Shown piece after piece: positions 1 to 64,000 of a DNA stretch of 64,000 nt (position 1 is the stretch's first letter; every line of letters starts with the position of its first letter). Origin of the DNA: Fulvivirga ligni (lineage in GTDB: Bacteria > Bacteroidota > Bacteroidia > Cytophagales > Cyclobacteriaceae). The position numbers and the translations under genes are program-made. The stretch covers positions 4,321,001-4,385,000 of the forward strand of contig NZ_CP089979.1 in NCBI RefSeq assembly GCF_021389935.1, read 5' to 3'. Under the pieces are notes generated by a model. The model ran no database searches. It was not told the origin of the DNA and saw only the letters and a list, made by a program, of their open reading frames with translations.

Positions 1-34
1 ATTTAGATGAATCCAATGGCCGATAAATAAAAAA

Positions 35-59
35 GGCATACTTTAGAAGTATGCCTTTT
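35..59. terminator. Rho-independent terminator, probably bidirectional
   Basis: A perfect 9-bp stem (GGCATACTT, loop TAG, AAGTATGCC) is flanked by an A-run on the left and TTTT on the right, so it could stop transcription in either direction. It lies just past the stop of the leftward M4 protease gene. Confidence 0.85.
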
Positions 60-78
60 CATGGGAATAATATTGAAT

Positions 79-3000
79 TTATTCCACAACTATTTTGTAT
101 AAATGAGTCTCCTCATCCGTCTGAAAATGAAGCAGATAAATACCTCTTGAAAACTGACTTACATCAATTTTATTATCACCCTTTTTGAGGCTATAATTCT
201 GAAGATATTCATGCCCTAACAAATCAGTAATACTCACTGATAATTCTTGTACCATGCCACACTTTATATTCAGAACATCTTCCACCGGGTTAGGGAAAAC
301 TTCAAGATTAGTAAAGAAAACTTCATCTATACCGGTAACAGGTGTGGTTAGGTAGCTAGCGGACCAACCAGATTCTATACCTTTATCATCAGTTAAGAAC
401 TCCAAAAACAATGCGCCAGTGGTTGAAGTAATGTCACCTGGCAATGAAGATCCTGTAAGCTCAACCAATAAGTTGGCCGATGTATTTTCACCATTATAAA
501 CTCTTAGTACATCTTCATTCTCAAGGTTAAATTCAGTAAATGACAATGTCGGATTGAGACCATTGGCTGGTGCTATCAGCCAAGAACAAATGCTATTATT
601 TCCGTAATCAGCATTTCCGCTACCATCACTTAATTCACCTGCTTTAGCAGTAAGGGTTTGTGTGCCCGAACAATATTCCGGATATGTTGAAGTATATTCA
701 AGACTCCATCCATCGGCCGAAACTTCGAGGTCAGAGTTAAATGTTATGAACAAGCTTCCTCCTGACGAGGTAATTGAAGGAGGTAAATTATCTCCCGCAA
801 ATGTTCCTAAGAGATCACTATTCGCTGAAGGTCCATCGTAAACTCTCACAGCATCATAGATAGTGCCATCTGTTGATGCAGGTTCTAGGTCAAATTCCAA
901 GAAATTAATAGTAACGGACTCTGCATTTTCCGGAGCTATTAACCATGAGCAATTCTGACTATTACAATAATCTGAGGCGCCACTACCATCTGTAATGGTA
1001 CCATGGTCATTGGTTAACTCCGTTGTTCCTGAGCAGAAACTACTCCCCTCACTGGTGTAGCTAGCCGTAAAGCCACCCTCAGTGACGGCATAGTCAGAAT
1101 CGAAAATCACTAACATAATCCCCGTATTAGAAGTAACATTATCTGGAATATCACTTCCTGAGAATTCGGCCAATTGCTGCGCATCTTCCTTATAGCCATC
1201 AAAAATGATAACTTTATCGTTCTCTTCCTCAAGATCAAATTCAGTGAAAGATAATGTTACTGATGTAGCACAAGATGGAGCTATTAGGGAAAAACAGACC
1301 TGATTATTTCCATAAGAATCTGCACCAGAGCCATCACTTATAGTACCTGTTGGTTCCGTTAATAGAGACACCCCACTACAAGTAGGTGTGCCTACTGTGC
1401 TGTAATCCAAGGACCATCCATCCCCAACTATACTTTCATCGGTGGTAAACTTTATTAATGCTGCACCTCCATTGACCACCACAGTTCCGGGCAACGATCC
1501 ACCACTCCAAGCGAACGTAAACGCTTCACTTACCGCGTTAGGACCTTCATAGATTTCTATTCGATCAAAATTACTTTCAGTATTAAACTCAGTAAAGTCT
1601 ATTACTATTTGCTCAGCACCCTCCGGCATAATAAGCCACCTACAATTGAGGTTATTACTATAAGAAGCATCACCACTACCATCGGTAATAGTACCGGTCC
1701 TTTCGGTAAGCGTAGTAGTACCTCCGCAAGGCAGGTTAGGTGTGTTACCCACACCTACTGCTAACCAGGCATCTTTTACCGCTGTATATTCATTAGAAGG
1801 ATTACCATATAAATCTTCTACAGCCTGTAAAGATCCTAGATATGCATCATAGTACGTGGCGTCTGACGGTAAATACTCCATCAAATTTCTATATGCTATA
1901 TCTCGCGCTTTTTCTATACCTATTCCCGGAACATCATAATCTTCATTATTATCATTGGTACCAATTCCGCCCTCACTTAGCAAATAAAACCAGTGGTTCT
2001 GTACACCACTATTGGTATGTACTCCCCCATTATCAATAAAAATGTTATCTGTATCAGCCCAAAGATCACCATGATATGTGTCAGGTTGCCAACCAGCCTT
2101 GGGATTAGTCATGGATCGTAAAAAAGGCTCATTGATCATAATGTCTTCACCCATAACCCAATCAGGATCATGCCCGGAGAAAAACTCTACGCATACGCCA
2201 AAGATATCGGCAAAAGACTCATTAAGAGCACCGGATTCACTTTGATAATCAAGGCCTCCATTACCATTGGCCTCTATCACCATATGGGTAAATTCGTGTC
2301 CCTCTACGTCAAGTCCCACTACTGGTCCCATAAATGAGCCATCTCCCAGACCATAACACATAACATTGTAAGGAGGAGGAAAAGCAAAAGCATTATTTGG
2401 GCTTCTACCATTTTGACTTTGAAGAAGAGGTGGATTTATAAATTGCTTTATCGTACTTCCATTACCATCATAGCTATCTCTATCAAAAACCTCCTTATAG
2501 AAATCATAAGTAAGTTCCATGCCCCAATGCACGTCCAGTGCGGGGTTCAGATCTGATTCAATAATGAATGTGCCCGAATTATCCGTATCTGAGAAATTAC
2601 CTTCTCCTGCGCTAGCTGAGATGGTATAGCTACCACCAAACTGGTAATCATCACCCCCATCAAAATCATAAATTTCTACAGTATAAGGACCATTATCAAG
2701 AACTAGATCTGGAAAAAAAGTAGGGTTATTATCATCGCTAATGGTATTACCTACATAAACCACTGCATCATTGGCGTTAAGTATTTGGATAGCAAAATCT
2801 CCTGCTGCGTCGGCTCCATTTGCCCACCAATCTGATACTGGTGTTATTGTTAATGATCTTAAATGTAAAGCTTCCCCCCAAGTAGATGAAGTATTTTGAT
2901 AATCGGAATAATCTTCAAACTCCGTATCTCCAATAGTTGAATAGGTACCATTATATGTTTCAATCTTCCTTCCGCTTTCTCTAAGTCGAAAAATACCATC

Positions 3001-3717
3001 CGTTTCATCCACTGTGATATTTTGATTGCCACTGTAATAGGTATTAGCTGTTGCTGGAGTATCATTATGTGCAATTAATTCTAAAGTATTTGTCACTTCA
3101 CCTGTTTTGGCATCTATGAATACTTTCTTCATAGTTAATGGTTCCAGTGCATCTACCCTCACCTCATAAACTAAGATGAAATTACCTTTAGAGAGCTCCA
3201 TAAGCTTTAAATCAACTGGATACTCTCTTATAATTTTCGAAACTTTTAAATGGGTCTGTGCAATACCCTTAGCGGCTTCTTTACTTAAAGCTGGAGATAC
3301 GTCAAGCTCCCCAACTTTAGGAGTAGCCCCCTGAAGAAGCAAGTCTTTTTTAGCATGAGTTGTAATATCATAACCCAATACAGGTACTCCCTTATAATAA
3401 GTTTGAAAAGATTCATGAGTTATGCCCAAATGATCAGTTTGCTTCCTCTTACTCTTCAATGTAACTGTACTAGTCAGCTGCATATACGCCTGAATATCAG
3501 ATGCTGACATTTTAGAAACATTGGCAAATTTTTGAAATTTACCTCTGGTTAATGGCACATCCACAGCCTGACTCTGAAGTGTAGTCACTGCAGAATTAGA
3601 TGAACGGCTCTTGTGAGGAATTCGATTTTTAAAGTTATCAATGATCTGTGTCTGTTTTTGGGCATAGACATACCCACCCACGACAAGCATCATGGCCAAC
3701 CATAGAATTGTTCTCAT
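79..3717 (-). CDS. Secreted M4 (thermolysin-like) metalloprotease with four CUB domains and T9SS sorting domain
   Basis: This is an extracellular zinc endopeptidase. A signal peptide (residues 1-20) is followed by an FTP/PepSY-type propeptide (about 50-215). The catalytic domain has HEFTH at 474-478, the third zinc ligand Glu500 in NESFAD, and the GGVHTNSG motif with His566, the equivalent of the transition-state histidine in thermolysin. Four tandem CUB modules follow (about 660-1115), each with a TITDGSG-like opening and a C-NN-C-W/S-LIAP core. The protein ends in a type A T9SS sorting domain (VFPNPVEDVLNI to KIVVE), so it should be exported through the Por system and anchored or released at the surface. 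A beta-rich insert of about 110 residues (about 285-395) interrupts the start of the catalytic domain. A small lipoprotein gene ends 5 bp upstream. The family call is firm; the substrate is unknown. Confidence 0.95.
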   Translation of the reverse strand: MRTILWLAMMLVVGGYVYAQKQTQIIDNFKNRIPHKSRSSNSAVTTLQSQAVDVPLTRGKFQKFANVSKMSASDIQAYMQLTSTVTLKSKRKQTDHLGITHESFQTYYKGVPVLGYDITTHAKKDLLLQGATPKVGELDVSPALSKEAAKGIAQTHLKVSKIIREYPVDLKLMELSKGNFILVYEVRVDALEPLTMKKVFIDAKTGEVTNTLELIAHNDTPATANTYYSGNQNITVDETDGIFRLRESGRKIETYNGTYSTIGDTEFEDYSDYQNTSSTWGEALHLRSLTITPVSDWWANGADAAGDFAIQILNANDAVVYVGNTISDDNNPTFFPDLVLDNGPYTVEIYDFDGGDDYQFGGSYTISASAGEGNFSDTDNSGTFIIESDLNPALDVHWGMELTYDFYKEVFDRDSYDGNGSTIKQFINPPLLQSQNGRSPNNAFAFPPPYNVMCYGLGDGSFMGPVVGLDVEGHEFTHMVIEANGNGGLDYQSESGALNESFADIFGVCVEFFSGHDPDWVMGEDIMINEPFLRSMTNPKAGWQPDTYHGDLWADTDNIFIDNGGVHTNSGVQNHWFYLLSEGGIGTNDNNEDYDVPGIGIEKARDIAYRNLMEYLPSDATYYDAYLGSLQAVEDLYGNPSNEYTAVKDAWLAVGVGNTPNLPCGGTTTLTERTGTITDGSGDASYSNNLNCRWLIMPEGAEQIVIDFTEFNTESNFDRIEIYEGPNAVSEAFTFAWSGGSLPGTVVVNGGAALIKFTTDESIVGDGWSLDYSTVGTPTCSGVSLLTEPTGTISDGSGADSYGNNQVCFSLIAPSCATSVTLSFTEFDLEEENDKVIIFDGYKEDAQQLAEFSGSDIPDNVTSNTGIMLVIFDSDYAVTEGGFTASYTSEGSSFCSGTTELTNDHGTITDGSGASDYCNSQNCSWLIAPENAESVTINFLEFDLEPASTDGTIYDAVRVYDGPSANSDLLGTFAGDNLPPSITSSGGSLFITFNSDLEVSADGWSLEYTSTYPEYCSGTQTLTAKAGELSDGSGNADYGNNSICSWLIAPANGLNPTLSFTEFNLENEDVLRVYNGENTSANLLVELTGSSLPGDITSTTGALFLEFLTDDKGIESGWSASYLTTPVTGIDEVFFTNLEVFPNPVEDVLNIKCGMVQELSVSITDLLGHEYLQNYSLKKGDNKIDVSQFSRGIYLLHFQTDEETHLYKIVVE

Positions 3718-3722
3718 AATAG

Positions 3723-4121
3723 TTATTTGGTAAGGTTTGTTAATGTTTCAAATAGCTCATTTAGCTCGGAGGGCAAATCTTGTCGTCCAAGCCCCCATAC
3801 CCAACGATAAGGTTCATCTTGTTTATAGTTGATTTCTATAAACTGGTACATATTCTTGGGTTCATTCATTTTAATGGTCTTCACTGATTCAGCAAGTGAA
3901 AGGATTTTTTCCATTTGCTCTTTAGAAACCACTTTTAATTGGCTGGTATCTCCTTTTGCAATTACAGAAAGGCTGCCATTCGCCTCTAACTCATACTGAT
4001 TTACTGCACCAGTAAATCCGCCACCTGAGCCGAACTTGATTGATTGAACCTGAGACACCACTTTGCTAGCAGAACATGAGCAAAGCACAACGATTGAAAT
4101 TAAAAAATAAAAGATTTTCAT
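3723..4121 (-). CDS. Small lipoprotein of unknown function
   Basis: I chose the ATG at 4121 rather than the upstream GTG at 4145, because it puts the start directly before a lipoprotein signal (MKIFYFLISIVVLCSC) with the lipobox cysteine near residue 14. The mature part is about 115 residues, with a glycine-rich opening (FGSGGGFTG) and a tail containing RWVWGLGRQDLP. It resembles small Bacteroidota lipoproteins of unknown role. It lies 5 bp upstream of the M4 protease gene and is probably co-transcribed with it, which hints at a helper or inhibitor role, but nothing in the sequence proves that. Confidence 0.7.
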   Translation of the reverse strand: MKIFYFLISIVVLCSCSASKVVSQVQSIKFGSGGGFTGAVNQYELEANGSLSVIAKGDTSQLKVVSKEQMEKILSLAESVKTIKMNEPKNMYQFIEINYKQDEPYRWVWGLGRQDLPSELNELFETLTNLTK

Positions 4122-4269
4122 GAATGAATTTAAATACAGATTCACTAAAAAATAGTAACTCTAAATTTTTGAGGCGCTAATATATTAAATTTTCAATTTT
4201 AAATAGTCACATAACACATTAAGTAATTGTTGATTTAATCTTAGTGACTGTAAATGAGCGGTTTAATTT

Positions 4270-4290
4270 ATTAGCATAGGGAATGCTAAT
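4270..4290. terminator. Hairpin terminator after the 171-aa gene
   Basis: An 8-bp perfect stem (ATTAGCAT/ATGCTAAT) with a 5-nt loop lies directly after the stop codon of the leftward gene at 4292. An AT-rich tract follows in the minus direction. No long T-run is present, so efficiency is uncertain. Confidence 0.5.
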
Positions 4291-4291
4291 T

Positions 4292-4807
4292 TCAGTCACT
4301 GAAAATTTCGAGCAAAGTTATAACTGACGACCACATTGATTTTTTATCTCTTCTTGAATAGAATTTTTCAGCATCTTCCAATGAAGACCACTCACAATCA
4401 AATTTAATATCCTTACCTTCCAACATCTTGCACTCTTGGTCAGTAAGTAGCATAATTATGTAATTCTTGCTGGATATTACAGTCAGCAGTTCTTTTCCTT
4501 CCTTATCTAATAGTGATAAATCAGTGAAGTGCCCATCTTTCCAATCATCAAAATATTGTCGATAAAGATATTCCTTCATTACAGGAACCAACTCAAATCG
4601 CTGTTGTGATCCCTGTTTGTAAATTTTAAATGTTGATATGGAATTTACGCTGTGCTTTTCCATCCATTGTAAATGTTTGGGCATAGGATTTCTTGTCACT
4701 TGATTAAATTCCACAAATAGAGTTTTTTCCATGGTGTAATTGAGGATAAATCTCCATGACCAGAGATCCATACCCTGTTTCACATAATATTTTATAAACC
4801 TTTCCAT
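4292..4807 (-). CDS. Hypothetical protein, 171 aa
   Basis: I do not recognise this family. The protein has no signal peptide and no membrane segment, so it should be cytoplasmic. It is rich in aromatic and charged residues (WSWRFILNY, DDWKDGHFTDLSLLDKEGKELL) and looks like a compact alpha/beta fold. The start is an ATG at 4807. The gene follows the secreted 235-aa protein gene after 29 bp on the same strand, so the two probably form an operon. A hairpin terminator lies just downstream. Confidence 0.65.
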   Translation of the reverse strand: MERFIKYYVKQGMDLWSWRFILNYTMEKTLFVEFNQVTRNPMPKHLQWMEKHSVNSISTFKIYKQGSQQRFELVPVMKEYLYRQYFDDWKDGHFTDLSLLDKEGKELLTVISSKNYIIMLLTDQECKMLEGKDIKFDCEWSSLEDAEKFYSRRDKKSMWSSVITLLEIFSD

Positions 4808-4836
4808 GCTTTAGTCTAAAATATTAATATTAACCA

Positions 4837-5544
4837 TCACCAGCCTTTATCCTCATACTTTGGATTAGCAGAAAACTCACCTTTACCTAAATCCAGGTCA
4901 CCTGAAAATGGAATTCTATATTCTCCCCAATTGCATACTTTCGGCGCATCTTTACCATATTCGCGCCACGTACCAATGTATTGATTGTTCTTATAATCGT
5001 CGGCCTGCTGATTCAAATTATAGTAATGCAGAGTACCGGCCTTATCAAGATACCACCACAGAGTCATCACACCTTCGAAAACACCGACATGTTGCTGCTC
5101 AGGGTGTTCATTAAATTTATAGGAAGCGATAATTATTCCCTGCGCCTTCATGCCTAAATGAGTATACATACTATCCACGCCATAATACATATGTTTGAAT
5201 TCTCTAACCTGCTCTATAGTTATAGAACCAATGAAATCACATGTATTATTGTATACTGTGGTACTACCCTTTAGGTGATACACGTTAGGAAAATCTTCAT
5301 CTTTCGACACTTTTGAATAGTTAATATGAATTCTTCGATAATCAGACCCGATGAAACCTAAAAATTCAGACTGAGGCATCAGTAAAGTCGAAAAATCATG
5401 ATGAGTATATTTAGATAGTAGATTACTTAGCTTTAGTTCATACCTTCCTTCATCAGCATTTTCTAAAGATTGAATCCATTGTTTTTGTTGCTGGGCAAAA
5501 AGGCTGGTAGTGGTGAGAAGCAATATAAGGAGGATTGATTTCAT
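4837..5544 (-). CDS. Secreted protein of unknown function, 235 aa
   Basis: The N-terminus (MKSILLILLLTTTSLFAQQ) is a clear Sec signal peptide with a probable cleavage after SLFA, so the protein should be periplasmic or outer-membrane associated. The mature part is about 217 residues, rich in Tyr and Trp and without membrane segments. It contains FIGSDYRRIHINYSKV and WWYLDKAGTLHYYNL, which fit a beta-strand-rich domain. I cannot assign a family. It is the first gene of a probable two-gene unit with the 171-aa protein downstream. The upstream gap holds a REP-like hairpin pair. Confidence 0.7.
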   Translation of the reverse strand: MKSILLILLLTTTSLFAQQQKQWIQSLENADEGRYELKLSNLLSKYTHHDFSTLLMPQSEFLGFIGSDYRRIHINYSKVSKDEDFPNVYHLKGSTTVYNNTCDFIGSITIEQVREFKHMYYGVDSMYTHLGMKAQGIIIASYKFNEHPEQQHVGVFEGVMTLWWYLDKAGTLHYYNLNQQADDYKNNQYIGTWREYGKDAPKVCNWGEYRIPFSGDLDLGKGEFSANPKYEDKGW

Positions 5545-5646
5545 ACTTTATCATAAAATTCAGAGTCGCCTCTAAACATCTTAAACTTTACAGCAATTTG
5601 CAAATTTCTCCTTTGTGGCTGCTGCACATTAACGGTTAAGTACGCC

Positions 5647-5698
5647 GGCATTACAAATGCCTTTCTCTAGAATCCTCGTTATAAACGATGATTAGGGA
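5647..5698 (+). repeat. REP-like double-hairpin repeat, copy A
   Basis: Two adjacent hairpins are visible: GGCATT-ACA-AATGCC (5647-5661) and AATCCTCGTT-ATA-AACGATGATT (5671-5693, one mismatch), followed by AGGGAGAG. The same pair in the same order and orientation recurs at 43029-43084. This is the organisation of REP/BIME-type intergenic repeats. Confidence 0.7.
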
Positions 5699-5721
5699 GA
5701 GCATTCTAACTCTCATGGCTT

Positions 5722-6177
5722 TTATATACCATGCTTCTTCTTCACCATTACAAATGTGATGGAATCAGGGCTTTTAGCTTTAAACTCAGTGCTATACAAG
5801 TTAAAATAAGAGCCATTTTCTTTAATTTTTGGATTAAATGTACTTGGCACAGACTCAGGATATTCGTGATAGGCATAATCAGATTTTACGCTATATTCAT
5901 ATCCCTTTTCATTTCTGGAAACTTCTATTTCAAAGTCTCTATAACCTTCCTTTTGGACCAAAACAATATGATCAGGGCATACACTTGTCATATCATCAAT
6001 CTCGAATTCACCATTACTACTAGTCGTATCCTGCCAGTGTGATAACCTCACTACAGCACCTTCTATGGGCTGCCCTGTTTCGGAATCTATTACTATTCCA
6101 TATTGATACACAATGCAATCGCAGGCAGATAATATTGCGATTATACCAACAAACCATAGGCTTTTCAGGTGCTTCAT
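5722..6177 (-). CDS. Lipoprotein with carboxypeptidase-regulatory-like domain
   Basis: The ATG at 6177 is preferred over the TTG two codons upstream because it gives an ATGA overlap with the stop of the GH32 gene, a usual sign of translational coupling. The protein starts MKHLKSLWFVGIIAILSAC, a lipoprotein signal with Cys19 as the lipidation site. Residues about 27-80 (GIVIDSETGQPIEGAVVRLS to DTTSSNGEFEI) match the CarboxypepD_reg-like/CNA-B-like beta-sandwich found in Bacteroidota surface proteins. The function is probably structural or binding. It is last in the run macro-domain gene, GH32, lipoprotein. Confidence 0.75.
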   Translation of the reverse strand: MKHLKSLWFVGIIAILSACDCIVYQYGIVIDSETGQPIEGAVVRLSHWQDTTSSNGEFEIDDMTSVCPDHIVLVQKEGYRDFEIEVSRNEKGYEYSVKSDYAYHEYPESVPSTFNPKIKENGSYFNLYSTEFKAKSPDSITFVMVKKKHGI

Positions 6178-7823
6178 TTCCAAATAGACTTTAATTCATA
6201 AACTTCTAATTGCTGAACCTCTATAGCATTCTCAAACTCAAAGCCATTGTTATTCCTGGCTTCCGGAAGTTGAGAAATTATACTGAATTTACCATGATCA
6301 GCAAATATCTCAACACTGGTTCTGTCTACTATTATATCATAATAAAAGGTCAGGTTTTCTATATGATCACCCCCATAGAATTGGCCATTGAGGTTATTGC
6401 CGTTCATGTCATAATGTAGAATAGTGTTGCCATTATATTTCAATCTAAAATCAATACCATCTAGTAATTTCACTTTCATTCTTATGTGAAATACGTCTCC
6501 CGTTGGTTCCTTAAGCTTCTCATTGGCCTCTTCTCTAGTCAGGTTTTTCCATGTATAAGCCTTCTCATGAAGCTTCTCTATTTCAGCTATTGGCTCCGAA
6601 AACAGTCTTACTCCTTCTCTTGTGGTGCGAAGTGTAAACACCGTCGGGAACATCATCATAGAGTTGAAAGGCATGTCTGGCTCCTGTATTTGGCCCCAGC
6701 CTATTTGAATGCGTCTGCCATCCTGCTCCGGTATGTTGTTAAAGGTTTGTGCTGCATACATGGAGCCTCTAAAATAACGCAGTTTATCGGTCTCCGGAGT
6801 GAAAGTCTTCCCATCAAAAGAACCGAGAATATAAGTTCCCGAGGCACCATACAGTACCCATTTCTTTTGGTTTTGATCACCATCTACTGGTAATTCAAAG
6901 AACTCCGGACATTCCCAAAAGCCAAGGATATGACTTTGAAAAGTCCAGTCTTTCAGGTTGTTAGAATTAAAAAACGACATTCCTGTTTTTTCAAATAAGA
7001 CCATCACCCATTTGCCAGACGCCTCATGCCTGAATATTTTAGGATCTCTCAAATTCTTGGTTCCCCATTTCTCTTTGGTATCGATCACCGGATTACCTTC
7101 ATATTTTTGGAAAGTGCGGCCACGATCATTACTATAAGCGATGCATTGCACCTCATTATCTCTACTGTCAGTGGTGTATGCTGCTACAATTACATCTTCC
7201 TTCCCGGATTTGAAGCCAGAAGTGTTTTTATAATCAACCACAGCTGTACCTGAGAACATGGTGCCCAGACTATCTGGTGAAAGCACATCTGGCAGCTCCT
7301 GCCAATGAACAAGATCTGTGCTTATGGCATGACCCCAGTGCATATTCACCCAGTTGCGCTCATAAGGATTATGCTGATAAAACAGATGATATTCGCCATC
7401 ATAATAAACCAAGCCGTTGGGGTCGTTGATCCACCCTCTTCGCGAGCTGAAATGTGCCTGTGGCCTTAGCCTTTCTTGGTACATGTTTGATGCCCCTGCA
7501 ATAGTATCAGCCTGATAAATTTGCTCAATACCCTTTACATTCGCGGGAAATTCAAAGGCCATTTTTTGTCCTTTATATCTCGAAACATCCATAAATACCC
7601 AGTAATCCACCTTGTCATTAGCTATTCGGATGTTATTGTAAGTCAGCTTATTACCATCTAAATAGAAGTTGACCAACTGCCTATCCACAGACTCTTGAAT
7701 AGGAAAATTGATATACTTCTTCTTGATTTTTAATTCCTTCTTGGTTTGGGCCTGTAAGGAGAGATTAGAAGTGAGAAGTAGGACAAAACAGGTTAGAATT
7801 AAATGAGGTTTAGATATAAGCAT
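6174..7823 (-). CDS. GH32 glycoside hydrolase (levanase/inulinase/invertase type), secreted
   Basis: This enzyme should hydrolyse beta-fructofuranosidic bonds in sucrose, levan or inulin. The signal peptide is residues 1-25 (cleavage near SLQA-QTKK). The five-bladed propeller has the GH32 signatures: WINDPNG at 131-137 with nucleophile Asp134, RDP at 249-251 (transition-state stabiliser) and ECP at 294-296 with acid/base Glu294. A C-terminal beta-sandwich (about 430-549) ends in DRTSVEIFADHGKFSI. An N-terminal extension of about 120 residues precedes the propeller. At 549 residues it is the usual size for a secreted member. No SusC/D pair or fructokinase is adjacent, so the specific fructan cannot be deduced. 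The macro-domain gene is 28 bp upstream and the lipoprotein gene overlaps its stop. Confidence 0.93.
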   Translation of the reverse strand: MLISKPHLILTCFVLLLTSNLSLQAQTKKELKIKKKYINFPIQESVDRQLVNFYLDGNKLTYNNIRIANDKVDYWVFMDVSRYKGQKMAFEFPANVKGIEQIYQADTIAGASNMYQERLRPQAHFSSRRGWINDPNGLVYYDGEYHLFYQHNPYERNWVNMHWGHAISTDLVHWQELPDVLSPDSLGTMFSGTAVVDYKNTSGFKSGKEDVIVAAYTTDSRDNEVQCIAYSNDRGRTFQKYEGNPVIDTKEKWGTKNLRDPKIFRHEASGKWVMVLFEKTGMSFFNSNNLKDWTFQSHILGFWECPEFFELPVDGDQNQKKWVLYGASGTYILGSFDGKTFTPETDKLRYFRGSMYAAQTFNNIPEQDGRRIQIGWGQIQEPDMPFNSMMMFPTVFTLRTTREGVRLFSEPIAEIEKLHEKAYTWKNLTREEANEKLKEPTGDVFHIRMKVKLLDGIDFRLKYNGNTILHYDMNGNNLNGQFYGGDHIENLTFYYDIIVDRTSVEIFADHGKFSIISQLPEARNNNGFEFENAIEVQQLEVYELKSIWK

Positions 7824-7851
7824 AAAACTAGTTTATCAAAGTGTTCTTTAA

Positions 7852-8355
7852 CTATTTTAAAGAGCTATAAAGGTGATAATTCTCATCATCAAAGCATACA
7901 AATATTACTTTTTCTATGATCTCAGAGTGATATCCATTAACTGCTTCCCAAGCCACTTTTGCTGCCAGATCTTTAGGGTAACCATAGATGCCTGTACTGA
8001 TATTTGGAAAGGCTAATGATTTAATATTGTGCTCCTCCGCAAGTTTCAAGGAATTAACATAGCAGGCATGAAGCTTTTCTGGCTCACCTTTAGTTCCTCC
8101 ATTCCATACTGGCCCCACGGTATGGATGACATAATTGGATGGCAGATTACCCGCTGTTGTAATCACCGCCTCTCCCACCTCACATTTTCCCTGTCGACTG
8201 CGAATTTTCATGCAATCATCCAAAATAGCTATACCTCCTGCCCTATGGATGGCACCATCTACACCTCCCCCGCCGAGCAATGATGAGTTAGCCGCATTTA
8301 CAATGGCCTCTGTTTCAATTTTGGTGATGTCGCCTTTTAGGATTTGGATTTTCAT
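7852..8355 (-). CDS. Macro-domain protein (O-acetyl-ADP-ribose deacetylase type)
   Basis: This is a stand-alone macrodomain of 167 residues, the usual length for the YmdB/TARG-like class. It should bind ADP-ribose and remove O-acetyl or mono-ADP-ribosyl groups. The binding-site motifs are intact: [34 protein letters not shown] near residues 8-42 (split here as the NAAN and [10 protein letters not shown] loops), [12 protein letters not shown], and ISTGIYGYP near 120. It is cytoplasmic with no signal peptide. It is the first gene of a leftward run leading into the secreted GH32 enzyme. That pairing has no obvious biochemical logic and may only be shared transcription. Confidence 0.93.
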
Positions 8356-8598
8356 TATCTAATTATTTATTCATACACCATTCTAGCTGAACCAATTTTT
8401 AACAAAAGAATGATTAGCCATTTGGATTATGGTCATTTAACCTCAGTGCAGTACCGATCGTCTACCCTTCGACGGGGCTCAGGATGACTCGGAGTAGTTC
8501 TAACTGTATTGACTACCTGCCCGCAGAACATTCCATCTATCCTCATTCTCAGTATTTTCATCTATTTAGTCGGGACCATTGTCTCAACACTAATAGCT
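8356..8598. other. Intergenic stretch with a REP-like core
   Basis: No gene is seen here. At about 8454-8494 there is a copy of the motif CTACCCTTCGACGGGGCTCA, which recurs in the repeat island at 42718-42737. The remainder is AT-rich DNA without a recognisable promoter or hairpin. Confidence 0.5.
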
Positions 8599-8724
8599 GA
8601 ATACTAGCATCTATTTACTAAATACTAACATCTAACTACTCAATACTAATATCTATCTACTCAATACTAATATCTATCTACTCAATACTAATATCTATCT
8701 ACTCAATACTAACATCTAATTACT
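8599..8724. repeat. 21-bp tandem repeat, about six copies
   Basis: The unit is close to CAATACTAATATCTATCTA plus two bases and recurs at exact 21-bp steps starting near 8599, 8620, 8641, 8662, 8683 and 8704. The central three copies are nearly identical and the outer ones diverge. The array ends at the stop codon of the symporter gene. It looks like a VNTR-type array with no coding potential. Confidence 0.85.
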
Positions 8725-10417
8725 CAAATCTCCCTACCCTTCCCCATCACTACTTGGGCCGCAAAGGCTAACAGCACCACGAGTACGCAGCCTATGGCAT
8801 TATACCATAAATAGCTGATATTGAGGGTTGAGAACAGTACTATCACTATAATTTGAGAGATGATAGCTGCAATGAAAACGGCATTTCCTCTAATATATTT
8901 GATAAAGAAAGCAATGAGAAATATCCCAAGATAACACCATAGAAAATGGATCCTAGGATGTTCACCGCTTCGATCAGGTTTTCCAATAGGCTGGCAAACA
9001 GGGCAAAGCTGACTGAGAGCACTCCCCAAAAAGCAGTTAATAGCTTGGAAACAATGACATAGTGTTTATCAGAGGCCTCTTTTTTAATAAGTCTTTTGTA
9101 AAAATCCACCGAAGTAGTAGACCCCAGGGCATTGAGCTCCCCTGACGACGACGACATGGCTGCAGAAAATATTACGGCTAACAATAGCCCAACCACTCCT
9201 TCTGGCAGGTAAGTGACAATAAAAGTAAGAAAGACATAATCAGAATCCTTTGTTTCTATATTCTCGTCATAATCTTTCAGCAGGCCTTTAACGTCATTTC
9301 TAATAGCCTTTTCAGTATCTTTATTTTGTTTCACCAATTCAGAATAATTGGCTATATCCACTTCATTATCAGCATCTAAAGCTGTTACAAGGCTTTGAAT
9401 ATTAGACTTCTTTTCTGCAAAATTAGCAGAATACCGTTCTTCTAAATCTTTTACATCATTACCATATTCACTGGTTCTCAACTGCTCCATCTCTACTGTT
9501 TTAAAGAACACTGGCGGCTCCTCAAATTGATAGAAAACGAAGACCATTACACCTACTAAAAGAATAAAAAACTGCATCGGTACCTTAAGCAGGGCATTAA
9601 AGATAAGTCCAAGGCGACTTTCAGCTACTGACTTGGCTCCCATATAACGCTGCACTTGAGACTGGTCCGTTCCAAAATAAGACAGTGCGAGAAAGAAACC
9701 TCCTGTTAGTCCTGTCCAGATGGTGTAGCGTTTCTCAGGATCAAAAGAGAAGTCAACTACATCCAGCTTGCCCATTCTTCCTGCTACATGTAGTGCATTT
9801 GCAAATGAAACGCTCTCTGGCAGGTAGCTTATAATAATAAAAAAGGCCGTAAACATTCCCAGCATGATCACTGCCATCTGATATTTCTGAGTGATACTCA
9901 CCGCTTTAGTACCACCGCTAACGGTGTAAACCACCACCAATATTCCAGTAAAGAGAATAGTGTAGGTCAGGTCCCAGCCCAGCATGGTTGACAAGATGAT
10001 GGCAGGCGCGTATATGGTAATACCCGCAGCGAGACCACGCTGCACCAGGAACAAAAATGCTCCTAACAGTCTGGTCTTTAGATCAAACCTGCTTTCCAGG
10101 TATTCATAGGCCGTGTAAACGTTAAGTTTATAGTAGATCGGTATAAAAATGGCCGCTACTATGATGATAGCTATGGGCAAACCAAAATAGTTTTGCACAA
10201 AGGTCATTCCTGACTCATAGGCCTGGCCTGGTGTGGAAAGAAAGGTAATGGCACTTGCCTGAGTAGCCATTACTGAAAGACCAATGGTACCCCACTTTAA
10301 AGAATTATCACCTTTAAGGTATTGGCTTATGTTTCTGCTACCCCTACTCTTGTAGATACCATAAATAATAATAAGAAAAAGTGTACCCAGTAGTACAATC
10401 CAATCTAAGGTACTCAT
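8724..10417 (-). pseudogene. Sodium:solute symporter (SSS family), disrupted by a one-base frameshift
   Basis: The main frame (8846-10417) encodes the LeuT-fold core of an SSS transporter: MSTLDWIVLLGTLFLIIIYG, GLSVMATQASAITFLSTPGQ, AMSSSSGELNALGSTTSVDFY, and a long charged extracellular loop (about 290-385) common in Bacteroidota members. At 8925-8927 (CCC on the plus strand) the frame breaks. The correct C-terminus (IFLIAFFIKYIRGNAVF to GKGREI) continues in the next frame to 8724. Adding one G to the GGG run restores VILGIFLIAFF. No canonical slippery heptamer is present. It is either a true mutation that removes the last transmembrane helices or a homopolymer sequencing error. The start overlaps the 42-aa gene upstream (ATGA). 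The substrate may be a deacetylated sugar or amino sugar, inferred only from the PIG-L gene in the operon. Confidence 0.85.
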
Positions 10418-10542
10418 GAGAAGTAGCTGGTAAAAAGATAAAAAATGATGATTAAGAATATTAGATTGCCCAGCACCACGAAGTACCAGGTTTTCCAGGA
10501 TTTAAAAATAGGTATCTTCTCAGCTTCCTTTTTATCTTCCAT
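10414..10542 (-). CDS. 42-residue single-pass membrane protein upstream of the symporter
   Basis: The reading frame starts with ATG at 10542, two bases after the stop of the PIG-L gene, and its stop TGA overlaps the symporter ATG (ATGA at 10417-10414). The product has a charged N-terminus (MEDKKEAEKI), then FKSWKTWYFVVLGNLIFLII and a hydrophobic run to residue 42, which fits one transmembrane helix with the N-terminus inside. The tight spacing on both sides argues that it is real. It is analogous to the small subunits (DUF4212/DUF485 class) that accompany some SSS transporters, though it is shorter and I cannot claim homology. Confidence 0.8.
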   Translation of the reverse strand: MEDKKEAEKIPIFKSWKTWYFVVLGNLIFLIIIFYLFTSYFS

Positions 10543-10544
10543 AA

Positions 10545-13058
10545 TTATTCGTTAGATGAGTTCACTTGCGTATCCTGTGGTTTATCTCCACCCAATGAAA
10601 CAAGGTTTACAAACAGTCTGTAGGCACCTGGCACACCCGCCGGCAACTCTCTAAACCATGAATATCCGGTGTACACGTAATAACCTTTTCCATATTTGGC
10701 TACCAGTAACCCTCCATCTTTAGGGCTCTTCTTTTCATCTTTATCATTACTAGACAGGATGGCTTCATAATGACTATCCCACTTATCAGGGAAATATAAA
10801 CCACGTTCCTGTACCCAACCCTCAAAGTCCTTCTGAGTGATCTTATTCGGTGTATTCATTACCGGATGATTAGGCTTTAGAATTCTCACCTCAGCATCTT
10901 CTTCTGTTACTCTATCTCTTGAAAGCTGTAGTGCATATGGAGTGAAATTTTCGGTCTTCAGTCGGTAGTTAGTATTGTATTGAACTATTAATGTTCCGCC
11001 ATTCTTAGCATAATCTAATAGATCATTCATGTAAAAAGAAATTCTCTCGTTGGTGTTCAATGCTCTTACACCCAAGATCACGGCATCCATTTTTCGAAGG
11101 TTATCAGGAGTAATGTCAGCGTCGTTCATTTCCCACACTTCATAACCAATTTCTCTCAAAGCCGCCGGAATAGCATCTCCTGCACCCTGTATGTAACCAA
11201 TCAATTGGCCTCTCTTTTTTATGTCTAGCTTCACCACTTTAGAGGTAGCTGGCATCATAAGCATCTGGGCAGGAATATGATCATAGTTAATATTGGTTAG
11301 AGCATGGCAATACTCCTTGCCATTAATCTCTACTACCGCTTTTAGATCACCCGTGCTCTGCTCTGAGGGAGGCAACAACTGAAAAGTGAAGTGTGACTCG
11401 CCCCACTTCTTATCAATGCTTACATCAAAACTCTCAGGACTTACTTTCCAGCCTTTTGGAGCTTTCAGCTTTAATTTGCCAGATAAATTATCTTCAACTG
11501 ACTTTACATTCACCGTGATGCTCTTGGCTTCATTTCCTGGAAAGATGTAAACGCCTTCTTCCAAATTAGTAAATACTGGTGGCGTGATTTCGAATGGTCT
11601 GTATTGTTCACCAGCCACGGGGTCATTCCACTTATATACTACCGGAATGTCATAGTTAATCACCTGACCATCAATCTCAACAGCCACTTTTACCTGAAGT
11701 GCAGGATCATTCTGCGGCTTACCCCTAAGCGTTTGTTCGTCTACCTTGTACATGCCTAAGGTACCTGCTTCTTTAAGCCAATAAGCATCTGAATAATCTG
11801 CATCTGAAGCAATTTTTATGGTTTCTGAATATTCAAAATCCTTGTTTGTGGTTAGGGCCGCATCCACCGCATTATCTTTTCCTGAAGGATAATTGATAGT
11901 TTTCAATTTTATATCAAGGGCTGATCTATTGATCACCTCAAGCTTTAACTCTACCTGATCACCAGGTGTGAAGGCATAGTCGTTAGCCACTGCTTCAATG
12001 TATAATCCACTGGCCGCTTTGATAATCTGATCAATCTCCTGAAGCTTTTGCTTTTTCCAGAATTCATCCTGAAGTTTTAAAATTTCAGTTCTAGCCTGAA
12101 GAAGCAAAGGCATAATAGCTGCAGGATTAGCTGCATTATATTGATCAATAGCCTTTTGAACGATAGCACCTACTTTTTCACCACCTTTCACTCTTTTCCA
12201 TGAGGTGTCGATGCCTTCAAAAATATCCTTCTCCGCCTGGTCTCCCATTACATACTCCAAAAACTCTTTGCTCTCTCCTCTGGTACCCGTAGATCCAAAG
12301 CCCTGGCTTTTGTGCTGGCTTCGGCTAAGGGCTGCTATCTCAGAATATGATTTACCTAATAACGGACTGTAAGTTCCTACATCATAAGTAAGCACACCTT
12401 TCTCTTCTCCCGTCATGTTTGGGTTCCACCATCTACCCGTGTTAGTGTAAAGTCTTTTAGGCTGCCATGTATCTACATACTTCAGCTGCTCAGGGTATTT
12501 TGATTTATCGGCAGCTGCTTTAAAAGCCTGCTCAGCCATAATTGCAGATGTGGTATGATGGCCATGCCCCGCTCTTTCATCCGGAGGGAATCTGGTAATG
12601 ATTACATCAGGACGGAAATTTCTAAATACCCAAACAGCATCTGAAAGCACCTGATCCTCATCCCATATTTCAAGGGTCTCCTTGGCGTTTTTAGAATATC
12701 CGAAATCATTAGCTCTGGAGAAAAATTGCTTACCGCCGTCTATCCTTCGGGCTGCCAGTAACTCCTGAGTCCTGATTACTCCCAGGCCTTCACGAATCTC
12801 CGGGCCAACCAGATTCTGGCCACCGTCACCTCTGGTTAGTGCCAGATAAGCGGTGTTAGCCATTTCCTGATTAGAAAGGTAGGCGATCAACCTGGTATTC
12901 TCATCATCAGGATGGGCTGCCATATACAGCACATTACCCAGGAAGTTAAGCTTGTTAAGTTTTAGTAATATCTCAGCTGCATCAGGCTTTTCTGGCTTTT
13001 GTGAAAAGGCACTGGTAACAGCACATAAGCAAATGATAATAGATAGGAGTTTCTTCAT
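10545..13058 (-). CDS. Secreted PIG-L (LmbE-like) family deacetylase, large form
   Basis: The enzyme should be a zinc-dependent N-deacetylase acting on an amino-sugar-like substrate outside the cytoplasm. A signal peptide (MKKLLSIIICLCAVTSAFSQ) is followed by a PIG-L domain (about 30-290) with the metal motif AAHPDDE near 48-54 and the second motif HGHH near 165. The rest contains beta-sandwich domains and a C-terminal region (about 600-825) resembling a class I glutamine-amidotransferase/ThuA-like fold, with VILGVRALNTNER and GGTLIVQYNTNYRL. At 837 residues it is the long Bacteroidota/Planctomycetes architecture, not the small BshB type. It heads an operon with the 42-aa protein and the symporter, consistent with a scavenging pathway that processes a substrate outside and imports the product. 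Confidence 0.88.
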   Translation of the reverse strand: MKKLLSIIICLCAVTSAFSQKPEKPDAAEILLKLNKLNFLGNVLYMAAHPDDENTRLIAYLSNQEMANTAYLALTRGDGGQNLVGPEIREGLGVIRTQELLAARRIDGGKQFFSRANDFGYSKNAKETLEIWDEDQVLSDAVWVFRNFRPDVIITRFPPDERAGHGHHTTSAIMAEQAFKAAADKSKYPEQLKYVDTWQPKRLYTNTGRWWNPNMTGEEKGVLTYDVGTYSPLLGKSYSEIAALSRSQHKSQGFGSTGTRGESKEFLEYVMGDQAEKDIFEGIDTSWKRVKGGEKVGAIVQKAIDQYNAANPAAIMPLLLQARTEILKLQDEFWKKQKLQEIDQIIKAASGLYIEAVANDYAFTPGDQVELKLEVINRSALDIKLKTINYPSGKDNAVDAALTTNKDFEYSETIKIASDADYSDAYWLKEAGTLGMYKVDEQTLRGKPQNDPALQVKVAVEIDGQVINYDIPVVYKWNDPVAGEQYRPFEITPPVFTNLEEGVYIFPGNEAKSITVNVKSVEDNLSGKLKLKAPKGWKVSPESFDVSIDKKWGESHFTFQLLPPSEQSTGDLKAVVEINGKEYCHALTNINYDHIPAQMLMMPATSKVVKLDIKKRGQLIGYIQGAGDAIPAALREIGYEVWEMNDADITPDNLRKMDAVILGVRALNTNERISFYMNDLLDYAKNGGTLIVQYNTNYRLKTENFTPYALQLSRDRVTEEDAEVRILKPNHPVMNTPNKITQKDFEGWVQERGLYFPDKWDSHYEAILSSNDKDEKKSPKDGGLLVAKYGKGYYVYTGYSWFRELPAGVPGAYRLFVNLVSLGGDKPQDTQVNSSNE

Positions 13059-13173
13059 GTTGATGAAAAAAAAGTTTTATGAGGCTAACGAATGCAAAGA
13101 TTAAAGGTTTGGATGACATAGCAAGCAATTACCCGGAAATTACAGGAACGGGATATTATCTTTATAAACTAAA

Positions 13174-13199
13174 AATGCCACCCTTTGAAGAGTGGCATT
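13174..13199. terminator. Hairpin terminator downstream of the POT transporter gene
   Basis: An 8-bp stem, AATGCCAC/GTGGCATT, lies 23 bp beyond the stop of the leftward transporter gene, with A/T-rich flanks (TTTTTAG on the minus strand). Confidence 0.6.
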
Positions 13200-13221
13200 A
13201 TAATTTTAGAATTTTAAGCTA

Positions 13222-14616
13222 TCAAGCTTTATCTTCTCTTGAGTAACCTTCATCTTCGATAGCTACGTTTGGAGATAAATCTTCTGCTCCGTGTGTTAAT
13301 CTCTTCAATGGCTTTAACAATAGGATTACTACCAGACCTATTAAAGTCCATATAATCAATATTCCAGTGAATATTTCAAACTCTCCTAAATCTTGAGCTG
13401 CCTCACCGATCATGGCTGCTATTTTATTACCGAACCCGGTAGCGGCCCAATATAAACCCATAATCATGGATGCATATTTTAAAGGAGCAAGTTTGGTAAT
13501 AAATGATAGAGATACTGGAGATGCACACAACTCTCCAATAGTGTGGAATAAGTAAGCTAATATTAACCAATACATTGCAGATGATCCTGTGCTTTCATAC
13601 TGTGCTGATGCCGCACTCATAAAACCAAAACCTAAGGCCATCACAATGATACCTACAGCCATCTTAAATAATGAAGAGGCTTCTTTGCCTTTTTGCTTCC
13701 ATTTATACCAAAAACGACCAACCACCGTAGCCAGGACTATTATGAAAAATGAATTCACCGATTGAAAAACTGACGCTGGGATTACATAACCAAAGAGGGC
13801 TCTGTCAGTCTTTTGTTTAGCATACAGGTTCATTAAACCACCAGCTTGCTCAAACGCAGCCCAAAATAAAATGATAAGTAAGAATGATAGAAGCAAAACC
13901 ACTACTCTATCCTTCTCTATCTTAGTAAGTGGTCTATCCAGCAATTCCTTACCAGCTGCATCATTTTTGGAAATCAGGTTTCCTACATTCTTAAGATATT
14001 TTTGTCCCCAGATATATACTGCCTGACCAAGAAACATACCTATGGCAGCCAATCCAAAACCATAGTGCCAGTTTATTTTCTCTCCTACGAAACCACAAGC
14101 AATTGGTGCAATGAAACCACCAATGTTAATACCCATGTAGAAAATGTAGAACCCTAAATCTCTTCTCTCATCTTTCTCTTTATAAAGACCACCTACCATA
14201 GAAGATATATTTGGCTTAAGACCTCCCACACCTAAAATAATGAATAAACATCCTACATAGAATGACGTTTCTGAGTTAAGTGCCAGAATAGCATGACCGA
14301 TACATAACAATGCACCACCTACCATTACAGTCTTTTTCTGTCCCAGGAGTCTATCAGCCACCCATCCACCAGGGATTGAAGAAACGTATACCAACATGGT
14401 GTACCAGCCGTACAAGGCCAAGGCTTCTTCATTGGTCCATCCAAAACCTGCATTACTGGATGTAGTTTCCGCAACTAAAAATAAGGTGAATAATGCTCGC
14501 ATTCCGTAATAGGAAAAGCGCTCCCACAACTCGGTGAAGAATAATATATATAGTCCTACCGGGTGTCCTAACAGCTCTCTTTCACTGGGAGATTTACTAA
14601 CTGATACGTTCGACAT
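13222..14616 (-). CDS. POT/PTR2-family peptide:proton symporter
   Basis: This is an inner-membrane MFS transporter for di- and tripeptides. The family signature is present: HPVGLYILFFTELWERFSYYGMR at residues 17-39 contains the ExxERFSYYG proton-coupling motif. The PTR2 signature FYIFYMGINIGGFIAP lies near residue 155. About 12-14 membrane segments can be seen across 464 residues, slightly shorter than the E. coli Dtp proteins. The gene stands alone with its own hairpin downstream and a 219-bp gap shared with the divergent pckA. Peptide uptake fits an organism that secretes proteases. Confidence 0.93.
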   Translation of the reverse strand: MSNVSVSKSPSERELLGHPVGLYILFFTELWERFSYYGMRALFTLFLVAETTSSNAGFGWTNEEALALYGWYTMLVYVSSIPGGWVADRLLGQKKTVMVGGALLCIGHAILALNSETSFYVGCLFIILGVGGLKPNISSMVGGLYKEKDERRDLGFYIFYMGINIGGFIAPIACGFVGEKINWHYGFGLAAIGMFLGQAVYIWGQKYLKNVGNLISKNDAAGKELLDRPLTKIEKDRVVVLLLSFLLIILFWAAFEQAGGLMNLYAKQKTDRALFGYVIPASVFQSVNSFFIIVLATVVGRFWYKWKQKGKEASSLFKMAVGIIVMALGFGFMSAASAQYESTGSSAMYWLILAYLFHTIGELCASPVSLSFITKLAPLKYASMIMGLYWAATGFGNKIAAMIGEAAQDLGEFEIFTGILIIWTLIGLVVILLLKPLKRLTHGAEDLSPNVAIEDEGYSREDKA

Positions 14617-14760
14617 ATTTCTGATCTAATATTTTTACAAAATACCGCTAAAGCTAACACTGTTAAGCTACATATACAAATTTTCATTGAATTCGATTTC
14701 CCATAATAAATTAACTTAAAATTAATTTCGCAAACGATTGAAATTTAGCAGATATCTTCT

Positions 14761-14788
14761 TTGTGGTACAATTTATTTCCTAATTTTG
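14761..14788 (+). promoter_or_regulatory. Bacteroidota-type promoter for pckA
   Basis: TTG at 14761-14763 and TAATTTTG at 14781-14788 match the -33 TTG / -7 TAnnTTTG pattern with a 17-bp spacer, at the short end of the usual range. The -7 element lies 48 bp before the pckA ATG. Confidence 0.6.
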
Positions 14789-14835
14789 CCTCATCTTATG
14801 AAATCATGTAATAATCTTTTAATTGTTTGAATTTT

Positions 14836-16455
14836 ATGCAGGAAACAGGGCTTAAACCAAAAATTCACGACCTTTCATCTATTGGAGTATCTACTTCTGG
14901 TAATGTATACTGGAATCAGACTCCTGCTGAGTTAGTAGAACTGGCATTGGTCAACGGTGAAGGTAAGCTAGCGGATACGGGGGCACTCATGTGTGACACT
15001 GGGAGCTTTACAGGACGGTCTCCTAAAGATCGGTTTATAGTAAAAGATGACCTTACTAAAGATGAGGTGTGGTGGGGAGATATCAATATCCCTTTTGATG
15101 CTGATAAATTTGATGCATTACATCAAAAAATGATAGATAACCTGCGTGACAAGAACCTCTATGTAAGAGATGCTTATGCAGGTGCTGATAAAACTTACAG
15201 ACTTAAACTTAGGGTGGTAAACACCAAAGCATGGCAAAACCTGTTCTGCCATAATATGTTCCTAAGGCCAGAGTCTTACAAGCTACAGGAATTTGAGCCT
15301 AACTTCACCATTATATGTGATCCTGATTTTAAGGCAGACCCTGCCGTAGATGGCACCAGACAAGACAATTTTGCCATCATCAACTTCACTAAAAGGATGA
15401 TTCTTATTGGAGGAACAGGCTATGCCGGTGAAATGAAGAAAGGTATATTCTCTGTACTTAACTTCCTATTACCCACTGAGAATCAGGTATTACCAATGCA
15501 CTGCTCTGCTAACATTGGGCATGACTCACTGGATACTGCCATTTTCTTCGGCCTTTCTGGAACTGGAAAAACTACCCTTTCTGCAGACAGCAGCCGTGGC
15601 CTAATTGGTGATGATGAGCATGCCTGGACAGAAAAGAATGTATTCAACTTCGAAGGGGGCTGTTATGCTAAGGTAATAGACCTTACCAGAGATAAAGAGC
15701 CAGAGATATTCGACGCCATAAAATTCGGTGCTATTGTGGAAAACACACGTTTTCATGAAGGAACCAGATCAATAGATTATGAAAATACCAGCGTAACAGA
15801 AAATACGCGTACAGCCTACCCGATATATCATATTGAAAATGCTGTAGAGCCTTCAGTAGGTGGCATTCCAAGAAACGTATTTTTCCTTACTTGTGATGCT
15901 TACGGAGTGCTTCCTCCTATCTCCAGGTTGAATAAAGGTCAGGCCATGTACCACTTCATTTCCGGATATACGGCGAAGGTAGCTGGAACTGAGGCGGGTG
16001 TTACTGAGCCACAAACTGTATTTAGCGCTTGCTTTGGAGCTCCTTTCCTTCCGCTTCACCCTACCAGATATGCTCAGATGTTAGGTAAAAAGATGGACAA
16101 GCATGAAGTAAACGTTTGGTTGGTAAATACTGGCTGGACTGGTGGACCTTATGGAAAAGGGAGCCGTATGAAGCTAAAATACACCAGAGCCATGATCAAT
16201 GCCGCCCTAGAAGGTGCATTAGAAAATGCAGGTTACAGAAAGCATTCCATATTCCATTTCGAAATACCAGCAGTTTGTCCGGGCGTACCTTCAAAGGTGC
16301 TAAGCCCAAGAGAAACCTGGCAAGATGACAAAGGATATTATGCTATGGCTAACAAACTGGCAGAGGCCTTTAACAAGAACTTTGAGAAGTTCAAGGACTT
16401 TGCTACTGATGAGATGCTGGCAGCGTCTCCTAAACCCAATTTGAATTTTGTTTAA
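14836..16455 (+). CDS. pckA: Phosphoenolpyruvate carboxykinase (ATP)
   Basis: It catalyses oxaloacetate + ATP to PEP + CO2 + ADP, the first committed step of gluconeogenesis, in the cytoplasm. I take the ATG at 14836; the in-frame TTG at 14827 is less likely. The product has about 539 residues, the normal ATP-PCK length. Visible motifs are TGRSPKDRFIV near the N-terminus, the kinase-1a P-loop GLSGTGKTTLS, the Mg/Mn-binding LIGDDEHAW, and the ENTRFHEGTRSIDY substrate region. It is monocistronic: a consensus promoter lies upstream and a strong terminator downstream. Confidence 0.97.
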   Translation: MQETGLKPKIHDLSSIGVSTSGNVYWNQTPAELVELALVNGEGKLADTGALMCDTGSFTGRSPKDRFIVKDDLTKDEVWWGDINIPFDADKFDALHQKMIDNLRDKNLYVRDAYAGADKTYRLKLRVVNTKAWQNLFCHNMFLRPESYKLQEFEPNFTIICDPDFKADPAVDGTRQDNFAIINFTKRMILIGGTGYAGEMKKGIFSVLNFLLPTENQVLPMHCSANIGHDSLDTAIFFGLSGTGKTTLSADSSRGLIGDDEHAWTEKNVFNFEGGCYAKVIDLTRDKEPEIFDAIKFGAIVENTRFHEGTRSIDYENTSVTENTRTAYPIYHIENAVEPSVGGIPRNVFFLTCDAYGVLPPISRLNKGQAMYHFISGYTAKVAGTEAGVTEPQTVFSACFGAPFLPLHPTRYAQMLGKKMDKHEVNVWLVNTGWTGGPYGKGSRMKLKYTRAMINAALEGALENAGYRKHSIFHFEIPAVCPGVPSKVLSPRETWQDDKGYYAMANKLAEAFNKNFEKFKDFATDEMLAASPKPNLNFV

Positions 16456-16470
16456 CTCATATATTCAGGG

Positions 16471-16500
16471 AAGGTGCCATTAGTGAGGCACCTTCTTTTT
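16471..16500 (+). terminator. Rho-independent terminator of pckA
   Basis: An 8-bp perfect stem AAGGTGCC/GGCACCTT with an 8-nt loop is followed by CTTTTTTTT, 15 bp after the pckA stop. Confidence 0.9.
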
Positions 16501-16551
16501 TTCCACCTCAACTTTAACACTCTTTTTCATGTTAAGATATAAACCACTGAC

Positions 16552-16953
16552 ATGAAAAATTCTATTCTCCTCACCCCTATCCTATTTTTGATTCTGTCTT
16601 GCGGCTCATACCCTTATGGACAAAGAACCCAGGGTTCAAACATACTATCTGAGAGAAATGAGGACGGCGAGTATGAACTCATCATCATCGATCCTGGCTA
16701 TGACCGCTGGATGACCCGGTATGCGAAACCAGCCAATTACTACTCACTCAACTATTACGAGCAAAAGAATCAGGTTTATGTAGCCTCCTGGAATAGTTTG
16801 GTAGGCAATAGTGCCTATTTCAAAGATGAGAATTATCCTTTTGAAATGAGAATAGATTACAATGCTTATGGCCTGGAGCTTAACTATAAGCTATTCACCT
16901 ATTTTCAATATATAGAAGATGTGTACGGAGACAGATATAGGTTTCCTTCCTAA
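16552..16953 (+). CDS. Hypothetical lipoprotein, 133 aa
   Basis: The N-terminus MKNSILLTPILFLILSCGSY is a lipoprotein signal peptide with Cys17 as the lipid-attachment site. The mature part is about 115 residues, rich in Tyr and acidic residues (IIDPGYDRWMTRYAKPANYYSLNYYEQ), and matches the type of small Bacteroidota lipoproteins with a conserved DxGYxRW-like motif. The role is unknown. Its stop region overlaps the recQ stop by 4 bp tail to tail. Confidence 0.75.
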   Translation: MKNSILLTPILFLILSCGSYPYGQRTQGSNILSERNEDGEYELIIIDPGYDRWMTRYAKPANYYSLNYYEQKNQVYVASWNSLVGNSAYFKDENYPFEMRIDYNAYGLELNYKLFTYFQYIEDVYGDRYRFPS

Positions 16954-19130
16954 GAAGATTGACCATACTCCTGTTTGAACTCTAAATGACTAACTACCGC
17001 CTTAATCTGAGCATAGGTAATATCATCTCTAAGCGCTTCCTTAATCGGTTTTAGTCCAGGATCAGTTGTTTTTAAGATGGCCTGTTGTATTTCATTATAT
17101 AATTCATCAGAAACGAACACTTTCACATCCAAGTCTCCTGAAGCAATGCAGCTGGTAAGATGGTTCTCAACGGTTGTAGCCACTAGCCCTCTTTTCTCAG
17201 CAATTTGCTCTATGGTTAAACCCTCCTTGTATAGCGCCAAAGACTCCAATGAAGTACCTTTTGACTTACTTTTCTTTTTGGCTTTCTTTCGTTTAGCCGG
17301 CTTATTATGAATGGCAGTACTTAGATTATTCTCTTCACAATACTGCTGTACCATTTTCAAAAAGGCATCTCCATAACGCTGTATTTTCACCTCTCCAAAA
17401 CCGGAAATACGTTCTAGGCCTGCATTATCCATGGGTAGATAGGTGGCCAGCTCCTGCAAAGTAGCATCAGAAAATATCACATAAGGCGGTACATTTTCCT
17501 TATCAGCGAACTCAATTCTTAGGGCTCTTAGTTTCTCAAAAAGAGGCTTTTCATATGGTGGTGGAGCTTCCTCCTTAACGATGCCTTGCATAGGATCCTT
17601 CACTGCGGTGAGTTTAACATTCACCTTACCTTGCAGCACATCTTTGCTCCTCTCCGTTAATTCCAAAACAGGGTATTCACCATTGGATTTTTGCAGATAC
17701 CCGAGGTAGATGAGGTCTCGAATGAAATGTCCCCACTCCTCCTTACTCATGTCGGCGCCTACTCCATAGGTTTTTAGGGTCTTATGCTGATCTCTGATCT
17801 TGGCTGATTTGGAGCCCCTCAGAAAATCAATAACATAACCTTGCCCGAAGCGCTGGTCTAAACGTGCTACTGCCGAAAGGGCCTTTTGTGCGATGGTAGT
17901 ACCATCTATTTTTTCATCTTCGGCCAGGCATACATCACAGTTACCACATTCTCCGGGAGCATCTTCGTCGAAATACTTTAAAAGGTATTGTCTGCGGCAG
18001 GTTCTGAGGTCACCAAATTCGGCCATCTCGTCTAGCTTCTTTAATAAGACAGCCGTTTGTTCGGGATTGTTGTCAATTTGGACGAAGCCTTTCAGCTTCA
18101 TTACATCAGCATAACTATAGAACAGTAGTGTTTCACTGTCCAGACCATCTCTACCTGCCCTACCTGTTTCCTGATAGTAACCTTCTATATTTTTAGGCAA
18201 ATCCATATGCACCACAAAACGCACGTTGGATTTATCTATACCCATACCGAAAGCAATAGTGGCAGTGATAATCTTTACTTTATCATTAATGAAAAGATCC
18301 TGATGTTCATCTCGCTTTTCTCTAGGCAACCCTGCGTGATAAGGTAACGCATCAAAACCATCCTCTTTCAACCGCTCAGCCAGATCTTCAACGGAAGCCC
18401 GGGACAAACAATAGATAATACCTGAATCATCAGGGTGGGCCTGTAGAAAGCTAACTAAGTTCTCGTAGCTATTCCTCTTTGGCTGCACCAGGTATTTGAT
18501 GTTTGTTCTGTTGAAACTACTCACAAATACCCTGGCATCGGGAATACCTAGCTGCTGTACAATGTCTTTTCTGGTGAGCTTATCTGCAGTAGCCGTAAGC
18601 GCAATAACCGGTAAATTAGGAAAGGTCTCCTTCAATTTGGAGAGCATCGTATACTCCGGTCTGAAGTCATGACCCCACTGAGATATACAGTGAGCTTCAT
18701 CTATAGCTATGCAAGCTAAATTGATAGTTTTAAGGAAATCAAGAAAATCATCTCCTTTTCCTATGAGTCTTTCCGGAGCCAAGTACAAAAGTTTGAGCTG
18801 GCCACCACGAAGCTGAGAAAAGACGTTTGACTGTTCTTCTACTGTAAGTGTAGAATTAAGATAAGCTGAAGGTATACCATTTGCTCTTAAAGCATCTACC
18901 TGGTCTTTCATCAGGGCTATCAATGGTGAAACTACAATTGTTACACCATCCATCACCAAGGCTGGCACCTGATAGCACAATGACTTACCACCCCCGGTTG
19001 GCATAAGCACGAGGGTATCATTACCATCCAGCACATGGTCTATAATCTCCTTTTGCTTTAAGCGAAAGGAGCTATAGCCAAAATACTTTTTTAATACTTC
19101 CTGGGGTGATTGTTTGACAACTTCAGACAT
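16950..19130 (-). CDS. recQ: ATP-dependent DNA helicase RecQ
   Basis: This is a 3'-5' superfamily 2 helicase for recombination and fork repair. The Walker A motif MPTGGGKS is at 43-50 and the DEAH box at 144-147, followed by CISQWGHDFRPEY, the RecQ aromatic loop. The RecQ zinc site follows (CRRQYLLKYF to CGNCDVC, about 375-405), then the RQC winged helix and an HRDC domain (about 520-600). A lysine-rich linker (KPAKRKKAKKKSKSK) leads to a C-terminal helix-turn-helix of the RpcRecQ_C/HTH_40 type (about 630-720), an extension common in Bacteroidota and Firmicutes RecQ. The total of 726 residues fits that longer form. Confidence 0.96.
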   Translation of the reverse strand: MSEVVKQSPQEVLKKYFGYSSFRLKQKEIIDHVLDGNDTLVLMPTGGGKSLCYQVPALVMDGVTIVVSPLIALMKDQVDALRANGIPSAYLNSTLTVEEQSNVFSQLRGGQLKLLYLAPERLIGKGDDFLDFLKTINLACIAIDEAHCISQWGHDFRPEYTMLSKLKETFPNLPVIALTATADKLTRKDIVQQLGIPDARVFVSSFNRTNIKYLVQPKRNSYENLVSFLQAHPDDSGIIYCLSRASVEDLAERLKEDGFDALPYHAGLPREKRDEHQDLFINDKVKIITATIAFGMGIDKSNVRFVVHMDLPKNIEGYYQETGRAGRDGLDSETLLFYSYADVMKLKGFVQIDNNPEQTAVLLKKLDEMAEFGDLRTCRRQYLLKYFDEDAPGECGNCDVCLAEDEKIDGTTIAQKALSAVARLDQRFGQGYVIDFLRGSKSAKIRDQHKTLKTYGVGADMSKEEWGHFIRDLIYLGYLQKSNGEYPVLELTERSKDVLQGKVNVKLTAVKDPMQGIVKEEAPPPYEKPLFEKLRALRIEFADKENVPPYVIFSDATLQELATYLPMDNAGLERISGFGEVKIQRYGDAFLKMVQQYCEENNLSTAIHNKPAKRKKAKKKSKSKGTSLESLALYKEGLTIEQIAEKRGLVATTVENHLTSCIASGDLDVKVFVSDELYNEIQQAILKTTDPGLKPIKEALRDDITYAQIKAVVSHLEFKQEYGQSS

Positions 19131-19175
19131 ACGTTAAAGTTAACACATTAAAGCTGAAAATGTCCATACGAAGAA

Positions 19176-20465
19176 CTACCCAAATAATGCTCCCGCTATT
19201 GTGGCCGTCATCATAGTAGCCAGGGTAGCCGCAAATAGTGCCCTCATACCCAGACGTGATAAATCGCCTTGTCGGTTTGGAGCCATACCACCTATACCTC
19301 CAATCTGGATAGCAATAGAACTGAAGTTAGCGAAACCACATAAAGCATAAGTAGAGATTACAATAGCCTTTTGACTCAGCACGCCTGTGGCCTTCATATC
19401 TGCCAGACTTAGATAAGCTACAAACTCATTGATTACCACCTCCTGACCGAGTAAACTACCCACCTTAATGGTTTCATCCCAATCTACTCCCATAATGAAA
19501 GCGAAGGCTCTGAAAATCTGTCCTAATATATATTCTAAAGAGAATCCCTGGAATACACCATTGGTGCTTTCAACTACATATTGATTAAGTCCAGTAATGT
19601 CACCAATACCGTCTACCAAGATCCAGTTTAAAGCGTAAATAATGGCGATAAAGGCTAATAGCATACCAGCAATATTGATGGCTAAACCTACACCATCAGA
19701 AGCTCCTCTGGCAAGCGCATCAATAAGGTTTACACCCAGACTATCTTTACTTACTCTGATTTCAGTATCGATATCTTCTGGTCTGTCTTCTGGCATTACA
19801 ATTTTAGAAAGCACTATGGCTGCAGGTGCATTCATGATAGAAGCACTTAAAAGATAAGCGGCATATTTAGCTCTCTCTACAGGATCATCGCCACCAAGAA
19901 AGGCTACGTACCCGGCTAAAACACCACCAGCGATTGTGGCCATACCTCCGGTCATAAGACACATCAACTCAGAGGTAGTCATATTTTTAACGAATGGTCT
20001 TACTAAAAGAGGCGCTTCTGTTTGCCCCAGGAAGATATTACCCGCAGCAGATAAGCTTTCTGCCCCTGATAATCTCATGGTGCGAGACATAATCCAGGCA
20101 ATACCGAAAACTATTTTCTGCAATATCCCCAGGTAATACAACCCTGCTGATACGGTGGAGAAGAAAATTACGGTTGGTAACACCTGAAAGGCAAAGATAA
20201 AACCGAACTTTTCTGTTTTTGTAAGATCTCCGAACAAGAAATTAGCACCTTCTGAGGCAAAGCTCAAAAAGGTAACGAACTTACCGCTGATCCATGAAAA
20301 CATGTCTTCAACAAAGCCCACTTTAGTGATTAGTATCGCAAATACCAACTGCAACAATACCCCTACTCCCACGAGTTTCCAATCAATAGCTTTTCTATTT
20401 TTTGAAAACAGAAAGGCAATAGCTATTAACACTATTAGCCCTACAAATCCTCTTATGTAATCCAT
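19176..20465 (-). CDS. Concentrative nucleoside transporter (CNT/NupC family)
   Basis: This inner-membrane symporter imports nucleosides with H+ or Na+. The protein has 429 residues with about 10 membrane segments, usual for NupC. Diagnostic motifs are GNIFLGQTEAPLLVRPF (helical hairpin 1 substrate motif) near 145 and CGFANFSSIAIQIGGIGGMAP near 375. It ends in LATMMTATIAGALFG. It lies downstream of the etfB-etfA-DUF151 cluster on the same strand but is separated from it by a hairpin terminator, so it probably has its own transcript. Confidence 0.95.
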   Translation of the reverse strand: MDYIRGFVGLIVLIAIAFLFSKNRKAIDWKLVGVGVLLQLVFAILITKVGFVEDMFSWISGKFVTFLSFASEGANFLFGDLTKTEKFGFIFAFQVLPTVIFFSTVSAGLYYLGILQKIVFGIAWIMSRTMRLSGAESLSAAGNIFLGQTEAPLLVRPFVKNMTTSELMCLMTGGMATIAGGVLAGYVAFLGGDDPVERAKYAAYLLSASIMNAPAAIVLSKIVMPEDRPEDIDTEIRVSKDSLGVNLIDALARGASDGVGLAINIAGMLLAFIAIIYALNWILVDGIGDITGLNQYVVESTNGVFQGFSLEYILGQIFRAFAFIMGVDWDETIKVGSLLGQEVVINEFVAYLSLADMKATGVLSQKAIVISTYALCGFANFSSIAIQIGGIGGMAPNRQGDLSRLGMRALFAATLATMMTATIAGALFG

Positions 20466-20481
20466 GTATTAGTAAAAACAT

Positions 20482-20514
20482 AAAAAGGCCTTTCTGTTAA
20501 GGAAAGACCTTTTT
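20482..20514. terminator. Terminator between the DUF151 gene and the nucleoside transporter gene
   Basis: A stem of about 12 bp with one mismatch (AAAAAGGCCTTTC / GAAAGACCTTTTT) is flanked by A and T runs. It ends transcription of the etf-DUF151 unit in the minus direction. Confidence 0.85.
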
Positions 20515-20527
20515 GATATAGTAAATA

Positions 20528-21127
20528 TTAGTTTCTTCTACTTAATTCGTCTCTTATTTTAGCTGCCTTTTCGTAGTCTTCTTTTTCTATGGCATCATCC
20601 AGCATCTCGTTTAGCTTATCTATAGAAAGGTTCTTTAGATCATCACCTTTCTTAGCCTCCTTCTTCTCAGATGACTTTATTTCACTTTTTATCTCAGCGA
20701 TATCATCTTCAGACTCATCTGTAAGCACGATACCTGCTTCTGCCAAAATTGCCTCATATGTATAAATGGGTGCATCAAAACGAAGACCTATAGCTATGGC
20801 ATCAGACGGTCGGGCATCAATTTCTATTGATTTCTCACCGTTGCTACACATAATCTTTGCAAAGAAAACCCCTTCCTTAAGATCAGAGATTACTATCTCT
20901 TCTACCTTATAATCAAACCCCTGAGCAAATGACTTAAACAAATCATGTGTCATGGGTCTATTAGGGATAATTTTCTCTATCTCTATTGCTATAGCTTGCG
21001 CTTCGAACATTCCAATGATGATCGGCAATCTTCTACTTCCATCAGTTTCTCCCAGTACCAGAGCAAAAGAGCCCGACTGTGATTGACTAGATGACAGACC
21101 TAATATTTCTAATTTTATCTTATCCAC
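20528..21127 (-). CDS. DUF151 bifunctional-nuclease-family protein with C-terminal UVR motif
   Basis: The N-terminal part (about 1-130) is a BFN/DUF151 domain, opening with MDKIKLEILGLSSSQSQSGS and containing RRLPIIIGMFEAQAIAIE and RPSDAIAIGLR. The C-terminal 35 residues (KLNEMLDDAIEKEDYEKAAK) form a UvrB/UvrC-type interaction motif, the standard Bacteroidota architecture. An acidic/lysine linker joins them. The start is GTG at 21127, 3 bp after the etfA stop; no ATG would keep the conserved N-terminus. The biochemical function in bacteria is unsettled (a plant homologue has nuclease activity). It is co-transcribed with etfBA. Confidence 0.93.
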   Translation of the reverse strand: MDKIKLEILGLSSSQSQSGSFALVLGETDGSRRLPIIIGMFEAQAIAIEIEKIIPNRPMTHDLFKSFAQGFDYKVEEIVISDLKEGVFFAKIMCSNGEKSIEIDARPSDAIAIGLRFDAPIYTYEAILAEAGIVLTDESEDDIAEIKSEIKSSEKKEAKKGDDLKNLSIDKLNEMLDDAIEKEDYEKAAKIRDELSRRN

Positions 21128-21130
21128 CTA

Positions 21131-22087
21131 TTACTTGGCTGCTCTAATTGCTTCAGTTAATTTAGGTACCACTTCGAAAGCATCTCCTACTATACCGTAG
21201 TCAGCTGCTTTGAAAAATGGCGCTTCAGGATCTTTATTGATCACTACAATATACTTAGAAGAGTTAACCCCTGCTAAGTGCTGTATAGCTCCTGAAATAC
21301 CAACAGCAATGTATAATTGCGGACTTACCTTTACTCCAGTTTGTCCTACGTGCTCATGGTGAGGTCTCCAGTCCATATCAGATACTGGCTTGCTACAACC
21401 GGTAGCGGCACCTAGTTCTTTGGCAAGATCTTCGATCATGCCCCAGTTTTCAGGACCTTTCAATCCTCTTCCGCCAGAAACTACAATTTCTGCTTCTGGT
21501 AAAAGCACTTCACCCGTAGCCTTATCAGTACTGGTGATTTTAGTATCAAATTCGCTATCACCCAAATCTACTGAGAAGGCTTCCACAGAGGCAGAACCAC
21601 CTGTTTCTTTCACTTCTGCAGCATTCTTTTTGATAGCTATAATTTTCTTGTCTTTTGTAAGCTCTACATTGGCAAATGCTTTACCAGTGTAAATGCTTCT
21701 CTTCACTTTAAATCCTCCGTTAGTGTCCGGTAATTCTACTACGTTAGAAACCAAACTGGCATCTAATTTAACAGCCACCCTGGCAGATACGGGATTACCC
21801 AAAGATGAATTAGCAAGCACAAGCACCTCAGCGCCAGCACTTTCCATAGCCTTGCTGATTACCGTAGCATAAGCCTGGATTACACCCTGATTTAATTTTT
21901 CATCATTAGCATGAAGCACTTTAGAGGCACCGAAGTTACCCAAAGACTCAAGCTCTGACTGATCTATATTATTACCTAAAGCTAAAGCAGTAACATCTCC
22001 ACCCATAGCTGCTGCATAAGCTACAGCCTCAAGAGAAGTTTTCTTCACCTTGCCTTCAGCACTTTCTACAAAAACTAATATTGACAT
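21131..22087 (-). CDS. etfA: Electron transfer flavoprotein, alpha subunit
   Basis: EtfA carries FAD and, with EtfB, passes electrons from acyl-CoA and other dehydrogenases to the ETF:quinone oxidoreductase. The protein has 318 residues, the usual size. The C-terminal FAD-binding domain has the signature VSGGRGLKGPENWGMIEDLA, then GATGCSKPVSD, HEHVGQTGVKVSP and the YIAVGISGAIQHLAGV motif. It follows etfB by 40 bp and precedes the DUF151 gene by 3 bp, forming one operon. Confidence 0.97.
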   Translation of the reverse strand: MSILVFVESAEGKVKKTSLEAVAYAAAMGGDVTALALGNNIDQSELESLGNFGASKVLHANDEKLNQGVIQAYATVISKAMESAGAEVLVLANSSLGNPVSARVAVKLDASLVSNVVELPDTNGGFKVKRSIYTGKAFANVELTKDKKIIAIKKNAAEVKETGGSASVEAFSVDLGDSEFDTKITSTDKATGEVLLPEAEIVVSGGRGLKGPENWGMIEDLAKELGAATGCSKPVSDMDWRPHHEHVGQTGVKVSPQLYIAVGISGAIQHLAGVNSSKYIVVINKDPEAPFFKAADYGIVGDAFEVVPKLTEAIRAAK

Positions 22088-22127
22088 AATGATTGGTTTT
22101 TCTGATTGTTGATTAAGACTAATACCC

Positions 22128-22865
22128 TTAAATTACTTTAGCATCGTTTTTAAGCAAGTTAACTAACTCTGCTACGTTATCGGCATCAACCATTTTCACA
22201 TCACCTTTAGCAGGTGGCATTTCATATTTCTCAAGCTTAGTACTTTGCTCAGAAACTGATGGCTCCACTACGTTCAAAGGTTTTGTTCTGGCAGACATAA
22301 TACCTCTCATATTAGGTATTTTCCATTCTGCAATAGGTTCCTGACAGCCAGCAACAAACGGCATCTTAACCTCAATATTTTCTTTACCTCCTTCTATCTC
22401 TCTGGTCATTTTGGCTGTATCACCTTCTATATCCAAAGTCATTACAGGCGAAACAGATGGCAAACCTAAAAGCTCACCTACCATACCATGAACCATACCG
22501 CCATTGAAATCGATAGATTCTCTTCCCATAAGGATCAGGTCATAACCAGCATCTTTTGCTACATGAGCTATTTCTTTGGCTACAAAGAAAGAGTCTGTAG
22601 GCTCAGCATTAACTCTGATAGCCTCATCAGCACCAATAGCTAAAGCTTTTCTTATTGTAGGCTCTGTTTCTGCAGTTCCTACGTTTAAAACAGTAATAGA
22701 TCCACCACTTTGCTCTTTTAGCTCTACGGCTCTGGCTAATGCATAGTCGTCGTAAGGCCCAATGATGTATTGTACGCCGTTCTTATCAAACTCAGTATCG
22801 CCATTGGTAAAAGCAATACGTGAAGTTGTATCAGGCACATGTGTTATACAAACTAGTATTTTCAT
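22128..22865 (-). CDS. etfB: Electron transfer flavoprotein, beta subunit
   Basis: EtfB is the AMP-binding partner of EtfA in the soluble heterodimer. The product of 245 residues begins MKILVCITHVPDTTSRIAF and carries IIGPYDDYALARAVELKEQ and DLILMGRESIDFNGGMVHGM, both typical of the family. The C-terminal arm (MSARTKPLNVVEP to the end) would wrap around EtfA. It is the first gene of etfB-etfA-DUF151 and is transcribed away from the TPR gene across an intergenic gap of 90 bp. Confidence 0.97.
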   Translation of the reverse strand: MKILVCITHVPDTTSRIAFTNGDTEFDKNGVQYIIGPYDDYALARAVELKEQSGGSITVLNVGTAETEPTIRKALAIGADEAIRVNAEPTDSFFVAKEIAHVAKDAGYDLILMGRESIDFNGGMVHGMVGELLGLPSVSPVMTLDIEGDTAKMTREIEGGKENIEVKMPFVAGCQEPIAEWKIPNMRGIMSARTKPLNVVEPSVSEQSTKLEKYEMPPAKGDVKMVDADNVAELVNLLKNDAKVI

Positions 22866-22955
22866 TTATTTCGAGGCTTTTATAGTAGTTATTAGTATGC
22901 TATTATTTTTGCAGCGAAGATAACGAATAATGAACCAAATAAAAATTGTATAATA

Positions 22956-23276
22956 ATGAATTCTAACCGTATAAATCAACTACTTGACTTTTTAAAAGAA
23001 GATCCAAACGATGCCTTCACTCTTTATGCGCTGGCCACAGAATATAGAAAATCTGATACGGACAAAGCACTGGAATATTATGAGGTCTTGCTCAATGATC
23101 ACCCTGACTACTTAGCTACCTACTACCACGCGGCTAACCTTTACCTGGATTTGGAAGATAGAGATAAAGCAGAAAAAGTATTTGTAAAAGGAATTGAGCT
23201 GGCCAAACAACAAAACAATTCCTTACTACTTCGTGAACTTCAAAATGCTTATAATAACTTCTTATTTGATGATTAA
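22956..23276 (+). CDS. Small TPR protein, 106 aa
   Basis: The protein is almost entirely two to three tetratricopeptide repeats (DPNDAFTLYALATEYRKSDTDKALEYYEVLL, split as the motifs ALATEY and ALEYYEVLL, then YHAANLYLDLEDRDKAEKVF). It has no signal peptide, so it should be a cytoplasmic adaptor. The upstream DNA holds TATTTTTG at 22904-22911, a -7-like element, but no TTG lies at the right distance. This is a known small conserved gene type in Bacteroidota without an assigned function. Confidence 0.85.
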   Translation: MNSNRINQLLDFLKEDPNDAFTLYALATEYRKSDTDKALEYYEVLLNDHPDYLATYYHAANLYLDLEDRDKAEKVFVKGIELAKQQNNSLLLRELQNAYNNFLFDD

Positions 23277-23349
23277 ATATTTACTAAAAAATTTAGCAAT
23301 TCAAGTTTTAATTATTTGATATTCAAGTCATTAAACACTTTTATTTAAA

Positions 23350-24342
23350 CTAAAATTTAACGACCACTTTACCCATTTTGGATGGCTTAGCTATTTCGTT
23401 AAATGACTCTACAATATTATCAAAAGGCTTCACAGAACTGAGCAATGGCTTAATGTCATGCTTCTCTACGAACCTGAGCATTTCTACAAATTCAGTATCA
23501 TTACCCATGGTGCTACCTTGTAGTGTGATCTGGTTCCAGAACATTCTGTAGAGGTCTATGGATGACGGCAGGCCGTTAGTTGCGCCATAGAAAACTACCC
23601 TGCCACCAGGTCTCATAATCTTTAGAAAACTATTTACCTGATCTCCTCCAGCACTATCAATCACTACGTCAAAACCGCCTTTGGTTTGCCAAGGATTCTT
23701 GTACCAGTTAGGCAATTTATAATTGAACCCACCGGCAGCTCCCATCTCCAGAGCCATATTAATTTTTTCAGGACGGCCGCTGGTAACATAAACTTTAGCA
23801 CCTACCGCAATGGAAAACTGAAAGGCAAACTGAGCAACTCCACCACCAAAACCTGAGATAAGCACATGAGCCCCATGCGTAATCTTACCATGATGGAAAC
23901 AGGCTCTATATGCGGTAAGACCAGCTAAAGGTAATGCCGCGGCCTCTTCAGCTGACAATCCTTGAGGCATTCTATGAATTCTATTAGCTGGCACTTTTAC
24001 ATATTCAGCAAAAGTACCATGAGAAGGCATGCCCAGAATAGAGTATTCACGGCTTTGCACATCCTTATCGGGGCCCCAATCACGGTTAGGATTAATAATT
24101 ACCTGCTGGCCAGACCATTTCTTATCTACACCAGCACCCAACTCTACAACTTCACCCACTCCGTCTGAGCCCAATACAGAGTTCAATTCAATGTTGGGGT
24201 ATTTACCCTCACGAATAAACTGATCTCTTTTATTCAAAGCGGCGGCCTGCATTTTCACCAATACTTCACCTTCACCACACTTTGGCTTGTCTATATCTAT
24301 AATCTCAATTGCTCCCGGAGAAGTTAAAACTAATGCCTTCAT
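23350..24342 (-). CDS. Zinc-type alcohol dehydrogenase/quinone oxidoreductase family (MDR)
   Basis: This is a medium-chain dehydrogenase/reductase of 330 residues, likely NADPH-dependent. The N-terminal GroES-like domain contains MQAAALNKRDQFIREGKYP and GSDGVGEVVELGAGV. The nucleotide-binding Rossmann fold has AHVLISGFGGGVAQFAFQFS (about 155-175). The structural-zinc cysteine cluster of classical alcohol dehydrogenases is absent, so a quinone- or enone-reductase role is more likely than alcohol oxidation. The substrate is unknown. It stands alone between the TPR gene and dnaB, with convergent and codirectional neighbours respectively. Confidence 0.88.
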   Translation of the reverse strand: MKALVLTSPGAIEIIDIDKPKCGEGEVLVKMQAAALNKRDQFIREGKYPNIELNSVLGSDGVGEVVELGAGVDKKWSGQQVIINPNRDWGPDKDVQSREYSILGMPSHGTFAEYVKVPANRIHRMPQGLSAEEAAALPLAGLTAYRACFHHGKITHGAHVLISGFGGGVAQFAFQFSIAVGAKVYVTSGRPEKINMALEMGAAGGFNYKLPNWYKNPWQTKGGFDVVIDSAGGDQVNSFLKIMRPGGRVVFYGATNGLPSSIDLYRMFWNQITLQGSTMGNDTEFVEMLRFVEKHDIKPLLSSVKPFDNIVESFNEIAKPSKMGKVVVKF

Positions 24343-24454
24343 CGATTTATATTAAAAATTCCAATTATTTTATTTCAACCAAGCAAAATAAGTGTAATTC
24401 CTGACCATTATTCATGATCAAATCATACTATTCTGCGCTCATTAAAGATAAAAA

Positions 24455-24483
24455 AAGCTGACCATAATGTTAATGATCAGCTT
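24455..24483 (-). terminator. Rho-independent terminator of dnaB
   Basis: Read on the minus strand, a stem of 10 pairs with one mismatch (AAGCTGATCAT / ATGGTCAGCTT) is followed by TTTTTTATC, 30 bp after the dnaB stop. Confidence 0.8.
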
Positions 24484-24513
24484 AGAAAGAATTTTTAATA
24501 TAAAATTTAAATC

Positions 24514-26085
24514 TTAGAAAGGAGCATCGTCCTCATCCGGACCGCTATAACCAAAGCCACCGCCTGAAGAATTGCCATTATCCTCGTTTAATCTACTTCC
24601 CAAAGTGATAGTACCAGGACTATCGTCAAACTCTGCAGGTATACCACCAGCATCAGGGAATCCTCCGCCAGCAAAGCCTCCTGGATCCAAATCTGCGAAT
24701 TTGGTGTATTTACCAATAAATTTAAGACTAACGTTTTCTAATGAACCACTTCTGTGCTTCGCGATGATTACTTCACCAGTACCCGTGGTAGGCATACCAT
24801 TCTCATCTTCAGTAATACCGTAGTATTCAGGACGGTAAAGGAACATTACCATATCCGCATCCTGCTCAATTGATCCTGATTCCCTCAAATCCGAAAGCTG
24901 TGGTCTCTTATCTCCACCCCTGGTTTCCACGGCCCTACTTAACTGAGATAGTGCAATTACCGGTACGTTAAGCTCTTTTGCAATCTGCTTCAGCGCCCTG
25001 GATATGGATGCAATTTCCTGCTCACGGTTACCCCCACCTTTACCAGAGTCTCCACTCATCAGCTGCAAGTAGTCAATAACTATCAGCTGAATGTCGTTCT
25101 GAGCTTTAAGACGTCTACACTTCGCTCTTAATTCAAGAATGGAAAGCGCCGGAGTATCATCTATAAATATTGGGGCACTACTTAGCTTATTGGTTTTATG
25201 AATTAGCTGCTGCCACTCATAATCAGCCAGGTTTCCCTTTTTAATCTTTTCACTTTCCAGCTCTGCCTCAGCAGAGATAAGCCTGTTTACCAGCTGTACT
25301 GATGACATCTCCAGTGAGAAGATAGCCACAGCATGGTTAAAGTCTACGGCCGCGTTTCTAAGTGCAGAAACTACGAATGCGGTTTTACCCATCGCAGGAC
25401 GAGCCGCAATGATCACAAGGTCAGTTCTTTGCCAGCCAGATGTTACTCTATCTAAAGCAGAGAAGCCACTTGGCACCCCGGTAAGTCCGTCTTTATGATT
25501 TTTCCTTTCCTCTAATTCTTGAATAGCCTGAGCCATCAAAGAACGCATGTTATCATAGTTCTTTCGGATGTTAGCTTCAGAGATTTCGAAAAGAGATGAT
25601 TCTGTTTTATCTAACAGCTGAAATACATCAGTAGTATCTTCATAAGCATCGTGCTGAATCTCAGATGATACGCGAATTAATTCACGTTTAATTGACATCT
25701 CAATTATTACACGCGCATGAAATTCTACGTTAGCCGCAGAACTTACCTTAGACGTAAGCTCAGCCAGGTAATAAGATCCCCCCGTCATTTCCAGCTTGGC
25801 GTTCTTACGTAGCTGATTAGCCACAGTACGCATATCTACTGGCTCCGAGTTATTAAAGAGCTCCACAATGGCATTATAAATTTCCTTGTGAGCATCCTTA
25901 TAAAAACTACCTGGTTTTAGAATATCAATTACGGTGGTAAGTGCGTCTTTTTCAAGCATTAACGCACCCAAAACTGCCTCTTCCAGATCGATTGCCTGAG
26001 GAGGAACTTTCCCCAAACCATCGTTTACATCACGCGCCATACGATTTGGCTTCAGCCCTACTCTGAGAGACGAATTATTTTCCAT
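24514..26085 (-). CDS. dnaB: Replicative DNA helicase
   Basis: This is the hexameric 5'-3' replication helicase. The N-terminal domain (about 25-130, LEEAVLGALMLEKDAL) is followed by the RecA-like domain with Walker A AARPAMGKTAFV near 235 and Walker B IQLIVIDYLQLMSG near 345. The DnaB motif RESGSIEQDADMVMFLYRPEYYG lies near 425, written here in two parts, RESGSIEQDAD and MVMFLYRPEYYG. A glycine- and acid-rich tail (GGGFGYSGPDEDDAPF) ends the protein, like the flexible tails of SSB-interacting proteins. At 523 residues it is slightly longer than E. coli DnaB because of that tail. No intein is present. It faces away from the DnaA-box cluster upstream. Confidence 0.97.
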   Translation of the reverse strand: MENNSSLRVGLKPNRMARDVNDGLGKVPPQAIDLEEAVLGALMLEKDALTTVIDILKPGSFYKDAHKEIYNAIVELFNNSEPVDMRTVANQLRKNAKLEMTGGSYYLAELTSKVSSAANVEFHARVIIEMSIKRELIRVSSEIQHDAYEDTTDVFQLLDKTESSLFEISEANIRKNYDNMRSLMAQAIQELEERKNHKDGLTGVPSGFSALDRVTSGWQRTDLVIIAARPAMGKTAFVVSALRNAAVDFNHAVAIFSLEMSSVQLVNRLISAEAELESEKIKKGNLADYEWQQLIHKTNKLSSAPIFIDDTPALSILELRAKCRRLKAQNDIQLIVIDYLQLMSGDSGKGGGNREQEIASISRALKQIAKELNVPVIALSQLSRAVETRGGDKRPQLSDLRESGSIEQDADMVMFLYRPEYYGITEDENGMPTTGTGEVIIAKHRSGSLENVSLKFIGKYTKFADLDPGGFAGGGFPDAGGIPAEFDDSPGTITLGSRLNEDNGNSSGGGFGYSGPDEDDAPF

Positions 26086-26439
26086 GTAGTGGTTGCTATT
26101 TGATTAGTTCAACTGATTCTAGCTTCAAACGTAAAAAGAATTTCTGCCACTACCAATTCGGTGTGCATTGCTGCAAAAATTGCAAACAGTATACAGAAAA
26201 GGTTATATTCTATGCCATATTTGGAAAATTCTTACACTGCTTAAACAGTTTATCCACATTGCAATTTTACGCTATCCACAAATGCCTAACGCAAAATGTT
26301 GAAAACTCATTCACTTATAAACAAAAAATATCGTTATCCACATTTTTATCCACATCTGTTTAAAGGTAGATTTTTAGCATCCATTTATAATTTTTATCTT
26401 AATTTTGACCTTTAATCAAAGAACCTACAGAAAGAAAAT
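26086..26439. other. Candidate replication origin (or DnaA-regulated region) between dnaB and mpl
   Basis: This 354-bp gap contains no convincing gene. TTATCCACA, the perfect DnaA box, occurs at 26250-26258, 26334-26342 and 26346-26354, and CTATCCACA (one mismatch) at 26272-26280, all in the same orientation. AT-rich stretches lie at 26306-26333 and 26384-26416, suitable as an unwinding element. The neighbours diverge: dnaB leftward, mpl rightward. TAATTTTG at 26400-26407 could be the -7 element for mpl. The alternative is a DnaA-controlled dnaB promoter. Confidence 0.65.
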
Positions 26440-27798
26440 ATGCAGAACATACACTTTATTGCCATAGGCGGTAGCATAATGCACAACCTCGCTATTGCGC
26501 TGCATAAAAAGGGGTATACTATTAGTGGTTCTGATGATGAAATTTTCGAACCATCATACAGTAAACTAAAGAAATACGACTTACTTCCTAAGCAGGAAGG
26601 CTGGCAAACCGATTTAATTACCAACGACCTTGATGCCGTTATAGTAGGAATGCACGCTAAGCCGGACAACCCGGAATTAGCAAAGGCCAAAGAACTAGGA
26701 ATAAAGATATACTCATTCCCTGAATATATTTACGAGCAATCTAAAGATAAGCAGAGAGTGGTAATAGCAGGTAGTCATGGTAAAACTTCCATCACCTCAA
26801 TAGTAATCCATGTATTGAAGCACTTCAAACGCAAGTTCGACTTTGCCGTAGGTGCGCAGCTGGAAGGCTTTGAATTGATGGTACAGCTTACTGATGCTCC
26901 TATCATTATTATAGAAGGTGATGAATACTTATCATCTCCTATAGACTCCACTCCTAAATTTTTAAAGTATCACCATCACATTGGTCTTATCAGTGGAGTA
27001 GCGTGGGATCACATTAACGTATTCCCATCTGAAGAAAACTATGTAAGCCAGTTTGACAAATTCGCAGATGCCTCACCAAAGGCCGGTACTTTGGTGTACT
27101 GCGAGGAAGATCCTATGGCTACAGTAATAGGAGCTAAAGGGCGTGAAGATGTACATGAAATTGCTTACAACACTCACCCTTACGTAATAGAAAATGGGAC
27201 CACTTATCTGATTAACGGAAAAGAGAATATTCCTATCAAGATATTTGGAAAGCATAACCTACAAAACATCAATGGCGCTAAAGAAGTACTGAAAAAAATC
27301 GGTATCTCTGAAGAAGAGTTTTATGATGCCATTGAATCTTTTAAAGGTCCGCATAACAGATTGCAGCTTGTGAAGCAAAACGAGCAAACCGCTGTCTACA
27401 AAGACTTTGCTCATGCACCTTCAAAGGTAAAAGCCACAACTTTGGCACTTAGAGAGCAATATGCAGAAAGAGATTTGGTAGCCTGCCTTGAGCTACATAC
27501 GTTCAGCAGTCTTAACAAGAGCTTTCTGTCTCAGTATAAGGGAAGCATGAAATATTCGTATAAACCTATCGTTTATTATAACCCGGATACGATTGCTCAC
27601 AAAGGTCTGGAGCCTATCAGCAAAGAGGACATTATAAAGGCCTTTGATGAAAGAAACCTGAAGGTATATACTGACAGCAATGAATTAATGGCATATCTGA
27701 AAGATCAGAACTGGAAAGACAAAAACCTGCTTTTAATGAGCTCAGGAACGTTTAACCATCTGAATTACGAAGAATTAGCTACAGAAATTATAAACTAA
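26440..27798 (+). CDS. mpl: Murein tripeptide ligase (UDP-MurNAc:L-Ala-gamma-D-Glu-meso-DAP ligase)
   Basis: Mpl reattaches recycled murein tripeptide to UDP-N-acetylmuramic acid in the cytoplasm. The N-terminus MQNIHFIAIGGSIMHNLAIALHKKG (the IGGxxM nucleotide-binding start) is that of Mpl rather than MurC. The Mur-ligase ATP loop is AGSHGKTSITSIV near 110. The central EGDEY and the C-terminal domain with DFAHAPSKVKAT are also present. Its 452 residues fit the family. The 3' end is 9 bp from the exonuclease gene, so the two are probably co-transcribed. Confidence 0.93.
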   Translation: MQNIHFIAIGGSIMHNLAIALHKKGYTISGSDDEIFEPSYSKLKKYDLLPKQEGWQTDLITNDLDAVIVGMHAKPDNPELAKAKELGIKIYSFPEYIYEQSKDKQRVVIAGSHGKTSITSIVIHVLKHFKRKFDFAVGAQLEGFELMVQLTDAPIIIIEGDEYLSSPIDSTPKFLKYHHHIGLISGVAWDHINVFPSEENYVSQFDKFADASPKAGTLVYCEEDPMATVIGAKGREDVHEIAYNTHPYVIENGTTYLINGKENIPIKIFGKHNLQNINGAKEVLKKIGISEEEFYDAIESFKGPHNRLQLVKQNEQTAVYKDFAHAPSKVKATTLALREQYAERDLVACLELHTFSSLNKSFLSQYKGSMKYSYKPIVYYNPDTIAHKGLEPISKEDIIKAFDERNLKVYTDSNELMAYLKDQNWKDKNLLLMSSGTFNHLNYEELATEIIN

Positions 27799-27807
27799 AA
27801 CTGCTTC

Positions 27808-28620
27808 ATGAAGCTTAAATTAAGAAATCCATTAACATTTTTTGACCTGGAAACTACCGGAACCAGTGTAGTGAATGACAGAATCATTGAGATATCTGTG
27901 GTGAAAGTGATGCCTAATGGAGAAACTATTATTAAGACCAATAAAATAAATCCCACTGTACCTATTCCAGCGGAGACCAGTGTTATCCATGGAATATACG
28001 ATGAGGATGTAAAGGATGCACCTACCTTTAAGAACATAGCTAAGAGCCTCACCAAGTTTTTGGAAGGTTCTGACTTAGCCGGCTTCAACATACTGAAGTT
28101 TGATGTGCCTATGCTAGTAGAGGAGTTTTTAAGAGTAGGTATAGACTTCGACGTAAGCAAAAGAAAACTTATAGATGCTCAAAAAATCTTTCACATGATG
28201 GAGAAGAGAACACTATCTGCTGCTTACAAATTTTATTGTGACAAAGAGCTTACTGATGCGCATAGTGCAGAGGCTGATACATTAGCCACGTTAGCAGTAC
28301 TAGAGGCTCAAGTGGTAAAATATGAAGGCCAGGAAGTGGTAGACAATTTAGGCAACAAGCTGGGTGTTATTGAAAATGACATGGAAAAGCTTCATGCACT
28401 TACCTCTTCTAATATGGTAGATCTAGCTGGAAGGATTATTCTTAATAAAGAAGGTGTGGCTTGCTTTAACTTTGGCAAACACCGTAACCAGCCAGTGGCT
28501 ACAGTACTTAAATCTGAGCCTAACTACTATAACTGGATGATGAATGGCGATTTTCCGCAAGATACCAAGAGGCGGCTTACAGAGATAAAACTGAAAGCAT
28601 TTGCGTCTTTCAATAAGTAA
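27808..28620 (+). CDS. DEDDh 3'-5' exonuclease (DnaQ/ExoX-like)
   Basis: The N-terminal exonuclease domain has ExoI TFFDLETTGTS (Asp and Glu near residues 12-14), ExoII GFNILKFDVPML near 94 and ExoIII HSAEADTLAT near 150. This is the DEDDh set that cleaves DNA 3'-5' with two metal ions. The C-terminal part (about 210-262, GVACFNFGKHRNQPVATV and NYYNWMMNGDFP) matches the ExoX-like C-terminal/DUF3820 module. The total is 270 residues. It is a stand-alone repair or proofreading nuclease, separate from the polymerase epsilon subunit, and is co-transcribed with mpl. Confidence 0.9.
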   Translation: MKLKLRNPLTFFDLETTGTSVVNDRIIEISVVKVMPNGETIIKTNKINPTVPIPAETSVIHGIYDEDVKDAPTFKNIAKSLTKFLEGSDLAGFNILKFDVPMLVEEFLRVGIDFDVSKRKLIDAQKIFHMMEKRTLSAAYKFYCDKELTDAHSAEADTLATLAVLEAQVVKYEGQEVVDNLGNKLGVIENDMEKLHALTSSNMVDLAGRIILNKEGVACFNFGKHRNQPVATVLKSEPNYYNWMMNGDFPQDTKRRLTEIKLKAFASFNK

Positions 28621-28622
28621 GT

Positions 28623-28658
28623 AAAGGCTGTCTCAAAATGAATGAGACAGCCTTTTTA
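28623..28658. terminator. Bidirectional terminator between the exonuclease and M48 genes
   Basis: An 11-13-bp perfect stem (AAAGGCTGTCTCA / TGAGACAGCCTTT) with a 7-nt loop and T-tail separates two convergent genes. Confidence 0.92.
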
Positions 28659-28678
28659 CTTTTAAGCTTCGTCCTCCC

Positions 28679-29479
28679 TTAGTTCCCTGCTTTATAATAC
28701 TTCATAGCTTCAGGCATTTCCTTTTTCAGGTCTGCTATTCTTGTAGCCGGGTGTGGGTGAGTAGATAAAAACTCTGGCGGTCTGCTACCACTGCTATTGG
28801 CCTCCATACGTTCCCAGAATACCGGCGCTTCTTGGGGATTATAACCAGCCATCGCCATGAATATCAAACCGATATGATCTGCTTCAGACTCATGTGTTCT
28901 GGAAAATTTAAGCATTCCTATTTGAGTTCCTATACCTACAGACTGGTAAAGTAGCTGCTTGGTAAGGCTTGGATCCTCCCCTAATGCCGCACTTAAAGAT
29001 GTTAAACCTAAGTTGGCCACTAGTGATTCGCTCATTCTTTCTCTACCATGATTGGCTATAGCGTGAGCCACCTCATGGCCCATAACTACAGCCACGCCAG
29101 TTTCATCTTTACAGATGGGCATAATCCCTGTATAGAAAGCCACCTTTCCACCAGGCATACACCAGGCGTTCACTTCATCAGACTCTATTACATTAAACTC
29201 CCACGAGTACCCATTTAGGTTAGAAGACATGCCATTTTGAGCCATATATTGCTCCACTGCAGCTTGTATTTTTTTACCCACTGACTTTACCATGGTTACA
29301 TACTGTTGGTTAGTAGAAACCTTGTTTTCTTTTAGTACCTGCTGGTACTGATCATAACTCATAGGCAGGATCTCAGAATTAGGCACAAGGTTAAGCTGAG
29401 TCCTTCCTGTTACCGGCACACTGGCGCAGCTATATAGAAACAGCCCCAGGCCAAAAAGGAATAAAATCTTTTTTATCAT
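28679..29479 (-). CDS. M48-family metalloprotease lipoprotein (LoiP/BepA-like)
   Basis: This is a zinc protease of the envelope, probably for outer-membrane quality control. MIKKILFLFGLGLFLYSCAS is a lipoprotein signal with Cys18 lipidated. The catalytic motif is VVMGHEVAHAIANHGRERMS (HEVAH near 143-147) and the third ligand is in HESEADHIGLIFMAMAGYNP (Glu near 202). At 266 residues it is the short stand-alone form without a TPR tail. It is monocistronic and convergent with the exonuclease gene. Confidence 0.94.
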   Translation of the reverse strand: MIKKILFLFGLGLFLYSCASVPVTGRTQLNLVPNSEILPMSYDQYQQVLKENKVSTNQQYVTMVKSVGKKIQAAVEQYMAQNGMSSNLNGYSWEFNVIESDEVNAWCMPGGKVAFYTGIMPICKDETGVAVVMGHEVAHAIANHGRERMSESLVANLGLTSLSAALGEDPSLTKQLLYQSVGIGTQIGMLKFSRTHESEADHIGLIFMAMAGYNPQEAPVFWERMEANSSGSRPPEFLSTHPHPATRIADLKKEMPEAMKYYKAGN

Positions 29480-29599
29480 AGTATAATTTTTTCAGTGGTC
29501 AAATCTTTACAATTTTATGGTTGAAAAGCGTTTTTAATAGAAACAAAAGTCAACATAAAGTTATTTTATTATAACCAAAGCATACATAAATAGTTTTAA

Positions 29600-30211
29600 A
29601 TGAAGATAATAGCCGTTGGTCGTAATTACGTAGAGCATATTGAGGAGTTGAACAATGAGCGACCAGATGAACCCGTAATATTTACAAAGCCAGATACTGC
29701 CATTCTTAAGGATAATGCACCTTTCTACTACCCTGAGTTTAGCAAGGACATACATTATGAGGTGGAGTTAGTGCTGAAGATAAGCAAAGAGGGCAAAAAC
29801 ATTCAGGAGAAATTTGCCAGTAAGTATTATGATGAGATAGGTATCGGGGTTGATTTTACTGCCAGAGATTTACAGCAGAAGGCTAAAGAAAAAAGTTTAC
29901 CATGGGCACTGGCCAAAGGTTTCAATGGCTCTGCACCTATATCAGATTTTAAACCCGTGAGTGAGTTCAAAAATCTAGGTGATATAAACTTTGGTTTAAG
30001 GCTTAATGACGAGGTAAGACAAGAAGGAAATACCAGCTTAATGCTATTTAGTTTTGACTATATCATTGCTTATGTTTCACGCTTTATTACATTAAAGAAG
30101 GGCGACCTAATATTTACAGGAACTCCTAAAGGTGTTGGCAGTGTTCAGATTGGAGATAAAATAGCAGCATATATTGAGGATGAGAAATTATTGGATTTTG
30201 AGATTAAGTAA
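29600..30211 (+). CDS. Fumarylacetoacetate hydrolase (FAH) family protein
   Basis: This is a cytoplasmic metal-dependent C-C bond hydrolase or decarboxylase of the small FAHD1-like class (203 residues). The motifs are MKIIAVGRNYVEHIEELN at the start, HYEVELVLKI (metal ligands Glu near 50-52), GIGVDFTARDLQ near 85, LAKGFNGSAPISDF near 110 and TGTPKGVGSVQIGD near 175. In bacteria such enzymes act on acylpyruvates or oxaloacetate; the substrate here is open. The 3' end overlaps the start of the M23 peptidase gene. Confidence 0.92.
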   Translation: MKIIAVGRNYVEHIEELNNERPDEPVIFTKPDTAILKDNAPFYYPEFSKDIHYEVELVLKISKEGKNIQEKFASKYYDEIGIGVDFTARDLQQKAKEKSLPWALAKGFNGSAPISDFKPVSEFKNLGDINFGLRLNDEVRQEGNTSLMLFSFDYIIAYVSRFITLKKGDLIFTGTPKGVGSVQIGDKIAAYIEDEKLLDFEIK

Positions 30212-32132
30212 GACATTTTTATTCAGTTTATTATTAGTATTCAGCTACCAGGCATCTACCTATGCTCAACTAGCAGAAGGGCATGACTTTTATAGCCCGG
30301 CCAAAGAAGGTTATTATCTTTTCCCTATTAAGCCGGGAAACCAGAACACACTGGCCGGCACAATGGGAGAACTCCGATCCAACCACTTTCATACCGGCAT
30401 AGATGTAAGAACTGAAAGCCGTACTGGCCTGATGGTGCAAGCTGCTGCAGAGGGCTACGTCTCCAGAGTGGCCATTTCTCCCTACGGTTATGGTAATGCT
30501 ATATATATCACTCACCCCAATGGACATACTACAGTATATGCCCACTTAGAGCAAATTACCGGAGAGCTGGCGGATTATGTTCGAAAGGAGCAGTATCGTA
30601 AACAGGAAATGGATGTGAATCTATTCTTCAGGAAAGGTCAGTTTAGCGTTCAGAAGGGTGATACTATCGCGTATTCAGGCAATAGTGGTGGTTCAGGCGG
30701 TCCTCACCTACATTTTGACATTAGAGACAAAAACAATAAACCATTGAATCCACTGCACTATGGCTTTGCTGAAATAGTGGATCAAATTCCTCCTGTTGCC
30801 AGCAAAATAGCCATTAAAACTCTCAATAAAGATGCAAGAGTAAACGGACAGTTTGGAAGGTTTGTATTTCCGGTAAGGAGAGTAGGCAATAATTATGTGC
30901 TTGATAAACCTATTGAGGTAACAGGCCAGGTAGGTGTAGAACTTTATGCTTTTGATAAGCTAAACAATGCCAGGTTTAGGTGCGGCATTAACACCATTGT
31001 AATGGATGTAGATAATAATCAGACCTTTAAGCAAGACATCACTACTTTTTCGTTTGGAGATCAGCGTAATATCCTGAAGCATATGGACTATCAGGGCCTC
31101 AGAGAAACTGGTGAAAGATACCATAAGATGTATGTAGATGATGGCAACCAGCTAGAGTTTTATTCTACAGCAAAAGACAAAGGCCGTTTATCATTTAAAA
31201 CACTTTCTGAGCACCCTGTTAAAATCACCATGACTGACAGCTATGGCAATGTAAGCTATGTAGAGTTCTCACTAAAGAGCGTGCCTACACCAGCGAGTAA
31301 CATCACGGTATATGGCCATGAAAAAAGTGGCATTGACTTCGTAGACAATACTTTAATCATTAAAAGTGACATTGGAAACAATAGCCCGCTTAAAGGAGTA
31401 AATGTTTATACTCCGGAACAGCAGCAACTCACACCTGATTATGTCATTAACGGCAGCACTGGCGTTTATCTATGGGATTTAAGAAAAGGACTCCCTCACT
31501 CTGTAGATTACAACGGCAAGAATGAGGTAGTGAACTATAAGGATATGATTCCGGTAGGTTCTTATAAATACTATAGTGACAAGCTGGACATTTCTTTTAC
31601 TCAAGGTGATCTTTTTGACACATTATACTTACAAACTGATTACCAGTATGATAGCATAAAAGATCAGGAATTCTTTTACATTGGCGATCCTGATGTGCCT
31701 TTGAGAAGCTATTTAGGCGTGACGTTAAAAACTCAAATACCCTACAAGGATGCAGAGAAATATGGTGTCTATTTCATCAATGAACGAGGTGCAGAATATC
31801 ACAGAGGTGGCACCTGGAATCATGACAAAATATCATTTACCACCCGCGATTTCGGCAAGTTCACCATTTTGAAGGACACTACCTCACCAGTGATAAGACC
31901 GGTGGTGGTGAATAAAAATGATCTGAAGTTTAAGATCTACGATAACAGATCAGGCATTAAAGAATTTAACTGTTGGGTGGATGGCCAATGGGTACTTATG
32001 AATTACGATTACAAGATCAGCACCATTTGGTCTGAAAAGCTAGATCCCAAGGTTTCTTTCAAGGGCGAAGTAAAACTTCAGCTGGTTGATAATGCAGGAA
32101 ACATCGAAGAATACAAAACCACAATTTATTAA
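30174..32132 (+). CDS. M23-family (LytM-type) metallopeptidase, secreted
   Basis: This is a zinc endopeptidase of the peptidoglycan-hydrolase family. The zinc motifs are HxxxD at His73-Asp77 (HTGID) and HLH at 178-180, both intact, so it should be active. A signal peptide occupies residues 11-32 (SKTFLFSLLLVFSYQASTYAQ in part). The annotated ATG at 30174 overlaps the FAH gene by 38 bp. A TTG at 30198 would give a more usual signal peptide (RLSKTFLF) and only a 14-bp overlap, so the start is uncertain. The long C-terminal region (about 210-652) has beta-sandwich character (DNRSGIKEFNCWVDG, QLVDNAGNIEEY), as in Bacteroidota-specific M23 proteins. Confidence 0.9.
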   Translation: MRMRNYWILRLSKTFLFSLLLVFSYQASTYAQLAEGHDFYSPAKEGYYLFPIKPGNQNTLAGTMGELRSNHFHTGIDVRTESRTGLMVQAAAEGYVSRVAISPYGYGNAIYITHPNGHTTVYAHLEQITGELADYVRKEQYRKQEMDVNLFFRKGQFSVQKGDTIAYSGNSGGSGGPHLHFDIRDKNNKPLNPLHYGFAEIVDQIPPVASKIAIKTLNKDARVNGQFGRFVFPVRRVGNNYVLDKPIEVTGQVGVELYAFDKLNNARFRCGINTIVMDVDNNQTFKQDITTFSFGDQRNILKHMDYQGLRETGERYHKMYVDDGNQLEFYSTAKDKGRLSFKTLSEHPVKITMTDSYGNVSYVEFSLKSVPTPASNITVYGHEKSGIDFVDNTLIIKSDIGNNSPLKGVNVYTPEQQQLTPDYVINGSTGVYLWDLRKGLPHSVDYNGKNEVVNYKDMIPVGSYKYYSDKLDISFTQGDLFDTLYLQTDYQYDSIKDQEFFYIGDPDVPLRSYLGVTLKTQIPYKDAEKYGVYFINERGAEYHRGGTWNHDKISFTTRDFGKFTILKDTTSPVIRPVVVNKNDLKFKIYDNRSGIKEFNCWVDGQWVLMNYDYKISTIWSEKLDPKVSFKGEVKLQLVDNAGNIEEYKTTIY

Positions 32133-32194
32133 TTATGATCAATCTGGAGCTTTAAGTTCCAGATAACTCATAACAATCATTGAAAATAAACACT

Positions 32195-32647
32195 ATGGAA
32201 ATGAAATTACAAGAAGGCGATCAGGCACCTGATTTTGAAGTAAACGATCAAAACGGAAAGACTGTAAAACTTTCAGATTATAAAGGCAAAAAAGTAGTGC
32301 TTTACTTTTACCCTAAAGATAACACGCCTGGCTGTACTGCTGAGGCTTGTAACTTAAGAGACAATTATTCTGACCTGCAAAAGTCTGGATATGAAGTACT
32401 TGGCGTAAGTACCGACACTGAAAAATCTCACCTTAAATTTATAGAAAAGCAAGAGTTGCCGTTCACATTACTAGCTGATACCGAGAAGCAAATTCATGAG
32501 AAATATGGCACTTGGGTTGAAAAGCAAATGTACGGCAGAAAATACATGGGTACTGCCCGTGTTACTTTTCTAATAGATGAAAATGGTAAAATTGAAAAGA
32601 TCATTGAGAAGGTGAAGACTAAAGATCACACTGCTCAGATTTTATAA
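32195..32647 (+). CDS. bcp: Thiol peroxidase of the BCP/PrxQ family
   Basis: It reduces hydroperoxides using thioredoxin. Numbered from the ATG at 32195, the peroxidatic Cys47 lies in DNTPGCTAEACNLRD and the resolving Cys52 is five residues later, which is the classical alpha2-type PrxQ arrangement. The catalytic Pro40, Thr44 and later Arg are present. A TTG five codons upstream (32180) is in frame, but ATG is the natural start (MEMKLQEGDQAPDF). The length of about 150 residues is normal. A terminator follows. Confidence 0.96.
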   Translation: MEMKLQEGDQAPDFEVNDQNGKTVKLSDYKGKKVVLYFYPKDNTPGCTAEACNLRDNYSDLQKSGYEVLGVSTDTEKSHLKFIEKQELPFTLLADTEKQIHEKYGTWVEKQMYGRKYMGTARVTFLIDENGKIEKIIEKVKTKDHTAQIL

Positions 32648-32654
32648 AACAAAG

Positions 32655-32690
32655 AAGGCAGTAGCGAACTCGTTACTGCCTTTATTTTTT
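32655..32690 (+). terminator. Rho-independent terminator of bcp
   Basis: A 13-bp stem with one G-U pair (AAGGCAGTAGCGA / TCGTTACTGCCTT) is followed by TATTTTTTAT. It also lies at the 3' side of the convergent oxidase gene. Confidence 0.9.
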
Positions 32691-34038
32691 ATACTAAGCC
32701 GATCCGCTTGGCAATATCTGACTTGAATACACCTTTTGGATCATACTTCTGCTTCACCGCCACCCATTCTTTGTATTGCGGATACATCGCCTTGAACGTG
32801 GCCTCATCTAAATAGGCATCTTTGCCTAAATAAATTCTTCCGCCGGCATCCAGCACCATCTTATCCAGCTTCTTCGTAAAGTCTTTGAGCTTAGATGTAA
32901 TGGGAAAATCTATGGCGAACGTATATCCTTTCATAGGAAATGATAGATGTCCGCTCTCCCCTGCTCCAAACTTTTTAAGTACATTCAGAAAAGGGACACA
33001 ACCACTCTTGGTAATAGCATCAAGAATCTTGTGAATGCTCTCCTTACCTCCTTCTTCAGGTACCACAAACTGATACTGAATAAAACCGTTTTTACCATAG
33101 CCCCTGTTCCAGTCATTGATCATGTCTAATGGAAAAAAGAAGCTATCGTAATGCGCCAGACCAGTTCCGCCCTTTTGTTTTACATAGAGCACCTTATTAA
33201 GAATACTCACTGTAAACTTATTCAATGAGAAAGATGGCATATAAAAAGGTACCGTAATCTTAGACTTTCCGCCTCGTTTCAATGGCTCCTTTTTCTCTTT
33301 TCCGGTTAGGTCACTTAGCTTGGCTTCATTACCTACTATGAGCACACCTTTACCAAAGTTTTTACCCTGAGCTAAAGAATCAATCCAAGCTACTGAATAG
33401 CTGTATTTATCATCAGCTTCATCAATAGCCGCAAGCATTTCTGCCAGGTTATTCGCTACTATGGATTTTTGCGTGAAATAAGTGGTTTCAATTTTTCTAA
33501 GTTGAAGAGATACGGTAAGGATGGTTCCTAAAAGACCTAATCCACCAAAATTAGCCCAAAATAAGTCGCTATTCTCTGCTCTACTGGCTTTCAGAATAGT
33601 TCCATCAGCTAAAAGAATAGTAAAGTAAACCACACTATTTACGAAAGACCCGTCTACGTGGTGTGCTTTACCATGAATATCATTGGCAATAGCTCCGCCC
33701 AGCGTTACAAACTTAGTTCCAGGGTTAATAAGCGGAAACCAACCTCTAGGCACGAAATAATAAATGATGTCTTCAAGAGTAACGCCGGCCTCACAAGTAA
33801 GAATACCTTTGGATTCATCGAAATCGAGAAAATGATTCAATTTCTCCATTTTTAGAATACGCTGACCATCATTGGTAGCCTGATCCGCATAGCTACGCCC
33901 TTTGCCCCTGCTAAGTATTTCGTCAGCTTCTGCTACTTTTCGCTGTATTTCCCGAGCTGTAGTAGGATATTCCACTTCGCAAGCCGAGTTAGGAATGTTT
34001 CCCCAGCCAGATAATATTTCTTTTTTATTGTGAGCCAT
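32689..34038 (-). CDS. FAD-binding oxidoreductase, DprE1-like
   Basis: This is a VAO/PCMH-type flavoenzyme resembling mycobacterial decaprenylphosphoryl-ribose 2'-oxidase along its whole length. Shared features are the opening GWG, GKGRSYADQA, NPGTKFVTLGGAIANDIHGK (His122 corresponds to DprE1 His132), HHVDGSF, FFPLDMINDWNRGYGKNGFI, GGRIYLGKDA (Lys406 corresponds to Lys418) and a C-terminus in IAKRIGL. The position of DprE1 Cys387 is Ala375 here. There is no signal peptide. No DprE2-like reductase or arabinan gene is adjacent, so the physiological substrate is unknown; an epimerase-type oxidation of a polyprenyl-phosphate sugar is only an inference. Confidence 0.85.
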   Translation of the reverse strand: MAHNKKEILSGWGNIPNSACEVEYPTTAREIQRKVAEADEILSRGKGRSYADQATNDGQRILKMEKLNHFLDFDESKGILTCEAGVTLEDIIYYFVPRGWFPLINPGTKFVTLGGAIANDIHGKAHHVDGSFVNSVVYFTILLADGTILKASRAENSDLFWANFGGLGLLGTILTVSLQLRKIETTYFTQKSIVANNLAEMLAAIDEADDKYSYSVAWIDSLAQGKNFGKGVLIVGNEAKLSDLTGKEKKEPLKRGGKSKITVPFYMPSFSLNKFTVSILNKVLYVKQKGGTGLAHYDSFFFPLDMINDWNRGYGKNGFIQYQFVVPEEGGKESIHKILDAITKSGCVPFLNVLKKFGAGESGHLSFPMKGYTFAIDFPITSKLKDFTKKLDKMVLDAGGRIYLGKDAYLDEATFKAMYPQYKEWVAVKQKYDPKGVFKSDIAKRIGLV

Positions 34039-34156
34039 GACGTATAGATATTCTTCTTTAGTGCGTAAAGATAGTTACCTCAGATTTTTATGAAATGTTT
34101 TTTTGATAATTTATAAAGAAACCAACAGCTCATTTTAATGTTTAAACACTAAGCGG

Positions 34157-34164
34157 TAACTTTG
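34157..34164 (+). promoter_or_regulatory. -7-like element upstream of the pirin gene
   Basis: TAACTTTG matches TAnnTTTG exactly and lies 14 bp before the pirin ATG. No TTG is found 17-23 bp upstream, so this is only a partial promoter match. Confidence 0.35.
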
Positions 34165-34178
34165 AAAAAAATATCATT

Positions 34179-35033
34179 ATGAGATCAATTAAAACTATAC
34201 ATATAGCAGAATCAAGACCTATTGGAGACCTTAAAACCGTCTCTCCTATTCCAACGGCCACAATTCAGCAAATAGATCCCTTTCTATTTCTAAATCATCA
34301 TGGCCCTCAGGTATATCCTCAAATTAATCATGGCTTGCCCTTTGGACCTCACCCCCATCGTGGTATGGAAACCGTAACTTTCATCATACAGGGAGACATT
34401 GCCCATAAGGATTCCAACGGCGGTGAAAGCGTGATCAATGCCGGCGGAGTACAGTGGATGACAGCAGGCAGCGGATTAATTCATGCCGAGGTTTCATCTG
34501 AAAAGTTTCTGAAAGATGGTGGTGACCTGGAGATCCTCCAGCTTTGGGTAAACCTACCTGCAAAACACAAAATGACACCACCAAAATATAAAGGCTTACA
34601 GAAGGATGATATTCCTTTGATTTTGAGTGAAGATGAAAAAACGAAAGTTAATCTCACGGCTGGCGAATATTTGGGTGTGGAAGGTGCTTTTAAAACCTTG
34701 AATAATATATTTCTGAGCACCATTGAATTTCAATCAGGAGGTTTATTTAACATAGATATTCCTCTGGAGAACAACATCTTCTGCTATATCATTAGTGGTA
34801 AAGTAAATGTAAATGGCACCTCAGTTCCTCAGTTTAGATTAGTGGAATTTAATCAGGATGATGAAAAAGTAGAGATCAGAGCAGAAGAAGAAAGCATTGT
34901 TCTGTTTGGGCATGCAGAGCCTTTTAATGAGCCGGTAGTGGCCAGAGGGCCCTTTGTAATGAATACCAATGAAGAAATTCAAGAAGCATATAATGATTAC
35001 TATGCCGGCAAATTAGGCAGCTGGTCTGAATGA
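34179..35033 (+). CDS. Pirin-family protein (bicupin)
   Basis: Pirins are non-heme iron bicupins; some are quercetin 2,3-dioxygenases or redox sensors. The N-terminal cupin shows PHPHRGMETVTFI with iron ligands His58 and His60, then the later ligands in WMTAGSGLIHAEVS (His and Glu near 101-103). The C-terminal pirin domain (about 165-275) includes SGKVNVNG and LFGHAEPFNEPVVARGPFVM. The length of 284 residues is normal. It is a single cytoplasmic gene; the vWA gene follows 50 bp later and may be co-transcribed. Confidence 0.93.
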   Translation: MRSIKTIHIAESRPIGDLKTVSPIPTATIQQIDPFLFLNHHGPQVYPQINHGLPFGPHPHRGMETVTFIIQGDIAHKDSNGGESVINAGGVQWMTAGSGLIHAEVSSEKFLKDGGDLEILQLWVNLPAKHKMTPPKYKGLQKDDIPLILSEDEKTKVNLTAGEYLGVEGAFKTLNNIFLSTIEFQSGGLFNIDIPLENNIFCYIISGKVNVNGTSVPQFRLVEFNQDDEKVEIRAEEESIVLFGHAEPFNEPVVARGPFVMNTNEEIQEAYNDYYAGKLGSWSE

Positions 35034-35083
35034 GGTCAATAAATTAACTACATTTACGTTATCTCATTCCCAAGAAATCATTT

Positions 35084-36466
35084 ATGAAAAAACTAATGCT
35101 GCTCTTCTTCATTATTACTGCCGGCTATAAACTCCAGGCACAGGAAGTGCAGCAGGTTTTACCTGAAAAAACAAGGATTTTGTTTTTGCTCGATGGTTCC
35201 GGCAGTATGCTGGCGGGTTGGGGTGATGTAAACCGCATTACAGCCGCCAAAGAGTTACTCACGGAACTAGTAGATTCTTTAAAAGCTAACACCAAGCTGG
35301 AGCTAGCCCTTAGAGCCTATGGCCATCTCTATCGCAGGTCTAGCCAAAACTGTAAGGACACCAGATTAGAAGTGGGTTTTGCCAGAAATAATCATGCTCA
35401 AATAGTGAGCAAGTTAAACATGATCGATCCGAAGGGAACTACGCCTATTGCCTATTCTCTGGAGCAAGCAGCCAACGATTTCCCCACCACTCAAGGCTAT
35501 AGAAACATCATCATTATCATTACCGATGGCATAGAGTCTTGTGACGGTGATCCCTGCGCTGTCTCATTGGCGCTACAGAAAAAGGGCATATTTCTTAAGC
35601 CTTTTATCATAGGCATTGGCATGGGGGCCGAATACAAAAAGCAGTTCAAGTGCATCGGAGAATACTATGATGCCAAAGATGTGAACAGCTTCAGGTTTGC
35701 ACTTAACCGGGCCATTACCACCAGCTTAGAAAAAGCCTCTGCCAGTGTGGAGCTTCTGGATATCAATGGAAAGCCTAAGGAAACCAATGTAAACGTATCC
35801 TTCATCAATAGCTTTACTGACGAACCAGCCTTCGACTTCGTTCATTATCTGGATCCACAAGGAAGACCTGACTCGGTAGAACTAGACCCGGTGCTTACTT
35901 ATGACGTAGTGGTAAATACCCTTCCTCCTGCCATTAAAAGAAACGTTAACCTAATCCCGGGCCAACACAACACCATCCAGGTAAAATGTCCTCAAGGCGG
36001 CTTAAAACTCAATCAGGATGGCGCTTCGGTTTATAGCCATGGAGTCAGGGCCATCATAACAGAAAAAGGTAAGAGCTCCATTGTGAACATTCACAATATG
36101 AATGAATCCCAGAAATATCTGGTAGGCACTTATGATGTAGAAGTACTTACCACGCCTCGGAGAATGTTTAGAAATGTAGAGATCTCACAAAGTAAAACCA
36201 CCTCTTTATCATTACCTGCTCCAGGCATACTGAACATAGTGAACAACGCAGCCGGTTATGGAAGTATTTATGAGTTAGATGAGAATGGCAGACAGCAATG
36301 GGTCTATGATCTTGATCATGACAAACCTAAAATATCATTAGCCTTACAGCCCGGTAAATATAAAATTGTGTTTCGCGTAGATCGTGCTCCTGGTAGCAAA
36401 TACACCTCCATAAAAGAAGTGGAAATTTTAGAAGGCCGCTCGGCACTTGTGAAACTTTTCAATTGA
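35084..36466 (+). CDS. Secreted von Willebrand factor A domain protein
   Basis: MKKLMLLFFIITAGYKLQAQ is a Sec signal peptide. The vWA domain (about 28-215) has an intact MIDAS: LFLLDGSGSMLAGWG supplies DxSxS, with a Thr near 128 (DPKGTTPIAYSLEQA) and ITDGIESCDGDPC supplying the last Asp. It therefore probably binds a divalent metal and a protein ligand outside the cytoplasm. The C-terminal half (about 220-460) looks like repeated beta-sandwich domains (ASVELLDINGKPKETNVNVS). It carries no sorting domain. The function is unknown beyond adhesion or scaffolding. Confidence 0.88.
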   Translation: MKKLMLLFFIITAGYKLQAQEVQQVLPEKTRILFLLDGSGSMLAGWGDVNRITAAKELLTELVDSLKANTKLELALRAYGHLYRRSSQNCKDTRLEVGFARNNHAQIVSKLNMIDPKGTTPIAYSLEQAANDFPTTQGYRNIIIIITDGIESCDGDPCAVSLALQKKGIFLKPFIIGIGMGAEYKKQFKCIGEYYDAKDVNSFRFALNRAITTSLEKASASVELLDINGKPKETNVNVSFINSFTDEPAFDFVHYLDPQGRPDSVELDPVLTYDVVVNTLPPAIKRNVNLIPGQHNTIQVKCPQGGLKLNQDGASVYSHGVRAIITEKGKSSIVNIHNMNESQKYLVGTYDVEVLTTPRRMFRNVEISQSKTTSLSLPAPGILNIVNNAAGYGSIYELDENGRQQWVYDLDHDKPKISLALQPGKYKIVFRVDRAPGSKYTSIKEVEILEGRSALVKLFN

Positions 36467-36537
36467 TTTTATATCTGTAATCGCTTCACTTTCAATTAAA
36501 ATGATATTTTTGTTTCCGTATTAGAAATCTGGAGACT

Positions 36538-36906
36538 ATGAGAATTGCCATAATAGCCCATGACGGTAAAAAGCCGGAAATGGTCGCTTTTTTACTTAAA
36601 AACAAGGAACGACTTAATAATGTAGAGCTATTTGCTACCGGCACCACCGGAGGGCACGTAGCCAACGCCGGGCTTAATGTAACCAAATTTTTATCCGGCC
36701 CCATAGGTGGCGATGCTCAGATAGCAGCCATGGCCGCTACTCATGATCTTGATATGGTTATCTTCTTTAGAGACCCGCTAGATAAGCATCCGCATGAACC
36801 AGATGTGCAAATGTTGATGAGAATATGTGATGTGCACAATATTCCCATTGCCACCAACCCTGCTACGGCAGAATTACTATTAAAAGGAACTGACAAGCTG
36901 GGTTAA
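36538..36906 (+). CDS. mgsA: Methylglyoxal synthase
   Basis: It converts dihydroxyacetone phosphate to methylglyoxal and phosphate, an overflow route that bypasses lower glycolysis. The 122-residue product keeps the phosphate loop FATGTTGGHV, the catalytic Asp59 in GPIGGDAQIA, and FFRDPLDKHPHEPDV, followed by IPIATNPATAELLL. TATTTTTG at 36505-36512 may be the -7 element. The stop codon lies inside a terminator hairpin. It lies next to the regulator of the pfkA operon, suggesting coordinated control of glycolytic flux. Confidence 0.95.
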   Translation: MRIAIIAHDGKKPEMVAFLLKNKERLNNVELFATGTTGGHVANAGLNVTKFLSGPIGGDAQIAAMAATHDLDMVIFFRDPLDKHPHEPDVQMLMRICDVHNIPIATNPATAELLLKGTDKLG

Positions 36907-36924
36907 AGCCAGCTTTTCTTTTTT
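36895..36924 (+). terminator. Terminator overlapping the mgsA stop codon
   Basis: AAGCTGG and CCAGCTT form a 7-bp stem whose loop contains the TAA stop of mgsA; TTTTCTTTTTT follows. It also covers the end of the convergent Nudix gene. Confidence 0.8.
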
Positions 36925-37620
36925 ACTCGTTTTCTATCAAATTGATAATAGCGGGCGGGCTTATGAGAAACACCTTCTTCTTTTTCTTCCAAAGGGATTA
37001 AAACTTCTGCCGCTAAAAATTTTTTTTCTAAAATTTCTCTTATCCATTTTCTTGCCCAGCACCTCTTCATAAAGCTGTTGTAGCTCTCTGAAAGTAAATT
37101 TCTTTGGCAGCATTTCAAATGCCAGCAAAGGCTCCTTCTTTAAATTATTAGCCAGGTGAACCAGTGCCTGAGCTATAATTTCATTGTGGTCAAAGGCAAG
37201 ATCTGGCAAGTCTACCACTGGTACCCATTTTACCTCACTGGCAAATGAAGCCGCTTTTGGATGTAATTTTTTAGGTTTTACTATGGCATAATAAACAACC
37301 GTAATTACCCTTGCCTTTGGGTTTTCTCTGATAGATTCCAGCCATTCTACGTTTTCATAGCCTTGCAAACGCTTAGGATCTCCAAAAGCCTGAAGCTGAT
37401 GAAGAAAAATATTTCTTAGCCCTGTAAGCTCATATAAAGTCCTGCTGGCCGACTCATCAAGATTTTCATCATCTTTAATTAAATCGCCCGGAAGTGCGTA
37501 TGCTGCCTTTGTAGTCCCTCTTTTGATCAATAGTATCTGTAATTCATTTTGATCGAAACCAAAAATGACACAATCAACTGAAACATGAGGATTTAAATTA
37601 TTTGATTTTTGTATTGTCAA
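36903..37620 (-). CDS. Nudix-related transcriptional regulator (NrtR/AraR-like), with a probable frameshift near its 3' end
   Basis: The protein joins a Nudix-fold sensor (about 10-145) to a winged helix (about 150 onward, KKFTFRELQQLYEEVLGKKMDKRNFRKKI). The Nudix box LPGDLIKDDENLDESASRTL lacks the RE..EE glutamates, as expected for a ligand sensor that no longer hydrolyses. The first frame stops at 36961 after an unlike tail (FSGRSFNPFGRKRRRCFS). The next frame supplies the usual family ending (LIPLEEKEEGVSHKPARYYQ) and runs to 36903. The switch lies at an A8T5 run (37015-37027 on the plus strand); removing one base repairs it. The start is TTG at 37620, as no ATG exists before an upstream stop. 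It is divergent from pfkA with a palindrome in between, so it is the likely repressor. Confidence 0.8.
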
Positions 37621-37627
37621 TTCTATA

Positions 37628-37658
37628 TTGCCTAAGTGTTACGATTACACTAACTTTG
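37628..37658 (+). promoter_or_regulatory. pfkA operon promoter, Bacteroidota consensus
   Basis: TTG at 37628-37630 and TAACTTTG at 37651-37658 match -33 TTG / -7 TAnnTTTG with a 20-bp spacer, the preferred spacing. The -7 element lies 25 bp before the pfkA ATG. Confidence 0.8.
37635..37651. promoter_or_regulatory. Palindromic operator inside the pfkA promoter spacer
   Basis: AGTGTTACGATTACACT is a 17-bp imperfect palindrome with 5-bp perfect arms (AGTGT/ACACT). It fills the space between the -33 and -7 elements, so a bound protein would block RNA polymerase. The divergent Nudix-type regulator is the obvious candidate to bind it; its own start lies 15 bp away, so autoregulation is possible. 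Confidence 0.7.
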
Positions 37659-37683
37659 GTTCCGTCTAATATAAAAATATTTC

Positions 37684-38667
37684 ATGAGTACTGAAATTAA
37701 CAACATCGCTGTATTTACCTCAGGAGGAGATGCCCCTGGGATGAACGCCGGAATACGTGCTGTAGTACGAGCATGTGTATACTACAAAAAAAACATCTAC
37801 GGTATATACCGTGGCTATGAAGGTATGATCGACAATGACATTGTAAAGCTAGACGCCAGGTCGGTGAGCAATATCATTCAAAGAGGTGGTACTATCTTAA
37901 AATCTGCCCGAAGTGAAGAGTTTAAAACTAAGGAAGGCAGGAAAAAGGCTTATGAAAATTTAAAATCCAGAGATATTGATGCTGTTATCGCCATTGGTGG
38001 AAACGGTACTTTCACTGGTTTACATATATTCGGTCAGGAATTTGACATCCCTACCATTTGTTTACCTGGAACCATTGATAATGACCTTCCAGGCATGGAT
38101 TATACCATCGGATATGATACAGCTACCAACACTGCTGTAGAGGCCATAGATAAAATCAGAGACACTGCACTATCTCATAACAGACTTTTCTTTATTGAAG
38201 TAATGGGAAGGCACAGTGGCTACATAGCGCTAAACAGTGGTATTGCTGGTGGTGCCGTGGCTATCATGATGCCAGAAGACAGCATGACAGTAGATGAGCT
38301 ACTTGAAAAGCTAGATGCTGGTGCTGATAAAAACAAAAAGTCTAGTTTGGTGGTTGTAGCAGAAGGAGGACAAGCCGGTACCGTATGGGAAGTGGCTGAG
38401 AAAGTAAAAGAGAAAGCTCCTTACTATGACACCAAGGTTACAATCCTGGGCCACTTACAAAGAGGTGGTGCTCCTACTTATTTTGATAGAGTACTAGCTG
38501 GCCGACTGGGTGTGGGTGCAGTAGAAGCTCTTCTAAACGGTAAGAGAGATGTTATGATAGGTGTAAAAGATAACAAACTAGTGTATGTAGATTTTGAGCA
38601 GGTTGATAATAAGAGGCACGAAATAGATCCTGAAGCCCTACAACTTGCCAAAATTCTTGCTATATGA
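37684..38667 (+). CDS. pfkA: 6-phosphofructokinase
   Basis: It phosphorylates fructose 6-phosphate to fructose 1,6-bisphosphate, the committed step of glycolysis. The 327-residue protein has the bacterial group I fold: GGDAPGMNAGIRAVVR at the start, catalytic PGTIDNDLPGMDYTIG (Asp equivalent to E. coli Asp127), VMGRHSGYIAL, VVAEGG and LGHLQRGGAPT. The usual Mg-binding Asp in GGDGS/T is Asn107 here (GGNGT). A Gly at the next position argues for ATP rather than pyrophosphate as phosphoryl donor. It overlaps the next gene by 4 bp (ATGA) and heads a four-gene operon under a palindrome-containing promoter. Confidence 0.95.
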   Translation: MSTEINNIAVFTSGGDAPGMNAGIRAVVRACVYYKKNIYGIYRGYEGMIDNDIVKLDARSVSNIIQRGGTILKSARSEEFKTKEGRKKAYENLKSRDIDAVIAIGGNGTFTGLHIFGQEFDIPTICLPGTIDNDLPGMDYTIGYDTATNTAVEAIDKIRDTALSHNRLFFIEVMGRHSGYIALNSGIAGGAVAIMMPEDSMTVDELLEKLDAGADKNKKSSLVVVAEGGQAGTVWEVAEKVKEKAPYYDTKVTILGHLQRGGAPTYFDRVLAGRLGVGAVEALLNGKRDVMIGVKDNKLVYVDFEQVDNKRHEIDPEALQLAKILAI

Positions 38668-39521
38668 TATTAATAGGAATCAGCGGTTCAACAAAATGTG
38701 ATTGGCAAATCATAGAGAATGGAAACCTTAAAGAAAGTGTAAGTACCTCAGGTATTAATCCTTTTTTCCATGATGAAAATGAGATTGCAGAGACAATACA
38801 AACGATTCCGCTGGTTTCTACTCAAGCTTCAGACATTGAAGTAGTATACATTTACAGCGCCGGATGTGGCAGCAAAAGCAGACAGGCAGTAGTAAAAAGA
38901 GCACTCGCTCAGGCTATGCCCAGAGCCCATCATTATGTAAACCATGATATTGTGGCTTCTGCACTTGCTACTTACGAAGGCGTTCCTTCTATTTCCTGTA
39001 TTTTAGGTACAGGATCTAACAGCTGTTATTTCGATGGTGACATAGTGAGGCAGGAAACACCTTGCCTTGACTATATCCTGGGTGACGAAGGTGGTGGTTC
39101 TTATTTTGGTAAGAAACTTCTAAATGCCTATTTATACAAAACACTACCCCCTCACCTACAAAAAAGCTTTGAGGAAACCTATCAGCTAACCAAGAATGAT
39201 ATTTTAGAAAATGTGTATATGAAGCCTTACGCTAATGTGTACCTGGCGTCATTTATGAAATTCATAGAAACACATAAAGAAGACCCTTACTTCGTAGAAA
39301 TGCTCACCAAAGGCTTTTCTAAATTTATGGACCTCTATGTAACTACATTTTCCAACCACAGAAAGGTGAAAACCAATTTTACCGGCGCTATATCTTATAT
39401 CTTCCAGGATATTTTAAAAGAGGTGGCAGCTTCTAAAAAAATTTCTGTAGGAAAGATTATTAAAGAACCTATAGACGATCTCGTCTCCTATCACATAAAT
39501 AAACATTACCAAAAATCATGA
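38664..39521 (+). CDS. BadF/BadG/BcrA/BcrD-type ATPase, N-acetylglucosamine kinase-like
   Basis: This ASKHA-fold kinase has 285 residues. The N-terminal phosphate-1 loop (ILIGISGSTKCDWQII) and the second one (SCILGTGSNSCYF near 112) are clear, followed by LGDEGGGSYFGKKLLNAYLY, the typical motif of bacterial GlcNAc-kinase-like proteins of this family. It probably phosphorylates an amino sugar or related sugar; the exact substrate cannot be read. It overlaps pfkA and the ROK kinase gene by 4 bp each, so it is translationally coupled to both. Confidence 0.88.
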   Translation: MILIGISGSTKCDWQIIENGNLKESVSTSGINPFFHDENEIAETIQTIPLVSTQASDIEVVYIYSAGCGSKSRQAVVKRALAQAMPRAHHYVNHDIVASALATYEGVPSISCILGTGSNSCYFDGDIVRQETPCLDYILGDEGGGSYFGKKLLNAYLYKTLPPHLQKSFEETYQLTKNDILENVYMKPYANVYLASFMKFIETHKEDPYFVEMLTKGFSKFMDLYVTTFSNHRKVKTNFTGAISYIFQDILKEVAASKKISVGKIIKEPIDDLVSYHINKHYQKS

Positions 39522-40495
39522 ATGCAGTTATTGTCGGAATAGACATAGGCGGTACTAGCACTAAGTACGGAATAGTGTCTGAGAGCGGAGTAGTTTTATA
39601 CCAAAACAAAATACCCACTCAGGAACACGAAAATTTTAATGATTTTGTAGTTCAACTCAGCAACGCCATTAAAGAAGGCTTGACTAAGATTGAGGGAGAA
39701 CATAAGATTTTAGCCGTGGGCATAGGTGCCCCCAATGGTAACGTATATCGCGGTACTATTGAGCACGCCCCTAACCTACCCTGGAAAGGCATAGTACCCT
39801 TAGTAGAGACTGTAAAAGAGCAGCTACAGGTGCCAGTTATGGTTACTAACGACGCTAATGCTGCTGCCATGGGAGAAATGATTTACGGTGGCGCCAAAGA
39901 CATGAAAGATTTCATCGTTATTACATTAGGTACCGGCCTTGGCTCAGGTATAGTTTGTAATGGCGATTTAGTATATGGTTATGATGGTTTTGCGGCAGAG
40001 CTAGGTCACGTAACCATTAAACCAGACGGAAGAAATTGCGGATGTGGCAGAAAAGGTTGTCTTGAAACCTACGTATCTGCTACAGGAATAAAAAGAACAG
40101 TATATAAATTATTAGCTGATTTCATGGATGACAGTGAGCTAAGAGGCATCAGCTTCGATGATCTGTCTACCAAAATGATTACAGAATCAGCTAACCGAGG
40201 TGACATAGTGGCCAAAGCGGCCTACGAATACACTGGTAAAATATTAGGCTCTAAACTAGCTGATACGGTGGCTCATACTAACCCTGAAGCCATATTCCTT
40301 TTCGGAGGTTTATCACTAGCCGGAGATTTAATATTTGAACCTACTATTCGCCATATGGAAGCTCATTTAATGCCTATTTATAAAGGCAAAGTGAAGATTT
40401 TACCTTCACAGCTTCAGAACCAGAGCGCTCCTATTTTGGGTGCTAGTAGCTTGGTTTCTAAATATTTACACAACAAATCTTCGATTAAAGCATGA
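39518..40495 (+). CDS. ROK-family sugar kinase, probable glucokinase
   Basis: It phosphorylates glucose or a similar hexose with ATP. The N-terminal loop is GIDIGGTSTKYGIV; TLGTGLGSGIV is the second ATP loop near 140. The ROK zinc/sugar signature ELGHVTI...CGCGRKGCLETYVSATGI is complete (about 165-200), with the catalytic Asp in VTNDANAAAMGE near 112. There is no DNA-binding domain, so it is an enzyme rather than a NagC-type repressor. At 325 residues it fits bacterial glucokinases. It is coupled to both neighbours by ATGA overlaps, and would supply glucose 6-phosphate from the GH15 product. Confidence 0.92.
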   Translation: MNAVIVGIDIGGTSTKYGIVSESGVVLYQNKIPTQEHENFNDFVVQLSNAIKEGLTKIEGEHKILAVGIGAPNGNVYRGTIEHAPNLPWKGIVPLVETVKEQLQVPVMVTNDANAAAMGEMIYGGAKDMKDFIVITLGTGLGSGIVCNGDLVYGYDGFAAELGHVTIKPDGRNCGCGRKGCLETYVSATGIKRTVYKLLADFMDDSELRGISFDDLSTKMITESANRGDIVAKAAYEYTGKILGSKLADTVAHTNPEAIFLFGGLSLAGDLIFEPTIRHMEAHLMPIYKGKVKILPSQLQNQSAPILGASSLVSKYLHNKSSIKA

Positions 40496-42273
40496 CGAAA
40501 CACACATATGATTACGGACTTATAGGAAACTGTTCATATCAGGCTCACGTCCATAAAAACACGAACATAGAGTGGATGTGCTGGCCCAGGTTTGATAGCA
40601 GCTTCATTTTTGGAGCTATGCTAGATGATGAGAATGGTGGTGAATTCTCTATTCAGCCTGAAGGTGAGATTAAAGAATCTCGTCAGTATTATCTGGAAAA
40701 TACAAATATCCTGGTAACAGAGATCACTTCTGATCAGGGTAGATATAGAGTAACAGACTTTGCTCCAAGATTCCAGCAGTTCGACAGATACTATAAGCCC
40801 ATCATGTTATTGAGAAAGGTAGAGCCATTAGAAAACTCACCAAGAGTACGCGTAAAGTGTATGCCTACTGGTGACTATGGCAGGCTAAAGCCTTCTCAGT
40901 ACGAAGCAAGTAATCATATTGAGTATTTAGGTCTTGAAAAAGAAGTGAGATTAACCACTGACTTTTCTTTGTCTTACATTGTAGAAGAAAGACCTATTGT
41001 TTTAAACGAAGTAAAATATCTTGCCCTTACTTGGGGAGCACCTTTAGAAGCTCCGCTGGCCAGCACTTGTGAGTCTTTCCTTGATAAGACCAAGAGATAC
41101 TGGAGAGGATGGGTTAAAAACATGAGTGTGAGCAACTTCCACCAGGCAGAGATCAACAGATCTGCTTTGGCATTGAAGATTCACCAATACGAAGATACAG
41201 GTGCCATTATAGCCGCAGGAACAACCAGCTTACCAGAATCTCCTGGTAGTGGTAGAAACTGGGATTACCGATACTGCTGGATGCGAGATGCTTACTACAC
41301 GCTAACAGCCTTTAATAACATTGGCCACTTTGAAGAATTAGAGAGGTATTTCAACTACATCGTTAATATATCGGTGAAGTCAAGAAACCGTTTCCAACCG
41401 CTTTATAGCATTACAGGCGAAGGTGAGCTTACTGAGAACATTCTCGACTTAAAAGGATACAAGGGTAACACCCCAGTAAGAGTTGGAAACCAGGCCTATA
41501 CTCACATCCAGAATGATGTGTATGGTCAGATCCTTGCCTCTCTTATGCCATTGTATGTAGACAGACGATTCATTAACCTGGAGCGTTCAGACTCTTTGAA
41601 TCTGGTTTATGATATCCTGCAAAAGATAGAGAAATTAATGGATGAGCCTGATGCTGGTCTTTGGGAATTCCGTACGCTCAGCCAGTACCACTGCTACACA
41701 TATTTATTCCACTGGGCTGGAGCCATGGCTGCGAAGAAAATTGCTCATAAGTTTGACAATGGTAAGATCAAAACATTGGCAGATAAGATAGTGAAGCTTT
41801 CGGCTGAAAAAATCAATGCCTGCTATGATCCTGATCGTGGTGTCTATACCCAGGCGATTGGAAGCAAAAACCTGGATGCCAGTAACTTGCAGATGATCAT
41901 GATGGGTTATTTACAGGATGATCCTGAGGCATGCAAGCAGCATTTAAAAGAGCTTGAAAAAGACCTGAAATCTCAAGAAGGTCTATTCTACAGATATAAG
42001 CATGCAGATGATTTTGGTGAGCCTGAAACTACTTTCTTGATCTGCGCTTTCTGGTATGTGGAAGCACTTACCTGCGTAGGAAGAATAGATGAAGCCATTG
42101 AAACTTTTGAAAACCTATTGAAATACAGCAACCACCTGGGACTTCTTAGTGAAGATGTGGACGCTAAAAATGGCAGCCAGTGGGGTAACTTCCCTCAGGC
42201 ATACAGCCACGTAGGTTTAGTAAATGCGGCTTACAGAATAAGTAGAAAACTGGATATGCCTAACTTCTTGTAA
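40492..42273 (+). CDS. GH15 glycoside hydrolase (glucoamylase- or trehalase-like)
   Basis: The protein has 593 residues and no signal peptide, so it acts in the cytoplasm on imported or stored glucans or on trehalose. The N-terminal beta-sandwich begins YDYGLIGNCSYQAHVHKNTNIEWMCWPRFDS, here cited as its core GLIGNCSYQA. The (alpha/alpha)6 barrel carries SPGSGRNWDYRYCWMRDAYY near 250-268 and GEPETTFLICAFWYVEAL near 505, both conserved in the bacterial GH15 group. It is last in the pfkA operon. In related genomes this type often lies beside trehalose synthase genes, as it does here, about 4.3 kb away from otsAB, so trehalase activity is a real alternative to glucoamylase. Confidence 0.9.
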   Translation: MTKHTYDYGLIGNCSYQAHVHKNTNIEWMCWPRFDSSFIFGAMLDDENGGEFSIQPEGEIKESRQYYLENTNILVTEITSDQGRYRVTDFAPRFQQFDRYYKPIMLLRKVEPLENSPRVRVKCMPTGDYGRLKPSQYEASNHIEYLGLEKEVRLTTDFSLSYIVEERPIVLNEVKYLALTWGAPLEAPLASTCESFLDKTKRYWRGWVKNMSVSNFHQAEINRSALALKIHQYEDTGAIIAAGTTSLPESPGSGRNWDYRYCWMRDAYYTLTAFNNIGHFEELERYFNYIVNISVKSRNRFQPLYSITGEGELTENILDLKGYKGNTPVRVGNQAYTHIQNDVYGQILASLMPLYVDRRFINLERSDSLNLVYDILQKIEKLMDEPDAGLWEFRTLSQYHCYTYLFHWAGAMAAKKIAHKFDNGKIKTLADKIVKLSAEKINACYDPDRGVYTQAIGSKNLDASNLQMIMMGYLQDDPEACKQHLKELEKDLKSQEGLFYRYKHADDFGEPETTFLICAFWYVEALTCVGRIDEAIETFENLLKYSNHLGLLSEDVDAKNGSQWGNFPQAYSHVGLVNAAYRISRKLDMPNFL

Positions 42274-42301
42274 AAGGCTAAGTCGGTAATCATATAAAAT
42301 T

Positions 42302-42335
42302 GAGGCTGTCATCTTTTAAGAGACAGCCTCTTTTA
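42302..42335 (+). terminator. Rho-independent terminator of the pfkA-GH15 operon
   Basis: GAGGCTGTC and GACAGCCTC form a 9-bp perfect stem with an 11-nt loop, followed by TTTTATTTTA. Confidence 0.9.
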
Positions 42336-42369
42336 TTTTATAAAAACCTTCCCCACCATAAGTCTCGGC

Positions 42370-42630
42370 CTCAGGGTGACTCTGTTTGTGATGCAAATCT
42401 TGCTGCTCAGTCGTGAGATTTAAGTATATTGAAAAACAAGCTTATCTCAAGTCCCTAGTGGCAGTTACGATCCATGAATACTCCAGCTCTCGGAAGACCT
42501 TGCAGCAAGAAAGACTTTTTTGTTACTTTTTTGGTCGATTGCAAAAAAGTAAAGGAACCTCAGCTATGAAAGCTGAAAGGATTAGTCGCAGGTACGAAGT
42601 TTCGTAGGTGGAGACACCTACGAAGGCGAA
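42370..42630 (+). repeat. Island repeat R1 (about 260-300 bp)
   Basis: The stretch from CTCAGGGTGACTCTGTTTGT to the hairpin TTCGTAGGTG-GAGA-CACCTACGAA (42601-42624) is repeated with about 85-90% identity by eye at 42730-43000. Internal landmarks shared by both are TTGCTGCTCAGTCGTG, CTCGGAAGACCTTGCAGC and GGTCGATTGCAAAAAAGTAA. No coding frame is conserved between the copies. Confidence 0.85.
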
Positions 42631-42713
42631 GGTAACCTATTGGTCATATAGGATGGTAGTGAGGCGTATTTGCACTTCAGGTTGCCTGCACTCTAAACAT
42701 AGTTAGCAATTCT

Positions 42714-43005
42714 GATCGTCTACCCTTCGACGGGGCTCAGGGTGACTCTGTTTGTGATACAACTCTTGCTGCTCAGTCGTGCAGTAAAAGAATATTGAAA
42801 AACAGGCTCATCTCAAGTGCTTATTGGCAGACCTTATCTATGGAAACACTCCAGCTCTCGGAAGACCTTGCAGCAAGAAAGACTTTTTTGTTACTTCTTT
42901 GGTCGATTGCAAAAAAGTAAAGGAACCTTGGCCATGAAAAGCTGAAAGGATTAGTCGCAGGTATGAAGTTTCGTAGGTGGAGACACCTACGAAGACGAAG
43001 TTGCT
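42714..43005 (+). repeat. Island repeat R2, second copy of R1
   Basis: It begins with GATCGTCTACCCTTCGACGG, a motif also present alone near 8454, and continues in parallel with R1 to the hairpin TTCGTAGGTG-GAGA-CACCTACGAA at 42970-42993 (10-bp stem, GNRA-type loop). Confidence 0.85.
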
Positions 43006-43028
43006 TTGGCTAATCTTATTGACTAACT

Positions 43029-43084
43029 GGCATTACAAATGCCATTCTCTACAAATCCTCGTTGAAAACGAGGATTAGGGAAAG
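43029..43084 (+). repeat. REP-like double-hairpin repeat, copy B
   Basis: GGCATT-ACA-AATGCC (43029-43043) is followed by AATCCTCGTT-GAA-AACGAGGATT (43054-43076). This is the intact form of the element at 5647. The two copies are 37 kb apart and in the same orientation. Confidence 0.75.
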
Positions 43085-43134
43085 TAGTGTCGAAAATGAA
43101 GACATCAATGAAGGCCAAGGGATCAGTTCGCAGT

Positions 43135-43158
43135 TTTGTTGGTGAAAACACCAACAAA
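43135..43158 (+). repeat. REP-like hairpin
   Basis: TTTGTTGGTG-AAAA-CACCAACAAA is a perfect 10-bp stem. It resembles the R1/R2 hairpins in layout (a TxGGTG stem end, a four-base purine loop, and a following AAGGC), which suggests one repeat family with compensated stems. Confidence 0.7.
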
Positions 43159-43198
43159 GGCAGGAAACTGTCACTTTAAAGATGACAGCCACTTGATA

Positions 43199-43612
43199 TC
43201 ATAAACCTAACCCACCATACTCCTGCTTCAGCAAGTTAGCATAAGCTTTCTTTGCGGGTTTATACTCTAATCCACTCTGAGCAGAATATCTCTTAATCAC
43301 TTTCCTTATTTTCTTTACAGCCTTCATAAATAATACGAATTGATATATCATTAAGGTCGCCAAAACCCCTTCAATACAGAATAAGGTAATCATAATGGTA
43401 TTTGCAGTGGAAATACTATAGGAGTTACCTGCAAAGAAGATATTATATAACATCACGACCACAAAAATGACAGCCATTATTAAGCGGATGTGAGAATTAT
43501 GCTTAACTGTCACCAGATAGTCAGTAACGATGTTAACTGCTACCTCTTCAGGTATATTCAGGCTTTTTACTTTTTCTAAATCCTCTAGTGAAACTTGAAT
43601 TTTCGCACTCAT
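43199..43612 (-). CDS. Two-helix membrane protein of unknown function, 137 aa
   Basis: The first 45 residues are soluble and charged (MSAKIQVSLEDLEKVKSLNI). They are followed by two transmembrane helices, about 47-64 (MAVIFVVVMLYNIFFAG) and 70-95 (TANTIMITLFCIEGVLATLM), and a basic C-terminal tail (AVKKIRKVIKRYSAQS). I do not recognise a family. It stands alone at the edge of the repeat island and could be either a native gene or a passenger. Confidence 0.65.
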   Translation of the reverse strand: MSAKIQVSLEDLEKVKSLNIPEEVAVNIVTDYLVTVKHNSHIRLIMAVIFVVVMLYNIFFAGNSYSISTANTIMITLFCIEGVLATLMIYQFVLFMKAVKKIRKVIKRYSAQSGLEYKPAKKAYANLLKQEYGGLGL

Positions 43613-43723
43613 AAAGTAGGTCTGTTTTTTTAATAGCTCGCTAAATTATTGAACCTGAACTAATGAACCTTAAAAGCACCTCAGCCTTCTTTCTCTTTTA
43701 ATTTATTCTTATCCTGAGGCAAT
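43613..43723. other. Short gap with no feature recognised
   Basis: This is AT-rich DNA upstream of the two-helix membrane protein gene, which starts at 43612. It may hold that gene's promoter, but no element matching TAnnTTTG with a TTG was found. Confidence 0.3.
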
Positions 43724-43760
43724 AAAAAAGGTCAGAACCCCACGGACTCTGACCTTTTTT
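43724..43760. terminator. Duplicated copy of the otsAB terminator
   Basis: AAAAAAGGTCAGA and TCTGACCTTTTTT form a 13-bp stem, nearly identical to the hairpin at 46549-46584. Confidence 0.85.
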
Positions 43761-43855
43761 ATTTATCTATTTTTTAGTTCTACTAACTATCAGCCATCAT
43801 ACCTCATAGTTCACGTACAGCTTCATGATCTTTCACGCTGTATTTCGAAGCAGAG
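43724..43855 (-). pseudogene. Decayed duplicate of the 3' end of otsAB
   Basis: About 130 bp match 46549-46678 with few mismatches: the terminator plus the last codons of the trehalose synthase/phosphatase gene (minus-strand reading [13 protein letters not shown]). In this copy a TTA codon has become TGA, cutting off the final GMMADS. Identity ends abruptly near 43855. From there to 43976 nothing recognisable is present. Confidence 0.85.
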
Positions 43856-43976
43856 ATGGGCCTTGAACATTGAATGTCATATCAACTTTAGTAAGACATC
43901 TATAAATCAGAAGCATTAGAATGGTCGGTAGTACTCACTAAATAGATCTCTCCTCACGTACCAATGACGTAATAAA

Positions 43977-45300
43977 CTAAATAGGTATTTGTTCAAGCTC
44001 ATAACCTAATTCTTTAGCTGTTTTTATTAGCCACTTTTCTCTATGAAGCTGCATTTTTTCTTCATATGCTTTGATCCCTTTTTCTGTGTAGTCAAGACCT
44101 TTTACCATAAGCCGCCAGTAGAGTACTGCCAGTTTTCGTGCTGTGGCTTTAGTCGCTATTCCAGGACCTCTTTTGCTTTTTAATCTGCGCCCAAAAGCAC
44201 CTAGTGCTATCTTTTTGCTTTCAATTAAACTTTGGGTGGGCAAGTTGCCTAAATATTTGTCCAGCCTTCGGCCTGTACTTTCTGTTTCTGGTTTTGTTTT
44301 TCTTGCCGGACTGGTGTTGACCTGGAGATAACCCTAGCCATGAAGTGAAATGTTTCTCGCTTGGCCAATTATAAAGTTCCAGACCTATTTCCGAATACAA
44401 TTGTAGCCAGGTATAATCGGTAATGCCCGGCAAACACGTAGCATCTTTGCCTGAAAAAATTTTGAGTAGGTGTCCTCCTAAGTGGTCAATATCAGGCTTA
44501 TTATGCCTAACTGGTTTTCGGTCTTTAACAGACTCTATTTCATTTTTGCTTTGCATATCTGAATCGTAATTATTGACCCGTTTCATAACTTCCTCTAGTT
44601 TATGGTCACATGCCTGTATTTGTTGCTTATAAAATTTATAACCGCTGAATGCCTGTTCCAAAGCAAACAACCCAGCCTCGGTATAATAGCCTGAAAGCGC
44701 CTTGAGGACTTGAGATGCCTTTTTTTCTCTAATACTGCTATGGCACAGGGATAAGAGCTTTTGGGCATCACGTTCTCCTGACAGGATAGCTTCTATGATT
44801 GCCAGACCACTGGCTCCATGTACCTGACTGAGCACCTCTTTGAGTCGAATATTCATCTCAATTAGTGACTTTTGCATATGATTTACATGCATAGAGGCTG
44901 TTCTCAGATGATCTTCTCTCAAGCGCTGGTAAGCACGAACTTCCTTTACTTGAGCATCGGGAACAAAACAGCGATTCAACAAACCATGACTATGGAGTTG
45001 CTGAATCCATTGACAGTCCTTTACATCAGTCTTTCGACCTGGTACTTGTCTAGTCTGGCGCCCATCTACTAACCAGACATCTAAACCTGCTGATTCAAGG
45101 ATCTCATAAAGGATGATCCAGTAAACACCTGTAGCTTCCATAGCCACTGTCTCGATCCCCTCTGATAATAAATAGGAAGATGCCTCTCGAAAACTTTCAG
45201 TGAAGGTCTCAAAAACTCGAACATCCTTGTTTTCTAAGGACACAAAAATGTGCTTGGCACCTATATCTATGCCTGCAGCATTTGCTCTCATCTTTTTCAT
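43977..45300 (-). pseudogene. IS110-family transposase, inactivated by a 4-bp duplication
   Basis: The N-terminal DEDD domain (MKKMRANAAGIDIGAKHIFVS, EGIETVAMEATGVYW, DGRQTRQVPGRKTDVKDCQW) and the C-terminal Transposase_20 domain (LPGITDYTWLQLYSEIGLEL, FTSWLGLSPGQHQSGKKNKT) are clear. The first frame (44221-45300) ends in QLAHPKFN. The remaining 80 residues (SLIESKKIALGAFGRRLKSK onward) are in another frame (43977-44243). The junction contains CCCACCCA; removing one CCCA restores LAQSLIESKK. The catalytic serine region lies upstream of the break, but the C-terminus is lost. IS110 elements lack terminal inverted repeats, so the element ends are not fixed here. Confidence 0.9.
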
Positions 45301-45572
45301 GACTAAAATATTTTAAAAGATAAACAAAGACCTGTAGGATGAAATATTGTACACGACAGACTACCAATCGGACATTCCTAAACAAGGAAGTACCATACTT
45401 TGTGACTCCTTTCTATCCAACCATGCTCGAGGACAGGCAAATTGCACTATACGAGGTACGGCTATATTGTACAGGCCACTTCTATCTTAACGTCATTTCG
45501 TTTTGTGCGGTTGGGTACCAAATGTTCGGTCTCGAGATGACTTTGATTTGGAGCGATTTTGATCTGAATATC
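45301..45572 (-). ncRNA. Possible bridge-RNA region of the IS110 element
   Basis: This non-coding stretch lies upstream of the transposase start, where IS110-type bridge RNAs are encoded. It contains ATATTGTACA twice, exactly 120 bp apart (45344-45353 and 45464-45473), and a TCTCGAGA palindrome near 45530. I could not fold it or match its loops to donor and target sites, so the call rests on position only. Confidence 0.3.
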
Positions 45573-45680
45573 ACAACTCTTGCTGCTCAGTCGTGCACTG
45601 AAAGAATATTGAAAATCAGGCTCATCTCAAGTTCTTAGGGGCAGGCTATATCTATAATTCTCCAGTTCTCGGAAGACCTT
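45573..45680 (+). repeat. Island repeat R3, partial copy of R1/R2
   Basis: It shares TTGCTGCTCAGTCGTG, AGGCTCATCTCAAGT and CTCGGAAGACCTT with R2 and stops abruptly at the AAGACCTT point, lacking the hairpin part. From 45681 to 45788 the DNA is AT-rich and probably contains the promoter of the next gene. Confidence 0.8.
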
Positions 45681-45788
45681 ATATTTTTATATTATTCTGA
45701 TATTTTTTAAATAATTCACTAAGAAATGTTTACCTAGATTAAGTATTACGCATTTATAATATCAAAAACTTTTTAATCTTAATGTAGT

Positions 45789-46526
45789 ATGAAAAAAACT
45801 ATTCTATTTTTTATCTTCTGTTGCTTTACTTTTTCAGGATATTCTCAATCAGAAGAAAAAATGAGTGAGGAGAATGTGGTCCGCGGTGCTATTGTTAAAA
45901 ACAATGAAGTCATACAAGGTTTTATAAGAAAAAAAGGAACCACTTATTTAGATGAAGAAACGTTCGATGCACCCTGGAGTTATCAAAATACTATTAGTTT
46001 CATCCCTAAAGATGTATTTAATGAAAAGGAAAAAATAAAAAATAAAGATTTCGAAAAGTACAATGCGAAAGATATTGAAGGATACGTTTATTATACAAGT
46101 CCCGATGATTCCCTAGTCTTCGAAAGCGTAAAATACTCTGATATGTCAGCGGTAGGAACAGGGATGATCGCCAAAAAAATATTCATGAGAAAAATTTCTG
46201 ACGGTAAGATATCCTTATTTTATCATTACTCAGCACCATTATCGATGGGTGAAATTTCGGCCATGAAACAATCATATATTGAATGTAAAGAGCCCAACTT
46301 AGTGTATCAAACTGATGAAAAAATCAGGTTGGTTGAACTTCTTAATGTGGAGAAAGAACTTTCAGGTTGCCCTCAAGTAGTAGAGAGATACAAAAACAAT
46401 GAATATAAAGGTGATTCCGACCAGGAGACTGATTCTGGTTTTAATAAATTTTTGAATAAAACTGCTTACAGAACTGATGTTCGACTTTTAGTGATTGAAG
46501 ATTACAACAAGGTTTGCGGTGAATAA
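45789..46526 (+). CDS. Secreted protein of unknown function, 245 aa
   Basis: The signal peptide MKKTILFFIFCCFTFSGYSQ is clear. The mature part begins EEKMSEENVVRGAIVKNNEV, then IQGFIRKKGTTYLDEETFDA, and carries FIPKDVFNEKEKIKNKDFEK. It resembles Bacteroidota secreted proteins in which such a segment describes a cell-surface protein with a beta-rich N-terminal half. I cannot name a domain. It is unusually lysine-, phenylalanine- and AT-rich relative to the flanking metabolic genes. It lies between the IS110 remnant and the otsAB terminator, inside the segment bounded by the two 130-bp direct repeats, so it may be a passenger gene. Confidence 0.65.
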   Translation: MKKTILFFIFCCFTFSGYSQSEEKMSEENVVRGAIVKNNEVIQGFIRKKGTTYLDEETFDAPWSYQNTISFIPKDVFNEKEKIKNKDFEKYNAKDIEGYVYYTSPDDSLVFESVKYSDMSAVGTGMIAKKIFMRKISDGKISLFYHYSAPLSMGEISAMKQSYIECKEPNLVYQTDEKIRLVELLNVEKELSGCPQVVERYKNNEYKGDSDQETDSGFNKFLNKTAYRTDVRLLVIEDYNKVCGE

Positions 46527-46548
46527 TAAAGTTTGAAGGTGATGTAAC

Positions 46549-46584
46549 AAAAAAGGTCAGAACCCCACGGATTCTGACCTTTTT
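46549..46584. terminator. Rho-independent terminator of otsAB
   Basis: The stem AAAAAAGGTCAGA / TCTGACCTTTTT with an 11-nt loop lies 23 bp past the otsAB stop in the minus direction. Its symmetric A/T flanks would also stop the rightward 245-aa gene. Confidence 0.9.
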
Positions 46585-46606
46585 ACTTATCTATGTTTTA
46601 GTTCTA

Positions 46607-48796
46607 CTAACTATCAGCCATCATACCTAATAGTTCTCGTACAGCTTCATGATCTTTCACGCTGTATTTCGCAGCAGATTTCAGATCACCTACCTTCACT
46701 GTGCATGCACCCTTAGGCATGGCTTTGAATGTATCTTCATCAGTCCAGTCATCACCCACGGCCAGTATAAATTTGTTCTTTTTACCAGAACCTATCCAGC
46801 GGGTGGTAGCCTTACCTTTATTTACCTCTAAATTCTTGATCTCCACTACTTTATTTCCTTCAAGCACTTCCAGATTCATATTGCTTGAAAGATACTTTAA
46901 ATGGCTTATAATCTCTCTGGCTCTTAACTCTCCGAGACCTGTTTCCACTTGTCGGTAGTGCCATACTAAAGAATAGTCTTTCTCTTCGATGAATGATCTT
47001 GGCGTTTTATCAGAATACATCTCCAATATTGGCCTGATCTCATCTTTCCAAGAGTTATCGAGGTTATCAATAGTTTTCCAATCCTCGTCTCTCATTTTTA
47101 GCCACACACCATGTTCCCCTACAAACTCAACATCGATATCACCGAGCCAATTTTGTAAAGTATTTTTATCTCTACCACTGATAATCACCACATTAGTGTT
47201 ATCTAAAGAGGTAAGCTTATGCAATATATCTATAAGCTCCTTATCTGGTTTTGCTTCTTGAGGATCACTATTAAATGGAACCAATGTACCATCATAATCC
47301 AGGAACAACAAGCGCTTATCGCTAGTCTTGAAGTCCGTGATTATATCATCTCTCATCTTAGTATCCATCACCTTTGTTCCCATAGTTTTTTGTCTCTCTT
47401 TTACGTTATCCAGTCTGTCTAAAAAGAGTTTTACCCAGTGGTGGATATTGAATTTTTTAATTGTTTTCTGCATGAATGCCATGTGCTTTTCCTGTTCGTC
47501 TACAGGCATTTTTAAAGCTTTATAAATGGCATCTACTACTTGATGTTTATCGTTAGGGTTTACTATTAAAGCTTCCGAAAGCTCTTTTGAGGCTCCGGCC
47601 ATTTCACTTAAAATAAGTACTCCGCGTTTATCTAGTTTACTGGCCACATACTCCTTACATACCAGGTTCATACCATCACGCATTGGCGTAACCAGGGCCA
47701 CATCTGCCATTCTGTAAAAAGCAGATAAATCTTCTAATGGGAATGACCGGTAGAAGTAATGAATCGGAGTCCAGTTCATAGAACCGTACTTACCGTTTAT
47801 TCTTCCTACTAAAAGGTCCACTTCCTCTTTCAAATCCTTATACTTCTCCACATTATCTCTGGATGGCACCACCACCATGATCAAAGATACTTTACCCTGA
47901 TACTCAGGATATTTACTTAAGAAAATGTCAAAGATTTCAAGTCGCGCCGGAATACCCTTTGAATAATCTAGCCTGTCTATAGAAAGCATCAATTTCTGAT
48001 CTCCTATAGAAGTTCTAAAGCGCACCTCTTTACTTAAGGTTGATGGCGCTGAAGAAGAATTGGCGTATTTATCATAGTCAATTCCTATCGGGAAGGAATC
48101 AATAACTATGGTTCTTCTATCTTTCGTAATTTGGCCTTGCTGATTTCCTATATAGCAGATACGACTAACAGCACTTAAAAAGTGACGCATATCATCGTAA
48201 GTATGGAAACCTACCAGGTCAGAACCTAAAACTCCATCTAGCAACTCTCTTCTCCATGGTAATAAACGAAATACCTCAAATGAAGGAAAAGGAATGTGTA
48301 GGAAGAAACCAATACTGGCATCAGGCAGCTTTTCTCTGATCATGTCTGGTACTAGCATGAGCTGGTAGTCATGAATCCAGATAGTATCATCAGGGTTAGC
48401 TAACTCTAAAACGGCATCGCAAAACTTCTGATTAACCTTCTTGTAAGCCTCATAATATGATCTTTTATATAGTGCATATTGGTTAAAATAGTGAAAAGTA
48501 GGCCATAAGGTTTCATTGCTGAATCCCTCATAAAAAAGTTTAATTTCAGATTCGGACAAATATACCGGCTCCATGTTCTCAGAGGAAAGCCTTTCAGTAA
48601 CCTCCTTCTTAGATTCTTTATTCTTATCGTTGAAATAAAGACCAGGCCAACCTACCCATACGTTGTCTCCCTTTTTATAAATGGAGCCAAGTCCGGTAGC
48701 TAAACCACCTTCACTGGGTTTGTATTGTAGATCGCCATTGTCATCTCGTTGAACTTTAACCGGAAGTCTGTTAGATACAATTATTGTTCTCGCCAT
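46607..48796 (-). CDS. Bifunctional trehalose-6-phosphate synthase/phosphatase (OtsA-OtsB fusion)
   Basis: It makes trehalose from UDP-glucose and glucose 6-phosphate and then removes the phosphate. I take the ATG at 48796 ([16 protein letters not shown]); the TTG six codons upstream is less likely. The GT20 domain (about 1-460) includes [44 protein letters not shown] and [16 protein letters not shown]. The HAD phosphatase (about 485-729) starts [13 protein letters not shown] and has ISGRD, GEHGVW and [15 protein letters not shown]. The bifunctional form is common in Bacteroidota. It may act with the GH15 enzyme across the island as a trehalose cycle. Confidence 0.96.
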
Positions 48797-48857
48797 AGAG
48801 TTTTGAACTGCCAAATAATAATTGGCTTATTTAGGTTATATTGGTTTTAAAGTTATA

Positions 48858-48899
48858 AGGTTAACAACAAAACCAGAGAATGTTCACGTATGTTAACCT
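48858..48899. promoter_or_regulatory. Inverted repeat upstream of otsAB
   Basis: AGGTTAAC and GTTAACCT are perfect 8-bp arms separated by 26 bp, about 60 bp upstream of the otsAB start. The spacing is longer than a simple hairpin and could hold two protein contacts. No regulator is known. Confidence 0.35.
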
Positions 48900-48959
48900 A
48901 ATTTAATATAATATGGTGAAAAAGATAAGCCTTATTAAACTGTTATACAAACTCTGAGT

Positions 48960-50864
48960 TTAACCGAACAGTTTTTTCAAAAAAACGACCTTTATTCTCT
49001 GCTGAAAGTTCTCTATTACTTTAAAGATTTCCTTCAGTGTAACCACCTCAATTTTCGTAAGCGTATCCAGATTAATGAAGTTATCCGGGTGCTCCTTATC
49101 ATACATAATTTGGTGCGCCTGATGCTTTAACCTCATTCCCATGAGGTAGTAATATGACTGCATCAGCTCATGATAGTCTTTCTCTGTGAATACTTTTTCA
49201 TCTAAAAGGCTCTTCAGTCGCTCTCCCGTATTGGTATTTAGGATTTTGTGCCTTAGCGCGTAAACACGGACTAAATCTACTATCGGAGTCATTGCTCTCT
49301 TAATATTGAAAACCTTCTTTTCTCCTTTGGATATGGTCTTGATGCCTCTGAAAAAGTTAAGCGGTGGCTCATACTGCAGCGCATTATCAGCCAACTGCGC
49401 GAAGAACAACTCGCTTGGTTCTTCCAGCTTAGTTAGGATGTGTGCCTGTAGCTCATGAATGAGTGCTTCATCACCATAGATCATCCTACAGTCAAAAAAA
49501 GTGCTGAAGTTCATTACTGACTCTGGGTTGGGCTGCTCTATCCATTTATCATAATTCCTTTTCCAGTGTGACAATGAATGTGTCCACCTGGGGTTTTTCG
49601 CCATGAGCCCTCCTGTACAATAAGTAAAACCGATCTGATTTAACCTTTCAGAAACCTTATCGGCAAATGAAAGGAAGTAGTCTCTTGTCTTTTCTCGGAA
49701 TTCATTAGCCTTGTCTTCATAGATAATAGCATTATCCTGATCTGTCTTTAAGGTTTGCTCTTTCCTACCCTCACTGCCCAGGCACATAAATACAAACCGA
49801 GCAGGCGGAGGCCCCATCTCTTCAATTACCCCTTCAATCACCTTTTGATCAATGGTATCTGAAATATTGCTGATCACTTCATTTACCAGTTCCGACTTCA
49901 CACCTCTTGTAAGCAAGTTATAAGATAAATCTGGCACCTCAGACCATTTATGCTCAAGCTCATTCACTGAAATAGCTCGTCTTACTGACTGAATAAATAT
50001 AAATGGAGATTGTGCCTGATCTGACAGCAGCTTGTTTCTACTGATTACTCCTATGGTTTTCCCCTCTTCTTCTACCAGAACATACCTTATTTTGTGATTA
50101 AACATCATCAAAATAGCTTCATAGATTAAGGCTTCTTTAGCGATTTTGAAGATAGGTCCTTCCATGATCTCACCCACAGGTGTAGAAGCATCTTTTCTAT
50201 CAGCTATAATCTTGTTTCTGAGCAAGATATCAGTAACATATCCCACATATTTATCACCATCAGTTACAAATAAGCAGCTTATCTTTTGCTCTTCCATTAT
50301 GGCCGCGGCTTCATAAGCTGGTGAGCTTATATCGCAGCTGGTAATGGGCCTCATGGAGCTGGCATCTAAACGGCTATTGAAATATCGGTCATAGGTGATA
50401 GCATCTTCCACCCTGGCCTCTTGCTTCACTACGTAATTGGCATATTTCTCATCCAGCATTTCCTTACCAAAAACTGACAGGAAGTACTGATAAAACTCTT
50501 CGTGGGTATTACAAAGCTCCTTAAACAGAGCAGCCGGCAGCTTAAGCACCTTAGTATCTCCTTTTACTTCTACCGTATTAATAGATCTACCCTTGTTCAG
50601 CAACAAAGAGAAAGCACCATAGGTATCACCTCTTCCCAACTCCTGAATGTGCTGGCGAATACCCTGACTATCGTAGAAAAAGGCGGTGTAGCCACCCTTA
50701 TATATCAGATCGAGTCCTGTGATTTTAGTATTATGCTGTTCATAAAGAATACCTTTCTCCTTTACCTTCACCTCCTCCATCTGGGCAGACACAGCTGCCA
50801 GCGCCTCATCGCTAAGGGTATTAAAAGGCGTGGTCTCTTTTAAAAACTCTATCTTATTCTTCAT
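48960..50864 (-). CDS. cNMP-binding/CBS/DUF294 putative nucleotidyltransferase
   Basis: The domain order is a cyclic-nucleotide-binding-like beta-roll (about 10-125), two CBS domains (about 165-285, CLFVTDGDKYVGYVTD and VLVEEEGKTIGVISRNKLL), then a DUF294 nucleotidyltransferase-like domain (about 310-470) with MCLGSEGRKEQTLKTDQDNA (the GSxxR...D-D site), and the DUF294 C-terminal helical domain. This GlnD-related architecture is thought to sense adenylates and signal by nucleotidylylation; the target is unknown. The start overlaps the exonuclease stop by ATGA, a pairing also seen in proteobacterial operons with acetate transporters. Confidence 0.92.
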   Translation of the reverse strand: MKNKIEFLKETTPFNTLSDEALAAVSAQMEEVKVKEKGILYEQHNTKITGLDLIYKGGYTAFFYDSQGIRQHIQELGRGDTYGAFSLLLNKGRSINTVEVKGDTKVLKLPAALFKELCNTHEEFYQYFLSVFGKEMLDEKYANYVVKQEARVEDAITYDRYFNSRLDASSMRPITSCDISSPAYEAAAIMEEQKISCLFVTDGDKYVGYVTDILLRNKIIADRKDASTPVGEIMEGPIFKIAKEALIYEAILMMFNHKIRYVLVEEEGKTIGVISRNKLLSDQAQSPFIFIQSVRRAISVNELEHKWSEVPDLSYNLLTRGVKSELVNEVISNISDTIDQKVIEGVIEEMGPPPARFVFMCLGSEGRKEQTLKTDQDNAIIYEDKANEFREKTRDYFLSFADKVSERLNQIGFTYCTGGLMAKNPRWTHSLSHWKRNYDKWIEQPNPESVMNFSTFFDCRMIYGDEALIHELQAHILTKLEEPSELFFAQLADNALQYEPPLNFFRGIKTISKGEKKVFNIKRAMTPIVDLVRVYALRHKILNTNTGERLKSLLDEKVFTEKDYHELMQSYYYLMGMRLKHQAHQIMYDKEHPDNFINLDTLTKIEVVTLKEIFKVIENFQQRIKVVFLKKLFG

Positions 50865-51556
50865 AAAAATGCCATTAGTCCCATAAGCACAAAAAGAATT
50901 AATACAGGCAGTCCGCAGCCGTATTTCTTATTCATCTCATGCTTCATTTTCGCAAAAAGTGGCTGATTATCTATCAGCTCTTCATCTATATCACCTCTTT
51001 TATAAAGTTCAAAAAAGCAACGTGCGGTAGCCTCTGCATCTACACTGGCATCATGCACTTTCACCATTTTCTCCTTAAAGAGACCTTCATGCAACTCCGC
51101 CAGGGCAGGATAGTCTCTATTGACTATTCTCACATAGTCGCCAGTAGATCTCATGGTACAGAAATGGGGCAAGTCCTTCAGTAAATTCTTTAGCTTCACC
51201 CGGGTAAAAGCCACTTGAAGCATCTTGCTATCAAACTCTATAAAGTGCCCGACAATAAGTGGCTTGTAGTGCCTTAAATCATTGGCAAGCAGCTTTACCA
51301 CCTCTTTACGAGACTGTCCTTTTTCTTTTAAAAGATCATAATCGATACCATGAACCTTGATAGAGCTTTCTTCTATAATGATATCCGGCTCATTGATATA
51401 ATGATTTTCCTGCTTGATTAATTCACCTTTGGAATTATGAATACGCCAGGCCACCTGAAGTATAAAAGGCCACTGATCTGTAGCAGAAACCTTATAATTC
51501 ATATTTTTAGGTATACCGGATGTTTCCGTATCAATAAATAGCAGATAGTCTCTCAT
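50861..51556 (-). CDS. DnaQ-like 3'-5' exonuclease with C-terminal membrane anchor
   Basis: The exonuclease motifs are LLFIDTETSGIPKN (ExoI), VGHFIEFDSKMLQVAF (ExoII) and VHDASVDAEATARCFFELY (ExoIII with the DEDDh His). Residues about 212-231 (GLPVLILFVLMGLMAFL) form a hydrophobic tail that could anchor the enzyme in the membrane, which is unusual for a DnaQ-type nuclease. It overlaps the DUF294 gene by ATGA and is translated with it, implying a joint function, perhaps in degrading or sensing a nucleotide signal rather than in replication. Confidence 0.9.
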   Translation of the reverse strand: MRDYLLFIDTETSGIPKNMNYKVSATDQWPFILQVAWRIHNSKGELIKQENHYINEPDIIIEESSIKVHGIDYDLLKEKGQSRKEVVKLLANDLRHYKPLIVGHFIEFDSKMLQVAFTRVKLKNLLKDLPHFCTMRSTGDYVRIVNRDYPALAELHEGLFKEKMVKVHDASVDAEATARCFFELYKRGDIDEELIDNQPLFAKMKHEMNKKYGCGLPVLILFVLMGLMAFL

Positions 51557-51650
51557 TCAGACCCTAAGTTATTATATCAGAGTTAATTAGCGAAATGCTA
51601 GTGGGATGATTAAATGAATTCATCCTACAATTAAGACGATAAAAGACAAT

Positions 51651-51676
51651 CTGGTGGCCTAAGAATCGGCCACCAG
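51651..51676 (-). terminator. Hairpin between the exonuclease gene and the TonB receptor gene
   Basis: CTGGTGGCC and GGCCACCAG form a perfect 9-bp stem with an 8-nt loop. On the minus strand it is followed by ATTGTCTTTTA. It lies past the stop of the receptor gene. Confidence 0.75.
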
Positions 51677-51699
51677 AAAACAGACTGCGGATTTATATC

Positions 51700-53955
51700 T
51701 TAATAGTTAAATGCTAATTTTAAACATGCAAAACCATTTCTTCCTAGTGCAGGTTGGTAGTAGCGTTGTCCATAGGGGTTCAAGTCATTCCCACGGCTAT
51801 ATTGTTCATCAAAGAGGTTTTGTATTCCTCCATATACTTCAAGTTCCCAATGGGTTGAAAGCAATCGTCTCCAGCCTATGCGAGAGGAAACCAGATTGTA
51901 TTTTTCCTGGTACACAGTATTCTCATCGTTTAAAGGCACCTCATCTACAAATTGATGGGTAAGATTCATATAGAAGCCGAAAGAAGTATTAAGATCCAGC
52001 GTATTGGCCAAGGTGTTAGGAGCAACTCCGGTAAGATCGTTGCCGCTGTAATCATCCTCACCTTGCCTATAGTTTTTAAACTTGAAGAAGTGGCCTGTAT
52101 AACTGTGTTGTAAACTTAACTGATTTACAACACCAGTAGATTGCTTTATGAGATCATAGTTAATGTTAAATTCAACACCTTTCTGATCGGTTTCTCCAGC
52201 ATTTCTAAAGAGTACCACGCCTACTGGATTGGTGTAGGTGGTGATAGTTTGGTCTAGTTTAAAGTAGAAGAAGGTTATATCTGTATTCACCCTTTTATTC
52301 CAAAAGCTAGCCCTATACCCCAGCTCATAGTTGGTCCCTTTCTCCGCTTCTAAATCCAGGTTAAGGCTGCCCTCATTAGTTCTTACCTCATCTATTGTAG
52401 GAGGTGAAAAGCCATAACTTACTGCCGCCCTTACTGATTGATCAGCTGTTAACTTCTTTAAAAGAGTAATTCTGGGTACCCATACCGGATCAAAATCCCG
52501 ACTCCTATCATATGCCAGCCCTGTAGACACATCTACCTTTCTATTGATATCATATTTTAAATTATTCTGACTGATACCGGCCGTAAGATAAAAATCACCT
52601 GGCAAGCCTAACTCTGCTTGAGTGAACAGGAAATATTGTTGCACGAAAAGATCATCGCTAAATCGTAAGGTATCAGCTTTACCACCCACATTGCCGAAAT
52701 TGTCTGCTGTTGTTTTGCTAAATTGATATTCTGCGCCGCTGATCCACTCTATAGTCACGTTATCGCTCAGGTTATTTTTGTAGGTGAAACGTGTTCTACC
52801 TCCATAACCAAACTGGCTTTCTTTCTTATAATCTGTATTGAAAGGGTTATCAAAATCACTTGTAGTTACATAACCGCTCGTTTCAGCATCCCAATGCTGG
52901 CCTAACGAATAGTCATAATTCAACCCCGTAAATAATGCTTTCTGTGTGATAGAGGCATTCTTATCCTCGCTGCCTGGTCTTGCTTGCGTACGATCCTCGG
53001 CCATCTGCTCTGCGGTTAAAGCTCCAGGCAACTCATAATACAGATCTGTATATAAAATACTGAAATTCAGCGTGTTGTTACTCGAAGTATTCCAACTACT
53101 CCCCCACTGAAATACTTTCCTATCTGAGGCACTCTGATCCCTAAATCCATCAGACTTTTGCCTCACGTAAGAGGCTGACATACCGCCGTTCTTTATAGAT
53201 TGCTGTAGGCCCATGCGATATCTGATGGTCCCAAATGCTCCACCCATAAATTCTGCCGAAGCTTTACCTCCTTGCACATCTGACAAATCACTTTTTAATC
53301 TTATTACACCTCCATTTCCTGCTCCATAAATACTGCCAGCGGGTCCTTTTATAATGTCAGCTTGTGAGATATTAGAGAAATCCAGAAGGTTCAGAGCCGT
53401 GGTACCATCGGGTGCGGTATAAGGGATTCCATTCCAATAGACTTTCACATTTCTTACTCCAAAAGGCGCTCTGAGCGAACTCCCTCTTATCGATATTCTG
53501 TAACTATTTGGCGCCCTTTCCTCCATTCTTATGCCAGGCACAGTATTAAATGCATCTACCAAAGAGGTTTCATCAAAACGTGCCAGTGCTTTCTTTGAAA
53601 CATGAGATATAGCTGCGGGTTGATCCACCAAAGGCTTTTGAGAGCCAAAGCCCTGAACAACTATTTCATTCAATGCCAATGAACTAGGCTCCAAATAAAC
53701 AGTATCTTCTAAAGAGTCATTTGTCTTATATATCGAAGCAATATAACTCACATGAGATAGCACATAACTTATCTTCCTGGAAGCATCCAGAATAACTACA
53801 CCATTTAGATCCGTAGTTTTTTGGTCATCAGATGATTTGACAAGTACATCCGGCACCGGTCTACCTGAGGATTTATCCAGAATGGTTAAGTGAATGTCCT
53901 GGGCATTACCAGCCAGGGAAAGAAGACTGAGGAACACCAAAAAAATAATTCGCAT
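51700..53955 (-). CDS. TonB-dependent outer-membrane receptor (iron-siderophore/FecA-like)
   Basis: The protein has a signal peptide (MRIIFLVFLSLLSLAGNAQ), a short CarboxypepD_reg-like domain (about 20-95, SGRPVPDVLVKSSDDQKTTD), a plug domain (about 110-220, VPGIRMEERAPNSYRISIRG and IIKGPAGSIYGAGNGGVIRL) and a 22-strand barrel ending ALGRNGFACLKLAFNY with the terminal aromatic residue. The TonB box may be EIVVQGF near 100. At 751 residues it has the size of the iron-chelate receptors, and the barrel region (WGSSWNTSSNNTLNFSILYT) resembles the FecA/PupB group. No SusD partner is adjacent. The ligand is uncertain. Confidence 0.9.
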   Translation of the reverse strand: MRIIFLVFLSLLSLAGNAQDIHLTILDKSSGRPVPDVLVKSSDDQKTTDLNGVVILDASRKISYVLSHVSYIASIYKTNDSLEDTVYLEPSSLALNEIVVQGFGSQKPLVDQPAAISHVSKKALARFDETSLVDAFNTVPGIRMEERAPNSYRISIRGSSLRAPFGVRNVKVYWNGIPYTAPDGTTALNLLDFSNISQADIIKGPAGSIYGAGNGGVIRLKSDLSDVQGGKASAEFMGGAFGTIRYRMGLQQSIKNGGMSASYVRQKSDGFRDQSASDRKVFQWGSSWNTSSNNTLNFSILYTDLYYELPGALTAEQMAEDRTQARPGSEDKNASITQKALFTGLNYDYSLGQHWDAETSGYVTTSDFDNPFNTDYKKESQFGYGGRTRFTYKNNLSDNVTIEWISGAEYQFSKTTADNFGNVGGKADTLRFSDDLFVQQYFLFTQAELGLPGDFYLTAGISQNNLKYDINRKVDVSTGLAYDRSRDFDPVWVPRITLLKKLTADQSVRAAVSYGFSPPTIDEVRTNEGSLNLDLEAEKGTNYELGYRASFWNKRVNTDITFFYFKLDQTITTYTNPVGVVLFRNAGETDQKGVEFNINYDLIKQSTGVVNQLSLQHSYTGHFFKFKNYRQGEDDYSGNDLTGVAPNTLANTLDLNTSFGFYMNLTHQFVDEVPLNDENTVYQEKYNLVSSRIGWRRLLSTHWELEVYGGIQNLFDEQYSRGNDLNPYGQRYYQPALGRNGFACLKLAFNY

Positions 53956-54146
53956 GTGATTTGAAAAGGCCTTTATGAATTAGCAATAAGTTCTTATACA
54001 ATTTTAAAGAATGTTTGTTTCAAATAATGATGAAATATTGAATGCAATCATTGAATCAAGGCAAATTTCAAATCAATGATCAATAGCTCAGGATAACATA
54101 TATTAAAAATGTATGTTAGAACATCGAATTAACTAATCAACAGTCA

Positions 54147-55142
54147 ATGAGAATCAAAGCAATAATTACCTCTATAATGTTGTGCTTCAGCGGCATAGCT
54201 TTTTCACAAGACATTAAACCTTTAGGAATAGCTCTTGAGGGTTATGAATATCCTTATCCGGTATCATACATCAGCCTTAATATTCAAGGTGAAGCTCTAA
54301 AAATGGCTTATATGGATGTGAAGCCTGAAAAGCCTAACGGTAAAACTATTATGCTGATGCATGGCAAGAACTTCTGCGGGGCTTACTGGGGCCAAACAGC
54401 TAAAGACTTGAGTAAAGCAGGCTTCAGAGTAGTGATTCCTGACCAAATAGGATTTGGAAAATCATCTAAGCCAAAAGATATTCAGTATACCTTTCAGCTA
54501 CTGGCTCAAAACACAAAAGCATTATTGGACAGCATTGGCGTAAAGAAAACCAGTGTTTTAGGACACTCTATGGGCGGCATGATTGCTACCCGTTTCACCC
54601 TCATGTATCCTGAAAGTGTAGATAAATTCATTTTAGAAAATCCTATTGGCCTGGAAGATTGGAAGCTAAAAGTGCCTTATGTAGATGTAGAACAGTGGTA
54701 TAAGCAAGAGTTAAAGAAAACCTCTGCAGGTATCAAAAAATACATGCTAGAGAGCTACTATGATGGAAAATGGAAACCCGAATATGATAAATGGGTAAAG
54801 ATTCTTGCCGGCTGGACGCTGAGCCCTGAGTACCCGACCATAGCCTGGAATAGCGCTTTAACTTATGACATGATCTTCACACAGCCTGTAGTGTATGAAT
54901 TTCCCAACATAAAGGCCCCAACATTATTGATCATTGGCCAAAGAGACAGAACTGCATTGGGTAAAAATCTGGTAAGTGAAGAAGTAAGAAAGACAATGGG
55001 CAACTACCCGGAATTGGGCAGAACAACCCAAAAGTCAATCCCTAACTCCAAGCTGGTAGAGATCGACAATATTGGCCATTTGCCTCATATTGAGGCTTAT
55101 GACAGGTTCATTACTCCTTTACTTAAGTTTCTGCAAAATTAA
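54147..55142 (+). CDS. Secreted alpha/beta-fold hydrolase
   Basis: A signal peptide (MRIKAIITSIMLCFSGIAFSQ) precedes an alpha/beta-hydrolase domain. Motifs are MLMHGKNFCGAYW (oxyanion loop), the nucleophile elbow VLGHSMGGMIATRF near 140, an acid in LLIIGQRDRTALGK and the catalytic His in IDNIGHLPHIEAYDRF. It should hydrolyse an ester or a similar bond in the periplasm. The 331-residue length is normal for this group. It ends tail to tail with the DUF4249 lipoprotein gene, overlapping by 4 bp. Confidence 0.9.
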   Translation: MRIKAIITSIMLCFSGIAFSQDIKPLGIALEGYEYPYPVSYISLNIQGEALKMAYMDVKPEKPNGKTIMLMHGKNFCGAYWGQTAKDLSKAGFRVVIPDQIGFGKSSKPKDIQYTFQLLAQNTKALLDSIGVKKTSVLGHSMGGMIATRFTLMYPESVDKFILENPIGLEDWKLKVPYVDVEQWYKQELKKTSAGIKKYMLESYYDGKWKPEYDKWVKILAGWTLSPEYPTIAWNSALTYDMIFTQPVVYEFPNIKAPTLLIIGQRDRTALGKNLVSEEVRKTMGNYPELGRTTQKSIPNSKLVEIDNIGHLPHIEAYDRFITPLLKFLQN

Positions 55143-55966
55143 TTCTCCAGTTTAAACTTCTTAGTGAAGTAAGTATAGCCGGTAAATATTCCAATGGCAT
55201 CTCCTTCTATATTTGAGGGAAATGCCACTGGCTCTGTAAATGGATCATCTCCTTCATAATTATACTTGGCGTATTGATATCTGTATAAAACCTCTTCTAT
55301 ATTGGCCACCTGCACCGTGATAGAATCATCTTCACCATAGTAATAGAAATAATCGCTAATAGCAGTAATCGTGGCTCCATCGCCCACGTTATCATTTTGA
55401 AAAGTATCAATACCAAAACTGGCGATTGATCCACCTCCGGCCTCACTGTTAGTGAATGCTCCTACCCGATAGAAATTTTCTTCTCCTGCAATGTCCCTAA
55501 AGCTTACACTTAAGTCCGTCTCATATTCATCTACTCGTTTCACCCTATGCCCCATTTCAGTGATCTCTCCAGCAGGAATAGTGCACTGTGATCGATAAGT
55601 TTTACCTCTTAATGAAACAGCCAGAAAATAGTTTTTGCCGGGCACCAAGGTAAAGTCATCTGCTTTCACCTCATACATGCGGCTGTTTTGAGAATAAGTA
55701 AGTGCTACTTCCAGCCCGTCTTCATTACTAAGAAGCACCTCTGCATCCGGTTCTACAAGCTGACTCTCCAAATCATATTCATACTCACCAATAATGGCTT
55801 TCGTATGAGAAACTTGTACTCTTATTACGGTATCAGATGGGCTTATCACCCCATTGATGACTACTTTCTCTTCTCCGATGTCAAATTTTTCCGGATCTAC
55901 ATCATCAATGCAGCTCATGACAGCAATAGAAAGCAGGATATATAGAATTGTATTGTGAAATCTCAT
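55139..55966 (-). CDS. DUF4249-type lipoprotein (TonB receptor partner)
   Basis: MRFHNTILYILLSIAVMSCIDD is a lipoprotein signal with Cys19. The mature part has the DUF4249 pattern: EEKVVINGVISPSDTVIRVQ and VSHTKAIIG, then AEVLLSNEDGLEVALTYS and the YFLAVSLRGKTYRSQCTIPAGE region. Such proteins are the usual downstream partner of CarboxypepD_reg-type TonB receptors in Bacteroidota and are presumed to form a surface lid or binding subunit. It starts 3 bp after the receptor gene. Confidence 0.88.
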   Translation of the reverse strand: MRFHNTILYILLSIAVMSCIDDVDPEKFDIGEEKVVINGVISPSDTVIRVQVSHTKAIIGEYEYDLESQLVEPDAEVLLSNEDGLEVALTYSQNSRMYEVKADDFTLVPGKNYFLAVSLRGKTYRSQCTIPAGEITEMGHRVKRVDEYETDLSVSFRDIAGEENFYRVGAFTNSEAGGGSIASFGIDTFQNDNVGDGATITAISDYFYYYGEDDSITVQVANIEEVLYRYQYAKYNYEGDDPFTEPVAFPSNIEGDAIGIFTGYTYFTKKFKLEN

Positions 55967-55969
55967 TTC

Positions 55970-58327
55970 TTAAAATTTTAAAGAATAGGTGAAGGATGGT
56001 ATAATGGCGAATATCGAAACCTTCTTTAGAGAAGTTGTTTCTGTATCTGTATTAGTGTCATACTCATTATCGAAATAATATAGGAACGGATTACGATGAT
56101 TATATACATTATAAACAGAAATGGTCCAGGTTCGAATTTTACCTTTGGGTTTCATCTTTTTGAATTCAATACCTAGGTCTGCCCTGTGATAGTTTTCGCC
56201 TCGGAAATTATTAATCTCAGTGATGTACTCACTATCTCCCATATTATAATAACCACCATTGCTAATTGGAAAATCAGAATCTACCGAAAGTGTTCTATAT
56301 TCAGGTAAAGTATAATTAATGCCACTGTTAAACACCCAGGTTCCGGATAGCGCTATTTTTTCACTTAAATCATATCTACCCACCAGGGAAATGTCATGCC
56401 TTCGGTCGTACTTAGAATTGAATTTTCTACCTAAGTTGATTTCATCAAACTGCCTTTGAGACCATGATAAGGTGTAGCCCAACCAACCGGTAAACCTGCC
56501 TTTATTTTTCTTCAACAGCAGTTCAGCTCCGTAGGCCCAACCTTTACCAGAGGTGATGTTATCTTCCCAGGTAATGTTTCTACTACTCTCATAATCATCT
56601 AAAATCAAGAAAGAAGCACCTTCCTTATAGCTGATGATATCATGCATAGTTTTATAGTAGCCTTCTACATTAAGAGAATACTTGCGGCCAATATTCTTAG
56701 CCCAGCCCATAGCCCACTGTTCCGATCGCTGCGGGGCCACCTTATCAGTAGAACTCACCCATAAATCAGTAGGCAACCCTATGCCTGAATTGGATAGCAA
56801 ATGTACATATTGATTCATTTGGGCATAGCTAGCTTTGATGGCCATACCAGAAGAGAGTTTATAGGAAGCAGTAATTCGTGGCTCAGGGCGGAAATAACTC
56901 AATGATTTGTAATTGAATAAACTTAACCTTACACCAGCAAGCACACTCAGTTTATCATTCAGTTTCCAATCATCCTCCACGTAGAGGGCAGATTCTACCG
57001 AATTGTATTTATCAACCTCCTCTGAATCTTCCTCAATTTCAGTATCCAAGGTGACTAACGCCTTCGGTTTGAAAGAGTGAAAAGTATTCACCAAACCAAA
57101 TCTAATTTCATGTGACAGGTTCGGAAAATATTCAAATTCCATTTTCTGACCATAATCTTTTATACCTGAGGAGTAGTTGAGTTTATAAGTTTCCCCATCA
57201 TACTTCTCATTATTTCTAATATTAAAATCATAGCTACTAAAGATCAATGATGTATTAGCGAAGAGCTTACCAGAAAACTGATGATTCCAGCGCAAGGTAG
57301 TGGTAACATTGCCCCAGCCTAATGAGCTTTTAAAGCTAGAATCATCATCTTTTTCACGAGCATAGAACTTGTCTCGGCCGTAATAGGTACTCAGATAGAG
57401 CTTGTTAGCACTGTTAATCTCATGATTGATCTTAAAGTTTAAATCAGTAAAGTGGTAGCCTCCCTTAATATCATCTTGCTGAAAAGGCTTGCTAAGAATG
57501 TCCAGGTAAGTTCGTCTGGCATTGAAGAGAAAAGAAGTCTTCTCCTTTTTTATTGGGCCCTCTAGCTGCAATGAAGAGGATATCAGTCCTATTTTAAAAT
57601 TACCTTCTACCTTTTCTTTATTACCATCCTTCATATCCATTTTGATAACCGATGAAAGTCGACCACCAAAGCGGGCAGGAAATCCTCCTTTGAAAGTTTC
57701 TACAGATTTTAGCGCATTGCCATCAAACACCGAGAAGAATCCAAACAGGTGGCTGGCATTATAAACTGTGGCTTCATCCAGAATCAAAAGGTTTTGGTCA
57801 GGACTACCTCCTCTCACGTAGATACCAGAACTACCTTCTGTACCTCCCTGAATTCCCGGTAGTAGCTGCAATGTTTTCAGAACGTCACTTTCACCGAGCA
57901 AGGCCGGAGTGCGTTTTATATCATTGGCAGTTAATCTTACCACACTCATAGGAGTCTGCTCAGTGTCAGAGTGGTATTTATCTGAAGAAATCACAACCTC
58001 TTCCAGCTGTTTAGTTTCTTCCTGCATAAAATACTGGCGCTCGGTATTCACTGATAGGTCTAAAGAATCAGTAATATTCTCATATCCTATGTATGAGATT
58101 ACTAGCTTGTAATGCCCTGGTTTTAAGGTAACAGAGAAAAACCCATAGGTATTAGTGCTGGTTCCTGTTTTTAGAGATGGAATGTAAACAGAAACTCCAG
58201 GTAACAGCTCCCCGCTGCCCTTTTCCTTTACATAACCGCTTAATGTGAATTTATCCTGCGCAAATAGATGGCTGGAAATGGCCAGCATCATGCAGATAGT
58301 TATGATGCCCCGAAGTATTGATGACAT
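55970..58327 (-). CDS. TonB-dependent receptor with carboxypeptidase-regulatory N-terminal domain
   Basis: The order is signal peptide (1-23), CarboxypepD_reg-like domain (about 27-110, KEKGSGELLPGVSVYIPSL and TNTYGFFSVTLKPGHYKLVI), plug domain (about 120-225, LLPGIQGGTEGSSGIYVRGG and NLLILDEATVYNASHLFGFF) and an outer-membrane barrel to residue 785, ending IPSFTYSLKF with a terminal Phe. TonB-dependent receptors of this kind import a large or scarce ligand. It is co-transcribed with the DUF4249 lipoprotein gene. The ligand is unknown; it is not a typical SusC, which would be about 1000 residues with a SusD partner. Confidence 0.93.
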   Translation of the reverse strand: MSSILRGIITICMMLAISSHLFAQDKFTLSGYVKEKGSGELLPGVSVYIPSLKTGTSTNTYGFFSVTLKPGHYKLVISYIGYENITDSLDLSVNTERQYFMQEETKQLEEVVISSDKYHSDTEQTPMSVVRLTANDIKRTPALLGESDVLKTLQLLPGIQGGTEGSSGIYVRGGSPDQNLLILDEATVYNASHLFGFFSVFDGNALKSVETFKGGFPARFGGRLSSVIKMDMKDGNKEKVEGNFKIGLISSSLQLEGPIKKEKTSFLFNARRTYLDILSKPFQQDDIKGGYHFTDLNFKINHEINSANKLYLSTYYGRDKFYAREKDDDSSFKSSLGWGNVTTTLRWNHQFSGKLFANTSLIFSSYDFNIRNNEKYDGETYKLNYSSGIKDYGQKMEFEYFPNLSHEIRFGLVNTFHSFKPKALVTLDTEIEEDSEEVDKYNSVESALYVEDDWKLNDKLSVLAGVRLSLFNYKSLSYFRPEPRITASYKLSSGMAIKASYAQMNQYVHLLSNSGIGLPTDLWVSSTDKVAPQRSEQWAMGWAKNIGRKYSLNVEGYYKTMHDIISYKEGASFLILDDYESSRNITWEDNITSGKGWAYGAELLLKKNKGRFTGWLGYTLSWSQRQFDEINLGRKFNSKYDRRHDISLVGRYDLSEKIALSGTWVFNSGINYTLPEYRTLSVDSDFPISNGGYYNMGDSEYITEINNFRGENYHRADLGIEFKKMKPKGKIRTWTISVYNVYNHRNPFLYYFDNEYDTNTDTETTSLKKVSIFAIIPSFTYSLKF

Positions 58328-58412
58328 AGGTTCAGTTTGTGAAATTCAACGTCAAGAATACTTTTTTCTTATACAAAGGCCAAGTTTATAATAAAATATT
58401 AATATAAGTATG

Positions 58413-59534
58413 CTAGAAATAAATCTCTCTTACATTTTCAGTTCTCTTATTAATAATACGTTTTGATCTTAAGTAGCGATTAACATTATACTCATCATAT
58501 TGATCACTTTTGGGGTCTACGCTACTGATATGCACATTACCGCTAGAATGGATAAAGGTGCTGTCTCCCAGCCACATGCCTACATGAACTACCTTTTCAG
58601 AAGTGCTATCTGTTGCTGGTCTGCCAAAGAACAACAAATCTCCGGCTGACAACTTTGACCAGTCTTTATCATCATCTACCAAGTCCCCTTCTATCACCTG
58701 CTGCGAGGCATCTCTGGGTATGATCATGCGATTCATGAAATATATGGTCTTTGTGAAACCGCTGCAGTCGGCTCCTTTTACAGAGGTGCCACCCCACAAA
58801 TAAGGGATTCCCATCATGGATTTAGCTGTTGAAATGAGTCCACTTACTTCTGCCTCTTGCCGTTTCCACTCGGAAAAATCGTCTACTTCATCATCAGAAA
58901 CAAAGGCTAATTGCCCTCCAGGCAGCTCTATCTGATATATTGAATGATTGGTTTTGATCAATTTAACAACATCACCAGCCACCAGATCAGTAGCCCTTTC
59001 CTGCAGGGTGCTATCTGAATATGCATAACCTATGGAGTGGGTAAAAATCAGTTTTTCGGCATCATTCCATTGATTAAATTCCTGATCTGACATAAGTGCT
59101 ATTCCGCCATGATCTACCCATGAAATATAGTCATCCGGTGTTTGTACCTGAATCCAATCACCATGTCTTCGAAACACTTTCACCGGTGTACCCATAGTGG
59201 CCTGGCTCACTAACTCTGACGAATGCCTACCTTCGGCTCTTAAATTCGCTACGGACACCTTAATCACTCCATGCGTATATTCTCCTGTTGGAAGTAAGGT
59301 TATAGAATCTTGATAATCAACACCTTTAGCATTCAAACTATCCTTCAGAGCTTGTACAGCCTCAGGAAGGTTACTCTCACCGGAGAGAATTTGGTTATTA
59401 TAGGTAATATCAAATAGGGCCACCCGCTTATCTGGAGCGAAATGGTGCTCCACATTTTCAATGATTGCACTCACCTGATCAGTACTACTTGCACAGCCAC
59501 AGACTATAAATAATATTAAAAAAAGATACTTCAC
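58413..59534 (-). CDS. NlpC/P60 cell-wall hydrolase lipoprotein with SH3-like domains
   Basis: The protein should be a gamma-D-glutamyl-diamino-acid endopeptidase acting on peptidoglycan stems. The start is GTG at 59534, giving MKYLFLILFIVCGC with a probable lipobox VCGC. SH3-like domains span about 90-230 (GTPVKVFRRHGDWIQVQTPD and AGDVVKLIKTNHSIYQIE), and the NlpC/P60 domain spans about 235-365. Its catalytic residues are Cys in WGGTSVKGADCSGF, His in KVVHVGMWLG, and a later polar residue near FIHSSG. The 373-residue, two-SH3 architecture resembles Bacteroidota recycling hydrolases. It is monocistronic. Confidence 0.93.
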   Translation of the reverse strand: MKYLFLILFIVCGCASSTDQVSAIIENVEHHFAPDKRVALFDITYNNQILSGESNLPEAVQALKDSLNAKGVDYQDSITLLPTGEYTHGVIKVSVANLRAEGRHSSELVSQATMGTPVKVFRRHGDWIQVQTPDDYISWVDHGGIALMSDQEFNQWNDAEKLIFTHSIGYAYSDSTLQERATDLVAGDVVKLIKTNHSIYQIELPGGQLAFVSDDEVDDFSEWKRQEAEVSGLISTAKSMMGIPYLWGGTSVKGADCSGFTKTIYFMNRMIIPRDASQQVIEGDLVDDDKDWSKLSAGDLLFFGRPATDSTSEKVVHVGMWLGDSTFIHSSGNVHISSVDPKSDQYDEYNVNRYLRSKRIINKRTENVREIYF

Positions 59535-59690
59535 AACTTGAAATAAATGAGAATTAGTCTTAAAAATTACTCAAATTCATTTAAAAATAAATTTAATCTT
59601 TCTTTTATGTATCATTATGAATATTTTACAGCTTGAAAAAATCTATAGTTAGCTCATTTTTTAATTGTTTACTAAAAATCTACTTCAATT

Positions 59691-61949
59691 GTGAGAAGAA
59701 GAATTATAGGGCTAGTAATTACTACTATCCTATTTTTTAACCTTAATATCAGCAGCCAGGCTCAAAGCTTTAACTACTACTTCAAACGAGGTAAAAAATA
59801 TTATAAATACGGCGCATATGATAAGGCCATTGCGGACTTGAAGCGTGCGGCTCGAATGAAGAAGGGTAATGCTGATGTTACCTATTATCTGGGATTAGCC
59901 AACCTGGCTGGCGGCGACAAAAAAGTGGCCCTGAAGAATATTGAGAAAGTTTACCAGCTAGACCCTAAACTAGATAACGACATAGCCTACTATCTGGGTC
60001 TTGCCTATCAATATCAATACGAATTTGAAAAGGCCATAAAAGTCTATACCAAATACCGGGACTTAAAGAAAAAGAATGCCAATAAGGCCACAAAGAAGAT
60101 AAAGGAATGCGAGTTTGGTATGCTCACCATGAAAAGAAACCACAATATAGAGGTGGAAAACATGGGAGAAACCATTAACTCTCCATATAACGATTATACG
60201 CCGCTAATTGCTCCTAACGGCAGGTTTTTAATCCTCACCTCCAATCGAAAAGGCTCCACTGGAGGCTTGCGCATGAGCAATGGCTCTTATTATGAAGACA
60301 TTTACATTAGCCATAGGAGGAATGGCGCCTGGACTGATCCGCAAAGGATAAGTCCGCAGATCAATCTACAATACCATGATGCCGCAGGTTCTTTATCTCC
60401 TGATGGAAATAGTTTATTCCTTTATTATGAAAGAGGGGGCGGAAATATTTATGAGGCCAAGAAAACCAATAACATCTGGGCTGAGCCTGTTAAACTTAGT
60501 GACAAGATAAACTCTGTATTCTGGGAAACGTCTGCCACTATCACGGCCGATGGAAAAACTTTGTATTTCAGTAGTGACAGACCAGGCGGTATTGGAGACC
60601 TGGATATTTACAAATGTACATTAGATGAAAATGGGGAATGGGGTACACCACAAAACCTGGGACCAACTATAAACACCAGATATAGCGAAGATGCCCCATA
60701 CATTTCTCCTGATGGAAATATCTTATACTTCGGCTCTAGTGGCCATACCGGTATGGGTGATAGTGACATCTTTTATAGCAAAATGATCAATGGAAGATTT
60801 CAGGAACCTGTGAATATGGGGCATCCTGTTAATTCCGTTTACAGCGACAATTATTTCAGTTTATCGCCAGATAGGAAAAAGGGATACTTTGCCTCTTTAA
60901 GAGAAGGTGGCATGGGTGAAGCTGACATCTATGAAATTACCTTCCATGAATGGCCAGATGGTGACAAACCAATAGAAACCCCGGCCGAAGAGGTGATTGC
61001 CAGCAACGAAGAACCTGAGCCGGTGATTGAAGAACCGGTAGTAGAAGAAAGTGCTGAAGAAGAAGTAGCAGTAGTCACTGAAGAGCCAGAGCCAGTAACT
61101 GAGGTTGAAGAGGAGCCTGTCACTGAAACACCTGTAGCTGTTGTTACTGAGGAAACACCAGAGCCAGATCCGGTAGTGGAAGTTGAAGAAACTCCAGTAA
61201 TAGCGGAAAGTACCAGCGAGCCCGTGGCCCCTGCTGAACAAGTAGAAGAAGCATCTGCTACTTATTTCGATGAGAATTTCATCAATGAAAAGAAAAAAAT
61301 TGGTGGTATCACCGTCTTAAAAGGTAAGGTGGTAGATGCTGAAGATGCCACTCCCCTATATGCTACTTTGAAGCTTGTTGATAACGAAGCTAACACAGTA
61401 CTGGCAGAAATAACCTCTGATCCAAATTCTGGTGAGTTTGAGCTTATCATTCCTCACGGTGGTAACTACGGGGTGTCTACAGCCAGACCAGGTTATCTCT
61501 TTAACTCCATTAACTTTAACCTGCCAGAGAATACTGATATGCCAGAATTAGATACGCACATCATACTTCAGAAGGCACAGGTTGGTTCTAAGATCGTACT
61601 TAAGAACATCTTTTTCGATACAGGTAAGGCAGATTTAAGAACAGAATCATTGGGTGAGCTTGCTCAAATAAAAACTCTTCTGGCAGATAACCCGGAACTA
61701 AGTGTACAGATCAACGGCCATACTGATAATGTGGGGAACAGTGTTTATAACAAGGTGCTATCTAAGAAAAGAGCACAGTCTGTAGTAGATTATCTGGTGA
61801 GTCATGAAATAGAGCCGCTTCGAGTACTCGCCAAAGGATTCGGGGAAGAAAGACCGCTGGTTTCTAATGATGACGAAAGAGACGGAAGAGAAATAAACAG
61901 AAGAACAGAAATTGAAATTGTGGGAATAGCCGGTGTGGGAGGCAATTAA
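59691..61949 (+). CDS. PorE-like OmpA-family protein (TPR + PD40 + regulatory domain + OmpA)
   Basis: The start is GTG at 59691, leading into a signal peptide (MRRRIIGLVITTILFFNLNI). The order of domains is TPR (about 28-140, FKRGKKYYKYGAYDKAIADL), PD40/WD40-like beta-propeller repeats (about 165-430, with TLYFSSDRPGGIGDLDIYK and ILYFGSSGHTGMGDSDIFY), an acidic Pro/Val/Glu-rich linker (about 440-525), a CarboxypepD_reg-like domain (about 540-640), and an OmpA peptidoglycan-binding domain (about 650-748, VQINGHTDNVGNSVYNKVLS). This matches the PorE type of T9SS accessory protein. Assignment to PorE itself rather than a paralogue is not certain. Confidence 0.9.
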   Translation: MRRRIIGLVITTILFFNLNISSQAQSFNYYFKRGKKYYKYGAYDKAIADLKRAARMKKGNADVTYYLGLANLAGGDKKVALKNIEKVYQLDPKLDNDIAYYLGLAYQYQYEFEKAIKVYTKYRDLKKKNANKATKKIKECEFGMLTMKRNHNIEVENMGETINSPYNDYTPLIAPNGRFLILTSNRKGSTGGLRMSNGSYYEDIYISHRRNGAWTDPQRISPQINLQYHDAAGSLSPDGNSLFLYYERGGGNIYEAKKTNNIWAEPVKLSDKINSVFWETSATITADGKTLYFSSDRPGGIGDLDIYKCTLDENGEWGTPQNLGPTINTRYSEDAPYISPDGNILYFGSSGHTGMGDSDIFYSKMINGRFQEPVNMGHPVNSVYSDNYFSLSPDRKKGYFASLREGGMGEADIYEITFHEWPDGDKPIETPAEEVIASNEEPEPVIEEPVVEESAEEEVAVVTEEPEPVTEVEEEPVTETPVAVVTEETPEPDPVVEVEETPVIAESTSEPVAPAEQVEEASATYFDENFINEKKKIGGITVLKGKVVDAEDATPLYATLKLVDNEANTVLAEITSDPNSGEFELIIPHGGNYGVSTARPGYLFNSINFNLPENTDMPELDTHIILQKAQVGSKIVLKNIFFDTGKADLRTESLGELAQIKTLLADNPELSVQINGHTDNVGNSVYNKVLSKKRAQSVVDYLVSHEIEPLRVLAKGFGEERPLVSNDDERDGREINRRTEIEIVGIAGVGGN

Positions 61950-61961
61950 TTATCCAAAACC

Positions 61962-62336
61962 ATGACTATAATTATCAACTTATTCATTGTTCTCATAGCC
62001 ATTACTCATTTGTACATATTGTGGTTTGAGATGTTTGCCTGGGAAACCAGAGGCAGAAAAGTGTTTAGACAATTCCCTGCCGAGCTCTTCCCTAAAACGA
62101 AAGTGCTGGCAGCTAACCAGGGATTGTATAATGGATTCCTGGCTGCGGGCCTCATTTGGAGCCTGCTAATTTCTAACGTAGCCTGGAGTTATAATGTAGC
62201 CCTATTTTTCCTCGGTTGTGTGTTGACGGCCGGCCTTTACGGCACCTTCACTGCATCCAAGAAAATATTTTACGTACAGGGACTCCCCTCTTTGATCGCT
62301 ATTGTTTTGATCATTTTGAAAAGATGGGTTTTATAG
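61962..62336 (+). CDS. DUF1304-family membrane protein
   Basis: This small inner-membrane protein of 124 residues has four hydrophobic segments. The family signature is HLYILWFEMFAWETRGRKVF near 16-35, then ANQGLYNGFLAAGLIW near 65. The function is unknown in all species; some members are annotated only as conserved membrane proteins. It follows the OmpA-type gene by 12 bp and is likely co-transcribed. Its stop is 1 bp from the stop of the convergent esterase gene. Confidence 0.9.
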   Translation: MTIIINLFIVLIAITHLYILWFEMFAWETRGRKVFRQFPAELFPKTKVLAANQGLYNGFLAAGLIWSLLISNVAWSYNVALFFLGCVLTAGLYGTFTASKKIFYVQGLPSLIAIVLIILKRWVL

Positions 62337-62337
62337 C

Positions 62338-63864
62338 TTAATCCAGTTCTGTAAGTCTCTTTTCTATTTGCTCCAATACTTTGGTGTAGGTGAACTGGGC
62401 GCAGTGCCCTTCCATCGGTGTGAATTCAATAACAGCATCGGACTTGGGAGCACTGGTATTTTCCAGAAACTCACTGAAAGAACGTGTGGCCATATTCAGG
62501 TAAAAATGATCCATATCTCCCATCCAGATGTAGATTTTACCCTGTAATTTAGGCCCTAGCTCTTTCCAGTTTTTCTCCGCGTAAAGCTTAAAATCATATT
62601 TCTTCCAATGTTCTGCCACCTCATGATCTATGACTCCTGTAATTGGATCAAACAAAGGCTTAGGCAATCCATCTTCACCCTTAGGGCTATAAAGTGCAGT
62701 ATGAGCACTAAATTGCCCTCCTGAAGTCAGATATGAATCAGTACTACCCTGCACATTCTCAAATTGTATAAAATCCTTCAGCTTCACCATAGGTTCTCCT
62801 TTAGTGGATCGCATCACTGGTCTTTCGTACCCAAATTCATTCACAAAAGCATTCTCATCTTCATAAATATTAATGAGCTGATAATTTTCGAACTCAACGG
62901 CATCTGGACTGTATGAAAACGTGCCGTTAAAAACATCTGGATAATATAATTGCAAGGCTAGCGACACCCAACCGCCTGTAGAACAGCCATCTACAAAGCG
63001 TGTCTTAGCAGAGTTGGTATTGCGGTATTTCTTTTCAATTGCAGGTATTACTTCGTGAATCAGAGAATAACCATAAGGTCCACTATTTTCCGAATCCATC
63101 TGATAGCTATCACCAAAAGGACCTTCCCCATCCAAAAACACATTAATAATCTGAGGAGCTTCAGCCGATAGCCACCAGTTACTAAACTCAGCATTGTTCA
63201 TGGCATAATTCACCCTGGTATATCTTCCACCATATCCGGCCACATTATATCTGATTGGGTATTCTGCATCCGGGTTTTTAGAGTAGTTTGAAGGCAGTAA
63301 TATGGAAGCCTTTATCGTCATCGGTTTTCCCCACCATTTACTTAGCGTATCACTTTTTATTTCAAAATATTTAACCAGTTCACTATTAAATAGCTCTGGT
63401 TTCTGAATGACCTCGCTTAAAGTGAATTTCACCTCGCTATCCTTTGTCAATTCCACCTTCTGAGGCTTGCTATAGATGTTGCCAGGCGCATTATATCGCG
63501 ACTCCACTTCATCTTGATCCCATAACACCTGAATATAATATGTCCCCTCAGGAACTGAGCTTAAGTCCCACTGTGGTGTACCATTCCAGCTCTTATCTGC
63601 TGCAGAAATGGAAACTAGGTCCTTTGCCTTCCAGCCATTTATATTTTTGGCAAATATATAATTAGTGCCCATCGGCCATGACTGAGTCCTAGGCTCCTCA
63701 CCTTCGTTTTGACTAACAAATAGAAACAACCTTCCCTCTTTACCAAACTCCTTCTTGAGTTCCTTACCTACTTCCACATCTACTGAAAGTTGGTGACTGG
63801 GTTTCTGTCCGTAAGCAAAGTTTAAGCAAGTGATGAGCGAAAGAAAAACGATAGACTTTTTCAT
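62338..63864 (-). CDS. Secreted esterase-like alpha/beta hydrolase (enterochelin-esterase fold)
   Basis: The signal peptide is MKKSIVFLSLITCLNFAYGQ. An N-terminal beta-sandwich-like region (about 22-165) precedes a serine hydrolase domain (about 190-505) with the nucleophile motif VDGCSTGGWVSLALQLYYPD (GCSTG, Ser near 294), an acid in the region GDMDHFYLNMATRSF, and a His in MEGHCAQFTYTK near 492. The oxyanion region may be YPIRYNVAGYGGRYTRV. It belongs to the putative-esterase (DUF3327/esterase D-like) class. The substrate cannot be deduced. The gene is monocistronic in the window. Confidence 0.87.
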   Translation of the reverse strand: MKKSIVFLSLITCLNFAYGQKPSHQLSVDVEVGKELKKEFGKEGRLFLFVSQNEGEEPRTQSWPMGTNYIFAKNINGWKAKDLVSISAADKSWNGTPQWDLSSVPEGTYYIQVLWDQDEVESRYNAPGNIYSKPQKVELTKDSEVKFTLSEVIQKPELFNSELVKYFEIKSDTLSKWWGKPMTIKASILLPSNYSKNPDAEYPIRYNVAGYGGRYTRVNYAMNNAEFSNWWLSAEAPQIINVFLDGEGPFGDSYQMDSENSGPYGYSLIHEVIPAIEKKYRNTNSAKTRFVDGCSTGGWVSLALQLYYPDVFNGTFSYSPDAVEFENYQLINIYEDENAFVNEFGYERPVMRSTKGEPMVKLKDFIQFENVQGSTDSYLTSGGQFSAHTALYSPKGEDGLPKPLFDPITGVIDHEVAEHWKKYDFKLYAEKNWKELGPKLQGKIYIWMGDMDHFYLNMATRSFSEFLENTSAPKSDAVIEFTPMEGHCAQFTYTKVLEQIEKRLTELD

Positions 63865-63898
63865 GGTTCAGTAAGGTTTGATCGGATTAAATAAAAAA

Positions 63899-63953
63899 GG
63901 TGTTATAAAAGTATAGACCTTATCGACTAAAGTCAAATTACTTTTATCACACC
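63899..63953 (-). terminator. Long imperfect hairpin upstream of the esterase gene
   Basis: GGTGTTATAAAAGTA and TACTTTTATCACACC pair over 15 bases with one mismatch, with a 25-nt loop; AAAAAA precedes on the left (T-run on the minus strand). It probably ends a leftward gene outside the window. Confidence 0.6.
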
Positions 63954-64000
63954 CTTTCTATAAGTTTAAAATGCTCTACTGATGTTGATCTCTCAGTAAA

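What the first reader, a model, noticed from the sequence alone, without database searches (positions are those of the whole stretch)
26086..26439. Candidate chromosomal replication origin between dnaB and mpl
Seen: TTATCCACA occurs three times exactly (26250, 26334, 26346) and once with one mismatch (26272), all in the same orientation within 105 bp, next to AT-rich DNA. Gene orientation switches here: 18 of 21 genes to the left run leftward and 12 of 15 genes to the right up to 42 kb run rightward, as expected for genes co-oriented with forks leaving an origin. Beyond 43 kb the bias is lost, which weakens the argument. Inference: this is oriC, or at least a DnaA-titrating or DnaA-regulated site controlling dnaB.
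Basis: partly seen in the sequence, partly recalled or inferred. Interest (0 to 1): 0.75.

Follow-up and report, generated by a model that had tools for sequence, protein, structure and literature searches.

The report
DnaA-box control site at dnaB
The cluster of DnaA-binding sites is real, but it is very unlikely to be where this chromosome starts copying itself; it is probably a conserved control site in front of the gene for the DNA-unwinding helicase, through which the protein that starts replication could also control that gene.

Summary
Three exact DnaA boxes and one near-exact box lie in one orientation between divergent dnaB and mpl. The host (inferred Fulvivirga, Cytophagales) is a single 6.52-Mb contig whose likely oriC is at 838.2-838.6 kb: nine boxes within one mismatch, a 92% AT bin, parS sites 4.5 kb and gidA/mnmG 2.6 kb away, and the GC-skew switch (fit: origin 0.84 Mb, terminus 4.04-4.06 Mb). 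The finding, at 4.347 Mb, is about 92% of the way to the antipode, with the same corrected skew sign on both sides. The cluster is still conserved: of 123 non-redundant dnaB-upstream regions, mostly Cytophagales, 96 carry a box, boxes point away from dnaB 164 times against 24, and 51 hold two tandem boxes 2-3 bp apart, the spacing E. coli DnaA prefers; shuffles and other DNA of the loci gave no such pair. Boxes also occur where no mpl is seen beside dnaB. Best reading: a DnaA operator of dnaB, as reported for Caulobacter and Mycobacterium tuberculosis. DnaA titration is the main rival. Binding and direction of control are untested; conservation fades outside the order.

The parts
26086..26439 (.). 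dnaB-mpl divergent intergenic region, the proposed DnaA operator region
   Evidence: boxes conserved upstream of dnaB in relatives
26250..26258 (+). DnaA box TTATCCACA, exact
26272..26280 (+). DnaA box CTATCCACA, one mismatch
26334..26354 (+). double DnaA box TTATCCACA-TTT-TTATCCACA (3-bp gap), the only pair of exact same-strand boxes with a 1-30 bp gap in the 6.52-Mb genome
   Evidence: 2-3 bp gap enriched in relatives; spacing rule of E. coli DnaA, PMC11317965 section 5
24514..26085 (-). dnaB, replicative DNA helicase (523 aa)
   Evidence: Pfam DnaB_C 1.7e-108 and DnaB N-terminal domain 3.2e-32
26126..26156 (-). predicted dnaB promoter: TTG at 26156-26154 and TANNTTTG-type element TACGTTTG at 26133-26126
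   Evidence: TANNTTTG between -39 and -60 of the dnaB start in 15 of 15 same-genus regions. Motif recalled as the Bacteroidota consensus; no start site measured
26400..26407 (+). predicted mpl -7 element TAATTTTG
   Evidence: similar sequence in the genus alignment
26440..27798 (+). mpl-like Mur ligase (452 aa), divergent neighbour

Best explanation
The cluster is a DnaA-binding operator in front of dnaB, not the origin. DnaA should bind cooperatively to the double box at 26334-26354 and to the helper boxes at 26250 and 26272, and change transcription of the replicative helicase gene dnaB, so that helicase supply follows initiator activity. In this genome the predicted divergent mpl promoter element lies 45 bp from the double box, so mpl may be affected too. 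Shown: the boxes, their spacing, orientation and conservation upstream of dnaB, and that the origin signals lie elsewhere. Inferred: DnaA binding, and control of dnaB. Direction is a guess; activation is slightly favoured because the boxes lie upstream of the predicted dnaB promoter here and because an M. tuberculosis DnaA variant that binds less upstream of dnaB also under-expresses dnaB.
For: Same genus: 15 of 15 regions (own included) have a box, 12 an exact one, 12 a tandem pair with a 2-3 bp gap. Non-redundant set: boxes in 96 of 123 dnaB-upstream regions, 164 pointing away from dnaB and 24 along it. By set: 39 of 50 regions (100 permuted motifs: mean 4.7, maximum 16) and 63 of 79 (mean 7.8, maximum 23). 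Density 7.10 and 3.60 per kb, against 0.42 and 0.27 in the rest of the same loci and 0.19 and 0.11 in their other non-ORF DNA. Tandem pairs with a 2-3 bp gap in 55 of 129 regions, none in 10 rounds of shuffles, 0 of 2120 other 300-bp pieces; gaps of 0-1 and 4-9 bp are rare. The window's pair is the only exact one in the genome; relaxed pairs number four in the 925 kb of own genome held, one here, one at the likely oriC, two elsewhere. E. coli DnaA prefers this spacing (PMC11317965 section 5). Boxes occur in 22 of 33 and 10 of 17 regions where no mpl was seen next to dnaB, and 14 such genomes, chosen because they had boxes, showed no Mpl match above 41% identity. One DnaA with the C-terminal DNA-binding domain is encoded. 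Precedents: Caulobacter (review PMC8203912, passages) and M. tuberculosis (PMC7738170, passages).
Against: No binding or expression data. In the window the double box is about 200 bp from the predicted dnaB -7 element but 45 bp from that of mpl. Five clear mpl orthologs lying away from dnaB have no box within 300 bp (one has two weak ones further up), but dnaB in the same five genomes has a box in only one, so they do not discriminate. Six of the 50 no-mpl regions end at or near a contig end, so mpl may merely be unseen there (L030, L086, L092, L113, L156, L158). Box position shifts between lineages, from -39 to -366. Many boxes are one-mismatch forms. Two of 30 regions, 9 of 20 by hand count or fewer boxes than two, and same-family L249 show that the site can be missing. 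Outside the order: 9 of 9 and 8 of 26 same-class regions (shuffle expectation 0.8 and 2.1) without strand bias, and 3 of 20 in other classes (1.3). E. coli's 16 DnaA-bound regions and the eight directly regulated B. subtilis gene sets quoted in the review do not include the replicative helicase gene. Species are related, so counts are not independent.
Confidence: 0.72

Rival explanations
1. DnaA-titration or DnaA-recycling locus (datA- or DARS-like): the boxes soak up or convert DnaA to time initiation, and lie next to dnaB only by inheritance.
For: Several consensus boxes and a double box in intergenic DNA. The E. coli datA and DARS loci carry double boxes too (PMC11317965 Table 1). dnaB is terminus-proximal in 4 of 4 single-contig genomes of the genus, measured from parS or the box cluster.
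Against: Boxes are found upstream of dnaB also where no mpl is seen, keep an orientation bias to dnaB, and in several genera sit at -61 to -63 from the dnaB start, near its predicted promoter, mostly as one-mismatch boxes. Titration needs none of these. In E. coli box density is higher towards the origin (PMC12371093, passages).
Confidence: 0.15
2. The operator serves mpl (a Mur ligase of cell-wall recycling) rather than dnaB.
For: In the window the double box is closer to the predicted mpl promoter.
Against: Boxes lie upstream of dnaB without mpl seen beside it in 22 of 33 named and 10 of 17 unnamed regions (a few at contig ends); no box within 300 bp upstream of five mpl orthologs that lie away from dnaB.
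Confidence: 0.07
3. It is the chromosomal oriC.
For: Dense box cluster with AT-rich DNA and a gene-orientation switch.
Against: GC-skew fit, parS, gidA and a larger box cluster all place the origin at about 838 kb. No fit with an origin at 4.34 Mb had the right sign. Corrected skew has the same sign on both sides of the finding. In three other single-contig genomes of the genus parS is also far from dnaB.
Confidence: 0.01
4. A relic or back-up origin that DnaA can still open.
For: Boxes all in one orientation beside 76% AT DNA, with one 3-bp-spaced pair.
Against: No stretch like the 92% AT bin at 838 kb; no skew trace; in relatives the boxes are found with dnaB.
Confidence: 0.04
5. Chance cluster.
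For: Genome-wide box number is at background.
Against: 0 of 300 shuffles; conservation within the order.
Confidence: 0.01

Closest known systems
DnaA-bound site upstream of dnaB in Mycobacterium tuberculosis (PMC7738170; passages seen)
   Same: DnaA binds in front of the replicative helicase gene, away from oriC; a DnaA variant binding less there under-expresses dnaB
   Different: Different phylum; shown there by pull-down sequencing, inferred here from sequence; the sites themselves were not compared
DnaA regulon member dnaB in Caulobacter crescentus (Hottes 2005 as cited in review PMC8203912; passages of the review seen)
   Same: Predicted DnaA boxes upstream of dnaB, dnaB in the DnaA transcriptional regulon
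   Different: Alphaproteobacterium; regulation was inferred there by delaying dnaA transcription, not measured here
E. coli double DnaA boxes (nrdA, polA, purH, nrdD; PMC11317965, section 5 read)
   Same: Two tandem boxes 2-3 bp apart upstream of a replication or nucleotide gene
   Different: dnaB is not in the E. coli list of 16 bound regions
E. coli datA, DARS1, DARS2
   Same: DnaA-box clusters away from oriC
   Different: Here found with one gene across an order; accessory IHF and Fis sites not assessed

Membership tests
Chromosomal replication origin (oriC) | Cluster of DnaA boxes | tested here: met
Chromosomal replication origin (oriC) | GC-skew sign change at the locus | tested here: not met
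   strand-corrected skew negative on both sides; free fit on a 20-kb grid puts the origin at 0.84 Mb
Chromosomal replication origin (oriC) | parS sites nearby | tested here: not met
   matches within one mismatch only at 843 kb; nearest two-mismatch match to the finding is at 4654491, and two-mismatch matches are at chance level
Chromosomal replication origin (oriC) | Strongly AT-rich unwinding element beside the boxes | tested here: inconclusive
   at most 76% AT per 50-bp bin here, 92% at 838 kb
Chromosomal replication origin (oriC) | Peak of read depth in growing cells | not testable with these tools
   no reads held
DnaA-regulated promoter (DnaA regulon site) | DnaA boxes upstream of a replication gene and its promoter | tested here: met
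   the promoter is predicted only
DnaA-regulated promoter (DnaA regulon site) | Tandem double box with a 2-3 bp gap | tested here: met
DnaA-regulated promoter (DnaA regulon site) | Conservation with the target gene across species | tested here: met
   within the order; weak and without strand bias beyond it
DnaA-regulated promoter (DnaA regulon site) | DnaA binds and changes transcription | not testable with these tools
   needs ChIP-seq and reporters
datA/DARS-type DnaA-control locus | Promotes DnaA-ATP hydrolysis or nucleotide exchange with IHF or Fis | not testable with these tools
   biochemical
datA/DARS-type DnaA-control locus | Non-coding multi-box cluster away from oriC | tested here: met

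The most novel reading that the evidence does not exclude
Initiator-to-helicase transcriptional control (DnaA acting on dnaB) is a recurrent bacterial circuit: reported in an alphaproteobacterium and an actinomycete, and present in Bacteroidota as the Cytophagales-wide double-box operator found here. In this Fulvivirga genome it acts from a terminus-proximal locus, while dnaA itself has no box within one mismatch in the 5 kb upstream of it.
Probability: 0.45. Interest if true: 0.6.

Novelty: new member of a known kind. Interest (0 to 1): 0.42.

Why it matters
It corrects a tempting oriC call and places this chromosome's likely origin at about 838 kb. It also offers a comparative footprint for DnaA as a transcription factor in Bacteroidota, with the replicative helicase gene as the likely target and the same 2-3 bp box spacing that E. 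coli DnaA prefers. In the held papers I found no report of this for Bacteroidota; I saw only the search listings, some of them cut to the best rows, and most subscription papers are not held.

Tried and rejected
oriC at the finding: rejected. rRNA operon orientation as a test: the 16S family search returned no match in this single-contig genome, so it was unusable. A first relatives count mis-handled the strand of the loci and was replaced. Searches ended in script errors (file name; an empty region); searches replaced them. One search's printed output was cut. Decoupled mpl as a discriminator: weak, because dnaB in the same five genomes mostly lacks boxes too. Class- and phylum-wide conservation: 9 of 9 same-class regions in the first draw was not repeated in the second (8 of 26), so no class-wide claim is made. 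The first draw held 41 genomes, of which 29 besides the own genome gave loci; of the second draw's 30, 26 regions were counted. Other box pairs in the genome: 650088/650097 lies between chloride-channel and thioredoxin-like genes and was not pursued.

Full report
WHAT IS THERE. The window and the genome as wholes have a background number of boxes (22 against 19.9 expected; 84 against 78 for the reversed motif), so the cluster itself is the signal. Two of the boxes, 26334-26342 and 26346-26354, form a tandem pair with a 3-bp gap, the only exact same-strand pair with a gap of 1-30 in the genome.

WHERE IT IS. The window is 4321001-4385000 of a single 6,523,894-bp contig. The closest named locus by DnaB is Fulvivirga kasyanovii (L092, 89% identity), whose match coordinates agree with those of same-genus genome G001 (lineage). 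The genus name for the window is therefore inferred.

IT IS NOT oriC. A larger, though less dense, box cluster lies at 838 kb: four exact boxes from 838329 to 838563 and nine within one mismatch from 838182 to 838563, beside a 50-bp bin of 92% AT. It has no exact double box, but one relaxed pair at 838318. Two exact parS and one one-mismatch parS lie at 843058-843166. gidA/mnmG starts 2.6 kb from the cluster at its near end and ybeY follows. In relatives, parS within one mismatch lies 3.7-4.8 kb from an exact box in G026, G039 and G044 (the box list was cut within G026 and did not show G005, G011 and G014). I sampled the chromosome and corrected GC skew for gene strand (622 ORFs). The two-breakpoint fit, on a 20-kb grid with the replichore share limited to 30-70%, gave an origin at 0.84 Mb and a terminus at 4.04-4.06 Mb; it leaves 71% of the variance, and several stretches near both breakpoints are close to zero or of the other sign (for example 645 kb 0.000, 1128 kb -0.014, 4120 kb -0.003). 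The finding, at 4.347 Mb, has corrected skew of -0.061 +- 0.011 on its left and -0.033 +- 0.018 and -0.039 +- 0.014 on its right: no switch. From the 838-kb cluster it is about 92% of the way to the antipode. In G005, G011 and G014, single-contig genomes of the genus, dnaB is likewise about 83%, 79% and 90% of the way from parS to the antipode (genome sizes rounded by the tool).

WHY IT IS STILL A REAL SITE. Some genomes seem to occur in both sets; 123 regions remained after removing near-duplicates. Of these 96 have a box within one mismatch, 164 boxes pointing away from dnaB and 24 along it. Permuted motifs reach at most 16 of 50 and 23 of 79 regions, against 39 and 63 observed. Box density is 13-17 times that of the rest of the same loci. 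Tandem boxes 11-12 bp start to start (gap 2-3 bp) occur in 51 of 123 regions, against 4 for 9-10, 8 for 13-14, 2 for 15-16 and 1 for 17-18; a second rise lies at 19-22 (22 and 27 regions). Ten rounds of dinucleotide shuffles gave none, and 2120 other 300-bp pieces of the loci, mostly coding, gave none, against 55 of 129 regions. In the 925 kb of the own genome held, four such relaxed pairs exist: this one, one at the likely oriC and two elsewhere. The spacing is the one shown to matter for E. coli DnaA by ChIP-seq and mutation (PMC11317965, section 5). In the Algoriphagus, Cyclobacterium and Cecembia loci listed, a box, often a one-mismatch form, commonly lies at -61 to -63 from the dnaB start, upstream of a TANNTTTG element.

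WHOSE SITE. In the window the double box is nearer the predicted mpl promoter than that of dnaB. But boxes also occur in 22 of 33 named and 10 of 17 unnamed regions where mpl was not found next to dnaB, six of those 50 regions being short ones at or near contig ends. Fourteen of the 22 named genomes, chosen because they have boxes, show no Mpl match above 41% identity. Five clear mpl orthologs lying away from dnaB have no box within 300 bp (one has two weak ones at -329 and -410), although dnaB in the same genomes has a box in only one of five. dnaB is thus the more likely target; effects on mpl in this genus are possible.

HOW FAR IT REACHES. Beyond the order the signal weakens: 9 of 9 and 8 of 26 same-class regions (shuffle expectation 0.8 and 2.1) without strand preference, and 3 of 20 in other classes (1.3). 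Within the family it can be missing: L056 and L249 have none.

MECHANISM AND PRECEDENT. The genome has one DnaA match with the C-terminal DNA-binding domain. The simplest reading is that DnaA binds these boxes and modulates dnaB transcription. DnaA binding upstream of dnaB was found in M. tuberculosis, where a variant that binds less there also under-expresses dnaB (PMC7738170, passages), and Caulobacter dnaB is listed in the DnaA regulon (PMC8203912, passages). Against generality, neither the 16 E. coli regions nor the eight B. subtilis gene sets quoted in that review include the replicative helicase gene. Passages of PMC4447404 and PMC12371093 were also seen. Titration remains the main rival. 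No binding or expression evidence was available.

VERDICT. Observation confirmed; oriC very unlikely; the fallback idea of a DnaA-regulated site at dnaB is well supported by comparison and untested by experiment.

Noticed in passing
G000:C1:838182-838563 (L023:12182-12563): Likely true oriC: nine boxes within one mismatch, a 92% AT bin, gidA/mnmG 2.6 kb and parS 4.5 kb away.
   Followed up: yes
G000:C1:1737816 onward (dnaA, L002:364-1788; L025): dnaA lies 0.9 Mb from the likely oriC and has no DnaA box within one mismatch in the 5 kb upstream of it, so box-based autoregulation is not evident.
   Followed up: partly
G000:C1:650088-650105 (L026:5088-5105): Two exact DnaA boxes directly abutting, between a chloride-channel gene and a thioredoxin-like gene.
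   Followed up: partly
G038, G052, G055, G101, G106, G112: dnaB open frames of 841-1245 codons whose match to the query is split, as expected if DnaB carries inteins there.
   Followed up: no
dnaB-upstream regions of relatives: Besides the 2-3 bp gap, a second preferred box spacing at about 19-23 bp start to start.
   Followed up: no
single-contig genomes of the genus: G000, G005, G011, G014: dnaB is terminus-proximal in 4 of 4 (about 79-92% of the way from the origin marker to the antipode).
   Followed up: partly
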